Shown piece after piece: positions 1-64,000 of a stretch of 64,000 nucleotides of DNA; the stretch's first letter is position 1; the number at the start of each line of letters is the position of its first letter. A program made the position numbers and the translations under genes. Origin of the DNA: Methanolobus psychrophilus R15. Its GTDB lineage: Archaea > Halobacteriota > Methanosarcinia > Methanosarcinales > Methanosarcinaceae. Below the pieces are notes generated by a model. That model saw nothing but the letters and a program-made list of their open reading frames with translations, was not told the origin of the DNA and searched no databases. The stretch spans positions 992,001 to 1,056,000 of the forward strand of contig CP003083.1 in the NCBI GenBank assembly GCA_000306725.1. The letters are read 5' to 3'.

Positions 1-2
1 GT

Positions 3-482
3 GCTAAAGAAATAGAAGTAGTCCAGAACAGTGATGGCTATCCTGAGCTCCAGGAAGATGAGCTTGAGCCTATAGCAGCCTATGGAGCCAGATGGGTGGC
101 CGATAAACTTGGAATGCCTGTGATGGTGGATGATTCAGGACTTTTCATAAAGGCCCTCAACGGATTTCCCGGTCCTTATTCCGCCTTCGTTGAAGAGCAC
201 CTGGGCAACAAGAAGGTCCTTAAGCTGATGGAAGATGAAGTAGACAGGACCGCAGTCTTCAAATCAGTTATAGGCTACTGTGAGCCCGGTAAAGATCCCA
301 TGGTGTTTGCCGGAACGGTCGAAGGGATGATCGCATTTGAAGAGCGCGGGACAGGCGGATTCGGATATGACCCTATTTTTGAATACAAGGGGATGACCTT
401 TGGTGAACTTGGTGACGAGGAAAAGAACAAAGTGTCACATCGTAGAAGAGCACTGGATAAGTTCTGTGAATGGCTCGACTGA
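3..482 (+). CDS. XTP/dITP diphosphatase (Ham1/RdgB family), 5' end missing
   Basis: Hydrolyses non-canonical purine triphosphates (XTP, dITP) to monophosphates in the cytoplasm, keeping them out of DNA and RNA. The frame is open from base 3, so the start lies outside the window; about 159 residues are visible of a usual 180-190. The family signature is clear: VDDSGLFI followed by LNGFPGPYS, then GTGGFGYDPIF and a C-terminal SHRRRAL. What is missing is the N-terminal nucleotide-binding TGN segment. The stop is 12 bases before the next gene on the same strand, so the two are probably co-transcribed. Confidence 0.93.
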   Translation, partial: AKEIEVVQNSDGYPELQEDELEPIAAYGARWVADKLGMPVMVDDSGLFIKALNGFPGPYSAFVEEHLGNKKVLKLMEDEVDRTAVFKSVIGYCEPGKDPMVFAGTVEGMIAFEERGTGGFGYDPIFEYKGMTFGELGDEEKNKVSHRRRALDKFCEWLD

Positions 483-494
483 CAGAGGGATTGT

Positions 495-1076
495 GTGAAA
501 GAACAGGGACTTCTCCAGGATACGGGAGCTATAGACACAGTTCCCCTTAAGATGGTATTTTATCTGGCCCTTACAGGAACTATCCTTGTGCTTGTTGCTG
601 TGTCCTGGAGCAACATATCACCTTTTTTTAGGGGATATCAGGCAGAAGAACAGCTCAATGACCTGTCGGTTGAGCTACTATCAATCCAGAGGGGATATGC
701 CAGGAACCTGGAAGAAGTAGGAAGCACTACCGGTTCAATGTGCACGGTCCGGCTGTCACTGCCGGACAACGTCAGATACCTTGCTTTGGGTGTTGACCCT
801 GATCCCGATATCGACGGAAACCTGAGTAACACAGCATGGCATACTGAGAACAATACAATGCTCATCCAGTACAATAACGGGGTAAGGAACCGCTTTATCA
901 TCGAGGGTGAACATATCAGGTTCAGGCAGGGCATCCTCACCGAAAAGAATACATGGGGAATTGACCCATATTCGGTTCAGGACAACATGGGAATTATCAT
1001 TGAGAATCCAGTTAATGGTGATTATATATTTGAACTGGTATTTTCAGGCGAAAAGTATACACTATCACATTTCTGA
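495..1076 (+). CDS. Membrane-anchored pilin-like protein of unknown function
   Basis: A 193-residue protein with a GTG start preceded by GAGGGA. One hydrophobic segment at about residues 19-40 follows a short polar N-terminus, and the rest is a polar, beta-rich-looking domain with a few Asn-X-Ser/Thr sequons. This one-anchor layout resembles archaeal pilin-like or secreted accessory proteins, but there is no canonical prepilin cleavage motif. I do not recognise a named family. It sits 12 bases after the XTPase gene, and the archaellin gene lies convergent 76 bases beyond its end. Confidence 0.6.
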   Translation: MKEQGLLQDTGAIDTVPLKMVFYLALTGTILVLVAVSWSNISPFFRGYQAEEQLNDLSVELLSIQRGYARNLEEVGSTTGSMCTVRLSLPDNVRYLALGVDPDPDIDGNLSNTAWHTENNTMLIQYNNGVRNRFIIEGEHIRFRQGILTEKNTWGIDPYSVQDNMGIIIENPVNGDYIFELVFSGEKYTLSHF

Positions 1077-1152
1077 AGCTCGATAATAAAATCTTCCAGA
1101 TATTTTAAACCATGCAGTAAAAAAGTATTGATACGTATCTGAATAGATACTT

Positions 1153-2025
1153 TCAGTACTTCAATGAGATATACTTAACGTCAAAGTATGCCCCGGGTGT
1201 TGTGAAATCAAAGAACACAAGGGAACCTGCCTCCGGCCTGATCTGGAAGGATACTTCCGTCCTTGGTTTGATACCTTCGTAACCGGGATCATCTTCACCA
1301 AACACTTTACGGATGTCAACAACGATCTCCATTATATCCCCTGTCCTTAACACGGGCTGTGTGGCCTTAAAAGTGCTCTGGTCACGGATACGTACAGGTA
1401 CGACTGAAAAATACTCAGCTGTAGGTTTATGTATATCAGCGCTTGTCTCGGAAATATCATATCTCAGATTGGAGACATGGGCGCCATCGGACAGATAAAT
1501 GATGATCTGGGACAGGTCCACGTCTTCACTGCCCGGCCCAAGGGAAACAGAAATATGTAATTTAGAAATTTGCCCGTATTCCAGTGTATTACTCACAATA
1601 ACGTTACCTGAGCTGCTACTGCTACCAGTGATTGTGAATGGATAAGTACCTGATTGTGCAAAGCGATGCTCAAAATAGGATCCGGCTGCAACAGATTCAT
1701 TTATACCTGCCACAGATATATCGAAAGCTCCGGAAGTGGATATCCACTCCACCACCCCGCCTTTGTAAGTATTAATAGTAGTATTGGAAACGGCACCGTC
1801 AGTTACTGTAACCGTGGAATAGGCCGCACGCTCCCCGTCAACACGGTCAACACGCATGTTGGAGGAAACTTCCCTTGTGGTCTCCTGTCCGGTCTGAGAG
1901 GCTTTTTGCTGGAGCACACCGGAAGTCTTAATAAGGAGTGCTGATGCAACTGCAGCTACCAGTACCATTGATATGAAGATGATCAAGGTACCTATACCTA
2001 CCTGCGCACGGGTGTCACTGTGCAT
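1153..2025 (-). CDS. flaB: Archaellin (FlaB-type flagellin) with an inserted beta domain
   Basis: Structural subunit of the archaellum. The N-terminus has a short charged leader (MHSDTRA) before [19 protein letters not shown], the classic class III signal that FlaK-type peptidase cleaves just before the Gln, leaving the hydrophobic polymerisation helix. The C-terminal part carries the archaellin pattern [21 protein letters not shown]. At 290 residues it is about 80 longer than common archaellins. The excess is a block at about residues 72-148 that reads like a cupredoxin-type beta sandwich ([11 protein letters not shown], then [11 protein letters not shown]) without copper ligands. No other fla genes are in the window. 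On this strand an AT-rich TATA-like stretch lies at about 2090-2106 upstream of the ATG. Confidence 0.88.
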
Positions 2026-2262
2026 TGTATGTTTTTGATTTGCTTTCGTGTGCTTCCCTCATCAAACGTTGTAGCAATCGTGTAACAAGATTATATAATT
2101 TATAGTATATTAATGCTGTTATTTATCGTGCTTCATCGTTGAAGCCAGTAAGCATAATTGACCATAAATTCCTCCTCACCTGTCGCATATAGATATAATA
2201 TTGATTATAATATATAAATAGCTGCATTTATTCAATGCCAACACGCTTTAAAGCTTGCACTA

Positions 2263-2928
2263 TCAGGGAAAATGACCATCCACCAATATTACCCGGGCAG
2301 GTGCAGCATCACAGCCTTCCAGCTTCATTGGAAGACAAATAATGTAATATATACCTTCCTTCACCAGAGAAAGATCAATGTTCTCAAGGACAACAATACC
2401 ATTTTCCATAAGCTGCCTGTGATTATCCAGAGATGCACTGCAATCGACCGAGAGAGTATCGACACCTATAAGCTTAAACCCGTGTTCCAGGATCCACGGT
2501 CCCACTTCAGGCTTCAGTCCGCATATGCAATCACTCAGCCCGGATGTCTGCTTGCATGGGTCAGCAGAGCAGTTACGAGTCTTTACCAATAGAGTGTCGA
2601 CATGTGGGTCACTATAGGCGCCTGATCTCTTGAAAGCGGCCTGCATCTCGGTGTGCGAGATATCAACAGTTACACCGGAGAGATCTAAGACTACAGCCCT
2701 GCCAAGAAAGGAACTGAGGGGTAGACTGTCAACGGTCATCCCGTTCTCAATAATATGGGAAGGGGCATCTACATGAGTTCCGGTGTGGGTTCCAAATGTC
2801 ACCCTTGAAACCGCATACCCGTCAGACTCAATCGAAGACACGGGCTCTATCACTGTTTCAGGGTCACCAGGATAAACGGAAGTATCCCGGGAGATCCCGA
2901 CCGTGATGTCAATGATCCTGCCGTGCAT
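2263..2928 (-). CDS. Cyclase family metal-dependent hydrolase (kynurenine formamidase-like)
   Basis: A 221-residue member of the cyclase/KynB superfamily, which hydrolyses amides or lactones using a divalent metal. The signature GTHTGTHVDAPSH (about residues 46-58) holds the HxGTHxDxPxH metal-binding motif. A later stretch, GFKLIGVDTLSVD, is also typical. Family members include arylformamidases and several uncharacterised archaeal enzymes, and there are no tryptophan-catabolism genes nearby, so the substrate is unknown. The ATG is 17 bases after the stop of no same-strand gene; the PHP gene follows upstream on the same strand, ending at 2946, and the pair may form an operon. Confidence 0.85.
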   Translation of the reverse strand: MHGRIIDITVGISRDTSVYPGDPETVIEPVSSIESDGYAVSRVTFGTHTGTHVDAPSHIIENGMTVDSLPLSSFLGRAVVLDLSGVTVDISHTEMQAAFKRSGAYSDPHVDTLLVKTRNCSADPCKQTSGLSDCICGLKPEVGPWILEHGFKLIGVDTLSVDCSASLDNHRQLMENGIVVLENIDLSLVKEGIYYIICLPMKLEGCDAAPARVILVDGHFP

Positions 2929-2945
2929 CTCTCAGGACCCATTTC

Positions 2946-3587
2946 CTAATACTTCAGGAAGCGCAGGGAATTATCCAGTACCCCGTTTGCCTGTTTCTCT
3001 GTGAGCCCTGAGCCCATTGCCACTTTCCTGGCAAAATCCCGGGTAATGAGATTCTCAGGGCTATGAGCATCGGTATCGACCACAAGTGTGGCACCGGCTT
3101 CCATGCCTATGCGTGCAACATGACCGTTTGTCCTGTTATGGCCGTTGCGCGCAGTTATCTCAAGACACACATCATTGTCACGTGCAGTTTCAGCTTCTTC
3201 CACGGTTATGAAGCCTGGATGTGCAAGGATATCCACATCGCCCAGTTCAACTGAGGCTGCATTGGTTCCCGGCATGACCGGCTCATTGATGGTCTCTCCA
3301 TGAACAACAACGATCTCTGCACCAAGCTGTCTAGACATCCGTGCCAGCGTCGCGATTTTAGCCGGGGGAACATGGGTTATCTCAACGCCAACCAGTACCC
3401 TGATGTCATATTCATCCTCCAGATACTTGGCCTTTTTAACATTACTCAGTACATGCTCGACATTGGAGAAATCAACATGATCAGTAATCCCTATTGCCCT
3501 GTATCCATGGACAACCGCCCGTCTTACAAGCTCGCTTGGTATCAGTTCTCCATCACTGAAAATTGTATGGGTATGCATATCTATCAT
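2946..3587 (-). CDS. PHP-domain histidinol-phosphatase-like hydrolase
   Basis: A 213-residue protein of the PHP family, cytoplasmic phosphoesterases with a trinuclear metal site. Motifs seen are MIDMHTHTIFSDGE (HxH pair), GITDHVDFSN, VGVEITHVPP, VVVHGE, DILAHPGF and VDTDAHSPEN, which supply the usual His/Asp ligands across the whole fold. Length matches archaeal stand-alone PHP proteins (210-220). Family members act on histidinol phosphate or other small phosphate esters; no histidine-synthesis genes are adjacent, so the exact substrate is open. It lies directly upstream of the cyclase-family gene on the same strand. Confidence 0.85.
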   Translation of the reverse strand: MIDMHTHTIFSDGELIPSELVRRAVVHGYRAIGITDHVDFSNVEHVLSNVKKAKYLEDEYDIRVLVGVEITHVPPAKIATLARMSRQLGAEIVVVHGETINEPVMPGTNAASVELGDVDILAHPGFITVEEAETARDNDVCLEITARNGHNRTNGHVARIGMEAGATLVVDTDAHSPENLITRDFARKVAMGSGLTEKQANGVLDNSLRFLKY

Positions 3588-3761
3588 GACAACACCTCAA
3601 GGACATTTGCAAGAATATTTTACATCTATTATTACAGGTTTTTACGATCGTTCTGATAATTTATAATAATTATACATTTGCCTATGCTTTACAGTTAAAT
3701 AAATCCATTCATGGGGTTTCTTGACTGCATTGGCTGTTGTCTTCCACTTCCGTATCCAACC

Positions 3762-4760
3762 TCATAGGCTCTTGTAAGCCTTGACTATATTAGCGAGGAC
3801 CCCTTTGTGTTCAACAGGGAAAAGATCCACAGTAAAGACTTTTAAAGATTCACGATAGGCACTTACAGCCTTTTCGACATTCTCAGACCGGTCAGATGTT
3901 GCGGATAACTCAAAGTAAGCGTTACCAAGGTTGTTCTGAACGGTGGCATACTCCATTGGATTGCTCTGCAGAGTAAAAACTTCAAGGGCATTACTGTAGG
4001 AAACTATAGCCTTGTTAATATTATCCGGACTGCCATCTAAGCGCGACATCTCCAGATACACGTTACCAAGATTGTTCTGCACGCCTGCATACTCTATCGG
4101 ATAAATGTCTTTCCTAAAGACCCTAAGGGACTCATCATAGTACCGGACAGATTCTGATAATGAAACACTATCCCCGTTGAAAAGACCTTTTTTCCTGTAT
4201 GCGTTACCAAGCTTGTTGTTTATTGAGGCAAAATACAAAGGATCCTTCGCTAGTGAATAGTAATTTAGGGACTCCTCATACAGCCTTATGGAAGTATCCA
4301 GGTCCTCTGCCCTGCCACCGGCATCGTATAACTTAAGATATGCGTCCCCAAGGCTGTACTGAATGAGGAAATATTCCGCCGGGTTATCATCCATGGTGAA
4401 AAGACTGAGCGCTTTTGAGTAAAAGGATATGCTGTTATGGAGATTAGAGGACGCGTTCCCATATGATGACATCTCTTCATAGGTCTTGCCCAGATAGTAG
4501 TGGTTCATTCCATATTCACGCGGAAAATCAGATGAAGAGATCATTCCAAAAACGCTGTTATACGTACTGACAGACCTCCCAAAATCACGCTGTTCACGAT
4601 ATGTCTGAGCCTGCTCCCATCGGGATTCGACCTGCGCCAGCGTCCTGGTCTTGGAATAATCACTTACAATAAAGAAAGATGCAATAAGAAGAATGAGGGC
4701 CAAAATGACCAGAGCGGAGCGCCTGGGAACAACTTCCGGAATCAATTCTTCCAACGCCAT
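3762..4760 (-). CDS. Membrane-anchored tetratricopeptide repeat protein
   Basis: 332 residues. One hydrophobic segment near residues 17-33 follows a charged N-terminus and would anchor the protein in the membrane. The rest is a series of TPR-like helical pairs with a period of about 48-50 residues. The last copies are nearly parallel: NNLGNVYLEMSRLDG, NNLGNAYFELSATSD and KLGNAYRKKGLFNG, each followed by YxESLxVF. TPR arrays bind proteins, so this is probably a scaffold on the cell surface or inner face. No partner is evident from the neighbours. It is flanked by intergenic AT-rich stretches and is probably transcribed alone. Confidence 0.75.
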   Translation of the reverse strand: MALEELIPEVVPRRSALVILALILLIASFFIVSDYSKTRTLAQVESRWEQAQTYREQRDFGRSVSTYNSVFGMISSSDFPREYGMNHYYLGKTYEEMSSYGNASSNLHNSISFYSKALSLFTMDDNPAEYFLIQYSLGDAYLKLYDAGGRAEDLDTSIRLYEESLNYYSLAKDPLYFASINNKLGNAYRKKGLFNGDSVSLSESVRYYDESLRVFRKDIYPIEYAGVQNNLGNVYLEMSRLDGSPDNINKAIVSYSNALEVFTLQSNPMEYATVQNNLGNAYFELSATSDRSENVEKAVSAYRESLKVFTVDLFPVEHKGVLANIVKAYKSL

Positions 4761-4854
4761 CGATCGTTTTCACCTGAACTTCAATGAGATTTGTCTTAAT
4801 GCAACTAATCTGCAAATGGATGTATAAATAGTAATGTAAAAAGGATACCTTGCT

Positions 4855-5631
4855 TCACTTATCCTTCTGTAAGATGACCTGTGCAAAAGCGAAATTCGGC
4901 TTTACATCGTTTATCTTTACGCGTACATGATCACCTATTTTCACATCCTTTACAAAGACCACAAAATTATCAATAAGCACAGCGCCGTCCCCACTTGCAC
5001 CCAGTTCCTTTATCTCGACATCGAACTCCTCACCTTTACGGACAGGAGATGTCAGGAACTTTTTGCCTATAACATATATCTCGGCGCTCTGGGAACGGGA
5101 AGCATCAGGAGTATAAGAACGCATGAATGTGAAATTCTTGTCCATCTTATTAAGGAAATCTTTGAACATGTCACCCTGGAATACCTTGACAACAAAGTGG
5201 CCTCCCGGTTTGAGAATCTTTTTGGCACATTCAAGTGCTGAGGTTGTCAGGTCGATGGATCGTGCGTGGTCCAGGCTCCAGTTACCTGACAGGTTGGGTG
5301 CAGCATCGCATATAACCACATCGACTCCTCTCAGGCCTACCATTTCTACGATTTTCTCAATGGTCCTGTCGGATGTGATGTCGCCTTTTATGGTTTCGAC
5401 ACCTTCTATAGGAGAGATCTTTTGCAAATCAACGCCTATGATCCTCCCTCCGGAGAGATCTTTTGCAACTTCCAGCCAGCCTCCCGGTGCAGCCCCGAGG
5501 TCAACTACTGTGTCTCCGGATTTGATGAGTTGATGTTTTTCATTGATCTGGAATAACTTATAAGATGCCCTTGAACGAAAACCTTCATCCTTGGCCCTCC
5601 AGTAATAGTTGTCGCGTCTGTCTCTTGCCAT
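4855..5631 (-). CDS. rlmE: 23S rRNA 2'-O-ribose methyltransferase RlmE/FtsJ with C-terminal TRAM domain
   Basis: Methylates the 2'-O position of a uridine in large-subunit rRNA using SAM. The start is placed at the ATG giving MARDRRDNYYWRAK; an upstream TTG adds nine residues unlike the family. The Rossmann domain shows VVDLGAAPGGWLEVA (SAM loop), DAAPNLSGNW and a FVVKVF segment carrying the catalytic Lys; the family K-D-K-E tetrad fits K33/D/K/E spacing approximately. The last 60 residues (RKGEEFDVEIKELGASGDG and following) form a TRAM RNA-binding domain, as in archaeal homologues but not E. coli. The 192-residue gene lies just upstream on the same strand. Confidence 0.9.
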   Translation of the reverse strand: MARDRRDNYYWRAKDEGFRSRASYKLFQINEKHQLIKSGDTVVDLGAAPGGWLEVAKDLSGGRIIGVDLQKISPIEGVETIKGDITSDRTIEKIVEMVGLRGVDVVICDAAPNLSGNWSLDHARSIDLTTSALECAKKILKPGGHFVVKVFQGDMFKDFLNKMDKNFTFMRSYTPDASRSQSAEIYVIGKKFLTSPVRKGEEFDVEIKELGASGDGAVLIDNFVVFVKDVKIGDHVRVKINDVKPNFAFAQVILQKDK

Positions 5632-5661
5632 ATGAATCTGTAGCCTCATTAAATCCAAATG

Positions 5662-6240
5662 TCAAATACCTTGTGCAGCTCTTAACTGTTCAAGCTTCCT
5701 GCTCAGTTCCTGCAGCTCATCTTCAATGCCGTCCATTCCTCCGGGAAGCCAGGAATCGTAATCACAGTACAGGTTAAGGATATCACTATACCTTTTTGAA
5801 AGAGCGGATAGTCCGGCTTCACTTATCCTCGTCTCTGAGAAAGAACTTATATCCCCTCCAAGTTCCATAGCCATTTTATGCAGGTTTGCAGAAAAGCTTT
5901 TTGAAACCCTTTCCAGGTCGACCTCCCTTTTGGACATCATGAGAATATCGATAGCTTCACTTAGTTCAAAGGGCATATCCGGAAAAGCGTTTGGCCCGGG
6001 AATATAATAATTGTTCCCACCAGGGTGGCTTGCATCTGAGTCAGCGCCTTTAACTTCATCGGAGCTGATTATTTCGATCAGGTGCTCATCCAGTGCTTTC
6101 CGGCACATCTCAGTTATCGTTTCCGCAGAGAAGTCCTCTTTCCTCAGGAAAGATATCTCTTCTGCTACAGCGCATATCTCATCCTCCCTTAAAGCACCAA
6201 GTGCATCAATGATGCCTGCAAGTTCCTCGTTTGTGATCAT
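5662..6240 (-). CDS. Conserved archaeal hypothetical protein (helical)
   Basis: 192 residues, acidic, with no signal peptide or membrane segment. The composition suggests an all-helical cytoplasmic protein: an N-terminal helical bundle (ELAGIIDALGALREDE), a Gly/Pro linker near residues 70-88, then further helices ending in a short coiled coil (DELQELSRKLEQLRAAQ). It lies between the Vms1-like gene and rlmE, all on the same strand with 30 bases or fewer between them. By context it may work in ribosome-related processes, but I cannot name a family. Confidence 0.6.
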   Translation of the reverse strand: MITNEELAGIIDALGALREDEICAVAEEISFLRKEDFSAETITEMCRKALDEHLIEIISSDEVKGADSDASHPGGNNYYIPGPNAFPDMPFELSEAIDILMMSKREVDLERVSKSFSANLHKMAMELGGDISSFSETRISEAGLSALSKRYSDILNLYCDYDSWLPGGMDGIEDELQELSRKLEQLRAAQGI

Positions 6241-6271
6241 AAGATTTCCTATCTATACAACATTTATTTGC

Positions 6272-7312
6272 TTATAATTTGTAGCGCCTGAGAATAAGCA
6301 TTTGCTTCAATATGTCATCGGGATTGTGCTTCTCTATATGTACATCCGCAGAAGATAAAAGCCGAGGAATATCTTCTGCTATGCCTGTTGTGATCATTTT
6401 TGCCATCTGCTGGTCGCCACCGATCAGCAGGTAATCCGGAGACTCCTCAAGGGACTCCAGTATCTTTACAAGAGCACTTCGCACTTTTTCCGCATGGTGC
6501 ACTACCTCTTCATCCCTCAGGCGTTCAAAGCGTCTCTGGCTGAACCCGCCCTTTGAGTGTTTTGATTTTACGTTGCTCCGGATAATCTCATATGAATCGA
6601 ATGTCCGAGAATCCCGGGAGTAACCTGCCAGGGACTCACCTGCATGTGCAACTATGACAAGGGCTGCCTCCTCCCCCTCCAGCAGCATGCTCAAAGGTGT
6701 GACATTGAATGAGTCTCCTGCCTGCCAAACTGCATTTTCCACAGGGAATGGGGGAATGACCAGTTCATTTACCAGGTGGTCCGGGTCATAGAAAAGCACG
6801 CACCCGTTTGAGGATTCGATCTTTTGTATAAGCTCTAAGGATTCCGGGTCTATCTGGCCTTCAGGTATGCCCCTGTAAGGCTCATCCGACAGGGAATGAA
6901 ACGCCGGTACATAAATTGTCAGCAGATCAGCAGAAGGCGACCTCAGGGAAGATAAAGAATGCATGTAGTCCTGTGCCTTACGCGGGGAGAGCGTTTCAAC
7001 AAGGCGATAGGCTGCCTGCGAAGGACATGTCTCTTTCTGGATCTCAAGTTCATGTTCCAGAGTACGGACCCTCACTTCTGCAATATTCAGATTTTCTTCA
7101 GCAACCTGTTTGGCTGCCACTGCCTTTTTTTCATTCTCAGCGCTCTTATCCATCCTTCTCTGCAGGGTACTGATATCCAGCCTGAGCTCAACGATATGCG
7201 AGTGAAGCCTGTCAATCTCTTCTTCCAGTTTTTCTTTTCCCGTGTACCTGCCAAAAAGAGAATTGATATTATCTGCAAGTTTACCTTTTTCTATCTTACC
7301 CTTTTCTGTCAT
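6272..7312 (-). CDS. Vms1/ANKZF1-like peptidyl-tRNA hydrolase (eRF1-related)
   Basis: Archaeal relative of Vms1/ANKZF1, which releases nascent chains from stalled large-subunit peptidyl-tRNA. Seen: an N-terminal coiled coil (about residues 12-85), then an eRF1 domain 2-like fold containing SKGGFSQRRFERLR near residues 254-267, whose Gln matches the position used for ester cleavage in the family. A C-terminal eRF1 domain 3-like part includes YLLIGGDQQMAKMI. I start at MTEKGKIEKG because a TATA box lies about 26 bases upstream of this ATG, as expected for a leaderless transcript; a longer frame adds 19 unlikely residues. Neighbouring RlmE supports a ribosome-quality role. Confidence 0.82.
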   Translation of the reverse strand: MTEKGKIEKGKLADNINSLFGRYTGKEKLEEEIDRLHSHIVELRLDISTLQRRMDKSAENEKKAVAAKQVAEENLNIAEVRVRTLEHELEIQKETCPSQAAYRLVETLSPRKAQDYMHSLSSLRSPSADLLTIYVPAFHSLSDEPYRGIPEGQIDPESLELIQKIESSNGCVLFYDPDHLVNELVIPPFPVENAVWQAGDSFNVTPLSMLLEGEEAALVIVAHAGESLAGYSRDSRTFDSYEIIRSNVKSKHSKGGFSQRRFERLRDEEVVHHAEKVRSALVKILESLEESPDYLLIGGDQQMAKMITTGIAEDIPRLLSSADVHIEKHNPDDILKQMLILRRYKL

Positions 7313-7331
7313 TTGAAATATCAATATAAAA

Positions 7332-7345
7332 TTTTTATATAAAAA
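7332..7345 (-). promoter_or_regulatory. TATA box of a probable leaderless promoter
   Basis: The minus strand reads TTTTTATATAAAAA here. Its centre is about 26 bases upstream of the ATG at 7312 and no Shine-Dalgarno lies before that ATG, so the transcript probably begins at or next to the start codon. Confidence 0.6.
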
Positions 7346-7532
7346 GCCTATCCATCCTTTTGATTTCATTAAGGCTTTCCTTATTAGTGCGCATACAATC
7401 TATACACTGATTTCCAAGAAAGAGAAAAGGAGAGATATGTTATACCATGTTTGTATTCAAACTTTATTTTGCACGTAGCCATTGCAAAAGAAGCGGGAAT
7501 AAAAAGAGGGATAAAAATTAGAGGAAAAAGGT

Positions 7533-8357
7533 TCAGGCATTCATTACAAGCCTGAAACCAGTCATAGAATCCCCGTCACGAGCATCTTTTTTGACCCGAT
7601 AGGCAGAATCCAGTGCATTGGAAAAACTAGACCAACTGCCACCTCTGGCTACTTTCAGAGTGCTGTCGCTCTTTACTACTGCGCTACCATCCTCATATGC
7701 ACTGCTGTAGCCTTCAGCCCAGCTGTCCTGGACATATTCGCCTACATTCCCGTGAATATCGTATAGTCCGAAGGGATTTGGAAGTTTCTGGCCTACATTA
7801 TGAGTTGCACCGTCAGAGTTGTCTTTGAACCAGGCATGGTTTGCAAGGGTCATACCCTTCTCGGCATCGATGACACCAAAGGAGTATTCTGTGGTCGTGC
7901 CAGCCCTAGCTGCATATTCCCATTCGGCTTCTGTAGGCAGCCTGTACCTGGTAGTGCCTTCCTTCTCGTTGAGCTTGGCTATGAATTGCTGGACCTCGTC
8001 CCATGAAACAGATTCTACAGGCTTGTTATCGCCTTTAGATGCAGAAGGATTGCTGCCCATGACCTCCATCCACTGCTTTTGTGTCACTTCATACTTACTG
8101 ATATAGAAGGAATTCTGCAGCCTTACCTGATGGACAGGCTGTGAAGCAGCATACTTAGCAGAGCCCATGCTAAAGGTGCCTGCTTCGATATGCACGAATT
8201 CCATTCCGAGGGTATTTGTATATCCATCGCCTGGAGCGGCACCTCCGGCATCTTTTACGTTTGCATTACCACTGTCGTCTGAACTGCACCCTGCTGCTGA
8301 AACGACAATCAGCAGTATTAATATAATCAGAAATTTTTGATTTTTGAGTATGCCCAT
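7533..8357 (-). CDS. Lipoprotein with formylglycine-generating-enzyme (SUMF1) fold, catalytic Cys absent
   Basis: 274 residues. The N-terminus is a lipoprotein signal (LIILILLIVVSAAGC, Cys at about 24), so the protein is exported and lipid-anchored. The rest is a complete FGE-sulfatase/SUMF1 domain: MEFVHIEAGTFSMGS, PVHQVRLQNSFYISKYEVTQKQW, RLPTEAEWEYAARAG, NPFGLYDIHGNVGE and ARGGSWSSFSNALDSAYR. True FGE has two Cys in the last motif; here they are Ser and other residues, so sulfatase activation is unlikely. Such domains also serve as binding or structural modules. It is divergent from the substrate-binding lipoprotein gene at 8544. Confidence 0.85.
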   Translation of the reverse strand: MGILKNQKFLIILILLIVVSAAGCSSDDSGNANVKDAGGAAPGDGYTNTLGMEFVHIEAGTFSMGSAKYAASQPVHQVRLQNSFYISKYEVTQKQWMEVMGSNPSASKGDNKPVESVSWDEVQQFIAKLNEKEGTTRYRLPTEAEWEYAARAGTTTEYSFGVIDAEKGMTLANHAWFKDNSDGATHNVGQKLPNPFGLYDIHGNVGEYVQDSWAEGYSSAYEDGSAVVKSDSTLKVARGGSWSSFSNALDSAYRVKKDARDGDSMTGFRLVMNA

Positions 8358-8543
8358 AAAGATTCCTCACTGTAAAGATGATTTTGTAGAAGTAGAACTA
8401 TTAAAACATGTCGATTTAAGGTTGAAAAGAAGCAGGAAGCACTACATAATAAAAGAGGAGCTTTTCAAAAAACAACAGCAAACTATTAAAACACTAAAAA
8501 TATTTAAATAAATATAACTTAGATATTAACCGGAGATAATCAA

Positions 8544-9782
8544 ATGAAAATGATCACAGGCATTCTAATAAGCCTTATGATAGTTGCAACCCTCGGTTTA
8601 GGGTGTGTCGGAACGACAGAAAAGGTGTCCGATGAATCAGTGGACATCACCATTGGGGCACTATTACCACTTACTGGTAACCTTGCCTCAATAGGAGAAG
8701 CTAGCCATTCTGCACTTGAATTGTCGGCCGGGGATATTAACGGCTATTTTTCAGCACTTGGTTCCGGAAAGAATGTAGAATTGATTGTCAAGGATACAGG
8801 AAGTGATCCTGAAACAGCTCTGGAGCAGCTCAAGGAACTCAATGGAATGGGAATTAAGATCGTTATTGGCCCACAGGGAAGCAATGAGGCAGAAGCTGTC
8901 CTGGAATATGCAAACGAGAATGGCATCATCCTTCTGAGTACTGCGTCAACAGCTCCGTCTTTAGCAATTCCTGACGATAATCTGTTCAGACTTGTACCTG
9001 ATGATACAAATCAGGGAATGGTACTGGCTACACTCATGAAGGAAGAAGGCACCACTACTGTAATCCCTATGTACAGGAGTGACATGTGGGGTAGCGGACT
9101 CGCCAATGAGGTTGAAAAGAGTTTTGAGACCCTTAACGGTACAGTGCTTGAAGGAATTGCATATGAAACAGATAACAAGGACCTGACCGCAGAAGTAGAA
9201 GCGCTCAATGGAAAAGTAATAGCGGCTATTACAGAGCATGACAAAGGATCAGTAGCCGTACTCCTTTGCTCCTATGGGGAAGTAACAGATATTTTTGCTT
9301 TAGCCAGGAACTATCCTGCACTTTCAGAGGTCAGCTGGTATGGCACTGACGGCATGGCACTGAACAAGGGACTCATCGACGATGATAGTGCAGCCAGCTT
9401 TGCTGTCGCGACCAATGTCAAGGCACCAATATACGGATACATGGGATCGAATGACATCTATCAGGTGATCGTGCCCAGAATAGAACAGCAGCTTGGAAGG
9501 ATTCCTGAATCTTACGCATTGACCTCATATGACGCCCTCTGGATAGCTACATTTGTTGATCTGGATGCCATTCCGGAGAATGATGGAAGTATAAAAATGG
9601 CAATGGAGACTCTTACAGACACGTATTACGGAATCAGCGGATGGACAATACTCAATGAGAACGGAGACAGAAAATACTGGGAATATGAGATCTGGACAAT
9701 CACTGAAGAAAATGGAAGCTATCAGTGGGAAAAGGATGAAATGGTTATGCTGCGCGGTGAGAGATTAATATTTATCAGATAA
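8544..9782 (+). CDS. ABC transporter substrate-binding lipoprotein, branched-chain amino acid type
   Basis: 412 residues. A lipobox (LIVATLGLGC region, Cys at about 21) ends the signal peptide, so it acts outside the membrane. The mature part is a type I periplasmic binding fold of the LivK/Peripla_BP_6 family: ITIGALLPLTGNLASIGEA, GSDPETALEQLKEL, IGPQGSNEAEAV, ILLSTASTAPSLA and YDALWIATFVD. The ligand is an amino acid, amide or similar small molecule. No permease or ATPase gene is nearby, so it either serves a distant transporter or acts as a receptor. A rich AT tract (8495-8523) upstream holds the probable TATA box. Confidence 0.87.
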   Translation: MKMITGILISLMIVATLGLGCVGTTEKVSDESVDITIGALLPLTGNLASIGEASHSALELSAGDINGYFSALGSGKNVELIVKDTGSDPETALEQLKELNGMGIKIVIGPQGSNEAEAVLEYANENGIILLSTASTAPSLAIPDDNLFRLVPDDTNQGMVLATLMKEEGTTTVIPMYRSDMWGSGLANEVEKSFETLNGTVLEGIAYETDNKDLTAEVEALNGKVIAAITEHDKGSVAVLLCSYGEVTDIFALARNYPALSEVSWYGTDGMALNKGLIDDDSAASFAVATNVKAPIYGYMGSNDIYQVIVPRIEQQLGRIPESYALTSYDALWIATFVDLDAIPENDGSIKMAMETLTDTYYGISGWTILNENGDRKYWEYEIWTITEENGSYQWEKDEMVMLRGERLIFIR

Positions 9783-9817
9783 ATGGTGGTGTATTCACAC
9801 CAACCATTTACTTTTTT
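9781..9817 (+). terminator. Hairpin and T-run after the substrate-binding protein gene
   Basis: AAATGGTGGTGT and ACACCAACCATTT form a 12-bp stem with one bulged base and a 4-base loop, followed by ACTTTTTT. It starts within the stop codon and separates two convergent genes; on the other strand it can serve the acetyltransferase gene less well. Confidence 0.6.
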
Positions 9818-10407
9818 CCAGTCCTGTTCTTGTTTTCATGAATATTAAGGCTACATTCCCAGTTATAATCCGGGTTCATCCATACCATCAGGATATCGGC
9901 CTCAAAGCTCCCGTCCGGTTTTTTGATCCTCTTCTCCATCCTGCCTTCCTCCACAAATCCAAGAGACCTGTAAAGGCTTATGGCAGCATGATTGCTTTCC
10001 TTTGCTATCAGCTCGACCCGGAGAACTTCCGGATGATCCGACCTCACCTTATCGAGCATAGCAATAAAAAGTGCCCTCCCGACACCTCTTCTCTGAAAGG
10101 AAGGGTGTACAACAACTGTAAGATGTTCAAGAACATGTGAAAGAGCTTGGAGACTGGGCTTGTAGGTGTGTATCTCCCCTATGAGCCTGGCGCCTTTGCC
10201 ATCATCAACCACAAGGATGATCCCGCCCGCAAGGCTGTTCCCGAGGAACTTATCAACATATTCTTCTGTGATCTCGCGGGCTTCGCGCACAAGACCGTGG
10301 GGGCGTGAGGTAACCTCACGGTAGAGAGCGAGAATCTTGTTTTTATCGTTGAGGGTTGCGAGGCGGGGAAGCGGTAGAGGAGTCAATGCAAATGCACCTT
10401 TTTTCAA
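9808..10407 (-). CDS. GNAT family N-acetyltransferase
   Basis: 199 residues. The acetyl-CoA binding core is visible: HLTVVVHPSFQRRGVGRALFIAML (motif A with the Q/RxxGxG/A loop) followed by VLRVELIAKESNHAAISLYRSLGF (motif B). Such enzymes move an acetyl group to an amine; the target is unknown. The predicted start is TTG without a visible Shine-Dalgarno; a start a few codons later cannot be excluded. The C-terminal 20 residues are Asn/Lys-rich. It is convergent with the substrate-binding protein gene and divergent from coaBC. Confidence 0.85.
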   Translation of the reverse strand: MKKGAFALTPLPLPRLATLNDKNKILALYREVTSRPHGLVREAREITEEYVDKFLGNSLAGGIILVVDDGKGARLIGEIHTYKPSLQALSHVLEHLTVVVHPSFQRRGVGRALFIAMLDKVRSDHPEVLRVELIAKESNHAAISLYRSLGFVEEGRMEKRIKKPDGSFEADILMVWMNPDYNWECSLNIHENKNRTGKK

Positions 10408-10534
10408 TCCATAAGCACATTATCATTTAAGTACAAAATACTACAAGTACTACGGAGTATAAAAAATCAAACTATTTTTACCCACCCCTATTAAATACTA
10501 AAAATTCACTTATTTAATCAAAAAAGGATATAAT

Positions 10535-11779
10535 ATGCCTCAGATTCCAAACGGACACCCGACCCTGTGGATAAAATCCACGAGATCGAAATCGCTTCAT
10601 GGCAAGACCATCGTACTTGCAGTTACGGGCAGCATCGCTGCCGTGCGCACGGTCGAGCTGGCGAGGGAACTCATACGCAGGGGTGCGGATGTGCATGCGG
10701 TCATGAGCGAGGCTGCGGGATGGATAATCAACCCTATGGCCCTGCACTACGCTACCGGGAATGAGGTCATCACCGCGATAACCGGAAAAGTGGAGCATGT
10801 GGAGTTCTTTGGTAATATGGGTAGTGCAGACCTTTTACTTGTAGCCCCTGCAACGGCAAATACCATCGGGAAGATAGCGGCAGGGATAGATGACACATCG
10901 GTGACAACCTTCGCGACAACAGCCATCGGAGCAGGCAAACCCGTCATGGTGGTGCCTGCAATGCACGAAGATATGTACAGGCATCCCGCAGTGATTGAAA
11001 ACATGGAGAAATTAAGGTCATGGGGCATAGGCATCACCGGGCCCAGGGTCGAAGAAGGTATTGCCAAGATCAGCGACAATGCCCGGATAGTGCTTGAGGT
11101 CGAGCGCATGATCGGAAGCAACAGCCTGCGAGGGAAAAGGATACTGATAACAAGCGGTGCCACGGCGGAGACTGTGGACCCTATAAGGATACTTACTAAC
11201 CGGGCGTCGGGGAAAACGGGAACCGAACTGGCACTGGAAGCCTACCGTAGAGGTGCCGAGGTCACCATAGTGCACAGGAACAGGCTTGAAATCGATGGTA
11301 TTTGTGAAATATCCGTAGAAAGTGCTAAACAGATGACAGACGCAGTACTGGAGGAACTTGCAAGCGGTTATGACTTGCTGATAAGCGCGGCTGCGATCGG
11401 CGATTACACACTTGAGGCGGCGGGAACAAAAATAAAGTCAGGAGGAGAGCCGGTACTTTCGCTCAGGCCTACCCGTAAGCTAATCAAAGAAGCAAGAGAT
11501 GCTCATCCGGAAGTAAAGATAGTCGGGTTCAAGGCAGAGACGGGAATCAGCAAAGAAGAACTTTTCCAGCGTGCGCTGCGTACGCTCAACAATTCCAATC
11601 TGGACATGATGATTGCGAATGAGGTCAGTGCCGGTGGCATGGGAACCGATGATAACAGCGTGTATATTATCAGGCCGGGCAGGAAGGAACATATGAACAT
11701 CAGTGGCCCAAAAAGAGTGATAGCGAACACCATCATGGATGAAATTACCCGGATGCTTTCCATAGGGGATAAAGACTAG
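10535..11779 (+). CDS. coaBC: Bifunctional phosphopantothenoylcysteine decarboxylase / phosphopantothenate-cysteine ligase
   Basis: Joins cysteine to 4'-phosphopantothenate and decarboxylates the product to 4'-phosphopantetheine for coenzyme A. The 414 residues show the N-terminal flavoprotein decarboxylase domain (IVLAVTGSIAAVRTVELAR, MSEAAGWIINPMALHYATG, VVPAMHEDMYRHP) and the C-terminal ligase domain (ILITSGATAETVDPIRILTNRASGK, AAAIGDY, then KIVGFKAETG). Length fits the family. It heads a same-strand run with pantoate kinase (start on the next base after the stop) and phosphopantothenate synthetase, which together convert pantoate to phosphopantetheine by the archaeal route. Confidence 0.95.
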   Translation: MPQIPNGHPTLWIKSTRSKSLHGKTIVLAVTGSIAAVRTVELARELIRRGADVHAVMSEAAGWIINPMALHYATGNEVITAITGKVEHVEFFGNMGSADLLLVAPATANTIGKIAAGIDDTSVTTFATTAIGAGKPVMVVPAMHEDMYRHPAVIENMEKLRSWGIGITGPRVEEGIAKISDNARIVLEVERMIGSNSLRGKRILITSGATAETVDPIRILTNRASGKTGTELALEAYRRGAEVTIVHRNRLEIDGICEISVESAKQMTDAVLEELASGYDLLISAAAIGDYTLEAAGTKIKSGGEPVLSLRPTRKLIKEARDAHPEVKIVGFKAETGISKEELFQRALRTLNNSNLDMMIANEVSAGGMGTDDNSVYIIRPGRKEHMNISGPKRVIANTIMDEITRMLSIGDKD

Positions 11780-12664
11780 ATGGCAAGCAAGGATACAATC
11801 AGTGCAAGAGCTTTTGCACCTGCGCATATTACAGGTTTTTTCGAGGTGCATGATCATACGGATCCTGTAAGGAAAGGGTCCACAGGCTGCGGAATAGTGC
11901 TCAATGCAGGAGTTGAGACCACTGTGACCATTGGAGAAGCTATCAAAGAGACAGTCATATCGCTTAACGGTAAGCACGTTGCAGGCAGCACCAGCCGGAC
12001 TGTTGTGGAAATGCTTACTGAGAGACCAGTCAAAGTTGAAAGCGTTGCGCATATGCCAATAGAATGCGGACTGGGTGCATCCGGTGCCGGTGCTCTCGGT
12101 ACAGCCTATGCACTCAACCGCATTCTGTCACTTGATCTCACAGCCAATAAGCTCAATGAGGTCGCCCATGTCGCGGAAGTAAGGAACCGAAGCGGACTGG
12201 GGGATGTAGCTGCCCAGTCGCTGGGCGGTGCTGTGATAAGAACATCACCTGGAGCCCCGGGTATCGGCTCCTGTGACAGGATACCTACAGACGAATCAGA
12301 TATCTTTTGCATAGTCCTGGGAAAACTGCCGACCGATTCGGTACTGGGAAACGAGGAAGCTGTGAAAAGTATAAACACTGCAGGAAAGGCTGCCATGAAA
12401 AGACTTATGGTAAGGCCTAGCATAGAGAACTTCATGACCTGCGCAAGGGATTTTTCCATAGGCACAAAACTGGCAAATGAGAAGATAACAGAGATCATAG
12501 ACGCTGTGGAGGCTGCGGGAGGAATGGCATCCCAGGCCATGCTCGGCAACACGGTCTTTGCCATAAGAGCAAATGGTAAGGATGCTGAAATTGAGGAAGT
12601 CCTTTCCTGTTTCGGGCAGGTGCTGCACTACAAGATAAGCCCCGGCAGTATTCGAATGATCTGA
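11780..12664 (+). CDS. Pantoate kinase (GHMP superfamily, archaeal CoA pathway)
   Basis: Phosphorylates pantoate to 4-phosphopantoate with ATP; this archaeal step replaces bacterial pantothenate kinase. 294 residues with the PoK N-terminus SARAFAPAHITGFFEVHDH and the GHMP ATP loop PIECGLGASGAGALGTAYALN near residue 100. The C-terminal GHMP half includes AGGMASQAMLGNTVFA. The ATG begins on the base following the coaBC stop, so translation is probably coupled. Phosphopantothenate synthetase follows after 12 bases. Confidence 0.93.
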   Translation: MASKDTISARAFAPAHITGFFEVHDHTDPVRKGSTGCGIVLNAGVETTVTIGEAIKETVISLNGKHVAGSTSRTVVEMLTERPVKVESVAHMPIECGLGASGAGALGTAYALNRILSLDLTANKLNEVAHVAEVRNRSGLGDVAAQSLGGAVIRTSPGAPGIGSCDRIPTDESDIFCIVLGKLPTDSVLGNEEAVKSINTAGKAAMKRLMVRPSIENFMTCARDFSIGTKLANEKITEIIDAVEAAGGMASQAMLGNTVFAIRANGKDAEIEEVLSCFGQVLHYKISPGSIRMI

Positions 12665-12676
12665 GGAGATAAGAAT

Positions 12677-13447
12677 ATGACAGAGATTCCCAGGGACCAT
12701 CCAAGGTACGAATCCCTCATAACCAGGGAAAAGATAGTGGAAGGCGTATGTATGGGTTTTACCAGCCAGCAGGGCCTGGTTGCACAGGGCAGAGGAGAGG
12801 CGTTCGATTATCTCATAGGTGAGAAGACCATTGAATCCGCAGCCGTGGCTGAGAGAGCTGCTGTTGCACATATTCTCCTGGCAGAGAGGCCAGTCATATC
12901 AGTGAACGGGAATACAGCCGCCCTTGTGCCTGAAAGTCTTGTGGCTCTTGCAGATTTTACGGGAGCTGCTCTCGAAGTGAACCTGTTCCACAGAAGTGAT
13001 GCCAGGGTGCACAAGATCATAGAGCTTCTCAAATCCCATGGTGCCGTCAAGGTGCTGGGTGGCAAAGGCGACAAGAGACTTGACCTGTCCCATGACCGAG
13101 CGATAGTGGACGAGGAAGGGATCTTCAGCGCGGATGTTGTGCTGGTGCCGCTGGAAGACGGGGATCGCTGCCAGAAACTGGCAGAAATGGGAAAGACGGT
13201 CATTGCCATCGACCTTAACCCGCTCTCAAGAACTTCGCTCAGTGCAACGGTGACCATAGTGGACAACGTCACTCGGGCGCTACAGAACATGATACACTTT
13301 ACGAAGGAAATGAAACAGGACAGCAGGCAGTCCCTTGAGGAAGTCATAGAAGCATACGATAATAACAAGGTCATTGCAGACGCCCTCTATACAATCCAGG
13401 AAAGATTGAAACAGCAGTCCGAAGAAAGAGGGATACGATGGATCTGA
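12677..13447 (+). CDS. 4-phosphopantoate--beta-alanine ligase (phosphopantothenate synthetase)
   Basis: Condenses 4-phosphopantoate with beta-alanine using ATP to give 4'-phosphopantothenate. 256 residues matching the archaeal PPS family: IPRDHPRYESLITREKIVEG at the start, then GLVAQGRGEAFDYLIGE, SVNGNTAALVPE, EVNLFHRSD and KTVIAIDLNPLSRTS. A GGAGATAAGA segment precedes the ATG. The stop overlaps the HD-hydrolase start by 10 bases, so that gene belongs to the same transcript. Confidence 0.93.
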   Translation: MTEIPRDHPRYESLITREKIVEGVCMGFTSQQGLVAQGRGEAFDYLIGEKTIESAAVAERAAVAHILLAERPVISVNGNTAALVPESLVALADFTGAALEVNLFHRSDARVHKIIELLKSHGAVKVLGGKGDKRLDLSHDRAIVDEEGIFSADVVLVPLEDGDRCQKLAEMGKTVIAIDLNPLSRTSLSATVTIVDNVTRALQNMIHFTKEMKQDSRQSLEEVIEAYDNNKVIADALYTIQERLKQQSEERGIRWI

Positions 13448-14070
13448 TACTGCAGACAAGAGGGTTTGTATCGGAATTGCTTGCAGGGGAGCCAAGCACC
13501 CATGACATGTCACATATACAGCGTGTGGAAAAGCTCTGCCTGCACATGCAGGAAACAGAAGGAGGCGACAGGCAAGTGCTTCAGCTTTCCGCATTGCTCC
13601 ATGATGCAGGCATTGTCAGGGAGCATAAGGAAGGCGGGAACCATGCTGTTTACAGCGCGGAGATAGCGCGGGAGTTCCTGACAGACCGGGGCCTGGAAGA
13701 GAACATGGTGGAGCACGTGGCTTCCTGCATCCTTACCCACCGGTTCAGCAGAGGCATGCAGGCCGGAACTATCGAGGCCATGATCCTTCAGGACGCAGAC
13801 AGGATGGATGCTCTTGGAGCTGTGGGAATATTCCGCTCGCTTGTTTCCATGGGAGCACTGAGAGCGCTGAAAAGCACCATCGGGACTGTAAAGGAAACAT
13901 CAATGAACGCTTATACAGATGATCCTTTCGACGGGTTCTACGATTACATGGAAAGGAAGCCTTTCAGGATAATGGAAAGGCTGAATACTCAAACTGCAAG
14001 AGAGATAGCAGAGCAGAGACTGAGGATAATGCATCTGTATCTTGAGGAATTGAAAATAGAATTGGAATAG
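13438..14070 (+). CDS. HD-domain phosphohydrolase
   Basis: 210 residues with an HD metal site: THDMSHIQRVEKL (first His), LSALLHDAGIVREHKEGGNHAVYSAE (HD pair and following His), CILTHRF and ILQDADRMDALGAVGIFRS (last Asp). This matches YedJ/PF01966-type hydrolases that cleave phosphate from nucleotides or similar molecules. Its start overlaps the end of phosphopantothenate synthetase. A role linked to CoA or nucleotide turnover is a guess from position only. Confidence 0.85.
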   Translation: MDLILQTRGFVSELLAGEPSTHDMSHIQRVEKLCLHMQETEGGDRQVLQLSALLHDAGIVREHKEGGNHAVYSAEIAREFLTDRGLEENMVEHVASCILTHRFSRGMQAGTIEAMILQDADRMDALGAVGIFRSLVSMGALRALKSTIGTVKETSMNAYTDDPFDGFYDYMERKPFRIMERLNTQTAREIAEQRLRIMHLYLEELKIELE

Positions 14071-14096
14071 ATACAGAAGAAAAATAAGAGGTAAAC

Positions 14097-15395
14097 ATGG
14101 CAGACATCATAATCAAAAATGCTTATGTGCTTACAATGGATCCCGATATGCGGGACATCGAGAGCGGAGTTGTCGTTATCGGGGATGGCATGATTAAAGA
14201 AGTTGGCAGGTCCACTGAGAGCACCGCGGAAAAAGTAATAGATGCCGGAGGTTGTGTGGTTATGCCGGGACTGGTAAACACTCACTGCCATGCAGGAATG
14301 ACGCTTTTCAGGGGATATGCAGATGATATGCCATTAAAGGAGTGGCTTGAGAACCGTATCTGGCCTGCGGAAGCAAAACTCGCCGACGATGACATCTATA
14401 ACGGCAGCCTTCTTGCTTGCCTGGAGATGATAAAGTCCGGTACAACAGCCTTTGCTGACATGTATATCCATATGGACAGGGTTGCGCAGGCCGTTGAGGA
14501 TTCAGGCATGAGGGCTGCACTCTCATACGGCATGATAGACTTTTGTAACAAAGAGAAGGCCGATGCCGAACTTAATGAGGGTATGAGATTTGTCAGAGAA
14601 TGGAACGGGAAGGCAGAAGGCAGAATCACCACGATGTACGGGCCCCATGCACCCAACACATGCTCCAGGGACTTCCTGATCAGGGTAAAGGAGCAGGCCG
14701 TGAAGGATAATGTAAGGATACACATCCACGTGCTTGAGACCGAAGCGGAGCTCAATTATATGAAAGAGAACTTCGGAATGTGCTCAATCCATTTCCTCAA
14801 AGGTATCGATTTCTGGGGACAAGACATACTTGCAGCACACTGTGTATGGCTCTCCGACGGGGACATAAAGATACTTGCAGAGCATGGGGTCAATATTTCA
14901 CACAATCCCGTAAGCAATATGAAACTTGCATCCGGCATAGCACCGGTATCCAAACTTATTGAAAGCGGGGCCAATGTCTGTCTCGGGACCGACGGGTGTG
15001 CATCCAACAACAACCTTGACATGTTCGAGGAAATGAAGACTGCAGCACTGCTCCAGAAGGTCAGTACAATGGACCCTACGGCACTGCCTGCACGCAAGGT
15101 ACTGGAGATGGCAACCAGTAACGGTGCAAAAGCTCTTGGCATTAAGAGTGGGGTCCTGAAAAAAGGTTATAACGCTGATATTATTATCGTGGACCTGAAA
15201 AGACCCCACCTCACACCTATCTATGATGTTGCTTCACAGCTGGTGTATGCTGCAAGCGGCAAGGATGTAAGGACAACCATCGTAGCCGGGAAGGTACTCA
15301 TGGAAGATTCCATTGTTACCTGCCTTAATGAGCAGGACATCCTGGAGAAAGCAATGCAAACTTCTAAGAACCTGGTGGCAAGAATTAACGCTTAA
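14097..15395 (+). CDS. dadD: 5'-deoxyadenosine deaminase (SAH/MTA deaminase family)
   Basis: Zinc amidohydrolase that deaminates 5'-deoxyadenosine, and also SAH and methylthioadenosine, to the inosine forms. These by-products come from radical-SAM and methyl-transfer reactions. 432 residues with metal and substrate motifs VNTHCHAGMTLFRGYADD, YGPHAPNTCS, IHIHVLETEAE, AHCVWLSDGD and CLGTDGCASNN. In methanogens DadD works with a hydrolase that splits S-inosylhomocysteine, and exactly that gene follows 34 bases downstream. The alternative name, SAH deaminase MtaD, describes the same family. Confidence 0.92.
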   Translation: MADIIIKNAYVLTMDPDMRDIESGVVVIGDGMIKEVGRSTESTAEKVIDAGGCVVMPGLVNTHCHAGMTLFRGYADDMPLKEWLENRIWPAEAKLADDDIYNGSLLACLEMIKSGTTAFADMYIHMDRVAQAVEDSGMRAALSYGMIDFCNKEKADAELNEGMRFVREWNGKAEGRITTMYGPHAPNTCSRDFLIRVKEQAVKDNVRIHIHVLETEAELNYMKENFGMCSIHFLKGIDFWGQDILAAHCVWLSDGDIKILAEHGVNISHNPVSNMKLASGIAPVSKLIESGANVCLGTDGCASNNNLDMFEEMKTAALLQKVSTMDPTALPARKVLEMATSNGAKALGIKSGVLKKGYNADIIIVDLKRPHLTPIYDVASQLVYAASGKDVRTTIVAGKVLMEDSIVTCLNEQDILEKAMQTSKNLVARINA

Positions 15396-15429
15396 TCAAT
15401 ACGACTAACGTTTAAATGAGGAGATTACA

Positions 15430-16665
15430 ATGAGTGAAAAAGAAATGGTGGATTCCGGCAGGCAGAAGATCGAGTGGGCTCGCAGCCATATGCCGGTACT
15501 TGCGGCAATAAGGGAACAATTCGAAAGGGAAAAGCCCCTGAAAGGACACAGAGTCGGTATGGCTCTTCATGTGGAAGCAAAGACCGCGGTACTTGTGGAG
15601 ACACTGGTGGCAGGAGGGGCAGAAGTTGCCATTACAGGATGCAATCCCCTGAGCACACAGGATGATGTCGCACTTGCACTTGATGCCTGCAAAGACATTG
15701 ACTGTTATGCAAGATATGACTGCTGCAATCAGGAATACTACGATGCTATCGATAAGGTGCTTGACTTCAATCCTGACATCACTATAGATGATGGCGCTGA
15801 CCTTATATTCAAGATCCACACCGAGCGTGTGGAAATGCTTCCGACCATCCTCGGAGGATGTGAGGAGACAACTACAGGCATCCACAGGCTCAAGGCTATG
15901 GAGCGCGACGGGGCTCTTAAGATGCCGGTCATAGCAGTCAATGATGCACAGACAAAGTTCCTTTTCGATAACCGCTATGGTACCGGCCAGTCTTCATGGG
16001 ATGGGATTATGAGGACTACGAACTTGCTTATCGCAGGAAAGAACGTAGTCATTGCAGGTTATGGATGGTGCGGGAAAGGGGCTGCCATGCGCGCCAAGGG
16101 TCTCGGAGCCAATGTGATCGTTACTGAGATAGATGTTATCAGGGCACTGGAGGCTCGCATGGACGGTAACAGTGTCATGACAATGAAGGAAGCGGCAAAG
16201 ATAGGCGATATCTTCCTGACGACCACAGGCAACAGGGACATCCTGAACAGGGAGCATTTCGAAGTTATAAAGGACGGAGCCATCCTTGCAAATGCAGGGC
16301 ACTTCAATGTGGAGATCAACCTCGGGAATCTGGAATCCATGGCAAGGTCCGTGCATAATTCAAGGAAGAATATAAAGGAATATGATTTGGGCAGCAGGAA
16401 AGTCTACGTTCTGGCTGAGGGCAGGCTTGTCAACCTTGCAGCAGGTGACGGACATCCTGCAGAGGTCATGGACATGAGCTTTGCAAACCAGGCACTGTGC
16501 GTCCGATATATAGCCGAGAACAGGCTTGCAAGCGGTGTACATGCCGTTCCCAGGGAACTGGACATGGGCGTAGCGGAGATGAAACTCAGATCAATGGGCA
16601 TCAGCATTGACAAACTTTCATGCGAACAGGCTGAATACATGGAAGGCTGGGAATGCGGGACCTGA
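15430..16665 (+). CDS. ahcY: S-adenosylhomocysteinase family (probably S-inosyl-L-homocysteine hydrolase)
   Basis: NAD-dependent cleavage of SAH, or of its deaminated form, to homocysteine and nucleoside. 411 residues, the short archaeal form. Seen: [64 protein letters not shown], the NAD loop [21 protein letters not shown] and [10 protein letters not shown]. Methanogen homologues have been shown to prefer S-inosylhomocysteine, and the adjacent deaminase supports that here. A clear GAGGAGATTACA Shine-Dalgarno region precedes the ATG. Confidence 0.93.
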
Positions 16666-16669
16666 ACAG

Positions 16670-16692
16670 TCCTGCTTTCTTTTTATGCAGGA
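16670..16692 (+). terminator. Hairpin after ahcY
   Basis: TCCTGC and GCAGGA pair around an 11-base T-rich loop just after the ahcY stop. The T-rich tract is in the loop rather than after it, so its efficiency is uncertain. Confidence 0.4.
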
Positions 16693-16955
16693 AGATCGGG
16701 TTTTGAGAAGAGATTACCTTCAACTTTGTAAAGTGCCTGATTAATGATATATATAGATTGCCAGATATAATATATTAAAGTTATAAAAATAAAATGGAGA
16801 ATAAACAAATATAAATAGTAAAAAAGCGTTTACACGCTCTGATGAGCGAGAGACTGAAGGCCTCCGCAACTTATATATACCATGTAAACCTGTAGTCACC
16901 GCTACACCGAAGAATGGGCGTGCAGTACCTCCAGCAAAGTCACATCAGTCAAAAT
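16693..16955 (+). promoter_or_regulatory. AT-rich gap with promoter for tRNA-Lys and the polymerase operon
   Basis: No coding frame is seen in this 263-base gap. Runs such as GATATATATAG near 16748 and TTATATATA at 16871-16879 look like TATA boxes; the latter would start transcription near 16905, giving a leader of about 50 bases before tRNA-Lys. A small stem AGCG/CGCT lies near 16825-16838. Confidence 0.5.
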
Positions 16956-17032
16956 GGGCTCGTAGCTCAGTCAGGCAGAGCGTCTGGCTTTTAACCAGAC
17001 GGCCTAGGGTTCAAATCCCTACGAGCCCGCCA
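16956..17032 (+). tRNA. tRNA-Lys (anticodon TTT), CCA encoded
   Basis: The acceptor GGGCTCG pairs with CGAGCCC. The D stem is GCTC/GAGC, the anticodon stem TCTGG/CCAGA has loop CTTTTAA with TTT at the anticodon, and the T stem TAGGG/CCCTA has loop TTCAAAT. The discriminator is G and the 3' CCA is encoded (17030-17032), unlike the tRNA-Cys and tRNA-Arg genes in this window. It lies 50 bases before rpoH. Confidence 0.96.
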
Positions 17033-17081
17033 ATATTTTGCGAGGAGTGTCCACGTTCACATTTTGGAGGGAGGAACTACA

Positions 17082-17324
17082 GTGCCAGAGAGAAAATATA
17101 GTCTGCTCGACCATGAATTAATTCCCAAACATGAGATCATGTCGGAAGAAGAGTTAAAACTTGTTTTAAAACATTATAATATCGGGAAAGAACAGCTTCC
17201 AAAAATAAAGGTTGAGGACCCTGTGATAAAAGAGATTGGGGCACAGGCGGGGGAAGTTGTGAAGATCACCCGTAAGAGCCAGACTGCTGGCGAAGCGTTC
17301 TACTACCGGCTTGTCATCGCGTGA
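17082..17324 (+). CDS. rpoH: DNA-directed RNA polymerase subunit H (Rpo5)
   Basis: Small assembly subunit equivalent to the C-terminal domain of eukaryotic Rpb5. It contacts downstream DNA. 80 residues with LLDHELIPKHEIMSEEE, LPKIKVEDPVIKEIGA and GEVVKITRKSQTAGEAFYYRLV, covering the full archaeal family. The start is the GTG at 17082: GGAGGGAGG ends seven bases before it, while an in-frame TTG upstream overlaps that Shine-Dalgarno. First protein gene of the polymerase operon. Confidence 0.95.
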   Translation: MPERKYSLLDHELIPKHEIMSEEELKLVLKHYNIGKEQLPKIKVEDPVIKEIGAQAGEVVKITRKSQTAGEAFYYRLVIA

Positions 17325-17416
17325 AATTGTAGGGCTGTTCGTTTCACAGAGGAACAAGGACATTAATATTACGATTTTTTTGCGATATTACCATATTACA
17401 TAAAGAGGGTGCTATC

Positions 17417-19060
17417 ATAGCGTTAAGTAAAGGGCAAATAGCGAATTCGTTTTTCACGAAGAATAAGATCGTGCAGCATCACATCGATTCTTATAATAAA
17501 TTCCTGGAAAGCGGACTTCAAAAGATCATCGATGAGCAGAGAATCATAGAGACGGATCTTGAAGATACATTCATAAAACTGGGAAAGATAAGAGTAGAGA
17601 ATCCTGTAGTAAAAGAGGCAGACGGGGCTATCGAAAGACTCTATCCCAACGAGGCAAGGCTCAGGAACCTGTCATATTCCGCACCGCTTTATCTGCAGAT
17701 GAGCGTAGTTGTTGGAGAAGAGGAGAAAGAGCCACAAGAAGCAAAGATAGGTCAGCTTCCTGTAATGATCAAATCCGATATATGTAACCTGACAGAGTTG
17801 ACGGATGAGGAGATGGTGAAGTACGGAGAGGACCCGCTGGACCCCGGAGGATACTTCATAGTCAACGGTACGGAACGTGTCGTCATGACACTGGAAGACC
17901 TTGCTCCGAATAAGATACTTACAGAGTTCGGTGAGAGATACGGGGATATGATCGAGGTCGCAAAAGTGTTCTCCCAGAGAAGAGGATACAGGGCACTTGT
18001 CGTCGTGGAAAGAGGACGAAAATCAATCCTTGAAGTCTCATTCCCTTCCATATCAGGCCGCGTCAACTTCATAACCCTTATGAGGGCACTAGGTGTCGAA
18101 ACTGACGAGGACCTCGTCAAAGTAGTCTCCACAGACCCTGAAATAATGAAATTCATGTTCGAAAACCTGGAAGAAGCCGAGGTCTCAACAGTAGAAGAAG
18201 CAATGGAGAAAATAGGATCCCGCGTAGCTTCCGGTCAGGCAAGAGATTACCAGATCAAGCGTGCCAACTACGTCATTGACAGATACCTGTTGCCACATCT
18301 TGGTAATGAACCCACCAACAGGGTCGCCAAGGCAAACTTCCTGGGAAGGATGGCAGAATCCTGTTTTGAACTTGCACTTAAGAAGAGGAACGAGGACGAT
18401 AAGGACCACTACTCCAACAAGAGACTTAAGCTTACAGGAGATCTGATGGAAGACCTCTTCAGAGTAGCTTTCAACAGGCTGTCCCGTGACATAAAGTACC
18501 AGCTCGAGAGAGCAAACATGAGGAACCGCGAACTGAATGTCATAACCCTTGTTCGTGCTGATGTGCTCACCGACCGCCTGCAGCATCCGCTTGCAACCGG
18601 TAACTGGGTTGGCGGAAGGACCGGCGTATCACAGCTCCTTGACAGGACGGATTACATCTCGACACTGTCCCACCTCAGACGTGTAATTTCCCCTCTCTCC
18701 AGGGCACAGCCACACTTTGAGGCTCGTGACCTGCACCCGACTCAGTGGGGAAGGCTTTGCCCCTCCGAAACTCCGGAAGGACCAAACTGTGGACTGGTGA
18801 AGAACTTCGCCCAGATGGTCGAGCTTTCCACAGGTTCCGACGAGGACAAACCTATCAAGCACATACTATATAATCTGGGAGTCACTCCAACCATGATCCG
18901 TTCATCCTTCCACAAGATACCAGGTTACGAAGGAGAACTGGAGGAATTCATTGATGAAGAGGGCGCCCCGCACATAGACGACGAGAATGCGGAACCGCTT
19001 GGATATGCGAACTATTCCGATACATTGGACGACAACATGGGAGGATTACTTGATGAATGA
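17417..19060 (+). CDS. rpoB2: RNA polymerase subunit B'' (N-terminal half of Rpo2), apparent ATA start
   Basis: N-terminal half of the second-largest polymerase subunit, split as in most methanogens. Recognised by [21 protein letters not shown]-type opening, [48 protein letters not shown] at the end of the fork region. The frame has no ATG, GTG or TTG between the upstream stop TAG (17330) and a GTG at 17471. Starting there would cut off [16 protein letters not shown], which I take to be the conserved N-terminus. AGAGGGTG at 17404-17411 sits five bases before ATA at 17417, so I place the start there (547 residues). If the ATA is not used, 17471 is the fallback. Confidence 0.85.
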
Positions 19061-20867
19061 AGCTAAAGTGTTCCTGAACGGTGAACTGATAGGCACACAT
19101 AACGACCCTGCGGATCTTGTGGAGAATATAAGGAAACAGCGCAGAGCAGGCGTAATTTCAAGCCAGATCAATGTTACCCTGTACGAGGACATCCACGAAG
19201 TGATCATTAACTCAGACATGGGCCGTGCCAGAAGGCCACTCATCGTCACTGAGAACGGACAGGCGCTGGTAACTCCTGACGAAGAGGATCAGATAGCTGT
19301 CGGAGACCTTTCCTTTGACGAACTTCTTACACACGGGAAAATAGAGTATCTTGATGCCGAAGAGGAAGAGAACGCATTCATCGCCCTTTATCGTAAGGAT
19401 ATAACAGAAAAACACACGCACCTGGAGATCAACCCTGGACTGATGCTGGGCATCTGTACCGGAATGGTACCTTACCCGGAGCACAACGCATCTCCGCGTA
19501 ACACCATGGGTGCTGCAATGGTCAAGCAGTGTATCGGCGTATCCACATCCAACACAAAGCTCAGGCCGGACACCCGTGCCCACCTGCTCCACTATCCTCA
19601 AAAGGCAATGGTCAGGACACAGACATGTGAAGCCATTCACTTTGATGAGAGACCTGCGGGACAGAACTTCGTTGTGGCTGTCATGTCATACGAAGGCCAC
19701 AACATTGAAGATGCCCTGGTCTTCAACAAGGGCTCGATCGAGAGAGGCCTTGGAAGGAGCCATTTCCTGAGAACCTTTGAGGGAGAGGAAAGAAGATATC
19801 CGGGAGGCCAGGAGGACAAGTTCGAGATACCTGACTCTGAGTTCAGGGGAGCTCGCAGCTCCGAGGCATACGCGAATCTTGATGTAGACGGCCTCGTCAA
19901 CCCGGAGACAGTTGTCGGACCAAATGATGTCCTGATAGGCAAGACAAGCCCCCCGCGGTTCCTTGAAGAACAATCCGATTTCGGCATTACCGTGGAGCAG
20001 CGCAGAGAAAGTGCCATCACCATGCGCTCTAACGAGAAAGGGGTAGTGGACACCGTATTGCTTACAGCCTCCATCAATGGAACCCGCCTTGCAAAAGTAA
20101 AGATAAGGGACCAGAGAGTACCTGAAATAGGTGACAAGTTTGCTTCCAGACACGGACAGAAAGGTGTTATCGGACTCATCGTACCCTATGAGGACATGCC
20201 CTTTACACATACCGGAATGGTGCCTGATCTCGTTATCAATCCACACGCTATCCCTTCACGTATGACTGTCGGGCACGTGCTCGAGATGATAGGAGGCAAG
20301 ATCGGCTCCATGGAAGGCAGGCGTATCAATGCAACTGCATTCTCAGGTGAATACGAGGATGACCTGCGTGCTGCACTTAAGAGCCATGGCTTTGCCCACA
20401 CAGGAAAGGAAGTATTCTACGACGGAGTCACCGGACAGATGATCCGTGCGGACGTGTTCGTAGGAGTTATCCTTTACCAGAAACTGCACCACATGGTTGC
20501 ATCAAAGATACATGCAAGGTCACGCGGACCTGTGCAGGTGCTGACCCGCCAGCCAACCGAAGGGCGTGCCCGTGAAGGAGGCCTGCGTTTCGGAGAAATG
20601 GAGCGTGATGTGCTTATCGGCCATGGCGCTGCAATGACATTGAAAGAAAGGTTACTGGATGAATCTGACAAGGTCGTTGAGCTTGTCTGCGGACACTGTG
20701 GAATGATCGCCACTTTCGACAGGAAGAGGAATATCAGATACTGCGCGAACTGCGGTGCTGAAACAGATATCCATCCAGTGGAAATGAGTTATGCATTCAA
20801 ACTATTGCTTGATGAGATCAAGTCCCTTGGTGTGGCCCCCAGGTTACAGCTTGAGGACGCAGTCTGA
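19053..20867 (+). CDS. rpoB1: RNA polymerase subunit B' (C-terminal half of Rpo2)
   Basis: C-terminal half of the second-largest polymerase subunit, 604 residues from ATG at 19053. The start overlaps the B'' stop by eight bases and has GGAGG ten bases upstream; an in-frame ATG farther up is inside the B'' gene. Motifs: [49 protein letters not shown] (active-site and NTP-contact region), and [21 protein letters not shown]. The C-terminal zinc ribbon is [23 protein letters not shown], with the four Cys in place. rpoA' follows after 12 bases. Confidence 0.97.
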
Positions 20868-20879
20868 GGTGATCACAAA

Positions 20880-23522
20880 ATGAAAGAGCTACCATCTATC
20901 CCAAAAAGGATCGGCGCTATAAAGTTCGGTCTGCTGTCACCCAGAGAAGTCAGAAAGATGAGTGTGACCTCCATCGTCACTGCGGATACATACGATGACG
21001 ACGGTTACCCCATAGATATGGGCCTCATGGACCTGCGGCTTGGAGTCATTGACCCGGGTCTTAAGTGCAAGACCTGCGGAAGCCGTGCAGGCGAATGCCC
21101 CGGCCATTTCGGACATATCGAACTTGTTGCTCCTGTCATCCATGTTGGTTTCAACAAAACCATCAGAAAGGCACTACGTTCCATCTGCCACAACTGCAGC
21201 AGGCTTTTGCTCACTGCCGACCAGAAGAGGAATTTTCTGGCACAGTTAGAGAGTTCAAAGGATATGGGGCATCTGCCCGACGACATCGTCAACGAAGTGT
21301 TCAAAGAGGCACGCAAGACAAAGATATGCCCTTACTGCTCCTCAGAGCAGAAAGAGGTAAAGTTCGAAAAGCCTACTGATTACATAGAGGATGGTCACAA
21401 GCTTACTCCCACTGAGATCAGGGACCGCTTCGAGAACATACCTGACGAGGATGTAAAAGTACTTGGCATGGATCCGAGCAGTGCAAGGCCAGAATGGACT
21501 ATTCTTACAGTTCTTCCTGTGCCGCCGGTCACCGTAAGGCCATCCATTACCCTGGAATCCGGCCAGAGGAGTGAGGACGATCTTACACACAAGCTTGTGG
21601 ATATCATCCGCATCAATCAGAGGTTCCAGGAGAACAGAGATGCAGGCGCTCCCCAGCTCATCATCGAGGACCTGTGGGAATTGCTGCAGTACCACGTGAC
21701 AACATTCTTTGATAATGAGGTGTCCGGTGTCCCTCCTGCAAGGCACAGATCCGGAAGGCCTTTAAAGACCCTCACCCAGCGTTTGAAAGGAAAGGAAGGG
21801 CGTTTCAGAGGGAGTCTGTCAGGTAAGCGTGTCAATTTCTCGGCGCGTACCGTCGTGTCCCCTGAACCCAACCTGAGTATAAATGAAGTAGGAGTGCCTT
21901 TTGAGATCGCTCACCAGATGACAATACCTGAAAGGGTGACCACAAGGAACATTGACCTGCTGCGTATGTACGTCCTCAGGGGCAGCGAAGTGCACCCTGG
22001 TGCAAACTACGTGATACGCGAAGATGGAAGACGTATACGGGTATCTGAGATCAATAAAGAAGAGCTTGCTGAGAAGATACAGACAGGATGGGTCGTTGAG
22101 AGGCAGCTTATGGATGGCGACATAGTTCTCTTCAACAGACAGCCTTCCCTGCACAAGATGAGTATCATGGCCCACAGGGTAAAGGTCCTTCCTTACAAGA
22201 CCTTCAGGCTGAACCCGGCCGTATGCCCCCCATATAATGCGGACTTTGACGGTGACGAGATGAACATGCACGTTCTCCAGACCGAAGAGTCAAGGGCTGA
22301 GGCAAGCATCCTCATGCAGGTACAGGAGAACATTCTTTCCCCGCGTTTCGGAGGACCTATCATTGGTGGCATACATGACCACATATCAGGGCTTTTCCTG
22401 CTCACGAGAAACGAGAACAGCATTACCAAGACAGCTGCACTTGAGCTACTCAGGAAGTCAGACATAAGGGTCCTGCCGGAGCCTTCAAGCTACACCGCAG
22501 ATGGCGAACCCCTCTGGAATGGAAAGCAGATATTCAGCCAGATATTACCCAAAGGACTTTATCTGGAATTTCCTGCACAGGTATGTTTCAAGTGTGACAC
22601 ATGCAAGAAGAGGGACTGCGAATACGAAGCTTACGTGGTCATAGAAAATGGTGAGATGATACAGGGAACCATTGACGAGCAGGCCATAGGCGCCTTCAAG
22701 GGCAAGATCCTTGACAAAGTTGTCAAGGAATACGGCACTGAAGCCGGGGCCAAATTCGTGGATGATTTCACAAGACTTGCAATACGCGGCGTCATGAAGA
22801 CCGGCCTTAGTTTCGGAATTAGTGACGAGGACATACCGACCACAGCCAAGATGCAGATCGCCAACCTTCTGAATGAAGCCGAGGAGAATGTCCAGCGGCT
22901 TATTCAGGCTTATGAGGCAAAGGAGCTCGAAGCACTGCCAGGGCGTACGATGGATGAGACCATTGAAATGAAAATCATGCAGGAACTGGGTAAAGCCAGG
23001 GACCAGACCGGTAATATTGCAGGAAGGCAGCTGGGTCTTGAGAACTCCGCAGTTATAATGGCAAAGTCAGGAGCCAGAGGTTCAATGCTTAACCTTACCC
23101 AGATGGCGGCCTGTGTCGGACAGCAGGCAGTTCGTGGTGAGAGGATCAGAAGAGGATACAACGGAAGAACCCTCCCTCACTTTGACAAAGGTGACCTCGG
23201 TGCCGATGCGCGTGGTTTCGTCAAGGCCAGTTACAAGAGCGGGCTCAATCCGACCGAGTATTTCTTCCACGCAATCGGTGGACGAGAAGGTCTTGTGGAT
23301 ACTGCGGTGCGTACATCACAGTCAGGATACCTGCAGAGGAGGCTTGTGAATGCATTGCAGGACCTTGAGGTACAGTATGACGGATCCGTCCGTGAGACAC
23401 GCGGCGTCATCGTACAGTTCAAGTACGGAGAAGACGGCATAGACTCCACAAAGAGTGACTACAGCAAGCCGGAAGCTGTGCATCGTATAGTAAGGACGGT
23501 TACAGGAAGAGAGGTGAACTAA
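20880..23522 (+). CDS. rpoA1: RNA polymerase subunit A' (N-terminal part of Rpo1)
   Basis: Catalytic largest subunit, N-terminal part, 880 residues. The N-terminal zinc sites [20 protein letters not shown] and CHNCSRLL, then CPYCSSEQ, are intact. The Mg-binding catalytic loop [12 protein letters not shown] lies near residue 457. [13 protein letters not shown] precedes it and the bridge-helix region is [43 protein letters not shown]-like. The stop is two bases before the A'' start, so the two halves are translationally coupled. Confidence 0.97.
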
Positions 23523-23524
23523 AG

Positions 23525-24667
23525 ATGAGCATTAGTGAAGCTACTATAGATTCAATGATCGGACAGCTGGACCTTCCGAAGAACATAATGAAGACCCTTA
23601 AAGACGATGCCATCAAGGCAGGAGTTACAAAGAAGGAGCTTGAGGAGATCATCGAGCGCCTTCTGGAAAGCTACCAGTATGCCCTCGTGGAGCCATGTGA
23701 AGCTGTAGGTGTCGTTTCAGCACAATCTATCGGGGAGCCGGGAACGCAGATGACGATGCGTACCTTCCACTACGCCGGTGTCGCTGAAATTAACGTTACA
23801 CTTGGTCTGCCCAGGCTTATCGAGATAGTTGACGCAAGGAAACTGCCAAGCACACCTATGATGACAATTGCACTGGAATCAGGATATGCGACCGACAGGG
23901 ACCTGGCCCGTGCCCTTGCATGGGAAATTGAGGCAACGCATATAGAGAACCTTGCAGATATAACGACAGATCTCGCTAATATGCAGCTTATCATCGACCT
24001 CAATGAGAAGAACCTGGTGCAGAGGTCACTCACACCGGATCAGATCGCTGACAAGATACGTGATGAGATGGATGTTGTCGTAACTGTTTCCGGCAATATC
24101 TCAAACCAGATAATACTGACACCGAATGCTCCTTCTTACAGGGAACTACTCCAGCTTGCCAAGAACATCCATACCATCACCCTCAAAGGCATTGAAGGTA
24201 TCAAGAGAGTCGTTATCAGAAAAGATGGCGAAGAGTACACTCTATATACGGAAGGATCACAGCTTAAGGAAGTCCTGCAGATAGAGGGAGTAGATGTCAC
24301 GAGGACATATACCAACAATGTAGAGGAGATCTATGATGTATTTGGTATCGAGGCTGCAAGGAATGCAATCATCACTGAGGCCAACAATACCCTTGGAGAG
24401 CAGGGACTTACTGTAGACATCAGGCATATCATGCTCGTATCCGACATAATGTGCTGTGACGGCGAGGTAAAGCAGATTGGCAGACACGGAATTTCAGGAG
24501 AGAAGGCCAGTGTATTTGCCCGTGCAGCTTTTGAAGTTACTGTTAACCACCTCCTGGATGCAGGAATGCGCGGGGACCTCGATGAGCTCAATGGTGTTAC
24601 GGAGAACATTATAGTAGGACAGCCGATCAAGCTTGGTACAGGCGATGTCCACCTTATTTCCAGGTAA
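23525..24667 (+). CDS. rpoA2: RNA polymerase subunit A'' (C-terminal part of Rpo1)
   Basis: C-terminal part of the largest subunit, 380 residues. The trigger-loop region and its continuation are seen in [23 protein letters not shown] and the following [21 protein letters not shown]. The cleft/jaw and clamp end with [39 protein letters not shown]. It begins two bases after rpoA'; a gap of 97 bases separates it from L30e, the largest break in this part of the operon. Confidence 0.97.
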
Positions 24668-24764
24668 ACAGTGTCATGTTGTTCCATATGAGCAACCAGA
24701 AACTACATATAAGGATTCAAGTATTAGGATACAATCTAAACACATTATAAACGAGTTGATGTAA

Positions 24765-25052
24765 ATGGATATTAACATTGATAAAGCACTTATCAAAGTC
24801 ATCAGAACCGGCAAGGTCATAATAGGATCAAACCGTACCGTCGATGCCGCCATGAACAATGAGGCAAAAATGGTTGTACTGGCTGCAAACTGCCCGAAGG
24901 ATGTAAGAGCAAAGATAGAAAGCACAAATGTGCCCATACTGAACTATAAAGGAACAGGTATGGAACTGGGACCTGCATGTGGTAAGCCGTACATCATCGC
25001 TGCAATGGCTATCATTGAAAGCGGTGAATCGGACATACTGGCTGCATCTTAA
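24765..25052 (+). CDS. rpl30e: Ribosomal protein L30e
   Basis: 95-residue RNA-binding protein of the L7Ae/L30e family in the large subunit. Sequence landmarks are [34 protein letters not shown] and [20 protein letters not shown]. Archaea usually carry this gene between rpoA'' and nusA, exactly as here. The next gene starts 15 bases after the stop. Confidence 0.95.
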
Positions 25053-25067
25053 AGGGAGTTGCCGTAT

Positions 25068-25493
25068 TTGAGTGAGATCAAGCTGTCTACAGAAGGGCTG
25101 AGATATATAGCTTTATTTGAAGAACTGACAAAGGCAACTGTCAAGGATTGTATAATCGATGACGGGCGCATAATATATGTGATCAAGGCAGGCGACATGG
25201 GAGCTGCCATCGGAAAGAATGGCGATCACATAAACCGCGTCAAAAAAACTGTGGACAAACAGATCGATCTCGTGGAATATTCTGACGAGCCGGTCGCATT
25301 CATCAAGAATGCCTTCAGCCCCATAACAGTCAGGTCAGTTAATATTGTGGACAGGAACAACAAGCGATTAGCTTATGTAGAAGTATCCAATAAGGACAAA
25401 GGACTTGCCATTGGACGAAATGGAAAAAACATAGAGAAGGTTAAGCTTGTTGCAAAGCGGCATCATGACATAGATGACGTAATCCTTCAGTGA
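25068..25493 (+). CDS. nusA: NusA-like KH-domain transcription factor
   Basis: Archaeal NusA, reduced to the two KH RNA-binding domains (141 residues). KH loops are visible as [19 protein letters not shown] and [19 protein letters not shown]. It is thought to act in termination or antitermination; the archaeal protein lacks the bacterial N-terminal polymerase-binding domain. I choose the TTG at 25068 ([16 protein letters not shown] follows) because GGGAG lies nine bases before it; another TTG nine bases upstream is too close. Confidence 0.92.
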
Positions 25494-25543
25494 TCACAAT
25501 TACAACTTTAAATCAACTCATAGATATAATCAGAGGAATTAAC

Positions 25544-25972
25544 ATGCCAAATGGAAAGTATGCAGCTCACACACTTCAGAGCATTCGTAAGAACGCAAGG
25601 TGGAAAGACTCCTATTACAACAGGCGCACACTCGGACTGGACGTAAAGGCCGATCCGCTCGGTGGCGCACCGCAGGGACGAGGAATTGTCCTTGAGAAAG
25701 TGGGTGTCGAAGCAAAACAGCCGAACTCGGCTATCAGGAAATGCGTAAGGATCCAGCTCATCAAGAACGGACGTCAGGTGTCAGCATTCTGCCCTGGTGA
25801 CGGAGCTATTAACTTCATCGATGAACACGACGAAGTAACTGTAGAGAGGATTGGTGGCCGTATGGGTGGTGCAATGGGTGATATTCCCGGAGTGCGCTTC
25901 AAGGTAATTGCCGTAAACAATGTATCTCTCAGGGAAATGGTCATCGGCCGCAAGGAAAAACCAAGGAGATAA
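25544..25972 (+). CDS. rps12: Ribosomal protein S12 (uS12)
   Basis: Small-subunit decoding-centre protein, 142 residues from ATG at 25544 ([12 protein letters not shown]). Motifs: [27 protein letters not shown], the loop [22 protein letters not shown] and [22 protein letters not shown]. An upstream in-frame ATG at 25490 overlaps nusA and adds residues unlike the family. AGAGGAAT provides a Shine-Dalgarno. S7 follows after four bases. Confidence 0.96.
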
Positions 25973-25976
25973 TATT

Positions 25977-26537
25977 ATGTTAAAGTTATTCGGCAAATGG
26001 GACCTCACAGAGGTAGAAGTTGGGGACCAGGGAATCAGGAAATACGTCAATATCGACCCCGTAATAGTTCCCCACAGCAATGGAAAGCATGCCAAGCAGC
26101 AGTTCAATAAATCCGAGATCTGTATCGTTGAGCGCCTCGTCAACAACATGATGAGGGAAGAGACCAACACAGGAAAGAAACAGAATGCAATGGCTGTTGT
26201 GAGTGAGGCCCTTGACATAATCCACACAAAGACAAAGAAGAATCCGGTACAGGTCCTTGTAGAAGCTATCTCCAATGCAGGGCCCCGGGAAGAGGTCGTA
26301 AGACTCAAGTACGGCGGCATATCCGTCCCAAAAGCAGTCGACACTTCATCCCAGAGACGTGTGGACACTGCGCTCAGGTACATCTCCATGGGTGCAAAAC
26401 AGGCTTCATTCAAGTCAAAGAAGAGTGCTGCAAGCGCCCTGGCTGCAGAGATACTCGCTGCTGCAAACCGGGATGCAAAATGCTTCTCCATCAACAGGAA
26501 GGATGCTAAGGAAAGAGTCGCAAAGGCAGCACGTTAA
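25977..26537 (+). CDS. rps7: Ribosomal protein S7 (uS7)
   Basis: Small-subunit head protein that nucleates 16S rRNA folding, 186 residues from ATG at 25977 ([13 protein letters not shown]). [13 protein letters not shown]-type segment, [20 protein letters not shown] and [20 protein letters not shown] are typical. AAGGAG lies about ten bases before the start, inside the end of rps12. An in-frame ATG at 25920 belongs to an unused extension. Confidence 0.96.
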
Positions 26538-26580
26538 CGCTGACCTTTACATTTAGCCAATTATAAGAAAGGTAATCAAT

Positions 26581-28773
26581 ATGGGCAGAAGAAAGAAGAT
26601 GGTGGAGCGTGTGACTGCGCTCATGAACGAGCCGGAGAAGATACGTAACATTGGTATCGTTGCACACATAGACCACGGAAAAACCACTTTGTCTGATAAC
26701 CTCCTTGCAGGAGCAGGCATGATCTCAAAAGAGCTTGCAGGCAGGCAGCTCTTCATGGACTCCGATGAAGAAGAGCAGCAGAGAGGTATTACAATTGATG
26801 CATCAAACGTTTCAATGGTGCACCAGTACGATGGTGTTGACTACCTTATCAACCTCATCGACACACCAGGTCACGTAGACTTTGGTGGCGATGTCACTCG
26901 TGCAATGCGCGCCGTGGACGGAGCAGTTGTGGTCATTGACGCTGTTGAAGGCACAATGCCGCAGACCGAGACCGTGCTCAGGCAGGCCCTCAGGGAACAT
27001 GTTAAGCCAGTATTATTCATTAACAAAGTAGACCGCCTCATTAATGAACTTAAGGTAGACTCCCAGGAAATGCAGATCAGGCTCGGAAAGCTTATCGACC
27101 ACGTGAACAAGCTCATCAAGGGCATGAACGAGGAACGATACAAGGCAGGATGGAAAGTAGATGCTGCACAAGGTACCGTTGCTTTTGGTTCAGCTCTTTA
27201 CAACTGGGCCATCAGTGTGCCCATGATGAAGAAGACAGGCGTCAGTTTCAACGATGTTTACAACTACTGCCGCGAGGGAGATATGAAGACACTTGCTGAC
27301 AAGTGCCCACTCCATGAAGCGGTCAACGACATGGTCATCAGGTTCCTTCCAAACCCACTGCAGGCTCAGGAAGGCAGGACCAATGTCATCTGGCACGGCG
27401 ACAGACAATCACCAATTGCAAAGTCAATGGCAACTGCAGACGCAAAGGGAGACCTTGCATTCATGGTCACTGACATATCCATGGACCCACATGCAGGAGA
27501 AGTCGCAACAGGAAGACTGTTCAGCGGTTCCCTCACCCGTGGCCTTGAAGTATATGTAACTGGTGCCGCAAAGACGAACAGGATCCAGCAGGTAGGTATC
27601 TTCATGGGTCCGGAGAGGCTCGAAGTGGAGATTATACCTGCAGGTAACATTGCAGCAGTCACCGGCCTGAGAGACGCGTTCGTCGGTTCCACTGTAACCA
27701 CACTGGACGGAATGACACCGTTTGAGAGCATAAAGCACGCTAGCGAACCTGTGGTGACGGTAGCAGTCGAAGCTAAGCACATGAAAGACCTTCCAAAGCT
27801 CGTTGATGTGCTCAGACAGGTAGCAAAGGAAGACCCCACACTTTCGATCACGCTCGACGAAGAGACCGGCGAGCACCTGATGGCAGGCATGGGCGAACTG
27901 CACCTTGAGGTCATTGCGCACAGGATCGAGCGTGACAAGAAAGTAGAGATCACAACCACACCTCCGATAGTGGTATACCGTGAGACCATCCGTGGAAAGG
28001 CAGGCCCTGTTGAAGGTAAGTCACCAAACAGGCACAACCGGTTCTACGTGCACATCGAACCTCTCGAGGAAGGTGTCAGGGGCCTTATCAGAAGCGGTGA
28101 GATTTCCATGCGCATGCCAGAGGTCGAGCGCAGGGAAAAACTCATGGCAGCAGGCATGGAAAAGGACGAGGCAAAGAGCATCGTAGATATCTTTGAAAGC
28201 AACATCTACCTGGACATGACCAAAGGTATCCAGCACCTGAGCGAGACTATGGAACTCATTCTTGAAGGTTTCCATGAGGTAATGAAGGCAGGACCCCTCT
28301 CAAGGGAACCATGCATGGGAATAAAAGTGAAGCTTGTAGATGCAAAGCTGCACGAGGACGCTGTCCACAGAGGACCGGCACAGATCATCCCTGCATCCAG
28401 GCAGTCCATCCAGGCTGCAATGCTCATGGCAGATGACACACTCCTGGAACCATACCAGAAAGTGTTCATCCATGTGCCACAGGACCAGATGGGCGGAGCA
28501 ACCAAAGAGATCCAGGGTCGCCGTGGTATCATTTACAACATGACCTCTGAAGGCGATATGACGGTCATCGAGTCCAAAGCACCGGTGTCCGAGCTGTTTG
28601 GATTTGCCGGAGACATCAGGTCCGCAACAGAAGGCCGCGCAATGTGGAGCACTGAGTTTGCAGGATTTGAGACCCTCCCGACAAACCTTACTGTCGAAAT
28701 CATTGGTTCCATAAGACAGAGGAAAGGTCTGAAGAAGGAGCTTCCACAAGCAGCCGACTATCTAAGCCCGTGA
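26581..28773 (+). CDS. fusA: Translation elongation factor 2 (aEF-2)
   Basis: GTPase that moves tRNAs and mRNA through the ribosome. 730 residues with GTP motifs [15 protein letters not shown] (P-loop), [31 protein letters not shown] and [10 protein letters not shown]. Near residue 596 the segment [13 protein letters not shown] contains the His that archaea modify to diphthamide. Domain order and length are normal. It lies in the conserved str-like order S12-S7-EF2-EF1A-S10. Confidence 0.97.
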
Positions 28774-28891
28774 TGACAGAGGTTGCAGCATTGGCTGCAA
28801 ACTCTTTTCGTCAGAAAGGTTTAAACGTGTAAACGTCTATTAGGTCAAAATCAAATTAGAGTATTTATAATCAAATATAGGAGATATGAAA

Positions 28892-30163
28892 ATGGCAGCT
28901 GTCAAACCACACATGAATTTAGCAGTCATCGGTCACATTGACCACGGCAAGTCTACCCTTGTCGGAAGACTGATGTTCGAAACAGGAGCAGTCCCTGCTC
29001 ACCTGATCGAGAAATACAAAGCAGAAGCAAGAGAGAAAGGAAAGGAATCTTTCGCCTTCGCATGGGTCATGGACTCACTTAAGGAAGAGCGTGAGAGAGG
29101 TATTACAATCGATATCGCTCACAGAAGATTCGACACTGACAAGTACTACTTCACAGTCGTGGACTGTCCAGGTCACCGTGACTTTGTCAAGAACATGATC
29201 ACCGGTGCATCCCAGGCAGACGCAGCTATCCTTGTAGTCGCTGCACCTGATGGTGTAATGGCCCAGACCAAGGAACACGTGTTCCTGTCCAGGACCCTCG
29301 GTATCAACCAGCTGATCATTGCTGTCAACAAGATGGACGCATCAAAATACAGCCAGGAAAGATACGAGCAGGTCAAGAAAGATGTAGGACAGCTTCTCGG
29401 AATGGTCGGATTCAAGGCCAGTGAGATCCCATTCATCCCGACATCAGCATTTGAGGGCGACAACATGTCCAAGAAGAGCGCAAACACTCCTTGGTACACC
29501 GGCCCAACCATCCTCGAGTCACTCAACGCACTCAAAGAACCAGATAAGCCAGACAAGCTTCCACTCAGGATCCCTGTGCAGGATGCATACACCATCTCCG
29601 GCATCGGAACTGTGCCTGTGGGCAGAGTTGAGACAGGTATAATGAAAAAGGGTGACAGTGTCATCTTCAACCCAAGCGGTGTAACCGGTGAAGTCAAGTC
29701 AATTGAGATGCACCATGAAGAAGCACCTCAGGCAGGACCTGGTGACAACATTGGCTGGAACGTAAGAGGCGTAGGCAAGAACGATGTCCGCAGAGGAGAT
29801 GTCTGTGGCCCGACAGCAAACCCACCATCCGTTGCAGATGAATTCACTGCACAGATAGTTGTGCTCCAGCACCCATCCGCGATCACAGTAGGCTACACAC
29901 CAGTATTCCACTGCCACACTGCGCAAACTGCATGCACACTGCTTGCTATCAATAAGAAACTTGATCCCAAGTCAGGCCAGGTAAAGGAAGAGAATCCAAC
30001 CTTCATCAAGGCAGGAGATGCAGCAATCGTTACCATTAAGCCAACAAGGCCAATGGTTATCGAACCAGTAAAGGAAATCCCACAGCTCGGAAGGTTCGCC
30101 ATCCGTGACATGGGTATGACCATTGCTGCTGGCATGTGCATAAGTGTCACACAGAAGAAATAA
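28892..30163 (+). CDS. tuf: Translation elongation factor 1-alpha
   Basis: Delivers aminoacyl-tRNA to the ribosome as the GTP complex. 423 residues. GTP motifs are [32 protein letters not shown] and NKMDASKY; domain 2 begins at [27 protein letters not shown] start at the second of two nearby ATGs (28892): AGGAG at 28879-28883 is eight bases before it but only two before 28886. The upstream gap (28774-28891) holds a stem TTGCAGC/GCTGCAA with T-rich tail and a TATA-like TATTTATAATC. Confidence 0.96.
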
Positions 30164-30187
30164 GACACTTACCTATTTCTTTTTTAG

Positions 30188-30508
<321 letters not shown>

Positions 30509-30515
30509 AAAACGT

Positions 30516-30540
30516 ATAGTTATTGTTTTACAATAACTAT
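30516..30540 (+). terminator. Perfect 10-bp hairpin after rps10
   Basis: ATAGTTATTG and CAATAACTAT pair perfectly around TTTTA, eight bases after the rps10 stop. Probable end of the polymerase/translation operon or an mRNA 3' stabiliser. Confidence 0.55.
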
Positions 30541-30552
30541 CATCACCTACTC

Positions 30553-30574
30553 GTTACAGAATATATTCTGTAAC
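30553..30574. repeat. Perfect 22-bp dyad between rps10 and nadA
   Basis: The arm GTTACAGAATA is followed at once by its reverse complement, giving a symmetrical 22-bp palindrome with no spacer. A T-rich stretch (30582-30601) follows. It could be a second terminator stem or a protein-binding site; its position is about 75 bases before the nadA TATA box. Confidence 0.5.
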
Positions 30575-30649
30575 AACCCAATTCTTCTTTTGATTTATTT
30601 TATGAGACGTGAGTTTCTGCTATTTCGGCACTCAAAGTCCAAGAAAAGA

Positions 30650-30679
30650 TATATATAATAAAAATTCTCAATTGTGAAT
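30650..30679 (+). promoter_or_regulatory. nadA promoter with CAATTGTG operator
   Basis: TATATATAATA (TATA box, 30650-30660) is followed by ATTCTCAATTGTGAAT at 30664-30679, one mismatch from the perfect palindrome found before tRNA-Cys. It lies between the TATA box and the expected start site, where a bound protein would block transcription. Confidence 0.7.
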
Positions 30680-30737
30680 CTGTATGTTACTTCAGTCGAA
30701 AAGCACAGAAAAATAATCGCTCTATAAGGTATTACTC

Positions 30738-31670
30738 ATGGCTGATATTCAAATAAGGACAAAGGACACTCTATCTATAATCAAGGATATCATTAAGCTC
30801 AAAGAAGAGAAGGACGCGGTGATCCTCGCACACAACTACCAGATCGCAGATGTGCAGGACATTGCTGATTTCATCGGAGACTCGCTGGAGCTCGCAAGAA
30901 AAGCAGCTACCCTTGATAATGAAGTCATTGTTTTCTGCGGCGTTGACTTCATGGCAGAGACCGCAGCCGTCCTCTCACCTGAGAAAACAGTGCTTTTACC
31001 GGCACCCGATGCCAACTGTCCTATGTCAGACATGATCACCGCAGGTGAATTGCGTGTCCTCAAGGAAAGATTCCCTGAAGCCGCTGTTGTCTGCTATGTG
31101 AACACCAGTGCCGAGGTAAAGGCCAAAAGCGACATCTGCTGCACTTCCGCAAATGCCGTGAAGGTCGTAGAGTCACTTAAAGAGAAACAAGTCCTTTTCG
31201 TCCCGGACAGGAACCTTGGACGCTATGTAGCCAGATTCACGGACAAGGAGATACTCCCATGGGAAGGTTTCTGTTTCGTACATGACAGGATAACTTCCGA
31301 TGATGTGATGCGCGCCAGGGATGCGCATCCTGGGGCAGAATTGCTTGTCCACCCTGAGTGCAGGCCGGAAGTCATTGACCTTGCAGACCACGTATTCTCC
31401 ACATCCGGAATGATAAAGCATGTCTGCTCAAGCGACAGCAAGGAGTTCATTATAGGAACCGAGGTAGGGATACTGCACCGGATGGAAAAGGACTGTCCGG
31501 ACAAGTCCTGCTATCCGTTATCTTCCGGTGCCATCTGTATGACTATGAAAAGAACGGATATCCAGAAAGTGCACAGGGCTCTTGAAACTCTTACACCCAG
31601 GGTAACAGTGCCTGAAGATATTGCAGAAAGGGCACGTATGGCTATCCAGAGGATGCTCGCTATCAAATAA
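30738..31670 (+). CDS. nadA: Quinolinate synthase NadA
   Basis: [4Fe-4S] enzyme that condenses iminoaspartate with dihydroxyacetone phosphate to quinolinate, the first ring of NAD. 310 residues. Landmarks: ILAHNYQIADVQDIADFIGDSL, VIVFCGVDFMAETA (cluster Cys), CYVNTSAEVKA, CCTSANAV, LVHPECRPEV (cluster Cys), FIIGTEVGILHRM and GAICMTMKRT (cluster Cys). It is a single-gene unit here: nadB/aspartate dehydrogenase and nadC are not in the window. The preceding promoter carries the shared palindrome. Confidence 0.96.
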   Translation: MADIQIRTKDTLSIIKDIIKLKEEKDAVILAHNYQIADVQDIADFIGDSLELARKAATLDNEVIVFCGVDFMAETAAVLSPEKTVLLPAPDANCPMSDMITAGELRVLKERFPEAAVVCYVNTSAEVKAKSDICCTSANAVKVVESLKEKQVLFVPDRNLGRYVARFTDKEILPWEGFCFVHDRITSDDVMRARDAHPGAELLVHPECRPEVIDLADHVFSTSGMIKHVCSSDSKEFIIGTEVGILHRMEKDCPDKSCYPLSSGAICMTMKRTDIQKVHRALETLTPRVTVPEDIAERARMAIQRMLAIK

Positions 31671-31678
31671 CCCGGTTT

Positions 31679-32416
31679 TTACACATCTGCAGAGCCATGC
31701 CCGCATATTTCACAGTCACAGCGCCTGCTGAACCTTAAAGTGTCCATCTCGGCCAAGAGGCCATTCCATATAAGAAGGCGGTCCGTGAGCAGTTTGCCTG
31801 CTCCCACCAGGTATTTGATAACCTCGTTGGCCTGTATCATGCCGATAATACCAGGGGTCACCCCCACCACCGGAAATACCTCTGTCGGCGGAGCACAGGG
31901 AAAGATACAGCTAAGGCACGCGGACTTCCCAGGAATCACAGTTGTTGCCTGGCCGTCAAAACCTCGTATCGCACCATGGATGAGCGGAATATTTTTCTCA
32001 TGGGCTGTACGGTTGAGCAGGTAGCGTGTCGGATAGTTATCCATGGCATCTACTATCAGGTCTGCATCACCGACAAGTTCAGAAACGTTTATTTGATCTA
32101 TGACCTGACATAAGGCTTCTATCCCGATATGCGGGTTGATAGCAAGCAGTTTCTCTTCAACAGACATGACCTTCTCTTTTCCGATGTCCTGCTCCCAGTG
32201 AAGCACCTGCCTGTTCAGGTTGGAACGCTCTACAAGGTCCTTGTCCACTATTCTGAGATAGCCCACTCCTGCCGCTGCAAGATACAGCGCCACAGGACAT
32301 CCCAGGCCGCCTGCACCTGCTATGAAGACCCGGGCTTTCTTCAGACGCTCCTGGCCGTCCTTACCAAAGAGCATGACCTGCCTTGCATAGCGTTCAAGTT
32401 CAACTTCAGTTAGCAT
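31679..32416 (-). CDS. E1-like adenylyltransferase (ThiF/MoeB/UbaA family)
   Basis: Activates the C-terminal glycine of a ubiquitin-like sulfur carrier by adenylation. 245 residues with the ATP-binding FIAGAGGLGCPVALYLAAAGVG, RSNLNRQVLHWEQDIGKEKV and DAMDNYPTRYLLN. The zinc Cys pairs are CLSC (with CAPP nearby) and CDCEIC. Archaeal homologues act in molybdopterin, thiamine, tRNA thiolation or SAMP conjugation. It lies 69 bases downstream of sepCysS on the same strand without an obvious promoter between, and a ThiS-like carrier gene lies in the same block, which suggests a pair. Confidence 0.9.
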   Translation of the reverse strand: MLTEVELERYARQVMLFGKDGQERLKKARVFIAGAGGLGCPVALYLAAAGVGYLRIVDKDLVERSNLNRQVLHWEQDIGKEKVMSVEEKLLAINPHIGIEALCQVIDQINVSELVGDADLIVDAMDNYPTRYLLNRTAHEKNIPLIHGAIRGFDGQATTVIPGKSACLSCIFPCAPPTEVFPVVGVTPGIIGMIQANEVIKYLVGAGKLLTDRLLIWNGLLAEMDTLRFSRRCDCEICGHGSADV

Positions 32417-32485
32417 GACCTATCCTTTCCTCTCAAAGCACAAAAACTTGATCCCAAACTGAAGGAGCAGACCTTTTTGACGGCA

Positions 32486-33847
32486 TTAAACAATTTGAAG
32501 CTCATATTTCCCGGCTATTTCCTGGAACGAGTCCGCAAGATACCTCATCTTTTCCCATGACAGGCCATAGGTATTCAGCTTCCACATGCGTGTCGCGCCT
32601 GCAAATTCTCCTGCGATGCCCCTTTTTGAAAGCTCGTCGGACAGGAAGAAACCTCTCCTCTTATGGCTTTGAGCCACCACATCGAAGCTGCCGGTGGTAT
32701 CTACCTTCGAAAGAGTGTGCTTCCTGGGGTATTCAGACATGACCCGGCTACCCTGAATGGACAGCAGCCTTTCCATGAAGAAGTTAGACTTTTTAACCTC
32801 CTCATCCCAATGCAGTGTTCGCTCTTTGACTACAGGGAAGGAGGCCATCATTCCCATGAGCGTAGATCCCATTAGAGTGCACCCCAGCATTTCCACTTCC
32901 TTTATGCCGAACTTGCGTTTGGTAACATCCCCTGTCATCTGTGTTGTCCTGAACACCACATCAGCCCATTCATCAGTGGTCGCAAGCACACCTGAAGGCG
33001 CGGGAGAAGCCATACTCTTATGACCGGAACCCACTACAAAGTCAGCCCCCATTTTCTTACCATCCACCGGCATGACACCCACTGTATATGCACCGTTGTA
33101 AAGCAGAGGGATATCGTACTGGTGGGCGACCTTCGATATGCTGCGTACATCGTGCTCGTTGGCGAACTGGTAGTCAAAATGGTCTATCATGACGAGCTTT
33201 GGCAATTTTCCGGTTTCGATGATTACGGTTTCTATCTTCTCAGCAACAGCATCCGGAGTTATCTTGTTCCCGGCACTTACCGGAACCTCCTTAACGATAC
33301 CACCTGCCTCTTCCACGGCAAGGAATTCCGTATAGTGGGCAAGTCCGGACACTATCACAGAGTCACCCGACCCTACGAGACTGGATGCTACAGCCTGGAA
33401 ACCCCTCCTGGCACCGGGAACCACGCGAGCGGTGTCCATGTTAAGGAAAGCCGCAAGCTCGGTGTGGAAATCAGCAATCGGGGGTTTTGAGATCTTATCC
33501 AGGCGGAAGGGCTTGCGGCAGTTGTCACAGGCTGAATAGCCGTCCCCGTAGGCTATGAGGGCCTTGCGGGCCTCAGGTGTGAGCCTGCCGGCAGCCTGGA
33601 TGGGCTGTATATTGATGTACTCTTCCTCACGGCTACGAATTTCCATGTTACCGGCTATCCTGGTCACCTCAGGAGAGCCTGTGCCAGCTTCCAGATCATT
33701 GATAATTGCCTTCACTCTGCTCATTTGCTCATGAAATCTGTCCCCTTCGTGCAAACCTATGCCATCAGGCACGGAGTCACGAAGCGTTTCGCGGACATCT
33801 TCCAGGGCAAAGAGTGCCTCGAATGTTTTCTGAACTCTTATATCCAA
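32486..33847 (-). CDS. pscS: O-phosphoseryl-tRNA(Cys):Cys-tRNA synthase SepCysS with N-terminal extension
   Basis: PLP enzyme that converts Sep-tRNA(Cys) to Cys-tRNA(Cys) with a sulfur donor, the second step of tRNA-dependent cysteine synthesis in methanogens. 453 residues from TTG, preceded by AGAGGT. Residues 1-70 are an extension absent from the shorter enzymes; a similar segment in class II methanogens is proposed to help assemble the SepRS complex. The core has EEEYINIQPIQAAGRLTPEA, the essential-Cys motif SACDNC (Cys107, Cys110), GARRGFQAVASSL and the PLP Lys in GSGHKSMASP (Lys277). SepRS is not in the window. The promoter has two shared operators. Confidence 0.93.
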   Translation of the reverse strand: MDIRVQKTFEALFALEDVRETLRDSVPDGIGLHEGDRFHEQMSRVKAIINDLEAGTGSPEVTRIAGNMEIRSREEEYINIQPIQAAGRLTPEARKALIAYGDGYSACDNCRKPFRLDKISKPPIADFHTELAAFLNMDTARVVPGARRGFQAVASSLVGSGDSVIVSGLAHYTEFLAVEEAGGIVKEVPVSAGNKITPDAVAEKIETVIIETGKLPKLVMIDHFDYQFANEHDVRSISKVAHQYDIPLLYNGAYTVGVMPVDGKKMGADFVVGSGHKSMASPAPSGVLATTDEWADVVFRTTQMTGDVTKRKFGIKEVEMLGCTLMGSTLMGMMASFPVVKERTLHWDEEVKKSNFFMERLLSIQGSRVMSEYPRKHTLSKVDTTGSFDVVAQSHKRRGFFLSDELSKRGIAGEFAGATRMWKLNTYGLSWEKMRYLADSFQEIAGKYELQIV

Positions 33848-33882
33848 GTTGAATACCTCTATGACTTTATTCTTTAATTTTA

Positions 33883-33898
33883 AATCACAATTGTGAAT
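33883..33898. promoter_or_regulatory. CAATTGTG operator A of sepCysS
   Basis: AATCACAATTGTGAAT, one base from the perfect palindrome. It overlaps the expected transcription start of sepCysS on the minus strand. Its centre is 22 bp from that of the neighbouring copy, two turns of the helix. Confidence 0.75.
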
Positions 33899-33904
33899 TA
33901 AGTA

Positions 33905-33928
33905 TTTAACAATTGTGAATATATAAAG
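33905..33928 (-). promoter_or_regulatory. sepCysS promoter with CAATTGTG operator B
   Basis: On the minus strand CTTTATAT (33921-33928) is the TATA box. The palindrome copy TTTAACAATTGTGAAT (33905-33920) abuts it, with the right half-site perfect and two mismatches in the left half. Confidence 0.7.
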
Positions 33929-33990
33929 TTAATGAGGTATTGAAGCAAAACAAAACTCAAAGCCGAAAAATACTTTAAGCCATGAACTCA

Positions 33991-34006
33991 ATCCACAATT
34001 GTGAAA
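33991..34006. promoter_or_regulatory. CAATTGTG operator before the HTH regulator
   Basis: ATCCACAATTGTGAAA, one mismatch in each half. A weak TATA-like AATACTTTAAG at about 33968-33978 would place the start of the rightward transcript within this site, 50 bases before the regulator ATG, consistent with autoregulation. Confidence 0.65.
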
Positions 34007-34056
34007 ACTATCCGGGAGACGTACATTCCAGCAAATGGAAGATTGGAGACTGAACT

Positions 34057-34377
34057 ATGAAATTACCCTGCGAAAAGGTTGTATGGGATGTTCTGCCTGC
34101 CATCAGGGCAGCAATTGCCGAAGAGCTTGCAAACTGCGGCCTTACGCAACAGGAGATAGCCAGGGAACTGGACATGGCGCCTTCTGCGGTCTCACAATAC
34201 CTTTCCAAGAAAAGAGGCTATCGAATAGTTTTCGAAGATGATGTAAAGGAGTCCATAAGCCAGCTGGCCCTGGATATCAAAGAAAAGCGTGTTACAGATA
34301 TTGTGCCCAGGGTGTGCCGCATATGCACGCAGTTACGAACTGAGGGAGACAGGTGCGGTGGTCACGATACCGGTTAA
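34057..34377 (+). CDS. HTH regulator with C-terminal Cys motif (COG2522-like)
   Basis: 106 residues. A XRE-type helix-turn-helix occupies about residues 29-52 (LTQQEIARELDMAPSAVSQYLS). The C-terminal 20 residues carry VCRICTQLRTEGDRCGGHD, with Cys87, Cys90 and Cys100 plus His103, able to hold a metal or Fe-S cluster or to sense thiol state. Cys5 and Cys27 are also present. The gene is divergent from sepCysS, starts a run with a cysteine desulfurase and fdhD, and has its own palindrome in front. GGAGA lies about nine bases before the ATG. I infer that it binds the CAATTGTG operators; this is not shown by the sequence alone. Confidence 0.85.
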   Translation: MKLPCEKVVWDVLPAIRAAIAEELANCGLTQQEIARELDMAPSAVSQYLSKKRGYRIVFEDDVKESISQLALDIKEKRVTDIVPRVCRICTQLRTEGDRCGGHDTG

Positions 34378-34431
34378 GCCTTACTTTCAAAGGCATTTGG
34401 GCCGGCATCACATCAATAGAGGGTGGTCGAT

Positions 34432-35613
34432 TTGAGAAACACTGAGCTCAGAAAGGATTTTCCACTCCTTAACGATGTCATCTATTTCGATAATGCAGCT
34501 ACCAGCCTCATACCTGAACCTGTCATCAATATAATGAATGAGTTTGAGAGGATGTACAGGGCAAATGTGGGGAGGGGAGTGCACAGGCTGACCAGCGTCG
34601 CCTCGCAGAAATACTTTAATGCGCACCAGAAGGTAGCTCGTTTCATAGGAGCTGATGCAGGCACTACCGTGCTTACAAAAAACACCACTGAAGCTATCAA
34701 TATGATAGCATGTGGCCTTAAATGGAGCAAAGGCGACAGTGTCGTGACAACTGCCATAGAGCATCATTCCAATTTTCTTCCATGGATGCGCCTCCGTCAA
34801 AAAGGAGTCGGGATGGAAGTGCTTATGCCACAATCCGACGGCACGTTCGACCTTTCGGACTTTGAGCTTGCAATTAATGACAATACGCGCCTTGTAGCCG
34901 TTTCCCATGCATCCAATGTACTTGGCACTATCCTGCCGGTGAAGGAAATTGCTACCATATGTGAAGAACATGACACCAGATTACTCGTCGACGGCGCTCA
35001 GTCAGCACCGCACCTGCCGGTTAACGTCATGGACATGGGCTGCGATTATTTCTGCTTTTCAGGAAACAAGATGCTCGGTCCCACAGGTACAGGGATACTC
35101 TGGATGAAGGATAACGACATCAGCCCTCTTCTTGTAGGAGGTGGGATGATAGAAAGCGTCTCAATTGAGGACTATAAACTTGCAGAAGGCTACCAGCGCC
35201 ATGAAGCTGGAACACCGCACATAGCAGGGATGATAGGCCTCGGAGGTGCTGCGGAATATCTGGAGAAGGCAGGCATGAATGACATAAAAAAACATGAGGA
35301 GCAACTTACCTGCAAGCTCCTCACGGGGCTTGCTTCAATGGAACATGTACACATCTACGGACCTGAAAATGATAAGGAAAGAATAGGCGTCGTCTCTTTT
35401 AATATAGAAGGCATGCATCCCCATGAAGTATCTCACATACTTGACGAAGCCTCTTCGATCATGACCCGATCAGGAGAACACTGCTGTCAGCCGCTGATGA
35501 AGTATCTGGGGCTTCCCGGCGGGACCGTCCGGGTGAGTCTATACCTGTACAATACCGGAGAAGAAATCGACCTGTTACTGGATACCCTTGAGGAGCTTAC
35601 ACGGAGGTTGTAA
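34432..35613 (+). CDS. Cysteine desulfurase, SufS/CsdA type
   Basis: PLP enzyme that takes sulfur from cysteine as an enzyme persulfide for Fe-S clusters and thio-cofactors. 393 residues. Landmarks: YFDNAATSLIPEPV, RANVGRGVHRLT (SufS-type), EHHSNFLPW, VDGAQSAPHLPVNV, the PLP Lys213 in FSGNKMLGPTGTGILW and the catalytic Cys351 in RSGEHCCQPLM. The start is TTG at 34432 with GAGGGTGG about six bases before; a GTG nine bases upstream is also in frame but overlaps that signal. No SufE/IscU gene is adjacent. It follows the HTH regulator after 54 bases and is probably co-transcribed. Confidence 0.92.
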   Translation: MRNTELRKDFPLLNDVIYFDNAATSLIPEPVINIMNEFERMYRANVGRGVHRLTSVASQKYFNAHQKVARFIGADAGTTVLTKNTTEAINMIACGLKWSKGDSVVTTAIEHHSNFLPWMRLRQKGVGMEVLMPQSDGTFDLSDFELAINDNTRLVAVSHASNVLGTILPVKEIATICEEHDTRLLVDGAQSAPHLPVNVMDMGCDYFCFSGNKMLGPTGTGILWMKDNDISPLLVGGGMIESVSIEDYKLAEGYQRHEAGTPHIAGMIGLGGAAEYLEKAGMNDIKKHEEQLTCKLLTGLASMEHVHIYGPENDKERIGVVSFNIEGMHPHEVSHILDEASSIMTRSGEHCCQPLMKYLGLPGGTVRVSLYLYNTGEEIDLLLDTLEELTRRL

Positions 35614-35614
35614 C

Positions 35615-36442
35615 ATCTTTAAAGAAATTCCCTGCATTAAAGGAGAAGGAGAGTCATTCTCGCAGGAGATGCACCCAGTCATTGAAGAGATGCCTCTTGC
35701 AGTAAACGTTAATGGACGACATGCCCTTACAGCTATGACAAGCCCGGTGATGCTAAGGGAATTTGTGACGGGCTTCCTTTACACCGAACGTATTATCAAA
35801 GGCATTGAAGAGATAGAATCCATCAGAATAGAAGGCAACACCGCCGATGTCCTTACCAGGAACCCGTTCAAGATACTCATGTCACACAAAACCGTCCTTA
35901 GCGGATGCGGCGGCAGTATGTCGTTCCTGGATATAGAGAAGCTTCCTCAGATAAACTCCAAACTCTCCATTAGTTCGCAGGACATCGGAGCTGCTGTCAA
36001 GGAGGCACTTGATTCAAAACTGCATGTCATGACAGGAGGTATTCATGTCGTGGCGCTCTATGGACCTGGCGGAAAGATACAGGTCATTGAGGACATCGGC
36101 AGGCATAATGCACTGGACAGGGCTATCGGATACGCACTTGAGCAAGGCATTGACCTTTCAGGCACCTATGTGATATGTTCCGGACGCATATCTTCTGAGA
36201 TGGTCAGGAAATGCCTGGTAGCAAATATACCCATCATAGTATCAAGAGGAGCCACGACTACGCTTGCTACCGATATTGCAAAAGCGCGCGGACTGACCGT
36301 GGTAGGGTTTGTCAGGGGAAAGAAGATGAACATCTACTCAGGCGGGGAGAGAATATCCGATATCCCGGCCAATGATGCTGCATACCTGGCAGAGGTGACG
36401 GATGAAGGGACAGAAGAGAACACGGAAGATCAAAAAGTGTAA
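35615..36442 (+). CDS. fdhD: FdhD-type sulfurtransferase, start uncertain (ATC?)
   Basis: Moves sulfur from a cysteine desulfurase to the molybdenum/tungsten cofactor of formate dehydrogenase. Typical motifs: PLAVNVNGRHALTAMTSPVMLREFVTGFLYTE-like N-terminal part, TGGIHVVALYGPGGKIQVIEDIGRHNALDRAIGYAL, and CSGRISSEMVRKCLVANIPIIVSRGATT. The bacterial Cys-X-X-Cys site appears as SGCGGS, only the first Cys kept. CGGAGG at 35602-35607 lies seven bases before an ATC at 35615; alternatives are TTG at 35588 (overlapping the desulfurase) or ATG at 35669. No formate dehydrogenase gene is in the window. Placement directly after the desulfurase fits the sulfur-transfer role. Confidence 0.85.
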   Translation: MFKEIPCIKGEGESFSQEMHPVIEEMPLAVNVNGRHALTAMTSPVMLREFVTGFLYTERIIKGIEEIESIRIEGNTADVLTRNPFKILMSHKTVLSGCGGSMSFLDIEKLPQINSKLSISSQDIGAAVKEALDSKLHVMTGGIHVVALYGPGGKIQVIEDIGRHNALDRAIGYALEQGIDLSGTYVICSGRISSEMVRKCLVANIPIIVSRGATTTLATDIAKARGLTVVGFVRGKKMNIYSGGERISDIPANDAAYLAEVTDEGTEENTEDQKV

Positions 36443-36447
36443 TGAGG

Positions 36448-36642
36448 TCATCCTCCAAAGACCACATGAATTATCCTGATCTCTGCACCATTTTCAAGAA
36501 TCCTGTCCTCCGGTATAACCTCGCTGTTCATCACAACAAGCACCTCACTCTGGCTGATACCCAACTGCCGGAGCAATCCTTCCACCGAAATTGGACCTGT
36601 GCTTATATCCTCTGTTTTTCCTGAAGGAAGTTTGATCTTCAT
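36448..36642 (-). CDS. ThiS/MoaD-like ubiquitin-fold sulfur carrier
   Basis: 64 residues ending in HVVFGG, the C-terminal diglycine that E1-like enzymes adenylate and convert to a thiocarboxylate. The beta-grasp pattern is visible (MKIKLPSGK, then SVEGLLRQLGISQSEVLVVMNSE and AEIRIIHVV). It may serve thiamine, molybdopterin, tRNA thiolation or protein modification (SAMP). It lies 55 bases after tRNA-Cys on the same strand with no clear promoter between, so it is probably driven by the operator-bearing tRNA-Cys promoter. A matching E1-like gene is in the sepCysS unit. Confidence 0.88.
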   Translation of the reverse strand: MKIKLPSGKTEDISTGPISVEGLLRQLGISQSEVLVVMNSEVIPEDRILENGAEIRIIHVVFGG

Positions 36643-36697
36643 TTGTTATCACTTTTGAATACAATGGTCAGGCCGGTGTATGGATGCAGACCGTTAA

Positions 36698-36769
36698 AGC
36701 CAGGACCCGGATTCGAACCGGGATGGAATCGCTCTGCAGGCGATTGCGTAGCCGCTCCGCCATCCTGGC
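36698..36769 (-). tRNA. tRNA-Cys (anticodon GCA)
   Basis: Read on the minus strand, the acceptor GCCAGGA pairs with TCCTGGC. The anticodon stem ATCGC/GCGAT has loop CTGCAGA with GCA, and the T arm is CCCGG TTCGAAT CCGGG. The discriminator is U, the identity base for Cys. CCA is not encoded. Its promoter has a perfect CAATTGTG palindrome starting two bases upstream of the tRNA. Confidence 0.97.
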
Positions 36770-36770
36770 A

Positions 36771-36811
36771 TATTCACAATTGTGAATATAGGAATGCCAT
36801 TTATTATAAAG
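36771..36811 (-). promoter_or_regulatory. tRNA-Cys promoter with a perfect 18-bp operator
   Basis: TATTCACAATTGTGAATA at 36771-36788 is a perfect palindrome. On the minus strand it lies between the TATA box CTTTATAATAA (36801-36811) and the tRNA 5' end (36769), covering the expected start site near 36780. This is the best copy of the shared motif. Confidence 0.8.
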
Positions 36812-36892
36812 ATTGCGTTCTTGTGAAGATGACGACAGCAGATTTATTATCAATGAGGTGCATCCATGACACGCCCGGCAGATTTTCAACAC

Positions 36893-36964
36893 GGACCTGT
36901 AGTGTAGCGGATATCACTTAAGCCTCCGGAGCTTAGAACCCGGGTTCGAGTCCCGGCAGGTCCG
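36893..36964 (+). tRNA. tRNA-Arg (anticodon CCG)
   Basis: Acceptor GGACCTG/CAGGTCC, anticodon stem TAAGC/GCTTA with loop CTCCGGA (CCG at the anticodon), T stem CCGGG/CCCGG, discriminator G, CCA not encoded. It is divergent from tRNA-Cys; TTTATTAT near 36843-36850 is a likely TATA box, and no CAATTGTG palindrome lies in its own promoter. Confidence 0.96.
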
Positions 36965-37458
36965 TAAAAGAAAAGGCATAGAATTCTGCAGAAAATGCCC
37001 TCTTCATCCAGATTCATAAAAATATGACGGGAAAATAGAATATAGGAGGTAGTACGAGGCATCCTCCGCCACCACGCTTCTGGACGCCTTACATTTCCTT
37101 TCTGTAATGTTCCCCAACACCACAGTCGGTGATTTCTGTTGATAACCCAAGCGCATACTCCCAGCGCCCACAATAAAAGATTAGTCTTTATATTACTTAA
37201 CATAAACCTGATTAAATTTAATGAGTAACAGTGTTTTTCAAATGCCTTTCAAATTATATGGAGTTTATAACGTAATATTATTTTATTTATTATGACATAA
37301 TAAGTAGATAATTTTGAATATTATCATTAGCAGGCCTAATTACTCAATAATACTACTGAACTTTCTTTCAGCACAAAAAGGACACAAGGTAACTTATTGG
37401 CAGGCAGCTTTCGGAATAGTTTATATTCATACAAAACAAATAGGTAAGAGGGGTTGTA
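36965..37458. other. Intergenic gap of 494 bases
   Basis: No convincing gene. The first 240 bases are of average composition without an open frame I trust. The rest is very AT-rich. TTTATATTC at 37420-37428 and GTAAGAGGGG just before 37459 are the probable TATA box and Shine-Dalgarno of the next gene. Confidence 0.5.
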
Positions 37459-38334
37459 ATGAGGTGTTCTTTACTTGATACTATATTCCTTTCAGAGAAA
37501 AGAAAGGATTTTTTGCTGTTTTTAAAGGAAGGTGGGAAAACTAAAGAAGAAATAAGAGAGATTTTTGATTTTCCATGGAAATCCATGATTCCCCAGATCA
37601 AGAAACTGCTTGAGTGGAATCTTGTGACCTATGAGAACGATATCTATTCCCTTACTCCGACAGGAGAGGCTATTGTCGAGAACATGCAAAACCTTCTGAT
37701 GAGCCTCAATGTGCATGAGGAGAAGCTGGAGTACTGGTCTGACCACGACCTAAGCCCCATACCCAGGGAACTGCTTTACAGAATAGGGGAACTGGAACAA
37801 TCAGAGGTTCTTGAGCCAAACATCCCAAGTATATTCGAGCAACAGGAAGAGATACTCAAAAGAATAAACGGCTCCAGCAGAATATCGGCATTCATCTCTG
37901 TTTATCATCCCTCCTACTTTTTGCCTTTTTCCAGTTATCTGGAAAAAGGAATCAAAGTAAACGTAATAATGACCGAACAGGTGTATGATGTCCTGAAGGA
38001 TGACTTGATCAAGGATATTGGGGATATGCCCAGCGAGAATCCTTTGTCTGTGTCTATGAGGAAAGATTATGAAATGGAGATAGAGGCTCTTTTTAAGAAC
38101 GGCAGCTCGCACATTTTTATATATAGAGAGGACATCAGGCCAGTGAGTATCATAGTTACTGACAGACTACTCTCCCTATCCCTCATGGACAGGAATGGCA
38201 GATACACAAATCGAATTATTGTCAGTTCCAGGCCAAGAGCCTTGCAATGGGGAGAGGAACTTTTTCAATACTATATAGACAGGTCGGAGAGTCTGGACAA
38301 GCGAAGCCTTGCAAAGAAATATCTGGCAGTATAA
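37459..38334 (+). CDS. Winged-helix regulator with FilR1 middle domain (DUF1724)
   Basis: 291 residues. The N-terminal winged helix is seen in ILFSEKRKDFLLFLKEGGKTKEEIREI (approximately residues 8-40), KKLLEWNLVTYENDIYSLTPTGEAI. The rest is the FilR1/methanogenesis-regulator effector domain: YWSDHDLSPIPRELLYRIGEL, then VYHPSYFLPFSSYL and VTDRLLSLSLMDRNGRYTNRIIVS. Methanosarcinales carry many paralogues, some of which regulate methyltransferase genes or respond to the environment. The target here is unknown; it stands alone between two AT-rich gaps. Confidence 0.87.
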   Translation: MRCSLLDTIFLSEKRKDFLLFLKEGGKTKEEIREIFDFPWKSMIPQIKKLLEWNLVTYENDIYSLTPTGEAIVENMQNLLMSLNVHEEKLEYWSDHDLSPIPRELLYRIGELEQSEVLEPNIPSIFEQQEEILKRINGSSRISAFISVYHPSYFLPFSSYLEKGIKVNVIMTEQVYDVLKDDLIKDIGDMPSENPLSVSMRKDYEMEIEALFKNGSSHIFIYREDIRPVSIIVTDRLLSLSLMDRNGRYTNRIIVSSRPRALQWGEELFQYYIDRSESLDKRSLAKKYLAV

Positions 38335-38727
38335 GAAGATGACAGTAAGTATGAACAAAGTAGGATGAAGCTGAAAAAAAGGTCCTTTAAAAGTAAACGG
38401 GTTTTTGAAGCACCTGCAAGAGGTGCTTCAGTGGTCAGTACACATCATCTGAAAATTCGGTTGGTTGAGGTTGTCAAGACGTGTACACATAGTAGTTATA
38501 CCTGATGAAATAAAAACAAACCTTTCTCTACATTCTGTTTAGTATAGGAATGAACTAACAGTAAAGGATTTGCAAAAGCAATTGGTATTTCCTCAAGCCT
38601 CTTACGTCAATAAAAAACTGCCTTACAAAAAACGCATTCTGTTGTGTTTACCTAAAGGGAATTAAATATATACCCGCCAGGTATTGTTTGTTTGAGGCAA
38701 AAGACAGTTGAAAAGGAGGAATGAGTT
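38335..38727. other. Intergenic gap of 393 bases with a strong hairpin and the HAD promoter
   Basis: No coding frame. At 38406-38430 TGAAGCACCT and AGGTGCTTCA form a perfect 10-bp stem around GCAAG. It has no T-run after it. Near the right end ATTAAATATATA (38664-38675) is a likely TATA box and AAGGAGG (38713-38719) a strong Shine-Dalgarno for the HAD gene. Confidence 0.5.
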
Positions 38728-39402
38728 ATAATAAAAGGCATTCTTTTTGATATGGATAACACTCTTTTTGATTTCGTCCATGCCAAGATTCTTGCCTGTA
38801 CATCCATTGTGGAGCATCTGGGAAAAGGTGATGCTCATGAGCTATTCAACTATTTCCGCCGGGAGATACACGGATTTGAGAACGTGAAGAACATCAGCGA
38901 TTACCTGACAGACAACGACTGCTTCTCACAGGACATCTTCCTTGACTGCTGCAGGATATATGAGGAAGAGAAGGTCAGGTCAGTTGAGCTGTACCCAGGT
39001 GTGGAGAACACTCTTCTGGAACTTAGATCAAAGAGTATCCTGCTTGGCCTCCTTACAGATGCCGAAATGCGCAATGCAAGAGCAAGGCTGGAAAAAGTTG
39101 GGCTTTATTCACTCTTTGACTCTCTCTTCACTTACGACATAACCGGCTGGAAGAAGCCTTCCCACAAGACATTTGTACATGCATTGGACTCAATGGGGTT
39201 AAAGCCTCATGAGACACTTTTTGTAGGCGATAGTTTAAGACGCGATATCGCGCCCTCCAAGCAGCTTGGGATGATGGCAGCCTATGCAGTTTATGGGGAC
39301 AGGAACCCCGATAAGGACAGGACACCCATCAAGGAAAAGCCGGACCATATACTCAACAGCTTCAGCGACCTGCTAGAGGTTGTAATGGATGGGAAGGAAT
39401 GA
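38728..39402 (+). CDS. HAD-superfamily hydrolase (phosphatase), ATA start
   Basis: 224 residues of the HAD subfamily I. The nucleophile motif reads IKGILFDMDNTLFD; LLTDAE is motif II; GWKKPSHKTFVHAL holds the motif III Lys and FVGDSLRRDIAPSKQLGM motif IV. The first ATG (38752) would delete the nucleophile Asp. The frame is closed by TGA at 38722 and between there and the motif only GTT ATA ATA AAA is available. AAGGAGG at 38713-38719 is eight bases before the first ATA, so initiation at ATA is the only reasonable reading. Substrate unknown. The next gene overlaps its stop by four bases. Confidence 0.88.
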   Translation: MIKGILFDMDNTLFDFVHAKILACTSIVEHLGKGDAHELFNYFRREIHGFENVKNISDYLTDNDCFSQDIFLDCCRIYEEEKVRSVELYPGVENTLLELRSKSILLGLLTDAEMRNARARLEKVGLYSLFDSLFTYDITGWKKPSHKTFVHALDSMGLKPHETLFVGDSLRRDIAPSKQLGMMAAYAVYGDRNPDKDRTPIKEKPDHILNSFSDLLEVVMDGKE

Positions 39403-40604
39403 AGACAGAGTATGATGTCATTGTTGTAGGAGCAGGACCTGTGGGTTCCACTGCAGCCAGGTATGCTGCTCAGCATGGAGCGAAAGTGCTGATGATAGAG
39501 GATCACGCATCCATCGGATCACCGGTGGGCTGCACAGGACTTCTGAGCAAACGGGCACTGGAGGAGTGTGGGGTAAGACCTACGGAAAACTTTGTGTTGA
39601 ACAAGGTTCGCGGTGCTTTTGTGCACTCGATGGACGGCACCTGCCTTACCATAGATGGCAAAGAGACAAAGGCCTATGTGGTTTCAAGAAAGATATTTGA
39701 CCGCACCCTCGCTTCCATGGCACTCGCAGCCGGGGCTGATATATGGATGAGCACCCGGGCAGTTGGCCTGGAAAATAAGGGAGATACCCAGGTCCTGTCA
39801 GTAATAAGGAATGGAGTCAGCCTGCAGCTGGAAACGAAAGTTGTCATTGGTGCCGATGGTGTACGCAGTGGCATCGCAAGGATGGCAGGACTTGGGCAGG
39901 TGAGAAAAATCCTTCCGGGCATACAGATAGAAGCTCCATACCGGAGCGCTGACCCGGATTTTGTGGAACTGTTCGTCGGCTCGCAGGCCCCTGGTTTCTT
40001 TGGATGGGTTGTCCCTGTGAACGAGGAAATAGCCCGCATTGGATTGGCCATAGATTGCGAAAACTCCGAATGTGCCATGGACTGCCTTGAAAGGCTTCTG
40101 AAAAATAACAGTCATGTGGCGTCCCGGTATAGTGGAGGCAAGCTTGACTTTGTGGTTGGGGGCATACCTATAGGTCCCTTGAGCAAAACCTATGCTAAAG
40201 GAACACTTATCGTAGGCGATGCAGCCGGGCAGGTCAAACCCACATCCGGAGGCGGTATATACACAGGTGCCGCCTGTGCAAAGATAGCTGGAGAGGTGGC
40301 AGCAGCAGCAGCGCTTGAGAACGATACATCAGCGGGCCAGCTTGCGGAATACGACCGGAGATGGAGGGCAAAACTGGGAAGGGAACTTGCCATCGGAATG
40401 AAGATCCATGATTTCCTGGGTGGGCTCGAAGATGACGAGATGAATGACCTGCTTGCCTCGATGAATAAGTCTTCGATCCTCGAAATTATTACTGCCTACG
40501 GGGACATGGACCATCCATCCATACTGATAAAAAAAATGCTGAACCCTGCCAACTCCAGGCATCTTTTCGGAGTATTCAGGGCTTTTGCGAAGGCTGTGCT
40601 CTGA
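39399..40604 (+). CDS. Geranylgeranyl reductase family FAD oxidoreductase
   Basis: 401 residues. The FAD-binding N-terminus is YDVIVVGAGPVGSTAARYAAQHGAKVLMIED. Family features include GSPVGCTGLLSKRALEE, VIGADGVRSGIARM, IGPLSKTYAKGTLIVGDAAGQVKPTSGGGIYTGA and a C-terminal GYF/LF region. Archaeal members reduce the isoprenoid chains of membrane lipids or of quinone-like carriers; this one could alternatively act on another isoprenoid. It overlaps the HAD gene by four bases (ATGA), so the two are co-translated. Confidence 0.88.
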   Translation: MKTEYDVIVVGAGPVGSTAARYAAQHGAKVLMIEDHASIGSPVGCTGLLSKRALEECGVRPTENFVLNKVRGAFVHSMDGTCLTIDGKETKAYVVSRKIFDRTLASMALAAGADIWMSTRAVGLENKGDTQVLSVIRNGVSLQLETKVVIGADGVRSGIARMAGLGQVRKILPGIQIEAPYRSADPDFVELFVGSQAPGFFGWVVPVNEEIARIGLAIDCENSECAMDCLERLLKNNSHVASRYSGGKLDFVVGGIPIGPLSKTYAKGTLIVGDAAGQVKPTSGGGIYTGAACAKIAGEVAAAAALENDTSAGQLAEYDRRWRAKLGRELAIGMKIHDFLGGLEDDEMNDLLASMNKSSILEIITAYGDMDHPSILIKKMLNPANSRHLFGVFRAFAKAVL

Positions 40605-40622
40605 CAGCCCTGAAAGTCCTCT

Positions 40623-41126
40623 TCAGTAAATGCTCACACCTTTTACAGTATCCAGGTTCAGTAGCTCTTCAACAATACTTCCGGGGACCTTTGCATCGGT
40701 GATTATTGTCAGGCGGGGTTCCGCTGTAAAAAAGGGATCATCTGAGACCGCTTGCCTGATGCTTATCTTATGGCGCGCGATAACTGTTGAGACATCAGCT
40801 ATTATTCCGGTATGAGCTGCATCATCAGGTGTTATTATGATGACACCCAGGCCAAGCAGGGGAGCAACTTCGCGCAGAAGAGGAATGGATTTTACATTCT
40901 GGAATATATTCCTCAGGAGATCATCACCCAGTATGACCTCGGTGGTTGAATCAACAACGCGCCTGTCAACCCCTGCCTCTTTTGCGAGCTGGGTGTGAGC
41001 TATCTCTATTTTGCCGGAAGTAACTTTGCCTTCATTGTTAACCTGGAAGCCGCGCTCGAACATGAGTCTGAGGACCTTCTGTTGCGCAGGGTGTTTTTCG
41101 AACTTTTTGAGCAGTAGACTCCACAT
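40623..41126 (-). CDS. ACT-domain regulator of amino acid metabolism (COG2150-like)
   Basis: 167 residues. The N-terminal half resembles a winged helix (ARLKEHPAQQKVLRLMFERGF-like segment, then IAHTQLAKEAGVDRRVVDSTTEVIL). The C-terminal half is an ACT domain: AHTGIIADVSTVIARHKISIRQAVS followed by LTIITDAKVPGSIVEELLNLDTVKGV. Such proteins sense an amino acid and regulate its pathway. It is convergent with the geranylgeranyl reductase gene and divergent from the synthase at 41383, which it may control. Confidence 0.8.
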   Translation of the reverse strand: MWSLLLKKFEKHPAQQKVLRLMFERGFQVNNEGKVTSGKIEIAHTQLAKEAGVDRRVVDSTTEVILGDDLLRNIFQNVKSIPLLREVAPLLGLGVIIITPDDAAHTGIIADVSTVIARHKISIRQAVSDDPFFTAEPRLTIITDAKVPGSIVEELLNLDTVKGVSIY

Positions 41127-41382
41127 AATTATCCTGTTACCACCTTAAATTATAAAGATATAAGGTTAGTCCACGTATATAAGAATGTAAACCTGGCAAT
41201 AGCTTGATGAAAGAAAAGCATTTTAAGGATTGAGTTGTCTATTAGAATAGACTGGTTGTTGAATAACGCTCGTTTACCCGGAGTTAAAACGTCGTTACCC
41301 AGACCAAAAACAATCCTGCCGTTTCTAGAGAAAGTCGCTTATTCCGGGAACTAAGAAACTTGCTCTAAGAAGGAGGAACATA

Positions 41383-42726
41383 ATGAAGATATACAGGGAC
41401 TACGATGACCTTCCAAAGATAAAACTGCCACATGGGCAGGAAGTCTCTATCAGTGACAGTACAATACGCGATGGTGCCCAGATGCCGGGCATAGTTGTTA
41501 GAAGCCAACACAAGGTAAAAATATATGAATATCTGCACAGGATTGGCATTGAAAAGCTGGAAACATTCGTCTATAATGAGAGAGACAGGAAAGCCATAAA
41601 ACTCATGCAGGACCTGGGATATGAATTCCCGGAAATTACAGGGTGGGCCCGTGCAAATCCTGCAGATATAGACATGGTCCTTGAGGTTGACGGTATTGAG
41701 GAAACAGGTATCCTCATGTCTGTATCCGACCCACATATCTTTGACAAGATGGGGCTTAAGAGCCGTGAGGCTGCGGAAGATAAATACCTGAATGCTCTTC
41801 AGTATGCTGTTGACCACGGTCTCAGGACCAGGGCGCATATTGAGGACATGACACGTGCCGATAACTATAATTTCGTGTTCCCGCTTGTTAAAAAGATAAT
41901 GGACATCGACCCCGACTGTACCATACGTATATGTGATACCATTGGATTCGGTGTGCCCTTTGAAGGTGTGGATGAGCCTTACGGCCTGCCATCCATTATA
42001 AAGCATCTGAAAAATGAGCTGAATGTAAAGAACATTGAAACTCACTGTCATGATGATTTCGGGCTGGCGGTTCCTAATTCCCTTGCAGGATACTGGCACG
42101 GAGCCAACTGGTCCAACGTCACTTTCCTTGGCATCGGGGAAAGGGCAGGCAATGCAGAGATGGAAAAGATCCTGCTCTTTTTGATGAGGCGTATCGAAGG
42201 CTTTGATAAGTACAATCTGGAGTGCCTTGTGGAATTTGGCAAGTTCATGGAGAAGGAGATAGGCATCCGCGTCCCCAGAAACAAGTCCGTTGTCGGGAAC
42301 AATGTGTTCGCCCACGAGTCAGGCATCCATACTGCCGGAGTAATAAAGAATCCTTTCACCTATGAGCCCTTCCCGCCTGAGATTGTAGGAGGGAAGAGGA
42401 CATTCCTTATAGGCGATTCATCGGGCATCGAGGTTCTCAGGTACAAAGTCCAGGAAGCCCTCAATGAACTGATGAATGTGCAGATAGAAGTACAAAAGAA
42501 CGATAAGCGCCTCCGGGAAATACAGGCGGAGATCCAGAAACTCTATAACGATGATAAAAGGGTTTCCTGTATTTCCGATGAAGAGATCCTTGCGTACGTC
42601 AAAAAATACTTCATGTTCAATCCGATGGTAAGCAAGGAGATGCACCGGCAGGATGAAGAGGATAATCCGCAGGAATCACCGGCAGGCAAGTTCAGCAGGG
42701 ATCCGCATATGCACGGTGTGGATTGA
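41383..42726 (+). CDS. Homocitrate synthase-like enzyme, possible Re-citrate synthase
   Basis: 447-residue DRE-TIM metallolyase that joins acetyl-CoA to a 2-oxoacid. Landmarks: ISDSTIRDGAQMPG (the R-D-G motif), ETFVYNERDRKAI, ICDTIGFGVPF, ETHCHDDFGLAVPNSLAG and NNVFAHESGIHTAGV. Related enzymes are isopropylmalate synthase, homocitrate synthase and Re-citrate synthase; the last is known from anaerobes including methanogens. The convergent isocitrate dehydrogenase gene argues for citrate formation in the oxidative half-cycle. The C-terminus (IQAEIQKLYNDDKRVS and a His/Asp-rich tail) is unlike the LeuA regulatory domain. AGGAGG precedes the ATG. Confidence 0.82.
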   Translation: MKIYRDYDDLPKIKLPHGQEVSISDSTIRDGAQMPGIVVRSQHKVKIYEYLHRIGIEKLETFVYNERDRKAIKLMQDLGYEFPEITGWARANPADIDMVLEVDGIEETGILMSVSDPHIFDKMGLKSREAAEDKYLNALQYAVDHGLRTRAHIEDMTRADNYNFVFPLVKKIMDIDPDCTIRICDTIGFGVPFEGVDEPYGLPSIIKHLKNELNVKNIETHCHDDFGLAVPNSLAGYWHGANWSNVTFLGIGERAGNAEMEKILLFLMRRIEGFDKYNLECLVEFGKFMEKEIGIRVPRNKSVVGNNVFAHESGIHTAGVIKNPFTYEPFPPEIVGGKRTFLIGDSSGIEVLRYKVQEALNELMNVQIEVQKNDKRLREIQAEIQKLYNDDKRVSCISDEEILAYVKKYFMFNPMVSKEMHRQDEEDNPQESPAGKFSRDPHMHGVD

Positions 42727-42775
42727 AGATACATCAATAGAATAAGTATCGGTTCTTAAAACCAGGTAATGTCAT

Positions 42776-42809
42776 GGCGAGGCATGAACCTCGCCTGCAT
42801 CCTTTTTGT
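42776..42809 (+). terminator. Hairpin between convergent synthase and dehydrogenase genes
   Basis: GGCGAGG and CCTCGCC pair around CATGAA, followed within six bases by CTTTTTG. It ends the rightward synthase transcript. Confidence 0.6.
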
Positions 42810-42833
42810 AGAAAAGTAAAATGTAAAGCAGGA

Positions 42834-43862
42834 TTACTTCATCTCTGCTTCAACATACCTGACAATGGCGTCAGTCATCTCGCTCATCTTGGCATTACCG
42901 CCCAGATCGTAAGTAAGGTACTTGCCTTCTGTGATTACTTTCTCGGTGGCGTTGAAAATTGCCTTTGCCTGCTCCTTCTCGCCCAGATATTCAAGCATCC
43001 ATGCACCTGCAAGAACAGTGGCAACGGGGTTGACCTTGTCCTGGCCTGCGTACTTTGGCACGGAGCCATGCGCCGGCTCGAACATTGCATAATCATCGCC
43101 GATGTTGGCAGAATAGATAAGACCTATGCTTCCCACAAGTGCCGAGCATTCCTCGCTGATAACATCCATGAACAGGTTTGTCGAGAGCAGGACCTTGTTG
43201 TTGAACAACTGGGGATTCTTTATGAGCTGCTGGGCAATGTTATCAATGTGATACTCCCAGAGTTCGATACCCTCATTCTCCTTGCCTGCCTTCTCCACCT
43301 CTTCAAGGAAGAGACCGCATGTGCGCCTGAGGATGTTGCTCTTGTGGATGGCTACGACAGTATCAAAGTTCCTTCTCTTTGCTTCCTGGAAAGCATACTT
43401 TGCAACTTTTGAGCTTGATGTACGAGTTATCTTCCTGATGGCTATGGCCACATCGTCTGTGAGCCTTACCTCCTCACCAATGTAAAGACCTTCTGTGCCT
43501 TCCCTGACACATACAAAGTCGACATCACCAAGAGGTCTGGGGGTGTTCAGGAACGTCTTTATGGGCCTTACGTTGGCATAGAGATTGTACTTCTGCCTGA
43601 TGGAAACTGCTACACTCCTTGGCGCTCCGACCACTCCCGGAGTCGTTGTCGGACCTTTGTAGCATGCATCAGCCTCATTTAGTGTATCCCACGTTCCATC
43701 CGGAATAAGAGAGTTACCGCCGTGCTTTTCCCACCATGTGGCACCAGCATCACACCTAATGAATTCGACACCTGTATTTGCAGCCTCCGCTACTTTCAGC
43801 ATCGCATCGACCAGTTCGGGACCTACTCCGTCTCCGTTAATTACCGCTGCTTTCTTGGCCAT
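42834..43862 (-). CDS. Isocitrate/isopropylmalate dehydrogenase family, probable isocitrate dehydrogenase
   Basis: Oxidative decarboxylase of a 2-hydroxyacid, 342 residues from MAKKAAVINGDGVGPELVDA; a longer frame adds ten residues upstream. Landmarks: GPTTTPGVVGAPRSVAVSIRQKYNLYANVRP, REGTEGLYIGEE, KSNILRRTCGLF, NIAQQLIKNPQLFNNKVLLSTNLFMDVISEE-type segment and GDDYAMFEPAHGSVPKYAGQDKVNPVAT. The family also includes 3-isopropylmalate and homoisocitrate dehydrogenases. Facing a citrate/homocitrate synthase-like gene, isocitrate is the most likely substrate, though homoisocitrate cannot be ruled out. Confidence 0.82.
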   Translation of the reverse strand: MAKKAAVINGDGVGPELVDAMLKVAEAANTGVEFIRCDAGATWWEKHGGNSLIPDGTWDTLNEADACYKGPTTTPGVVGAPRSVAVSIRQKYNLYANVRPIKTFLNTPRPLGDVDFVCVREGTEGLYIGEEVRLTDDVAIAIRKITRTSSSKVAKYAFQEAKRRNFDTVVAIHKSNILRRTCGLFLEEVEKAGKENEGIELWEYHIDNIAQQLIKNPQLFNNKVLLSTNLFMDVISEECSALVGSIGLIYSANIGDDYAMFEPAHGSVPKYAGQDKVNPVATVLAGAWMLEYLGEKEQAKAIFNATEKVITEGKYLTYDLGGNAKMSEMTDAIVRYVEAEMK

Positions 43863-44005
43863 ATAAATTTCACCGACCACCTTAATGCACATCTGATTCT
43901 TAAGCCTTGGGGATATTTTATCGATATTTTCACATGCACCTCAAAAACAATTGAAACTGCCCTGCGGGCAACAGAGTTATTTTCAATAAAAGCTATTTTT
44001 AACTG

Positions 44006-44854
<849 letters not shown>

Positions 44855-44866
44855 AAAATAACAAGA

Positions 44867-46195
44867 TCAAATGTCCGCTCTTACAAGCAGGACGTATATA
44901 TCCATTACATTAGTTCCTGTAGGACCTGTGATAAAAAGTTCCTCGGTTTCCTTGAAGAACTGGTACGAATTATTATGTTGTAGCATAATCCTCGCTTCCA
45001 TGTGCACATCCCGTCCTTTATCAACAGTATCCCCATCTGCAAAAGCGCCCGCTGCGTCTGTTGGACCGTCATTCCCATCTGTCGCTGCGGCCAGGAGCAG
45101 CATGTTTTCCAGGCCCTCGACCTCCAGAGCAAAAGAAAGGGCCAGCTCCTGGCATCTTCCACCTTTACCCCTGCCCTTGATAGTGACAGTAGGTTCCCCG
45201 CCTGCAAGGATACACACCGGCAAAGGTAACGGTATTGCCTTTGAACTTTCCTCCTTTGCGATGGATGCGATCACCTTTGCAACCTCCTTTGCCTCACCCG
45301 CGAGTGAGGATGTCAGCAACAGAGTGTTGTAGCCAAGTTCATTTGCTTTTTTTGTGGCTTCCTGAAGTGCAAGGAAGTTATTGCCTACCAGATAGTTATA
45401 GCATTTCTCAAATATGGGCCCGTCCAGCTTGGGAGTGTCTTCTATAACACCTTCAAGACCGTCTTCCAGCAAACCCTGGACCGCCGGGGAAAGCTGCAGG
45501 CCATATCTGAGCACTATTTCCTGAAAATCATCAAATGTTGACGTGTCGGCCACAGTCGGGCCTGAGGCTATGACATCCAGGGGGTCGCCTACAACATCCG
45601 AAAGAATGAGGCTCACGGATTCGGAAGGGTATGCAATCTTTGCAAGCCCTCCGCCCTTTACAGCAGAAAGATGTTTTCGTACAGTGTTTACTTCATCGAT
45701 GGTGGCTCCGACGCGAAGGAGCTTATCGGTGAGATTGACGATATCTGCAAGGGCAATGCCTTTGCGAGGAAGGGTCATAAGCGCCGAGCCGCCGCCTGAG
45801 ATCAAAAAGAATATAAGGTCTTTCGGACCGGTCTTCTCAAGGAAATCGCGTATTTTCTTCGCCGCGAGAACTCCGTTGTCGTCAGGTATAGGATGGCCTG
45901 CTTCCATCACTTTTATCTTTTTAAGGGAACCTGCAAAACCATACTTGGTTATAGCGTAGCCTTCGGTGATTTCTTCACCCAGTATATCCTCAAGCGCAGC
46001 AGACATGGAGGTAGAAGCTTTCCCAAAAGCAACTACGTAAATATGATCATATAATGCGATGTCATAGGATCGGCTTCCGATGTGTAAAATGTCACCTTTC
46101 CTCTGCACGGATCGCTGAACACATGCGTATGGATTCACAGCAGCGATAGCCTGTGATACAATTCCCATGGCATCAGATCTTAAATTGCTTTGCAT
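44867..46195 (-). CDS. Glycerate 2-kinase (DUF4147/MOFRL family)
   Basis: Transfers phosphate from ATP to glycerate, feeding 2-phosphoglycerate into glycolysis/gluconeogenesis. 442 residues. N-terminal domain: VVAFGKASTSMSAALEDIL, AGHPIPDDNGVLAAKKI and LISGGGSALMTLP. C-terminal MOFRL domain: LAGGEPTVTIKGRGKGGRCQELALS, AAATDGNDGPTDAAGAFADG and ITGPTGTNVMDIYVL. Length is normal. It is convergent with the TatD-like gene (12 bases between stops). Confidence 0.92.
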   Translation of the reverse strand: MQSNLRSDAMGIVSQAIAAVNPYACVQRSVQRKGDILHIGSRSYDIALYDHIYVVAFGKASTSMSAALEDILGEEITEGYAITKYGFAGSLKKIKVMEAGHPIPDDNGVLAAKKIRDFLEKTGPKDLIFFLISGGGSALMTLPRKGIALADIVNLTDKLLRVGATIDEVNTVRKHLSAVKGGGLAKIAYPSESVSLILSDVVGDPLDVIASGPTVADTSTFDDFQEIVLRYGLQLSPAVQGLLEDGLEGVIEDTPKLDGPIFEKCYNYLVGNNFLALQEATKKANELGYNTLLLTSSLAGEAKEVAKVIASIAKEESSKAIPLPLPVCILAGGEPTVTIKGRGKGGRCQELALSFALEVEGLENMLLLAAATDGNDGPTDAAGAFADGDTVDKGRDVHMEARIMLQHNNSYQFFKETEELFITGPTGTNVMDIYVLLVRADI

Positions 46196-46231
46196 TAACG
46201 AATCCTCTTGAAATAATAGTACGATAAACCT

Positions 46232-46663
46232 TTAAGCTCTGCCATATTTACCTGTCATCTGTCCCTGTGCGAGGATATGACCCTGCATTAGCTCCTTGAC
46301 CTGCTCTATCCCTGACACGCCTGGCAGATCAAGTTCCTTATCAAGTGCAAATACTTTAAAATGATATCGGTGTGTCCCTGCAGATGGACACGGGCCTCCG
46401 TATATAGCCTGTCCGAAACTATTCTTTCCTGTTGTTCCGGGAATGCTGTTCTCATCTATCTGCGATCCCGGTGGTATGTTCCATACCAACCAGTGAGTGA
46501 AATTGCCTGAAGGAGAATCGGGGTCATCCACCAGTAAAACCAGGCTTTTCGTTCCCTCGGGTATATTTTCAATTTCAAGAGAAGGATTGACATTCTCACC
46601 GTCACATGTATAGCGTACAGGTATCAGCCCACCGTTCTCAAAAGCACTGCTTGAGATCATCAT
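46232..46663 (-). CDS. PEBP (YbhB/Raf-kinase-inhibitor-like) protein
   Basis: 143 residues of the phosphatidylethanolamine-binding protein family. Ligand-pocket motifs are seen: VNPSLEIENIPEGTKSLVLLVDDPDSPSGNFTHWLVWNIPP and YGGPCPSAGTHRYHFKVFALD. Archaeal and bacterial members are often exported lipoproteins; here the lipoprotein signal lies in a different frame immediately upstream, overlapping the ATG by four bases. Its real cellular location depends on whether the two frames are joined. Confidence 0.88.
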   Translation of the reverse strand: MMISSSAFENGGLIPVRYTCDGENVNPSLEIENIPEGTKSLVLLVDDPDSPSGNFTHWLVWNIPPGSQIDENSIPGTTGKNSFGQAIYGGPCPSAGTHRYHFKVFALDKELDLPGVSGIEQVKELMQGHILAQGQMTGKYGRA

Positions 46664-46815
46664 ACTGTCTGCCCCCGGGCTTTATACAGCTCATTATCCG
46701 AACCGGCAGTATCAGCCTGTGGTCCGGTATCATTATTCCCTATGCATCCGGTCACCATTATGAAAAACAATGGTATCAACAGGAATACCAGAAGCGTTTT
46801 TGAAAGCTTATCCAC
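46660..46815 (-). CDS. Small lipoprotein or frame-shifted signal peptide of the PEBP gene
   Basis: A 51-codon frame from GTG. It encodes a short basic start, a hydrophobic stretch and a lipobox, LFFIMVTGC, followed by a polar linker rich in Asn, Asp and Gly. It stops four bases into the PEBP gene (GTATGATG). The layout is just what an intact PEBP lipoprotein would need upstream of its domain, so either this is a separate tiny lipoprotein coupled to PEBP or a one-base frameshift has split one gene. Confidence 0.55.
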   Translation of the reverse strand: MDKLSKTLLVFLLIPLFFIMVTGCIGNNDTGPQADTAGSDNELYKARGQTV

Positions 46816-46959
46816 ACCCTACCACCTGTGCCCAGTTTACTACGAGCTGCTTATTTGTCCCCATTTATAAATGAACAACTGTCTATTTATGGTTTTGGTA
46901 ATTAAAAGAGATAATGGCTTTCCTGACACCTTTCTGTGGTTAAGGATAAATAAAAGTCC

Positions 46960-47148
46960 TTATCCTTCTTCAGGTATGATCACCCATGCAATAAGGTAGA
47001 CCAGCAGGCCTGAACCAAAACTCATTAAAGTTGCAGCGGCCACAATCAACCTTATGGCTACAGGGTCAACACCGAGGTATTCCCCAACACCACTACACAC
47101 GCCTGCGATCATCCTGTCATGTTTAAGCCTTCTTAACTGTTTAACCAT
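46960..47148 (-). CDS. PspC-domain small membrane protein
   Basis: 62 residues: KQLRRLKHDRMIAGVCSGVGEYLGVDPVAIRLIVAA-type PspC start followed by a single hydrophobic segment SGLLVYLIAWVIIPEE. PspC proteins belong to the membrane-stress (phage shock) response. A PspA module lies 10 kb away in this window (57.7-60.2 kb). No other gene is close on the same strand. Confidence 0.88.
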   Translation of the reverse strand: MVKQLRRLKHDRMIAGVCSGVGEYLGVDPVAIRLIVAAATLMSFGSGLLVYLIAWVIIPEEG

Positions 47149-47233
47149 AGAATCACAATCCTGTGTAATTCATCCTTTTACTTAAACTTTTACTTAATAC
47201 ATATTTTGCAGGATTATTTGCCTCGCTGCCTGA

Positions 47234-47599
47234 TCATAGCTGGCACAACTTGCAGTTGGAGTTCTCACATTCATCATTCTCGAATTTCCACTTCAGACCC
47301 CATTTCTTGATGTTCTGGATGATATTAAGGAACTCCTCGCCGCTTTCTGTTAGGGAATACTCGCACTTGATGGGAACTGATGAGTTATCTACCACCTTTC
47401 TGACAAAGCCCTGTTCCTCAAGTTCTTTCAGCCTTAAAGATAGTGTTTTGGGAGTAACATCCTGAAGCCGGGTTTTGAGCTCATTGAAGCGTTTCTGCTT
47501 TTGCTCACCCTTGTACAGTTCAAGAAGAATACAAAGAGACCATTTTTTCCCGATTATATCAACTGTTTTGTATATGGTACAGTCTTTCATAGTATCCAA
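47234..47599 (-). CDS. HxlR-family winged-helix transcriptional regulator
   Basis: 121 residues with the HxlR layout: CTIYKTVDIIGKKWSLCILLELYKGEQKQKRFNELKT-like core, DVTPKTLSLRLKELEEQGFV (recognition helix and wing) and YSLTESGEEFLNIIQNIKKWG. The C-terminus ends in ENDECENSNCKLC, a three-Cys cluster that could sense redox state or metal. It is divergent from the sulfite-reductase gene with 82 bases between, so it is the likely regulator of that cluster. Confidence 0.88.
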   Translation of the reverse strand: MDTMKDCTIYKTVDIIGKKWSLCILLELYKGEQKQKRFNELKTRLQDVTPKTLSLRLKELEEQGFVRKVVDNSSVPIKCEYSLTESGEEFLNIIQNIKKWGLKWKFENDECENSNCKLCQL

Positions 47600-47681
47600 T
47601 TAGAAACTACCGGATATATATGTCCCTGCATGATATACCTGTATGTTCCAGAAGTTATTTTGGATGAAGGAGTGAATTAAT

Positions 47682-48341
47682 ATGTCAAAAGACCTACTTG
47701 AAAAGGGAGCTATCCTGCAAAGAGATAAGGAAACGTATGCTATTGCACCACACACACCTGGTGGAATTGTTTCAGCTCAACAACTTCGTAAGATTGCAGA
47801 TGTTGCGGAGAAGTATAACGCTGCAACATTGAAGGTAACTTCATCCCAGAGAATTGCGATTGTAGGATTGAAGGAGGAGGATCTCGATAATGCCTGGAAG
47901 GAACTTGGAATTAAACCAGGCGCTGCCATAGGTATTTGTGTTAGGAGTATCAAGATCTGCCCGGGTACGACATTCTGTAAGCGCGGACAACAGGACGCTG
48001 TCGGCCTCGGACTGAAACTTGATGAATTATATCACGGAATGCCACTTCCATCCAAATTCAAGATGGCTGTTTCCGGATGTGCGAACTCATGCTCGGAACC
48101 TGCCATAAAGGATATCGGAGTCATGGGTACCCCTAAGGGATACACTGTCATGGTTGGAGGAAATGCAGCTATCAAACCAAGACTTGCTGATGTCATTGCA
48201 GATGAATTGTCAGAGGATGAAGTACTCAAGCTTGTTGACAAGATCATCAGCTTCTGCAAGACCAACGGTTCAAAGCACCGCCTAGGCAGAGTTATCGATG
48301 AGATGGGCATTGATAGCTTCAAGAAAGAGATCGGCTTATAA
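47682..48341 (+). CDS. Small siroheme/[4Fe-4S] sulfite (nitrite) reductase-like protein
   Basis: 219 residues. The half-repeat domain (TPGGIVSAQQLRKIADVAEKY, TLKVTSSQRIAIVGL) is followed by the coupled cluster/siroheme ligands CPGTTFCKRG and SGCANSCSEPAIKDIGVMG. This is the minimal, single-unit form of the sulfite reductase family common in methanogens (dsr-like proteins of small size); the exact substrate is not fixed. AAGGAG lies 12 bases before the ATG, and GGATATATATG (47611-47621) is a TATA box. First gene of a four-gene run with a CGGC protein, ferredoxin and GXGXG protein. Confidence 0.88.
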   Translation: MSKDLLEKGAILQRDKETYAIAPHTPGGIVSAQQLRKIADVAEKYNAATLKVTSSQRIAIVGLKEEDLDNAWKELGIKPGAAIGICVRSIKICPGTTFCKRGQQDAVGLGLKLDELYHGMPLPSKFKMAVSGCANSCSEPAIKDIGVMGTPKGYTVMVGGNAAIKPRLADVIADELSEDEVLKLVDKIISFCKTNGSKHRLGRVIDEMGIDSFKKEIGL

Positions 48342-48416
48342 GCCATAAGCATTTTCCGGGGAAATTTCCCTGCTTTTATTTAATGTATCAAACTTCTTAA
48401 AAGCGGAGCTGATGTT

Positions 48417-48758
48417 ATCGGAGATATTGAACCTGCAACAAAAATAGCAGTAATAAGATGTGATATAGTATCAGAGACATGTCCGGGCGTGGGTTGCCTC
48501 AAAGCTTTCAACAGGCGCACGGTGCATTTCAGCAATTACGGCCAGAATACTGAGATGATGGCATTCTTTACGTGCGGCGGATGTTCCGGGCGTAGGGTTC
48601 ACAGACTGGTAAAATCCCTCCTGAAACATGGAGTGGATGTCATCCATCTAAGTTCCTGCATGCAGATGGATAATTACCCTGAGTGTCCTCATATCGAAGA
48701 GATAAAAAGGACTATTACCAATGCAAATATAAAACTGGTTGTGGGAACACATCATTGA
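48417..48758 (+). CDS. CGGC-domain putative metal-binding protein, apparent ATC start
   Basis: 113 residues if started at ATC (48417). Cys-rich: KIAVIRCDIVSETCPGVGC near the N-terminus, then FFTCGGCSGRRVHRLVKSLL and VIHLSSCMQMDNYPECPHI. The CGGC family is presumed to bind metal or carry redox centres. A GTG at 48489 is the first ordinary start and would delete the conserved N-terminal Cys block; the stop TAA at 48381 closes the frame. GGAG at 48405-48408 is eight bases before the ATC. The downstream ferredoxin starts at or just after its stop. Confidence 0.82.
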   Translation: MGDIEPATKIAVIRCDIVSETCPGVGCLKAFNRRTVHFSNYGQNTEMMAFFTCGGCSGRRVHRLVKSLLKHGVDVIHLSSCMQMDNYPECPHIEEIKRTITNANIKLVVGTHH

Positions 48759-48778
48759 GATATCCGGGGGAGTTTAAC

Positions 48779-49147
48779 ATAGTTAAAAGATCAATAGTCA
48801 AGATCGACGAAGAGAAATGCACAGGATGCGGAAAATGCATATCACCATGCGCCGAGGGAGCAATAGAGCTTATCAATGGCAAGGCAAAGGTGGTTTCTGA
48901 TGATCTCTGCGATGGAATGGGCTTTTGCATAGGATTATGCCCTGTTGGCGCAATTACCATAGAGCAGAGGCACACTCTTGAGTTCAACCCTGAAAAAGCC
49001 CATGCGCAACCTAAGAAAACCGATACATCCATCCAGTGCTTCAGTTGCGGCTGTGGCGAGGACAAAGCGTATCTTATGCCTGCCAGGCACAACATGGAAA
49101 GCATATGGGTATGCACACGATGCCTTCCAAAGCTTATCCATGGATAA
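48779..49147 (+). CDS. Ferredoxin-like protein with extra C-terminal Cys motif
   Basis: About 122 residues. Cluster I is intact (CTGCGKCISPCAEGAI). In cluster II the second Cys is Met (CDGMGFCIGLCPVGAI), a variant known in some ferredoxin families. A C-terminal part, QCFSCGCGEDKAYLMPARHNM and VCTRCLPKLIH, adds Cys residues for a zinc or further cluster. Two starts are possible: ATA at 48779, with GGGGGAG six bases before, or TTG at 48755 overlapping the CGGC stop. Probably gives electrons to the sulfite reductase encoded upstream. Confidence 0.85.
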   Translation: MVKRSIVKIDEEKCTGCGKCISPCAEGAIELINGKAKVVSDDLCDGMGFCIGLCPVGAITIEQRHTLEFNPEKAHAQPKKTDTSIQCFSCGCGEDKAYLMPARHNMESIWVCTRCLPKLIHG

Positions 49148-49153
49148 ATTAAT

Positions 49154-50134
49154 ATGCCGGTCAAAATAGAATTAACAGCTAGTGCAGACTACCTGCTGGA
49201 CTATACTTTCAATTTTCACTGGCACAACAAGTCATTAGATCCTGATAGTTTAATCCCTTTCCAGAAAGGCACCAAACTGAGCTATCGGGACCTTGTGATG
49301 GCACTGAAAAACGGAAAGGACGTAAGGATAACAGGAAATGTCGGCAGGAACTTCGCCTACAGTGCAGGAGTTGACGTGCAGCACCTGGGGGGGAGCGGCA
49401 ATTTGGAAAGTGCAGGCAGGATATTTGTGGACGGGGATGTCGGACCTGAAGCTGCCATGGGAATGGTTGCAGGCACACTCTATGTAAGGGGCAGGATCGG
49501 CGAGCCAGTGGGGAATATCATCGAAGTCAGGTCAGATATCGAAAACTATCGCAAGTTCCGCTCCATAACCGATATCATCTGCAACGGACCTGGAAACGAC
49601 GTCCTTGCGTCAAACAGCTATAACCCAGATGAAAGGACACTTTTACTCAACGACGGCATCCTCAGGGGAACGATAGGAGCACGCTGCACCAAGCCCCTGA
49701 CCATCCGCGTAGAAGGTGATGCGTACAATGGCACAGGTGTGCTCATGCATGAAGGCATGGTCGTTGTCAACGGTAATGCCGGCATGAATACCGGATCTCA
49801 CCTTAATGGAGGAACTGTAGCCGTCCTTGGAAGCGTAGGTGAGTTTGCAGGCGCCTATATGAAATGCGGCGTTCTTGCCTTTAAGAATGCTAAGGGCTAC
49901 ATCGGCGCAGGGATGACAGGTGGCACCATCTATTCCAGAAGCAGGGTAAAGACAAACCCACCCGTCGGGAAGGTAAGGATGGGTAAAGAAGACGCTGCCC
50001 TGATGCATAAAATAATGGCAGCCGGCAGGATAGACGCTGCCCTGTACAATAAATATGAGCATGAGCCTGAAAAGGAAAAATATATAGAAGTGCGTATGCG
50101 CGACGGGTCCATAGTCCTGAGAAAGGCCGATTAA
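49154..50134 (+). CDS. GXGXG beta-helix protein (glutamate synthase domain 3 / FwdC-like)
   Basis: 326 residues dominated by the GXGXG right-handed beta-helix: RITGNVGRNFAYSAGVDVQHLGG, GRIFVDGDVGPEAAMGMVAGTLYVRGRIG, GTVAVLGSVGEFAGAYMKCG and GYIGAGMTGGTIY. This fold occurs in glutamate synthase and in formylmethanofuran dehydrogenase subunit C; the length here exceeds FwdC and the catalytic role is not known. It begins six bases after the ferredoxin and closes the sulfite-reductase run; its stop overlaps the histidine kinase on the other strand by four bases. Confidence 0.78.
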   Translation: MPVKIELTASADYLLDYTFNFHWHNKSLDPDSLIPFQKGTKLSYRDLVMALKNGKDVRITGNVGRNFAYSAGVDVQHLGGSGNLESAGRIFVDGDVGPEAAMGMVAGTLYVRGRIGEPVGNIIEVRSDIENYRKFRSITDIICNGPGNDVLASNSYNPDERTLLLNDGILRGTIGARCTKPLTIRVEGDAYNGTGVLMHEGMVVVNGNAGMNTGSHLNGGTVAVLGSVGEFAGAYMKCGVLAFKNAKGYIGAGMTGGTIYSRSRVKTNPPVGKVRMGKEDAALMHKIMAAGRIDAALYNKYEHEPEKEKYIEVRMRDGSIVLRKAD

Positions 50135-51861
50135 TGCATACCTGCACCATGATCGCATTTTTTGAGGGCGACCCAGAACACGGAACCTTTGCCTTCCGGA
50201 TTGTCATTCACGCCAACAAACCCGTTATGCAGATCGATTATCCTCTTGACGATAGCAAGTCCAAGACCTGAACCTTTTATACCCTTCCTGTCGGCCCGTG
50301 TAAAACGCTCGAATATGCGTGATTTGTTCTCATCGATCACGCCATCGCCATTATCGATGACATGGACCTTCCAGTAAGCTCCCGCATCGATGATCTCTAC
50401 CTTTATCCTGCTTCCCTCAGGACTATATTTGATAGCATTAGACATAAGGTTAGAGAATACCTCTTCTATGATCTCATTGACCCTGGAGGGATATTTACCA
50501 GGAGTTGCAAGCTCCAGTGTGATGTTCTTCTCCATGAGGCCGTGATCAAAGCTCTCAGCCACATTCCTCATTACAGCTCCTAAATCCTTCTTACTCAGTT
50601 CCAGTTCATTAGAGGATTCAAGTTTTGCAAGCTTTGCGGCTGAGTCGATCATGGATATCAGCTTGTCGGTTTGCCGGTCGATTGTTTTAATGATCTTTAT
50701 TTTCTCTTCGTCCTCTTCTTTAAAGAATAACACATCGTTGAAACCTTTGATAGTTCCGGCCGGGTTCAGGAGGTCATGCCGCATTATATCCGTAAAGAGG
50801 TCCTTGAGTTTGTTAGACCTTTCAAGCTCTGCCTTTTTTATCTTCTCTGTTGTCAGGCGGTCGTACGTGACTATCAGCACCAGCAGCATGAAGAAGAGAA
50901 TCATCCAGTACCAGTGCTGTGCTATAGCCTCATTCAGGGAAACCCTGCCGTAGTTCTCATAAGGACCCAGGCGCAATTCCCTCATGAGATCATGCACTGG
51001 CGCATAATCAAGAGGGATAGTCCAGCCTGCATAATTACCTGACTGTGCCGCAATATTATCAGAGGGCATGCTGAGCAATGCAATTGTTACCTCTTCTGAA
51101 AGATCAAGGGAGGTAGAACTCACCTTTGAGAATGCCCATTCGGGATAGAGATCCGTGCTGAGCAGGAAAGGAAAACCTTCCACATATTTCTGATTGATCA
51201 CCTTGAATTCCGAAAGGTTAATCTTCCCTTCCGCTTCAAGCTGCTCCAGCACATCAGTTCTGATAACACCTGCATCGACACTCCCGCTCCTCACTGCATA
51301 GACTACGGCATCGTGTGTTCTTCCAAAAGATATGTGACTGAAGTCTTTCCTATAATCGATACCACTCTGTTCCATGGTTCGCACAGCTATCCAGAACCCT
51401 CCGAATGAATGCTCATCCACTGCCATCAACGACTTGCCCTTAAGGTCAGTGAGCTCATTGACGTTAGTGTTATCAGACCTGGTAATGATAACCCCCCCAT
51501 ACTCTGTATAGGCGTTACCATCCCAACGGTTCTTCAAAGTAGCTATCCTGTTAATTCCGTAGGTGGATTCCAGTTCCACATACAGGAAGGGGTCTGTCAG
51601 GACAAAATCGACTTCCTCGTTGCTTACTGCATCAAATATCTCGTCATAATCCAAAGGCATTATCTCAAAATTACATTCCGGGACCTCATCGGAGAGGTAT
51701 TCTGCCGTTTTGGCCAGCGTGTTCAGGGAATGGTCCGGACCTCTGTGGGAAAGTATCCCTATCACATAAACGTTTTCTTCACACGATGCAATTGGCAGGA
51801 AAAGAAGGCCAAAGAGCATCAGAAGCAAAGAAAACCGGGCGACTATTGGATGTAGCTTCAT
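50131..51861 (-). CDS. Sensor histidine kinase with periplasmic PhnD-type binding domain
   Basis: 576 residues from ATG at 51861; an upstream TTG adds four residues. A signal/anchor (ARFSLLLMLFGLLFLPIA) precedes an extracellular domain of the PhnD/TtrS type (ILSHRGPDHSLNTLAKTAEYL, VDFVLTDPFLYVELE, LKGKSLMAVDEHSFGGFW). A membrane helix (WYWMILFFMLLVLIVTY) leads to the kinase: DIMRHDLLNPAG (H-box), EVFSNLMSNAIKYSPEG (N-box), IDNGDGVI and GSGLGLAIVKRI. TtrS-like kinases sense small sulfur or phosphorus oxyanions, but the ligand here is unknown. No response regulator is adjacent. Confidence 0.88.
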   Translation of the reverse strand: MKLHPIVARFSLLLMLFGLLFLPIASCEENVYVIGILSHRGPDHSLNTLAKTAEYLSDEVPECNFEIMPLDYDEIFDAVSNEEVDFVLTDPFLYVELESTYGINRIATLKNRWDGNAYTEYGGVIITRSDNTNVNELTDLKGKSLMAVDEHSFGGFWIAVRTMEQSGIDYRKDFSHISFGRTHDAVVYAVRSGSVDAGVIRTDVLEQLEAEGKINLSEFKVINQKYVEGFPFLLSTDLYPEWAFSKVSSTSLDLSEEVTIALLSMPSDNIAAQSGNYAGWTIPLDYAPVHDLMRELRLGPYENYGRVSLNEAIAQHWYWMILFFMLLVLIVTYDRLTTEKIKKAELERSNKLKDLFTDIMRHDLLNPAGTIKGFNDVLFFKEEDEEKIKIIKTIDRQTDKLISMIDSAAKLAKLESSNELELSKKDLGAVMRNVAESFDHGLMEKNITLELATPGKYPSRVNEIIEEVFSNLMSNAIKYSPEGSRIKVEIIDAGAYWKVHVIDNGDGVIDENKSRIFERFTRADRKGIKGSGLGLAIVKRIIDLHNGFVGVNDNPEGKGSVFWVALKKCDHGAGMH

Positions 51862-52028
51862 TACAGTATGCAACTCTTGTGATGGAAAGAGACATGAGAT
51901 TCTTACGCGTTGATATCAACTAGTAAAATAGCTATATCCATATATAAATATAATTGTGTATATAAGTCGAGTATGATAAAAAGAGGAAAGTGGGAGTCCA
52001 TTCGATATTATGCGTCCGGTATTTGTTG

Positions 52029-53480
52029 TTATTCCACATGAATGAACTTCAGCATGTTAGTACCGCCCGGCCGGCCTCGCCCGGAAGGCTGTCCCTGTGT
52101 CAGAATGAACATATCACCTGCACCTGTTGCTCCGGATTTCTTCAGATAGTCGATGACCGTGATCTCCCAGTCGTCCCTGAGTTCACTGACAAATGTAGGA
52201 TGAACAGCGTATTGAAGTGCCAGTTGCTCACATGTCTGAGAGTTACGGCTGAATGCAAGTATCCATTTGTCTGGCCTGAAACGGGAAACATTCCTTGCAG
52301 TCTTCCCTGAAACCGTGGGAGTCACCACATATCGGACCGGAAGGACCTGCAGCGCATCATTGACCTGCATGGATATCATGTCATCTACACCCGGATTCAT
52401 ACGGTTCAGAGCCTTTTTCATAAGAGTCAGACCTTCTTTTGTATTGCTTCTCCATGCCTCAGTTGATCTTGCTATCTTTACCATTATCCTGACAGTCTCT
52501 ACCGGGTACTTGCCTACAGCAGTCTCTGCAGATAGCATAATAGCATCAGTGCCGTCAATGATGGCATTTGCAACATCCGTTGCTTCCGCTCTTGTAGGGC
52601 GTATGTTCTCTATCATGGACTCAAGCATCTGGGTCGCCGTGATCACTGGCTTGCTGAGCAGGTTGGCCTTATGTATGATATCCTTCTGGACGATAGGCAC
52701 ATCCTGTATGGGAATCTCCACACCCAGATCCCCGCGCGCTATCATGATACCGTCGCTTTCCCTTATGATGCTGTCAATATTCCTGACAGCCTTTTCACGT
52801 TCGATCTTGGAAACAATGAATATGTCATTCCCCCTCCTTGTTGCGTGCTCACGTAGTTTCCTGATGTCTTCCCCTGATTCGATAAAAGACACACCGAAGA
52901 TGTGCAGGCCCTCATCAAGTGCAAAATCAACTATTTCCAGGTCCCTCTTTGTGACAGGATCAATGAATATACGAGCGCCCGGGAGGTTCAGGCCCTTGTT
53001 GGATGACAGGGGGCCACCCACTACCACATCGCAATAGACATCCTCACCCTCTGTGCCCGTGCACTGCAATTGTATGAAGCCGTCATTGAGATAGACTGGT
53101 TTGCCAGCCTGCACACTGTGCGATAACCGGTCGTAGTTAACCGGGATAAGCGATTCATTCCCTATGACATCCCGTGATGTGAGGATAACTTTCTCCCCCT
53201 TTTTGAGGAATACAGGCTCCTTCTCAAAAGTACCTACCCTTATCTTGGGCCCCGGCAGGTCTGCCATTATTGCCACAACCCTGTTCAACTCTGCGGATAT
53301 CTTGCGTATCCGCCTGATCACTTCTCGCTGCTCCTCCATGTCCCCATGGGAGAAATTCAGCCGCGCCACGTTCATGCCTTCAATTATCAATTCCTTCAAA
53401 ACCTCTTCTGAGAAAGAGACAGGGCCTATAGTACAGACGATCTTGGTTTTGTTATCCGGCAAATGCATAGTTTCATTCAT
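52029..53480 (-). CDS. pyk: Pyruvate kinase
   Basis: Transfers phosphate from phosphoenolpyruvate to ADP. 483 residues. Landmarks: KTKIVCTIGPVSFSEEVL, GMNVARLNFSHGDMEE, ADLPGPKIRVG, the catalytic Lys in FIVSKIEREKAVRNID, IMIARGDLGVEIPIQDVPIVQK and MLESMIENIRPTRAEATDVANAIIDGTDAIMLSAETAVGKYPVE. The C-terminal domain extends to a divergent end (GRGRPGGTNMLKFIHVE). It lies between the histidine kinase and a 154-base gap before the FAD/Fe-S oxidoreductase. Confidence 0.95.
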   Translation of the reverse strand: MNETMHLPDNKTKIVCTIGPVSFSEEVLKELIIEGMNVARLNFSHGDMEEQREVIRRIRKISAELNRVVAIMADLPGPKIRVGTFEKEPVFLKKGEKVILTSRDVIGNESLIPVNYDRLSHSVQAGKPVYLNDGFIQLQCTGTEGEDVYCDVVVGGPLSSNKGLNLPGARIFIDPVTKRDLEIVDFALDEGLHIFGVSFIESGEDIRKLREHATRRGNDIFIVSKIEREKAVRNIDSIIRESDGIMIARGDLGVEIPIQDVPIVQKDIIHKANLLSKPVITATQMLESMIENIRPTRAEATDVANAIIDGTDAIMLSAETAVGKYPVETVRIMVKIARSTEAWRSNTKEGLTLMKKALNRMNPGVDDMISMQVNDALQVLPVRYVVTPTVSGKTARNVSRFRPDKWILAFSRNSQTCEQLALQYAVHPTFVSELRDDWEITVIDYLKKSGATGAGDMFILTQGQPSGRGRPGGTNMLKFIHVE

Positions 53481-53634
53481 CCTCTTTCACACCCTTGATA
53501 TTACGCAATATGGAACTGATTGAATTAAGGCTTATTCTGCAGTATTCAAGCGCATTTATATAGGCAGGATTTAAATTAAACTTCATTGAAAATAATTACA
53601 GAGATTGCATAATGACAAATAATGGGAGATAAAC

Positions 53635-56600
53635 ATGGCAAATACGACCTATGAGTTAAAGGATGAACAAAAACAAGAGCTTTCATCCATGTTCGGGAAA
53701 GGGGTTAATTTCAGCAAAAAAGAAAGGCATTTTTACACTCATGATGTAGGTGCACTGCCAGCCCTTGTGAAAAAGATGCTTGGCAATACAAAACCTGCTG
53801 CAATTGTTAAAATATTGAACGAGGAGGATGCTGTCGGGCTTGTGAACTTCGCACGCCAGCACAGCATTCCCCTTGTGCCAAGAGCAGGCGCTTCTTCCGG
53901 TTATGGAGGCGTCATTCCCACGAAGGGAGGGATAATAGCCGATGTGACCCCAATGAAGAAAATAATCAGCATCGATAAAGGAAACCTCAGAGTCACTGTG
54001 GGAGCGGGAATCATCTGGTATGACCTTGAAACAAAACTGAATGAAGAAGGCCTGTCAGTACAGGCCGTTCCGTCAAGTGCATTATCCGCAACTGTCGGTG
54101 GCTGGCTTGCCCAGAATGGTGTAGGTTATGGGAGTTATGAATACGGCTGGTCGCAGGACACCATGGAGTCTGCACGTGTGGTACTGCCAGACGGTGAGGT
54201 AAGGGACTTCTCAGGTGACGAGCTTGGGAAGATCGTTGGTACAATGGGGACTGTCGGGATAATTACACAGGTAACCCTGCGGGTCAGAGAGCATGAGAAG
54301 AACGCTGCCATTTCTGCACAATTCCAGGATGCTCAGAGCATGCAGGCAGCCATCGGAAAAGTTGGCCAGAAAAAGATCCCGATATGGGCCATCTCTTTCC
54401 TGAACCCGCAATGGGCAAATATGAAAAACCAGGCTCCGCCTAAAACTCACTATGGAGAGCCGGTGGACGATCACAGGCCACAGCTGCCTGAGTCGTACAT
54501 ATGCAATTTCGTGTACCCTGCATCACGAGATGTCAGTGGACTTCAGGATATCGTCAGAGAGACAGGCGGGGAAGTACTGCCGCAAGAGATAGCAGAGCAT
54601 GAGATACAGGAATGGTTCAGGTCAATGAAGGTCAAGAGACTTGGCCCGTCCTTTATCCCTGCAGAAGTAGTCGTGCCTGTGAACAAGATCGGATCCGTAT
54701 TCGATGATATCGGCAGGAAGATAGGTCTCCCGGTATTGGTGGAAGGTATGGTCGTGAAAGGTGATGAAGCTGTCATGCTTTGCTTCATGCCCCATTCGGA
54801 AAGATCTTTCAGGTACAACCTTGCATTCCCACTGGCCCTGAGCATAGTGAAGATAGCAGAAGACAACGGAGGAAGGATCTATTCCTCGGGACTCTACTTC
54901 TCGAAACAGGCAGGGAAGGTCTTCGGTGAAAGGCTGGCAAAGATACGGGAGCTCAAGAAGAGCACAGACCCTGATGACATCATGAATCCTGAGACACTGA
55001 CAGGCAAGCCGCTGATGCAGACAGGGCTCTCTTTTGCAAAAGCCTTTGAACCAATGGCACGCGCAATGGGTAATGTGTCAGGGGTCAGCCAGCAGGAGTT
55101 CAGGGAAGAGAAAGGTATACCTGGCGATATCATCTCACATGCTTTCACCTGCGCACAGTGTGGCTACTGTGTTAATGAGTGTGACCAGTACTACGGAAGG
55201 GGATGGGAATCCCAGTCACCAAGAGGAAAATGGTTCTTCCTTAAGGAGTACTTTGCAGGGAGGATGGAACTTGACCAGGAACAGGCTGATACTTTCCTTG
55301 CATGTACCACGTGTGAGATGTGCGACCATTACTGCCAGCTGGACCTGCCCATCGAGCGCTCCTGGATGACTCTCAGGGAAAAACTTGTCCAGAAGAAGAA
55401 GATGATGACCATCCCGCCCTTTGAGATCATGGCACAGAGCCTTGAAAATGAGAGGAATATCTGGGCCAGTTACAGGAAGGACAGGGATAAGTGGCTGCCT
55501 GATGATATCAGGGCCAAGATAAAGGACAAGGCCGAAGTAGCCTATTTTGCAGGATGCACTGCATCATTTGTCGAAAAGGATGTGGCTGTAGGAACCGTGC
55601 GCCTTCTTGACGAGGCAGGAGTGGAATTCACATATCTCGGGGACAAGGAATCATGCTGTGGAATACCGATGCTTGTCGCAGGGAAGTGGGACCTCTTTGA
55701 GAAGATCATGAGAATGAATACCGCCAATATGCAGAAGAAGGGAGTGAAGACGGTTGTAACGTCCTGTCCTGCCTGCCTGCTTATGTGGAGGACCATCTAC
55801 CCGCAGTGGGCGGAGAAACTGGGCATTGATTACGGCATCGAGGCAAAGCATTACTCTGAAGTGCTCATCGATAAGCTCGATGTGCTCAAGCCAAAGTTCA
55901 CAAAGCCCCTGAACAAGGTAGTCGCCTGGCACGACTCATGCCACATCGGCAGGGCCGGAGCCGGCATATACGATGCTCCCAGAGAACTGCTCAAGGCCAT
56001 ACCGGGTGTGGAGTTCAGGGAAATGGAGCACAACAGGGAGAGAGCACTGTGCTGCGGCTCTGTTGTGACGCTCATTGATGAGCCGGAGGTGGCAAGCAAG
56101 ATAGGTAATGTCCGTCTCCAGGAAGCAAAAGACCAGAAAGCGGACATCATGGCCGCACTCTGCCCCTGCTGCCTTGTACAGTTCAGGGTCGCAGCAAGGG
56201 ACAACAATGTGAACATGGAGATACAGGACCTTGGAGCACTTGCAGCCCGCAGCCTTGGATACGATATCCCCGATACAACCAATGTGGCACTTGAGGCATG
56301 GGTCACATTCGAGAAGATGATCGAGCTGATGGAGCCGGAGAACATGACAGAGATGATGGTGGAGCTCTTGCCTGACATGATCGGTGCAATGCCTTTATAC
56401 ATGAGGGCCATGATGAAGACCGTAAAGTACGTGCCGGGAATGGATGCGCTGATGAAGCCCATGATGCCAAGAATGATGCCCCTGCTCATGCCATCCCTGA
56501 TGCCCAAGGTGATGCCAAAGATGCTTGTAGCGGTTGAAAAGAGAGTACCTATGCCAGCTCATATGAAGGAGCAGATGCCGGACCTCATGCCTGCGGCAAT

Positions 56601-56682
56601 GGGGAACCTGATGCCCAACATGCTTCCTCAGATAGCACCGCTGCTGACACCGAAAATGATAGAGTATATCAAGGCAAACTGA
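53635..56682 (+). CDS. FAD/Fe-S oxidoreductase, lactate/glycolate dehydrogenase-like, with Met-Pro tail
   Basis: 1015 residues. The order is: an FAD-binding domain (VPRAGASSGYGGVIPTKGG, residues about 80-100), an FAD-oxidase C-terminal domain to about 470, two [4Fe-4S] motifs (CAQCGYCVNECDQY near 506 and CTTCEMCDHYCQL near 562), then two CCG domains as in HdrD/GlpC (YFAGCTASF ... ESCCGIPM ... CPACL; HDSCHIGRAG ... ALCCGSV ... CPCCL). The fold suits oxidation of D-lactate or another 2-hydroxyacid with electrons going to Fe-S and then a heterodisulfide- or quinone-type acceptor. From about residue 883 a Met- and Pro-rich tail runs to the end, which is unusual. Confidence 0.9.
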   Translation: MANTTYELKDEQKQELSSMFGKGVNFSKKERHFYTHDVGALPALVKKMLGNTKPAAIVKILNEEDAVGLVNFARQHSIPLVPRAGASSGYGGVIPTKGGIIADVTPMKKIISIDKGNLRVTVGAGIIWYDLETKLNEEGLSVQAVPSSALSATVGGWLAQNGVGYGSYEYGWSQDTMESARVVLPDGEVRDFSGDELGKIVGTMGTVGIITQVTLRVREHEKNAAISAQFQDAQSMQAAIGKVGQKKIPIWAISFLNPQWANMKNQAPPKTHYGEPVDDHRPQLPESYICNFVYPASRDVSGLQDIVRETGGEVLPQEIAEHEIQEWFRSMKVKRLGPSFIPAEVVVPVNKIGSVFDDIGRKIGLPVLVEGMVVKGDEAVMLCFMPHSERSFRYNLAFPLALSIVKIAEDNGGRIYSSGLYFSKQAGKVFGERLAKIRELKKSTDPDDIMNPETLTGKPLMQTGLSFAKAFEPMARAMGNVSGVSQQEFREEKGIPGDIISHAFTCAQCGYCVNECDQYYGRGWESQSPRGKWFFLKEYFAGRMELDQEQADTFLACTTCEMCDHYCQLDLPIERSWMTLREKLVQKKKMMTIPPFEIMAQSLENERNIWASYRKDRDKWLPDDIRAKIKDKAEVAYFAGCTASFVEKDVAVGTVRLLDEAGVEFTYLGDKESCCGIPMLVAGKWDLFEKIMRMNTANMQKKGVKTVVTSCPACLLMWRTIYPQWAEKLGIDYGIEAKHYSEVLIDKLDVLKPKFTKPLNKVVAWHDSCHIGRAGAGIYDAPRELLKAIPGVEFREMEHNRERALCCGSVVTLIDEPEVASKIGNVRLQEAKDQKADIMAALCPCCLVQFRVAARDNNVNMEIQDLGALAARSLGYDIPDTTNVALEAWVTFEKMIELMEPENMTEMMVELLPDMIGAMPLYMRAMMKTVKYVPGMDALMKPMMPRMMPLLMPSLMPKVMPKMLVAVEKRVPMPAHMKEQMPDLMPAAMGNLMPNMLPQIAPLLTPKMIEYIKAN

Positions 56683-56725
56683 AAACAAACTCAGAAGGAA
56701 GAGAAACATGAAAATGAAGGCAGGA

Positions 56726-56752
56726 GAGGTGATAATTCACCTCAGCCTCCTA
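56726..56752. terminator. Hairpin between convergent genes at 56.7 kb
   Basis: GAGGTGA and TCACCTC pair around TAAT; the strand to the right is T-rich (TATTCATTTTA). It lies between the oxidoreductase stop and the small Cys protein stop and can serve the rightward transcript. Confidence 0.5.
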
Positions 56753-56753
56753 T

Positions 56754-56957
56754 TCATTTTACGTTCTTTGGAATCGGCTTATCCGGCGTGACACCATAAT
56801 ATTGTGTCCTTGCCTTGCCCCATATGCATCCTTTCTTCCCTACTATCTTCAGCTCAAGGTTCTGCAAAGTCTTGCACAGGCTGTTCCCGGCGCGTGCTCC
56901 TTTGCAGATGAAACAATAGTTCTCACAGAATACCGGAGCTTTTTTCTGATCTGCCAT
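56754..56957 (-). CDS. Small Cys-rich protein of unknown function
   Basis: 67 residues, positively charged. Cys11, Cys15, Cys18, Cys28 and Cys44 occur in CENYCFICKGARAGNSLCK and GCIWGKARTQYYG; the spacing would fit an Fe-S cluster or zinc. No signal peptide. It is 36 bases downstream of the flavodoxin gene on the same strand and probably co-transcribed, so a role as a redox partner is possible. I do not recognise a family name. Confidence 0.65.
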   Translation of the reverse strand: MADQKKAPVFCENYCFICKGARAGNSLCKTLQNLELKIVGKKGCIWGKARTQYYGVTPDKPIPKNVK

Positions 56958-56993
56958 GTGATATCTTCCTGAGTGACGAGATAGTTTACTTCT

Positions 56994-57491
56994 TTACTTC
57001 TGCTTGGCCTGAATGTCCCTGGCAAATTCGCGTGCCTTCTGGAGACGGCTTTCGTCAGGCTGTCCCTTGGTGGACGGACCCATCTCACCGAATGCTTTCA
57101 TCTGGGGGTCTTCTGCTTTTAGCAGCATATCGATAACAGGCTGGGCAAGCTCACCCTGACAGTCGAATGTTCCAAGGAGATTTGCATCTGCTGCTGTTTG
57201 CCTGGATGAGCCTGTCCAGGACTGGATGGCTTCAAAACCTTCCGGGACAGCGTGGGTCATGAATATTGCAATGTTCTTGCCCTTTGTATTATCCGTAAGG
57301 AAACTGCGCACTTTTGGAGGAATGTCGAACTGCAGTACAGGGAAACCTATGAAAGTAAGATCATAACCTTCAAGGCTCTTAACCTCGGATAACGCTTTAA
57401 TTTCTTTTTCTCCTGCAAGCTCCCCATAGATCGCTTCGGCTACTTTCTTTGTATTTCCGCTCTGTGACATGTATGTTACGAGTGTTTTCAT
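56994..57491 (-). CDS. Flavodoxin-like protein
   Basis: 165 residues. The FMN phosphate loop is TYMSQSGNTKKVAEAIYGE, followed by LTFIGFPVLQFDIPPKV and IAIFMTHAVPEGFEAIQ, giving the whole flavodoxin fold. The C-terminus extends about 20 residues beyond the fold (SRLQKAREFARDIQAKQK). An electron carrier between redox enzymes; its likely partner is the small Cys protein encoded downstream. Confidence 0.88.
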   Translation of the reverse strand: MKTLVTYMSQSGNTKKVAEAIYGELAGEKEIKALSEVKSLEGYDLTFIGFPVLQFDIPPKVRSFLTDNTKGKNIAIFMTHAVPEGFEAIQSWTGSSRQTAADANLLGTFDCQGELAQPVIDMLLKAEDPQMKAFGEMGPSTKGQPDESRLQKAREFARDIQAKQK

Positions 57492-57764
57492 ATTGATTCC
57501 TTCTTTTAGTTGGTATTCTATGTTTGGCTTCTACATATTAATATAGATGAGCGTTACAAAAATACACCGGATTTGAGAAAGTACAAAATAGTGACCCATC
57601 TGCCAAAGAATGATAATGTGTGAAACAGCAATATCTTTTGCAGGACAAAGATATTATGCTTTTGTGACTTCATAGGATATCTACCAAGAGAATTTGAAAT
57701 ATCCGACAGACAGATACAGGATGAGCCAATATCAGTGCTTGAGAAAATCACCCGGAGGAAGAAA

Positions 57765-58463
57765 ATGGGTTTATTCAACAGAATGGGAATCGTAGTTAAG
57801 TCTAAAATGAACAAGCTGGTCAACAAGATGGAAGACCCGAGAGAAACGCTTGATTATTCTTACGAGAAGCAACTTGAGATGCTGCAGAATGTTAAACGGG
57901 GAGTTGCTGAGGTAACGACCTCAAAGAAGAGGCTCCAGTTGCAGCGCTCAAAGCTCCAGCAAAGCATGGAGAAACTTGACGCACAGGCAAAGGAAGCCAT
58001 CAATGCCGACAGGGAAGACCTGGCAAGATTGGCACTTGAGAGAAAGAGCTCATTGGGCACCCAGATCCAGGGCCTCGATACACAGATAGAGGAACTGGAA
58101 AAGGAGCAGGAGAAACTTGTCGCAGCCGAGAAACGCCTTTCTACCAAGGTTGAGGTATTCAGGACCAGGAAAGAGACAATCAAGGCACAGTACTCTGCTG
58201 CCGAGGCCCAGGTCAAGATAAGTGAGTCCGTTTCAGGGATAAGCGAGGAAATGGCTGATATCGGCCTTGCGATAGACCGTGCGGAGAACAAGACAGAAGA
58301 TATGAAGGCTCGCGCTTCAGCACTTGATGAACTCATCGAGACCGGCACACTGGAAGATTTCACAAGCAGCGGTGATGACATAGACCGGGAGCTTGCAAAG
58401 ATCAATTCACAATCAGGTGTTGACAGCGAGCTTGCAAGACTGAAGAGGGAGGCGGGGAAATGA
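57765..58463 (+). CDS. pspA: PspA/Vipp1-family membrane-stress protein
   Basis: 232 residues, almost entirely coiled coil. FNRMGIVVKSKMNKLVNKMEDP, YEKQLEMLQNVKRGVAEVTTSKKRLQLQ and the following heptads are typical of PspA/Vipp1 (ESCRT-III-like), which coats damaged membranes from inside. The start is ATG at 57765 with CGGAGG eight bases upstream; an in-frame GTG at 57735 precedes that signal. The stop overlaps pspAA by four bases (ATGA). Confidence 0.92.
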   Translation: MGLFNRMGIVVKSKMNKLVNKMEDPRETLDYSYEKQLEMLQNVKRGVAEVTTSKKRLQLQRSKLQQSMEKLDAQAKEAINADREDLARLALERKSSLGTQIQGLDTQIEELEKEQEKLVAAEKRLSTKVEVFRTRKETIKAQYSAAEAQVKISESVSGISEEMADIGLAIDRAENKTEDMKARASALDELIETGTLEDFTSSGDDIDRELAKINSQSGVDSELARLKREAGK

Positions 58464-58738
58464 TAATACGGATATCCGAAGAAGGACAATACCAGGTTCC
58501 AAGCAGTCTCTTTGATGAATTAAACGTCATTGACAACAGAATAGTGGAACTTGTGGCCAGTGGAAATGAAAAAGAGTACAAGGCCCAACTCTTAAATCTG
58601 TTAAACTGCATTCGCTCAAATGGAAAGAAGCTTGATGACGCCGACATCAGGGAATCAGACGTTATCGTCCCGCCGGACGACCTGACCCTGAAAGAGGCAA
58701 GGGAGATCTTTACAGGCGACGGCTTGCTTGAAGGCTGA
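58460..58738 (+). CDS. pspAA: PspA-associated protein PspAA
   Basis: 92 residues matching the small PspAA family: IIRISEEGQYQVPSSLFDELNVIDNRIVELV at the start, then LNLLNCIRSNGKKL and IVPPDDLTLKEAREIFTGDGLLEG at the end. It overlaps the pspA stop by four bases, so the two are co-translated and probably interact. Function beyond association with PspA is not known. Confidence 0.85.
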   Translation: MIIRISEEGQYQVPSSLFDELNVIDNRIVELVASGNEKEYKAQLLNLLNCIRSNGKKLDDADIRESDVIVPPDDLTLKEAREIFTGDGLLEG

Positions 58739-58743
58739 ACTGC

Positions 58744-59316
58744 TCAGAATGGCATTCCCCAGAGAGGATGCCATTTTTCCAGATTTTTCTCAACGGGCAA
58801 TTCTTTCTCTATGAGAGATTTGAGCCTCATTTCCATGGAGTTGTCCCTTTTGTTCTTTTCCCGGGGTACAAAGGGATAGTAGCTTCCCTGCTTGAAGTTG
58901 TATATCCAGTAGACAGGGCCGTTGCTCTCGAACCTGTACACGGCGCACAGCAACTGTTCACCGAAGTCGCCCTCTATGAGTGTCTGAGAGACCATGTGTA
59001 TAGTCGTTACAAGGTCTTCAAAATCAGGGTCTTTGAGAATCACCCAGAGAAAATTATACTCATCCTTCTCAAGCCTGTAGTCAGTGCCTGTTTCAGCCGC
59101 ACTGTGCTTAAGCAGGCCTTCTATCTCTTCCCTGACCGCCTGGTAACTTGACATATCCATGGACTTGAAACAGATACCTGCGGAGCTTGAAGGCGCCAGG
59201 TTCAGGTTCAGCTCCATGGTCACTACGGCAGTAGATATCGCAAAGAGACGGTCGGTATTTGCTTTAGGCAGTTTGCTCTTTCCAAGCACGGAATCAAGCA
59301 TATCGCGCAGTCCCAT
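58744..59316 (-). CDS. pspAB: PspA-associated protein PspAB
   Basis: 190 residues of the PspAB family, seen mainly next to pspA/htpX in archaea and actinobacteria: LRDMLDSVLGKSKLPKANTDRLFAISTAV, YLEKDEYNFLWVILKDPDFEDLVTTIH-like core, ALYRFESNGPVYWIYNFKQGSYYPF and the C-terminal WHPLWGMPF. It is on the same strand as htpX, whose stop overlaps its ATG by one base, and convergent with pspAA. A hairpin (58748-58778) for the rightward transcript lies inside its 3' end. Confidence 0.85.
   Translation of the reverse strand: MGLRDMLDSVLGKSKLPKANTDRLFAISTAVVTMELNLNLAPSSSAGICFKSMDMSSYQAVREEIEGLLKHSAAETGTDYRLEKDEYNFLWVILKDPDFEDLVTTIHMVSQTLIEGDFGEQLLCAVYRFESNGPVYWIYNFKQGSYYPFVPREKNKRDNSMEMRLKSLIEKELPVEKNLEKWHPLWGMPF
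58748..58778 (+). terminator. Hairpin and T-run at the end of pspA-pspAA
   Basis: AATGGCAT and ATGCCATT pair across a 12-base loop, then TTTCC. It overlaps the last codons of pspAB on the other strand. Confidence 0.55.
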
Positions 59317-60194
59317 CAGGACTCCATCTCCCTCTGTATCTTTTCAAGTGCAGCTATGCGCTTCTCCATTGAAGGGTGAGTGGAGAAGAGGTTCATGATG
59401 GAACCCGAGACCGCCGGGATGATAAAGAATGCATTCATTCCTTCGACCTTTCTCAGGTCGTCCGTGGGTATCCGTGGCATTACATCGCTTATCTTCATTA
59501 ATGCAGATGTAAGATTGGCAGGATTTCCGGTGATCATTGCCGCACCTCTGTCAGCAGCGAATTCACGATAGCGGGAAAGAGCACGGATGAGCAGGAAACT
59601 GACCAGCCATACGCCGATAGAGACGAGCCAGATCACAATTATGTTGCCTCCGCTTTTCCTGTTGTTCCCGAAGCCTCCAAAATACATGCTGTATCTCACA
59701 AAGTAGAAGGCGACAGTAGAGAGGAAACTGGCTATGGTCAGTATGGTCATATCCCGGTTCTTGACATGGCTCAGCTCATGAGCCAGCACGGCCTCAAGCT
59801 CTCCCTGGTTGAGCCTGTCCATCAATCCGGTAGTGACTGCAACTACAGCACTGCTCGGACTCTTTCCGGTAGCAAAGGCATTTGGCACAGGAGTCCTTAC
59901 AATAGCTATCCGGGGTTTTGGCAGGTCGGCCATAGCACAAAGCCGTGTCACGGTCTGATGAAGTTTGGGTTCCTCCTCTTCTGAGACCACTGTGGCTTTC
60001 ATGGACCACAGGACCAGCCGGTCAGAATAATAGTATTGCAGCCCCATGAACAGACCTATAAAAAGCAGCATGACTCCCATCGAAGTCCCCATAGAAGCAA
60101 GGAATGCCAGGAAGAGCAGATACACTGCAGCCAGCAGGAACATCGTCAGGACCATCCTTCCTTCCAGTCCAAGATCCCTTTTCCATTTTACCAT
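59316..60194 (-). CDS. htpX: HtpX-type membrane zinc metalloprotease
   Basis: Membrane peptidase that degrades misfolded membrane proteins. 292 residues: two N-terminal membrane segments (about 15-35 and 38-50), then RIAIVRTPVPNAFATGKSPSSAVVAV, the zinc motif VLAHELSHVKNRDM, two further membrane segments (TIASFLSTVAFYFVRY, VIWLVSIGVWLVSFLLI) and the third ligand in REFAADRGAAMI. The C-terminal FSTHPSMEKRIAAL is typical. Adjacent to pspAB, with which it forms the leftward half of a Psp module. Confidence 0.93.
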   Translation of the reverse strand: MVKWKRDLGLEGRMVLTMFLLAAVYLLFLAFLASMGTSMGVMLLFIGLFMGLQYYYSDRLVLWSMKATVVSEEEEPKLHQTVTRLCAMADLPKPRIAIVRTPVPNAFATGKSPSSAVVAVTTGLMDRLNQGELEAVLAHELSHVKNRDMTILTIASFLSTVAFYFVRYSMYFGGFGNNRKSGGNIIVIWLVSIGVWLVSFLLIRALSRYREFAADRGAAMITGNPANLTSALMKISDVMPRIPTDDLRKVEGMNAFFIIPAVSGSIMNLFSTHPSMEKRIAALEKIQREMES

Positions 60195-60421
60195 AATTGA
60201 CGCCTCGGTCTTATCTTTTGTATCATATATTATTCTGGTTTAATAGGGTTTTACATGATATAACCTTCTATCAGGAAAAATTTTGTTTAACCATTAACAT
60301 ATTTAATTTCTTTCAATTGGAGGTGTCTTGCCAGACAACAGAGAACATAAGTCGGTGAAATTAATTTCAAATAATAGTTACCGCAAACTTTACTTACTAA
60401 CCACCTTATGAAAATATAGAC

Positions 60422-63253
60422 ATGTCCTTAAGTAATATAGTAATAAAAGGTGCAAAGGAACATAACCTTAAGAACCTTGACCTGACATTGCCCCGGGATA
60501 AACTTATTGTGATAACAGGGCTCAGCGGTTCCGGGAAATCGTCCCTTGCTTTTGATACCATCTACGCCGAAGGGCAGAGAAGGTATGTGGAGTCGCTCTC
60601 AGCGTATGCCAGGCAGTTTTTGGGGCTTATGGAAAAACCTGATGTCGAGTACATAGAAGGGTTGTCCCCGGCCATATCCATCGAGCAGAAGACCACAAGC
60701 AAAAACCCCAGGTCAACTGTGGGCACGGTGACCGAGATATACGATTATCTTAGACTTCTCTATGCTAGAATAGGTATCAGGCACTGTCCACAATGCGGAA
60801 GGATCATTGAGACCCAGAGCGTGGACCAGATAGTGGACAGTATAATGAAACTCCCGGAGGATTCAAAGATACATGTGCTTGCTCCGGTTGTAAGGGAAAG
60901 GAAAGGCGAGTACAGGAAACTGCTCGCGGACCTGCTTGCCGACGGCTTCACAAGGGCACGTATAGATGGCGAGATCCACTCGCTGGAAGATGTGGACAGT
61001 ATCGATCTTGAACGCTATGTCAAGCACAATATCGAAGTACTTGTGGACAGGCTTGTAATAAAGAAAGGCATCGAGGAAAGGCTATCGGAATCAGTGGAAA
61101 CTGCTCTTGAAAAGGGCGGAGGCACTCTTACTGTGCAGATAGTTGATGGCGAGGAAATGACCTTCAGCGAGAACCTGGCCTGTTCAGAATGTGGCATCGG
61201 CTTTGAAGAAATGGAACCCGCAGCATTCTCTTTTAATAGTCCGCAGGGCGCATGTCCGGAATGCCACGGACTTGGCACTTCAATGGAATTCGACCCTGAC
61301 CTGATAGTGCCGGATAAGACACTGACCCTGGCTCAGGGTGCCATCGAGCCCTGGGACAGCAAGACCAAGGACGGCTACTACATGCAATCCCTGGAATCAC
61401 TTGCCAGGTACAAGAAATTCTCCATGGATATACCGTTCAGCAAACTGGACCCGGAGATACAGCACATCATATTCTACGGCAGCGAGGAACCCATACCCTT
61501 CTCCCATACCGGCAGGAACGGTGGCACCTGGAGGCATACTGGCAGGTTCAAGGGAGTTATTGCAAATCTGTCCAAGGTATTTGAGAAAACGGAATCAGAG
61601 AGCAGTAAAGACAGGATGCAACGATACATCAGTACGAAACCCTGCCCTGTCTGCCAGGGAAAAAGGCTCAAGCCTGCCAGCCTCGCGGTAAAGGTTGACG
61701 GCTACAACATCATTGAAGTTACCGGGATGTCTGTTGAAGAATGCCTGCACTTTTTCCAGATGCTGGAGGCAAAGCTCAACGAACGTGAATATGCCATTGC
61801 CCGCCTTATCCTGAAAGAGATAAAGGCCAGGCTTGGATTCCTGGTTGATGTAGGACTGGATTACCTGACTCTGAGCAGGTCGGCTGCAACCCTTTCCGGA
61901 GGAGAGGCACAGCGTATCCGGCTTGCAACCCAGATCGGCTCAAGCCTGATGGGAGTGCTGTATATCCTTGACGAGCCCAGTATCGGCCTGCATCAGAGGG
62001 ACAACCTGCGGCTCATCAACACCCTCAGGCACCTGAGGGATATCGGCAACACCGTACTTGTGGTGGAACACGATGAGGAAACTATCTGCAGCGCGGACCA
62101 CGTAGTTGATATGGGCCCGGGAGCCGGAATCCATGGAGGAGAAATAGTTGCAGAAGGCAGCCTCGAAGAGATAATGGATAATGAAGACTCCAACACTGGA
62201 AAATACCTGAGTGGCAAACTGAAGATAGATATCCCGGAGAAGAGGCGTAAGTCTAAGAACATGCTTATGCTGTATGGAGCCGGCGAGAATAATCTCAAAG
62301 ATGTGGACGTCTCTTTCCCATTGGGCATACTTATCTGCGTTACCGGGGTATCCGGTTCTGGCAAGAGCACGTTAATCAATGAGACCCTGAACAAGGTGCT
62401 TGCGAAAAGACTTAACAGGGCCAGGGAAATACCAGGAAAGTTCAGGGAAATAGAGGGCCTTGAGCACGTGGATAAGGTCATAACCATCGACCAGTCACCT
62501 ATCGGAAGGACTCCAAGATCAAATCCCGCTACCTATACTAATCTCTTTACACCCATAAGGGAGCTTTTTGCGCAGACAAAGACCTCCCGTGCAAGAGGAT
62601 ACCAGGCAGGCCGTTTCAGTTTTAATGTACGCGGCGGCAGGTGCGAGGCATGTTCCGGCGATGGAATAATCACTATCGAGATGCATTTTCTGCCGGATGT
62701 GTACGTACCCTGTGAAGTGTGCCACGGAAAGCGCTACAACCGCGAGACCCTGGAGGTCACTTACAAGGACAAGAACATAGCCGAGGTGCTGGACATGACC
62801 GTTGAGGAGGCCCTTGGATTCCTTGAGAACATACCGGCCATTAACCGTAAGCTTCGGACACTTTACGATGTGGGCCTGGGATACATAAAACTTGGCCAGT
62901 CATCCACGACCCTGTCAGGCGGCGAGGCCCAGAGGGTTAAACTGGCGACCGAGCTTAGCAAGCGCTCCACCGGCAAGACCGTCTACATCCTTGACGAGCC
63001 TACCACAGGACTGCATTTCGATGACGTGAAGAAACTCCTTGAAGTGCTCCAGAGACTTGTGGAAGCAGGCAATACCGTAATAGTCATCGAGCATAACCTC
63101 GATGTGATAAAGACTGCAGACTGGATCATTGACATGGGACCCGAAGGCGGTGCCAGAGGCGGGGAGGTTATTGCAGAAGGGACACCCGAGGAGATTGCAA
63201 AGAGCGAAGTATCCCATACGGGGCAGTTCCTGAGGAAAGTGCTGGCGAAGTGA
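60422..63253 (+). CDS. uvrA: Excinuclease ABC subunit A (UvrA)
   Basis: Damage-recognition ATPase of nucleotide excision repair. 943 residues. Two ABC modules: [29 protein letters not shown] and [19 protein letters not shown] (Walker A), with signatures [19 protein letters not shown] and [19 protein letters not shown] and Walker [13 protein letters not shown] / [13 protein letters not shown]. The zinc knuckles CPECHGLG and [27 protein letters not shown]-type are present. Length is typical; uvrB and uvrC are not in the window. Methanosarcinales have the bacterial Uvr system, acquired by transfer in the past. Confidence 0.96.
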
Positions 63254-63408
63254 GAATTCCCACATTGCAGGCCCGTGAAGTTGGTTACACCTACAACTTA
63301 CATATTTTAGAAAATTAAAGATGCACTGCCATATACTTATATACGGCAATATGCCTCTATTTCGTTAGGGATGATTAAAATCATCTTAATTTGAAATGGG
63401 GTAAGAGT

Positions 63409-63759
63409 ATGGAAAGAAAAGAGTGCAACCTATCGTTAGATGAGCTTCTGAAATTTGAAGGCGTAATGGCAGCCGGTATCTTCAGCCCGGAAGGAAAACT
63501 TGTGGATTATAAGGCCAAGATTGAGATGCCAAAAGAAATGGCCCAGACGACCGCCAAGTTCTGCGGAGCAGTGAATATGATGTTCGATGCTCTGGCAAGC
63601 GCTTATACAGAACTTTACAAGATGAACTGGGTACCCCAGCATAACTGGATGTACAGCGGCGGGGACTGGACCATTATAATTTCAGGTACAAGGGGTGTTT
63701 TCGTCGAGAGTGCCAAGGCTGATCTCAAGCAACTCCTGAGGGCTCTGGAAGTTTGTTAA
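63409..63759 (+). CDS. DUF2173 (roadblock/LC7-like) family protein
   Basis: 116 residues: LDELLKFEGVMAAGIFSPEGKLVDYKAK, AKFCGAVNMMFDALASAYTELY, WVPQHNWMYSGGDWTIIISGTRGVFVES. This matches the DUF2173/COG4831 family with a roadblock-like fold, of unknown function, and related to small regulators of GTPases. The start is the ATG at 63409 with GGGGTAAGAG in front; an in-frame ATG further up overlaps an AT-rich leader. A hairpin ends the gene. Confidence 0.82.
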   Translation: MERKECNLSLDELLKFEGVMAAGIFSPEGKLVDYKAKIEMPKEMAQTTAKFCGAVNMMFDALASAYTELYKMNWVPQHNWMYSGGDWTIIISGTRGVFVESAKADLKQLLRALEVC

Positions 63760-63779
63760 GGTTAATTTGAATAAAGATA

Positions 63780-63810
63780 GCTAACCATCCCGGTTAGCAA
63801 TTTCATTTTA
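63780..63810 (+). terminator. Hairpin after the DUF2173 gene
   Basis: GCTAACC and GGTTAGC pair around ATCCC, followed by AATTTCATTTTA. Confidence 0.6.
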
Positions 63811-64000
63811 AGTCATTTTCAGACATGCTGGTGTTGTAGTGATGCTTCTTTTTTGCCGCTGATCCTCTGAAAGTCTGCTTACTTCCTATAATTCTATGAG
63901 CACTCCGCAATATTCCACAAGCTCTGCCTTACCAGTTACTTTGATAGTTAAATGTCAGATACTTTGGACGCTAAAATAATATATGAGATGATAAATAGGG
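63811..64000. other. Window end without a supported gene
   Basis: 190 bases with no open frame I trust. On the minus strand a 22-codon tail (KVTGKAELVEYCGVLIEL and stop at about 63890) looks protein-like but has no start. Confidence 0.35.

Follow-up and report, generated by a model that had tools for sequence, protein, structure and literature searches.

We have analysed a window of 64,000 nucleotides from Methanolobus psychrophilus R15, i.e., the whole stretch from 992001 to 1056000 of the single-contig 3,072,769-bp genome. The gene cluster studied here, with its operator copies and the promoter of a stand-alone tRNA-Cys gene, is listed in Table 1. The genes of SepCysS2 and of the 106-aa helix-turn-helix (HTH) protein, referred to below as the regulator, are divergent, with three operator sites between them. 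The thiS-like gene lies 55 bp downstream of the tRNA-Cys on the same strand, and the two are likely to make up one transcription unit, cotranscription being inferred. Besides SepCysS2, which is a second paralog, the genome has a core SepCysS (2047477–2048577) and also encodes SepRS (1434504–1436117) and CysRS (1979151–1980575). In an alignment to 3wkr, the three catalytic cysteines and the PLP lysine of SepCysS are conserved in SepCysS2, which is also longer at its N terminus, with ~70 residues beyond the aligned SepCysS core.

Table 1 Genes, promoter elements and operator copies of the cluster, in window positions.
Feature	Position	Strand	Basis or remark
Operator copy before nadA	30664–30679	none	1/16 mismatches
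nadA, quinolinate synthase	30738–31670	+	protein family match
ThiF/MoeB-like E1 enzyme	31679–32416	-	protein family match
SepCysS2, second Sep-tRNA:Cys-tRNA synthase, N-terminally extended	32486–33847	-	catalytic Cys and PLP Lys conserved
Operator copy before SepCysS2	33883–33898	none	1/16 mismatches
Operator copy in SepCysS2/regulator intergenic region	33905–33920	none	2/16 mismatches
Operator copy before regulator gene	33991–34006	none	2/16 mismatches
106-aa HTH protein with conserved cysteines (regulator)	34057–34377	+	proposed operator binder, no binding data
SufS-like cysteine desulfurase, downstream of regulator	34423–35613	+	protein family match
FdhD-like sulfurtransferase, further downstream, same direction	35588–36442	+	protein family match
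ThiS/SAMP2-like sulfur carrier, C-terminal GG	36448–36642	-	protein family match; cotranscription with tRNA-Cys inferred
tRNA-Cys(GCA), stand-alone copy	36698–36769	-	ARAGORN
Operator, 20-bp perfect palindrome ATATTCACAATTGTGAATAT	36770–36789	none	directly adjoins tRNA-Cys 5' end (36769)
Predicted transcription start zone (palindrome centre)	36779–36783	-	inferred from TATA position and published spacing
TATA box TTTATAATA of tRNA-Cys promoter	36802–36810	-	read by eye from sequence

On the minus strand, the TATA box TTTATAATA is followed by the palindrome ATATTCACAATTGTGAATAT and then by the tRNA. Start mapping in M. psychrophilus R15, which gave 49 start sites for 40 tRNA genes, has placed the BRE/TATA ~19–22 nt from the start (PMC5378194), and therefore the start of the window tRNA-Cys is predicted to fall in the middle of the palindrome. 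That is, the start suggested by the TATA box should coincide with the operator centre; this is an inference from TATA position and published spacing, and there are no start-site data. The neighbouring tRNA-Arg(CCG), predicted by ARAGORN at 36892–36965(+), is without an operator site. The earlier note, made on the window, had described an 18-bp perfect palindrome between the TATA box and the tRNA-Cys 5' end, starting two bases upstream of the tRNA, and no such site at the tRNA-Arg. We have confirmed the operator at the tRNA-Cys start as real, together with its perfect symmetry, its placement and the lack of a site at the tRNA-Arg. The length has to be corrected to 20 bp, and the two-base distance did not hold.

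Palindrome length by itself is weak evidence: in 4 of 40 random Markov sequences of 64 kb, the longest perfect palindrome likewise has 20 bp. The evidence for the operator rests on position and recurrence instead. A search of the window for the 16-mer operator core ATTCACAATTGTGAAT, allowing no more than 3 mismatches, gave five matches where 0.53 would be expected, and 0 of 100 shuffles gave as many; four of the matches are given as operator copies in Table 1, and the fifth lies before the tRNA-Cys at 36772. When the whole genome (3.07 Mb) is searched with at most 2/16 mismatches, the only matches are the same five sites, which span 6.1 kb. The probability of five random sites lying so close is ~8e-11, as calculated post hoc. 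Matches with exactly 3 mismatches are mostly background genome-wide (reversed-pattern control, 16 vs 25). A widespread motif can be ruled out, the strong sites being confined to one cluster of this genome. A separate 22-bp perfect palindrome (GTTACAGAATATATTCTGTAAC, 30553–30574), located between a gene ending at 30508 and the nadA operator, is unrelated to the operator motif.

The genome has four tRNA-Cys genes. Three are identical copies linked to rRNA genes, and no operator is found at these three; in the loci checked, L002 and L004, they are located between 23S and 5S. The window copy shares 92% identity with the three and shows paired changes in both its acceptor stem and its T stem. Operator control of all tRNA-Cys is thus ruled out. 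As the three rRNA-operon copies would mask any change, a readout of tRNA-Cys levels must be isoacceptor-specific.

Throughout Methanosarcinaceae and Methanomicrobiales, the same operator recurs at a similar position ahead of tRNA-Cys genes that stand alone. In the loci fetched by the regulator from named genomes of two orders, including Methanomicrobiales, 22 of 27 tRNA-Cys genes have a site with no more than 2/14 mismatches, and none of the 13 other tRNAs there has a site under 5 mismatches (of 14). After pooling and de-duplication, a site is seen at 48 of 87 tRNA-Cys genes not linked to 5S, vs 0/28 rRNA-linked tRNA-Cys and 0/28 other tRNAs. The value 48/87 should not be read as an unbiased frequency: many loci were fetched for regulator or operator, and the 87 include apparent housekeeping copies of Methanosarcina. 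In Methanolobus, the best sites of the rRNA-linked tRNA-Cys have 4–6/14 mismatches, and most stand-alone tRNA-Cys have sites of 0–2/14; a few of the latter (one each in L103, L111 and L118) show a weaker site or none. Some stand-alone tRNA-Cys near SepCysS2 also have no nearby site.

These data bear on the explanation that the palindrome is due to chance, or is an RNA-level signal such as a leader hairpin or a processing site, without any DNA-binding regulator. In its favour, ~10% of random 64-kb sequences of the same composition contain a 20-bp perfect palindrome somewhere, so length cannot exclude chance. Recurrence does: many genomes have the operator in a comparable place, and it also stands before protein genes. 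In addition, its strong sites keep to a single genome cluster, and with a mid-palindrome start the RNA would hold only half of the palindrome. We regard this explanation as very unlikely.

In three Methanosarcina-type genomes the tRNA-Cys genes form arrays, with three genes each in L211 (genome G132) and L213 (G117), and five within ~4.1 kb in L224 (G101), where four have an exact operator 8–9 nt upstream. Over the three arrays, an operator is present at most of the tRNA-Cys genes. The array partners are SepCysS2, a Cys/Met-metabolism PLP enzyme, a radical SAM protein, ThiI and methanogenesis marker 16, together with a protein of weak FemAB-like similarity. FemAB-type enzymes use aminoacyl-tRNA, and the arrays might possibly represent a tRNA-dependent cysteine-transfer system. 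The site centre in the Methanosarcina arrays is ~38 bp from the TATA centre, between start and tRNA, a position that is compatible with a roadblock. Several relatives have a second site overlapping or following the TATA region, and a few genomes have sites further upstream. It should be mentioned that automatic TATA calling fails for some promoters, including that of the window.

An alternative is that the regulator binds the operator as an activator of the tRNA-Cys and its partners. The few genomes with sites ~43–67 nt from the tRNA support it, and the sign cannot be proved by position alone. However, in the window and most relatives the site coincides with the expected start, follows it or adjoins the TATA box, i.e., positions at which binding is normally repressing, and activation thus seems unlikely.

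We have further compared the presence of SepCysS2 and operator-tRNA-Cys, compiled by hand, in 25 Methanolobus genomes. Both are present in 7 and neither in 16, with 2 discordant genomes (Fisher p=1.3e-4, not tree-corrected). G118 has operator-tRNA-Cys without SepCysS2, and G037 the reverse; strict co-inheritance is rejected by these exceptions. On the SepRS tree, sister contrasts are G000/G129 vs G125, G107 vs G113, and G075 vs G033 (89% support for the last pair). SepCysS2 of G125 is reduced to pieces. In six loci from Methanolobus genomes without SepCysS2 (L057, L058, L059, L060, L064 and L070), decayed tRNA-Cys relics are found between operators and thiS, with only the T arm and the acceptor end remaining. 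As the operator is kept before thiS after tRNA decay, it also serves thiS in Methanolobus, where the tRNA-Cys is not the sole target. Separately, G120, a Methanolobus genome 99% complete, shows no CysRS match over the cut-off and no regulator ortholog, and may possibly rely wholly on the SepRS/SepCysS route.

The relics raise the objection that the real target is the downstream thiS-like gene, the tRNA-Cys being a passenger whose regulation has no function. The short distance on the same strand is in line with it, as is the operator retained before thiS in Methanolobus relatives after tRNA loss or decay. On the other hand, the Methanosarcina arrays have a separate operator for each of several tRNA-Cys genes, and the operator-tRNA-Cys unit of other genera and of Methanomicrobiales precedes SepCysS2 instead. 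This explanation is therefore unlikely.

As to the protein that recognizes the operator, we have counted sites (at most 1/14 mismatches) in 38 genomes of the family. Genomes with a regulator ortholog have a median of 4 sites, and those with no detected ortholog a median of 0 (Mann-Whitney p=5e-6), vs an average of 0.5–0.6 for a reversed-motif control in both groups. The groups were set by hand, and the p value ignores relatedness. A distant paralog of the regulator (~40% identity) exists in the genome of the window and in related genomes, and genomes with only such paralog-level matches have almost no sites. The exception is G057, which has four sites and no detected ortholog. Both the paralog and G057 leave room for the possibility that another protein, e.g., the paralog, binds the operator. 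Yet paralog-only genomes mostly lack sites while ortholog-bearing ones have them, and the promoter of the ortholog itself carries a site, which makes a different binder very unlikely.

The regulator matches HTH_3 (PF01381) only weakly, with 24.4 bits (cut-off 23) and an E value of 3e-5 over residues 21–53, and the match is weaker still in more distant orthologs. Its Pfam matches are of helix-turn-helix-type families only, not ribbon-helix-helix. The AlphaFold model is helical (mean pLDDT 73), and a PDB fold search with it gave no match at E ≤ 0.001. There is a weak sequence-profile match to a lambda repressor-like chain; overall, solved-structure and fold searches indicate a generic HTH resemblance only. 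The closest named orthologs are from Methanolobus. C5, C87 and C90 show no substitution in either of two ortholog alignments (28 and 43 sequences), and in the alignment of 28 the same is nearly true of C100. The conserved cysteines suggest a metal, Fe-S or redox sensor, a role that is inferred from them and remains no more than possible.

Based on the above analyses, the regulator, a Cys-rich HTH protein and probably a repressor, is likely to control one tRNA-Cys along with the tRNA-dependent route of cysteine synthesis. The sequences show the operator and the regulon-like way in which it is distributed, the conservation at tRNA-Cys, the coupling to the regulator gene and the partial co-distribution with SepCysS2, with the reservation that the association statistics ignore relatedness and several loci were fetched for regulator or operator. 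Binding by the 106-aa protein is inferred; it would bind the palindrome probably as a dimer, covering the start between TATA box and tRNA and so blocking transcription of tRNA-Cys and the thiS-like gene. Repression rather than activation, and the signal, are also inferred, because of the site position and the co-regulated genes. In this model, repression would last while the supply of cysteine, sulfur or Fe-S is sufficient. When the supply drops, the Cys-bearing regulator, perhaps as an Fe-S, metal or redox sensor, would release the operator, and tRNA-Cys, SepCysS2, the sulfur carrier, the cysteine desulfurase and NadA would rise jointly. The window tRNA-Cys would be a component of tRNA-dependent cysteine synthesis by SepRS and SepCysS2, and the rRNA-operon copies would serve general translation; preferential use of the window tRNA by the Sep pathway is again an inference.

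The earlier note had proposed repressor control of the tRNA through the regulator's operator, specific to Cys. The Cys-specific operator at the tRNA-Cys promoter is strongly supported by the comparison across two methanogen orders, but the control concerns one of four tRNA-Cys genes, not the whole supply. Repression is consistent with the site position and remains inferred, as no binding or expression data were available.

A bolder reading is that methanogens of the two orders keep a dedicated, inducible tRNA-Cys isoacceptor, multiplied in the Methanosarcina arrays, which acts mainly as the carrier for cysteine synthesis by SepRS and SepCysS2 and is switched by a regulator sensing cysteine, sulfur or Fe-S. 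The regulation of such a tRNA would resemble that of a metabolic cofactor more than that of a part of translation. We would not favour this reading at present, although it is not far from an open question. If the inferred control of this tRNA-Cys is true, a tRNA is handled as a pathway component, and the reason for which two SepCysS enzymes are kept beside CysRS and several tRNA-Cys genes in many methanogens can be tested. The observations also point to a regulator of sulfur/cysteine metabolism and its operator in both Methanosarcinales and Methanomicrobiales, and genome sequences allow the regulon to be read.

Part of the gene neighbourhood had been described before. Mukai et al. 2017 (PMC5424206) have found SepCysS genes of clade VII in the vicinity of tRNA-Cys and sulfur genes, and the second-type SepCysS of the window likewise lies near tRNA-Cys and sulfur-metabolism genes, though its comparison with clade VII is not based on a tree. 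A stand-alone tRNA-Thr-ED gene, often present in clade VII loci, is absent from the window cluster, the genome copy being at 1420602–1421009. A further criterion of clade VII is an N-terminal extension with homology to the N-terminal domain of SepCysE; for SepCysS2, the ~70 residues outside the core show no more than that an extension is present. In G107, a stand-alone tRNA-Thr editing-domain gene is situated inside the SepCysS2/tRNA-Cys cluster (C6:286747–287154, in L076). The text of that paper contains neither 'regulat' nor 'transcription'; the operator, the regulon and the inferred control of a tRNA promoter are new here. In the open-access literature searched, we have found no report of this operator, of the regulon or of the tRNA control, nor of a regulator for SepCysS or for the sulfur/cysteine metabolism of methanogens that acts through such a site, and a subscription-journal report could be missed.

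IscR-type Fe-S regulators of bacteria offer a functional analogy. By this analogy, the window also has a small Cys-bearing HTH regulator whose gene neighbours that of a cysteine desulfurase and carries a site in its promoter. Unlike IscR, it has no Rrf2 family match in Pfam, and IscR is not known to have a tRNA target. There are few precedents for a single tRNA species with transcription control of its own, and we have found none in archaea, in agreement with the earlier remark that tRNA genes are rarely known to have gene-specific transcription factors. The nearest case, TrcR of Anabaena (PMC10272220), concerns a mixed tRNA operon: this ribbon-helix-helix repressor, linked to translational stress, controls the 26 tRNA genes of the trn operon and its own gene through conserved sites. 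The system proposed here is similar to TrcR in having conserved sites both at tRNA genes and at the regulator's own gene, and differs from it in that the regulator is archaeal and of an unrelated HTH type, and that its tRNA target is tRNA-Cys only, tied to cysteine synthesis.
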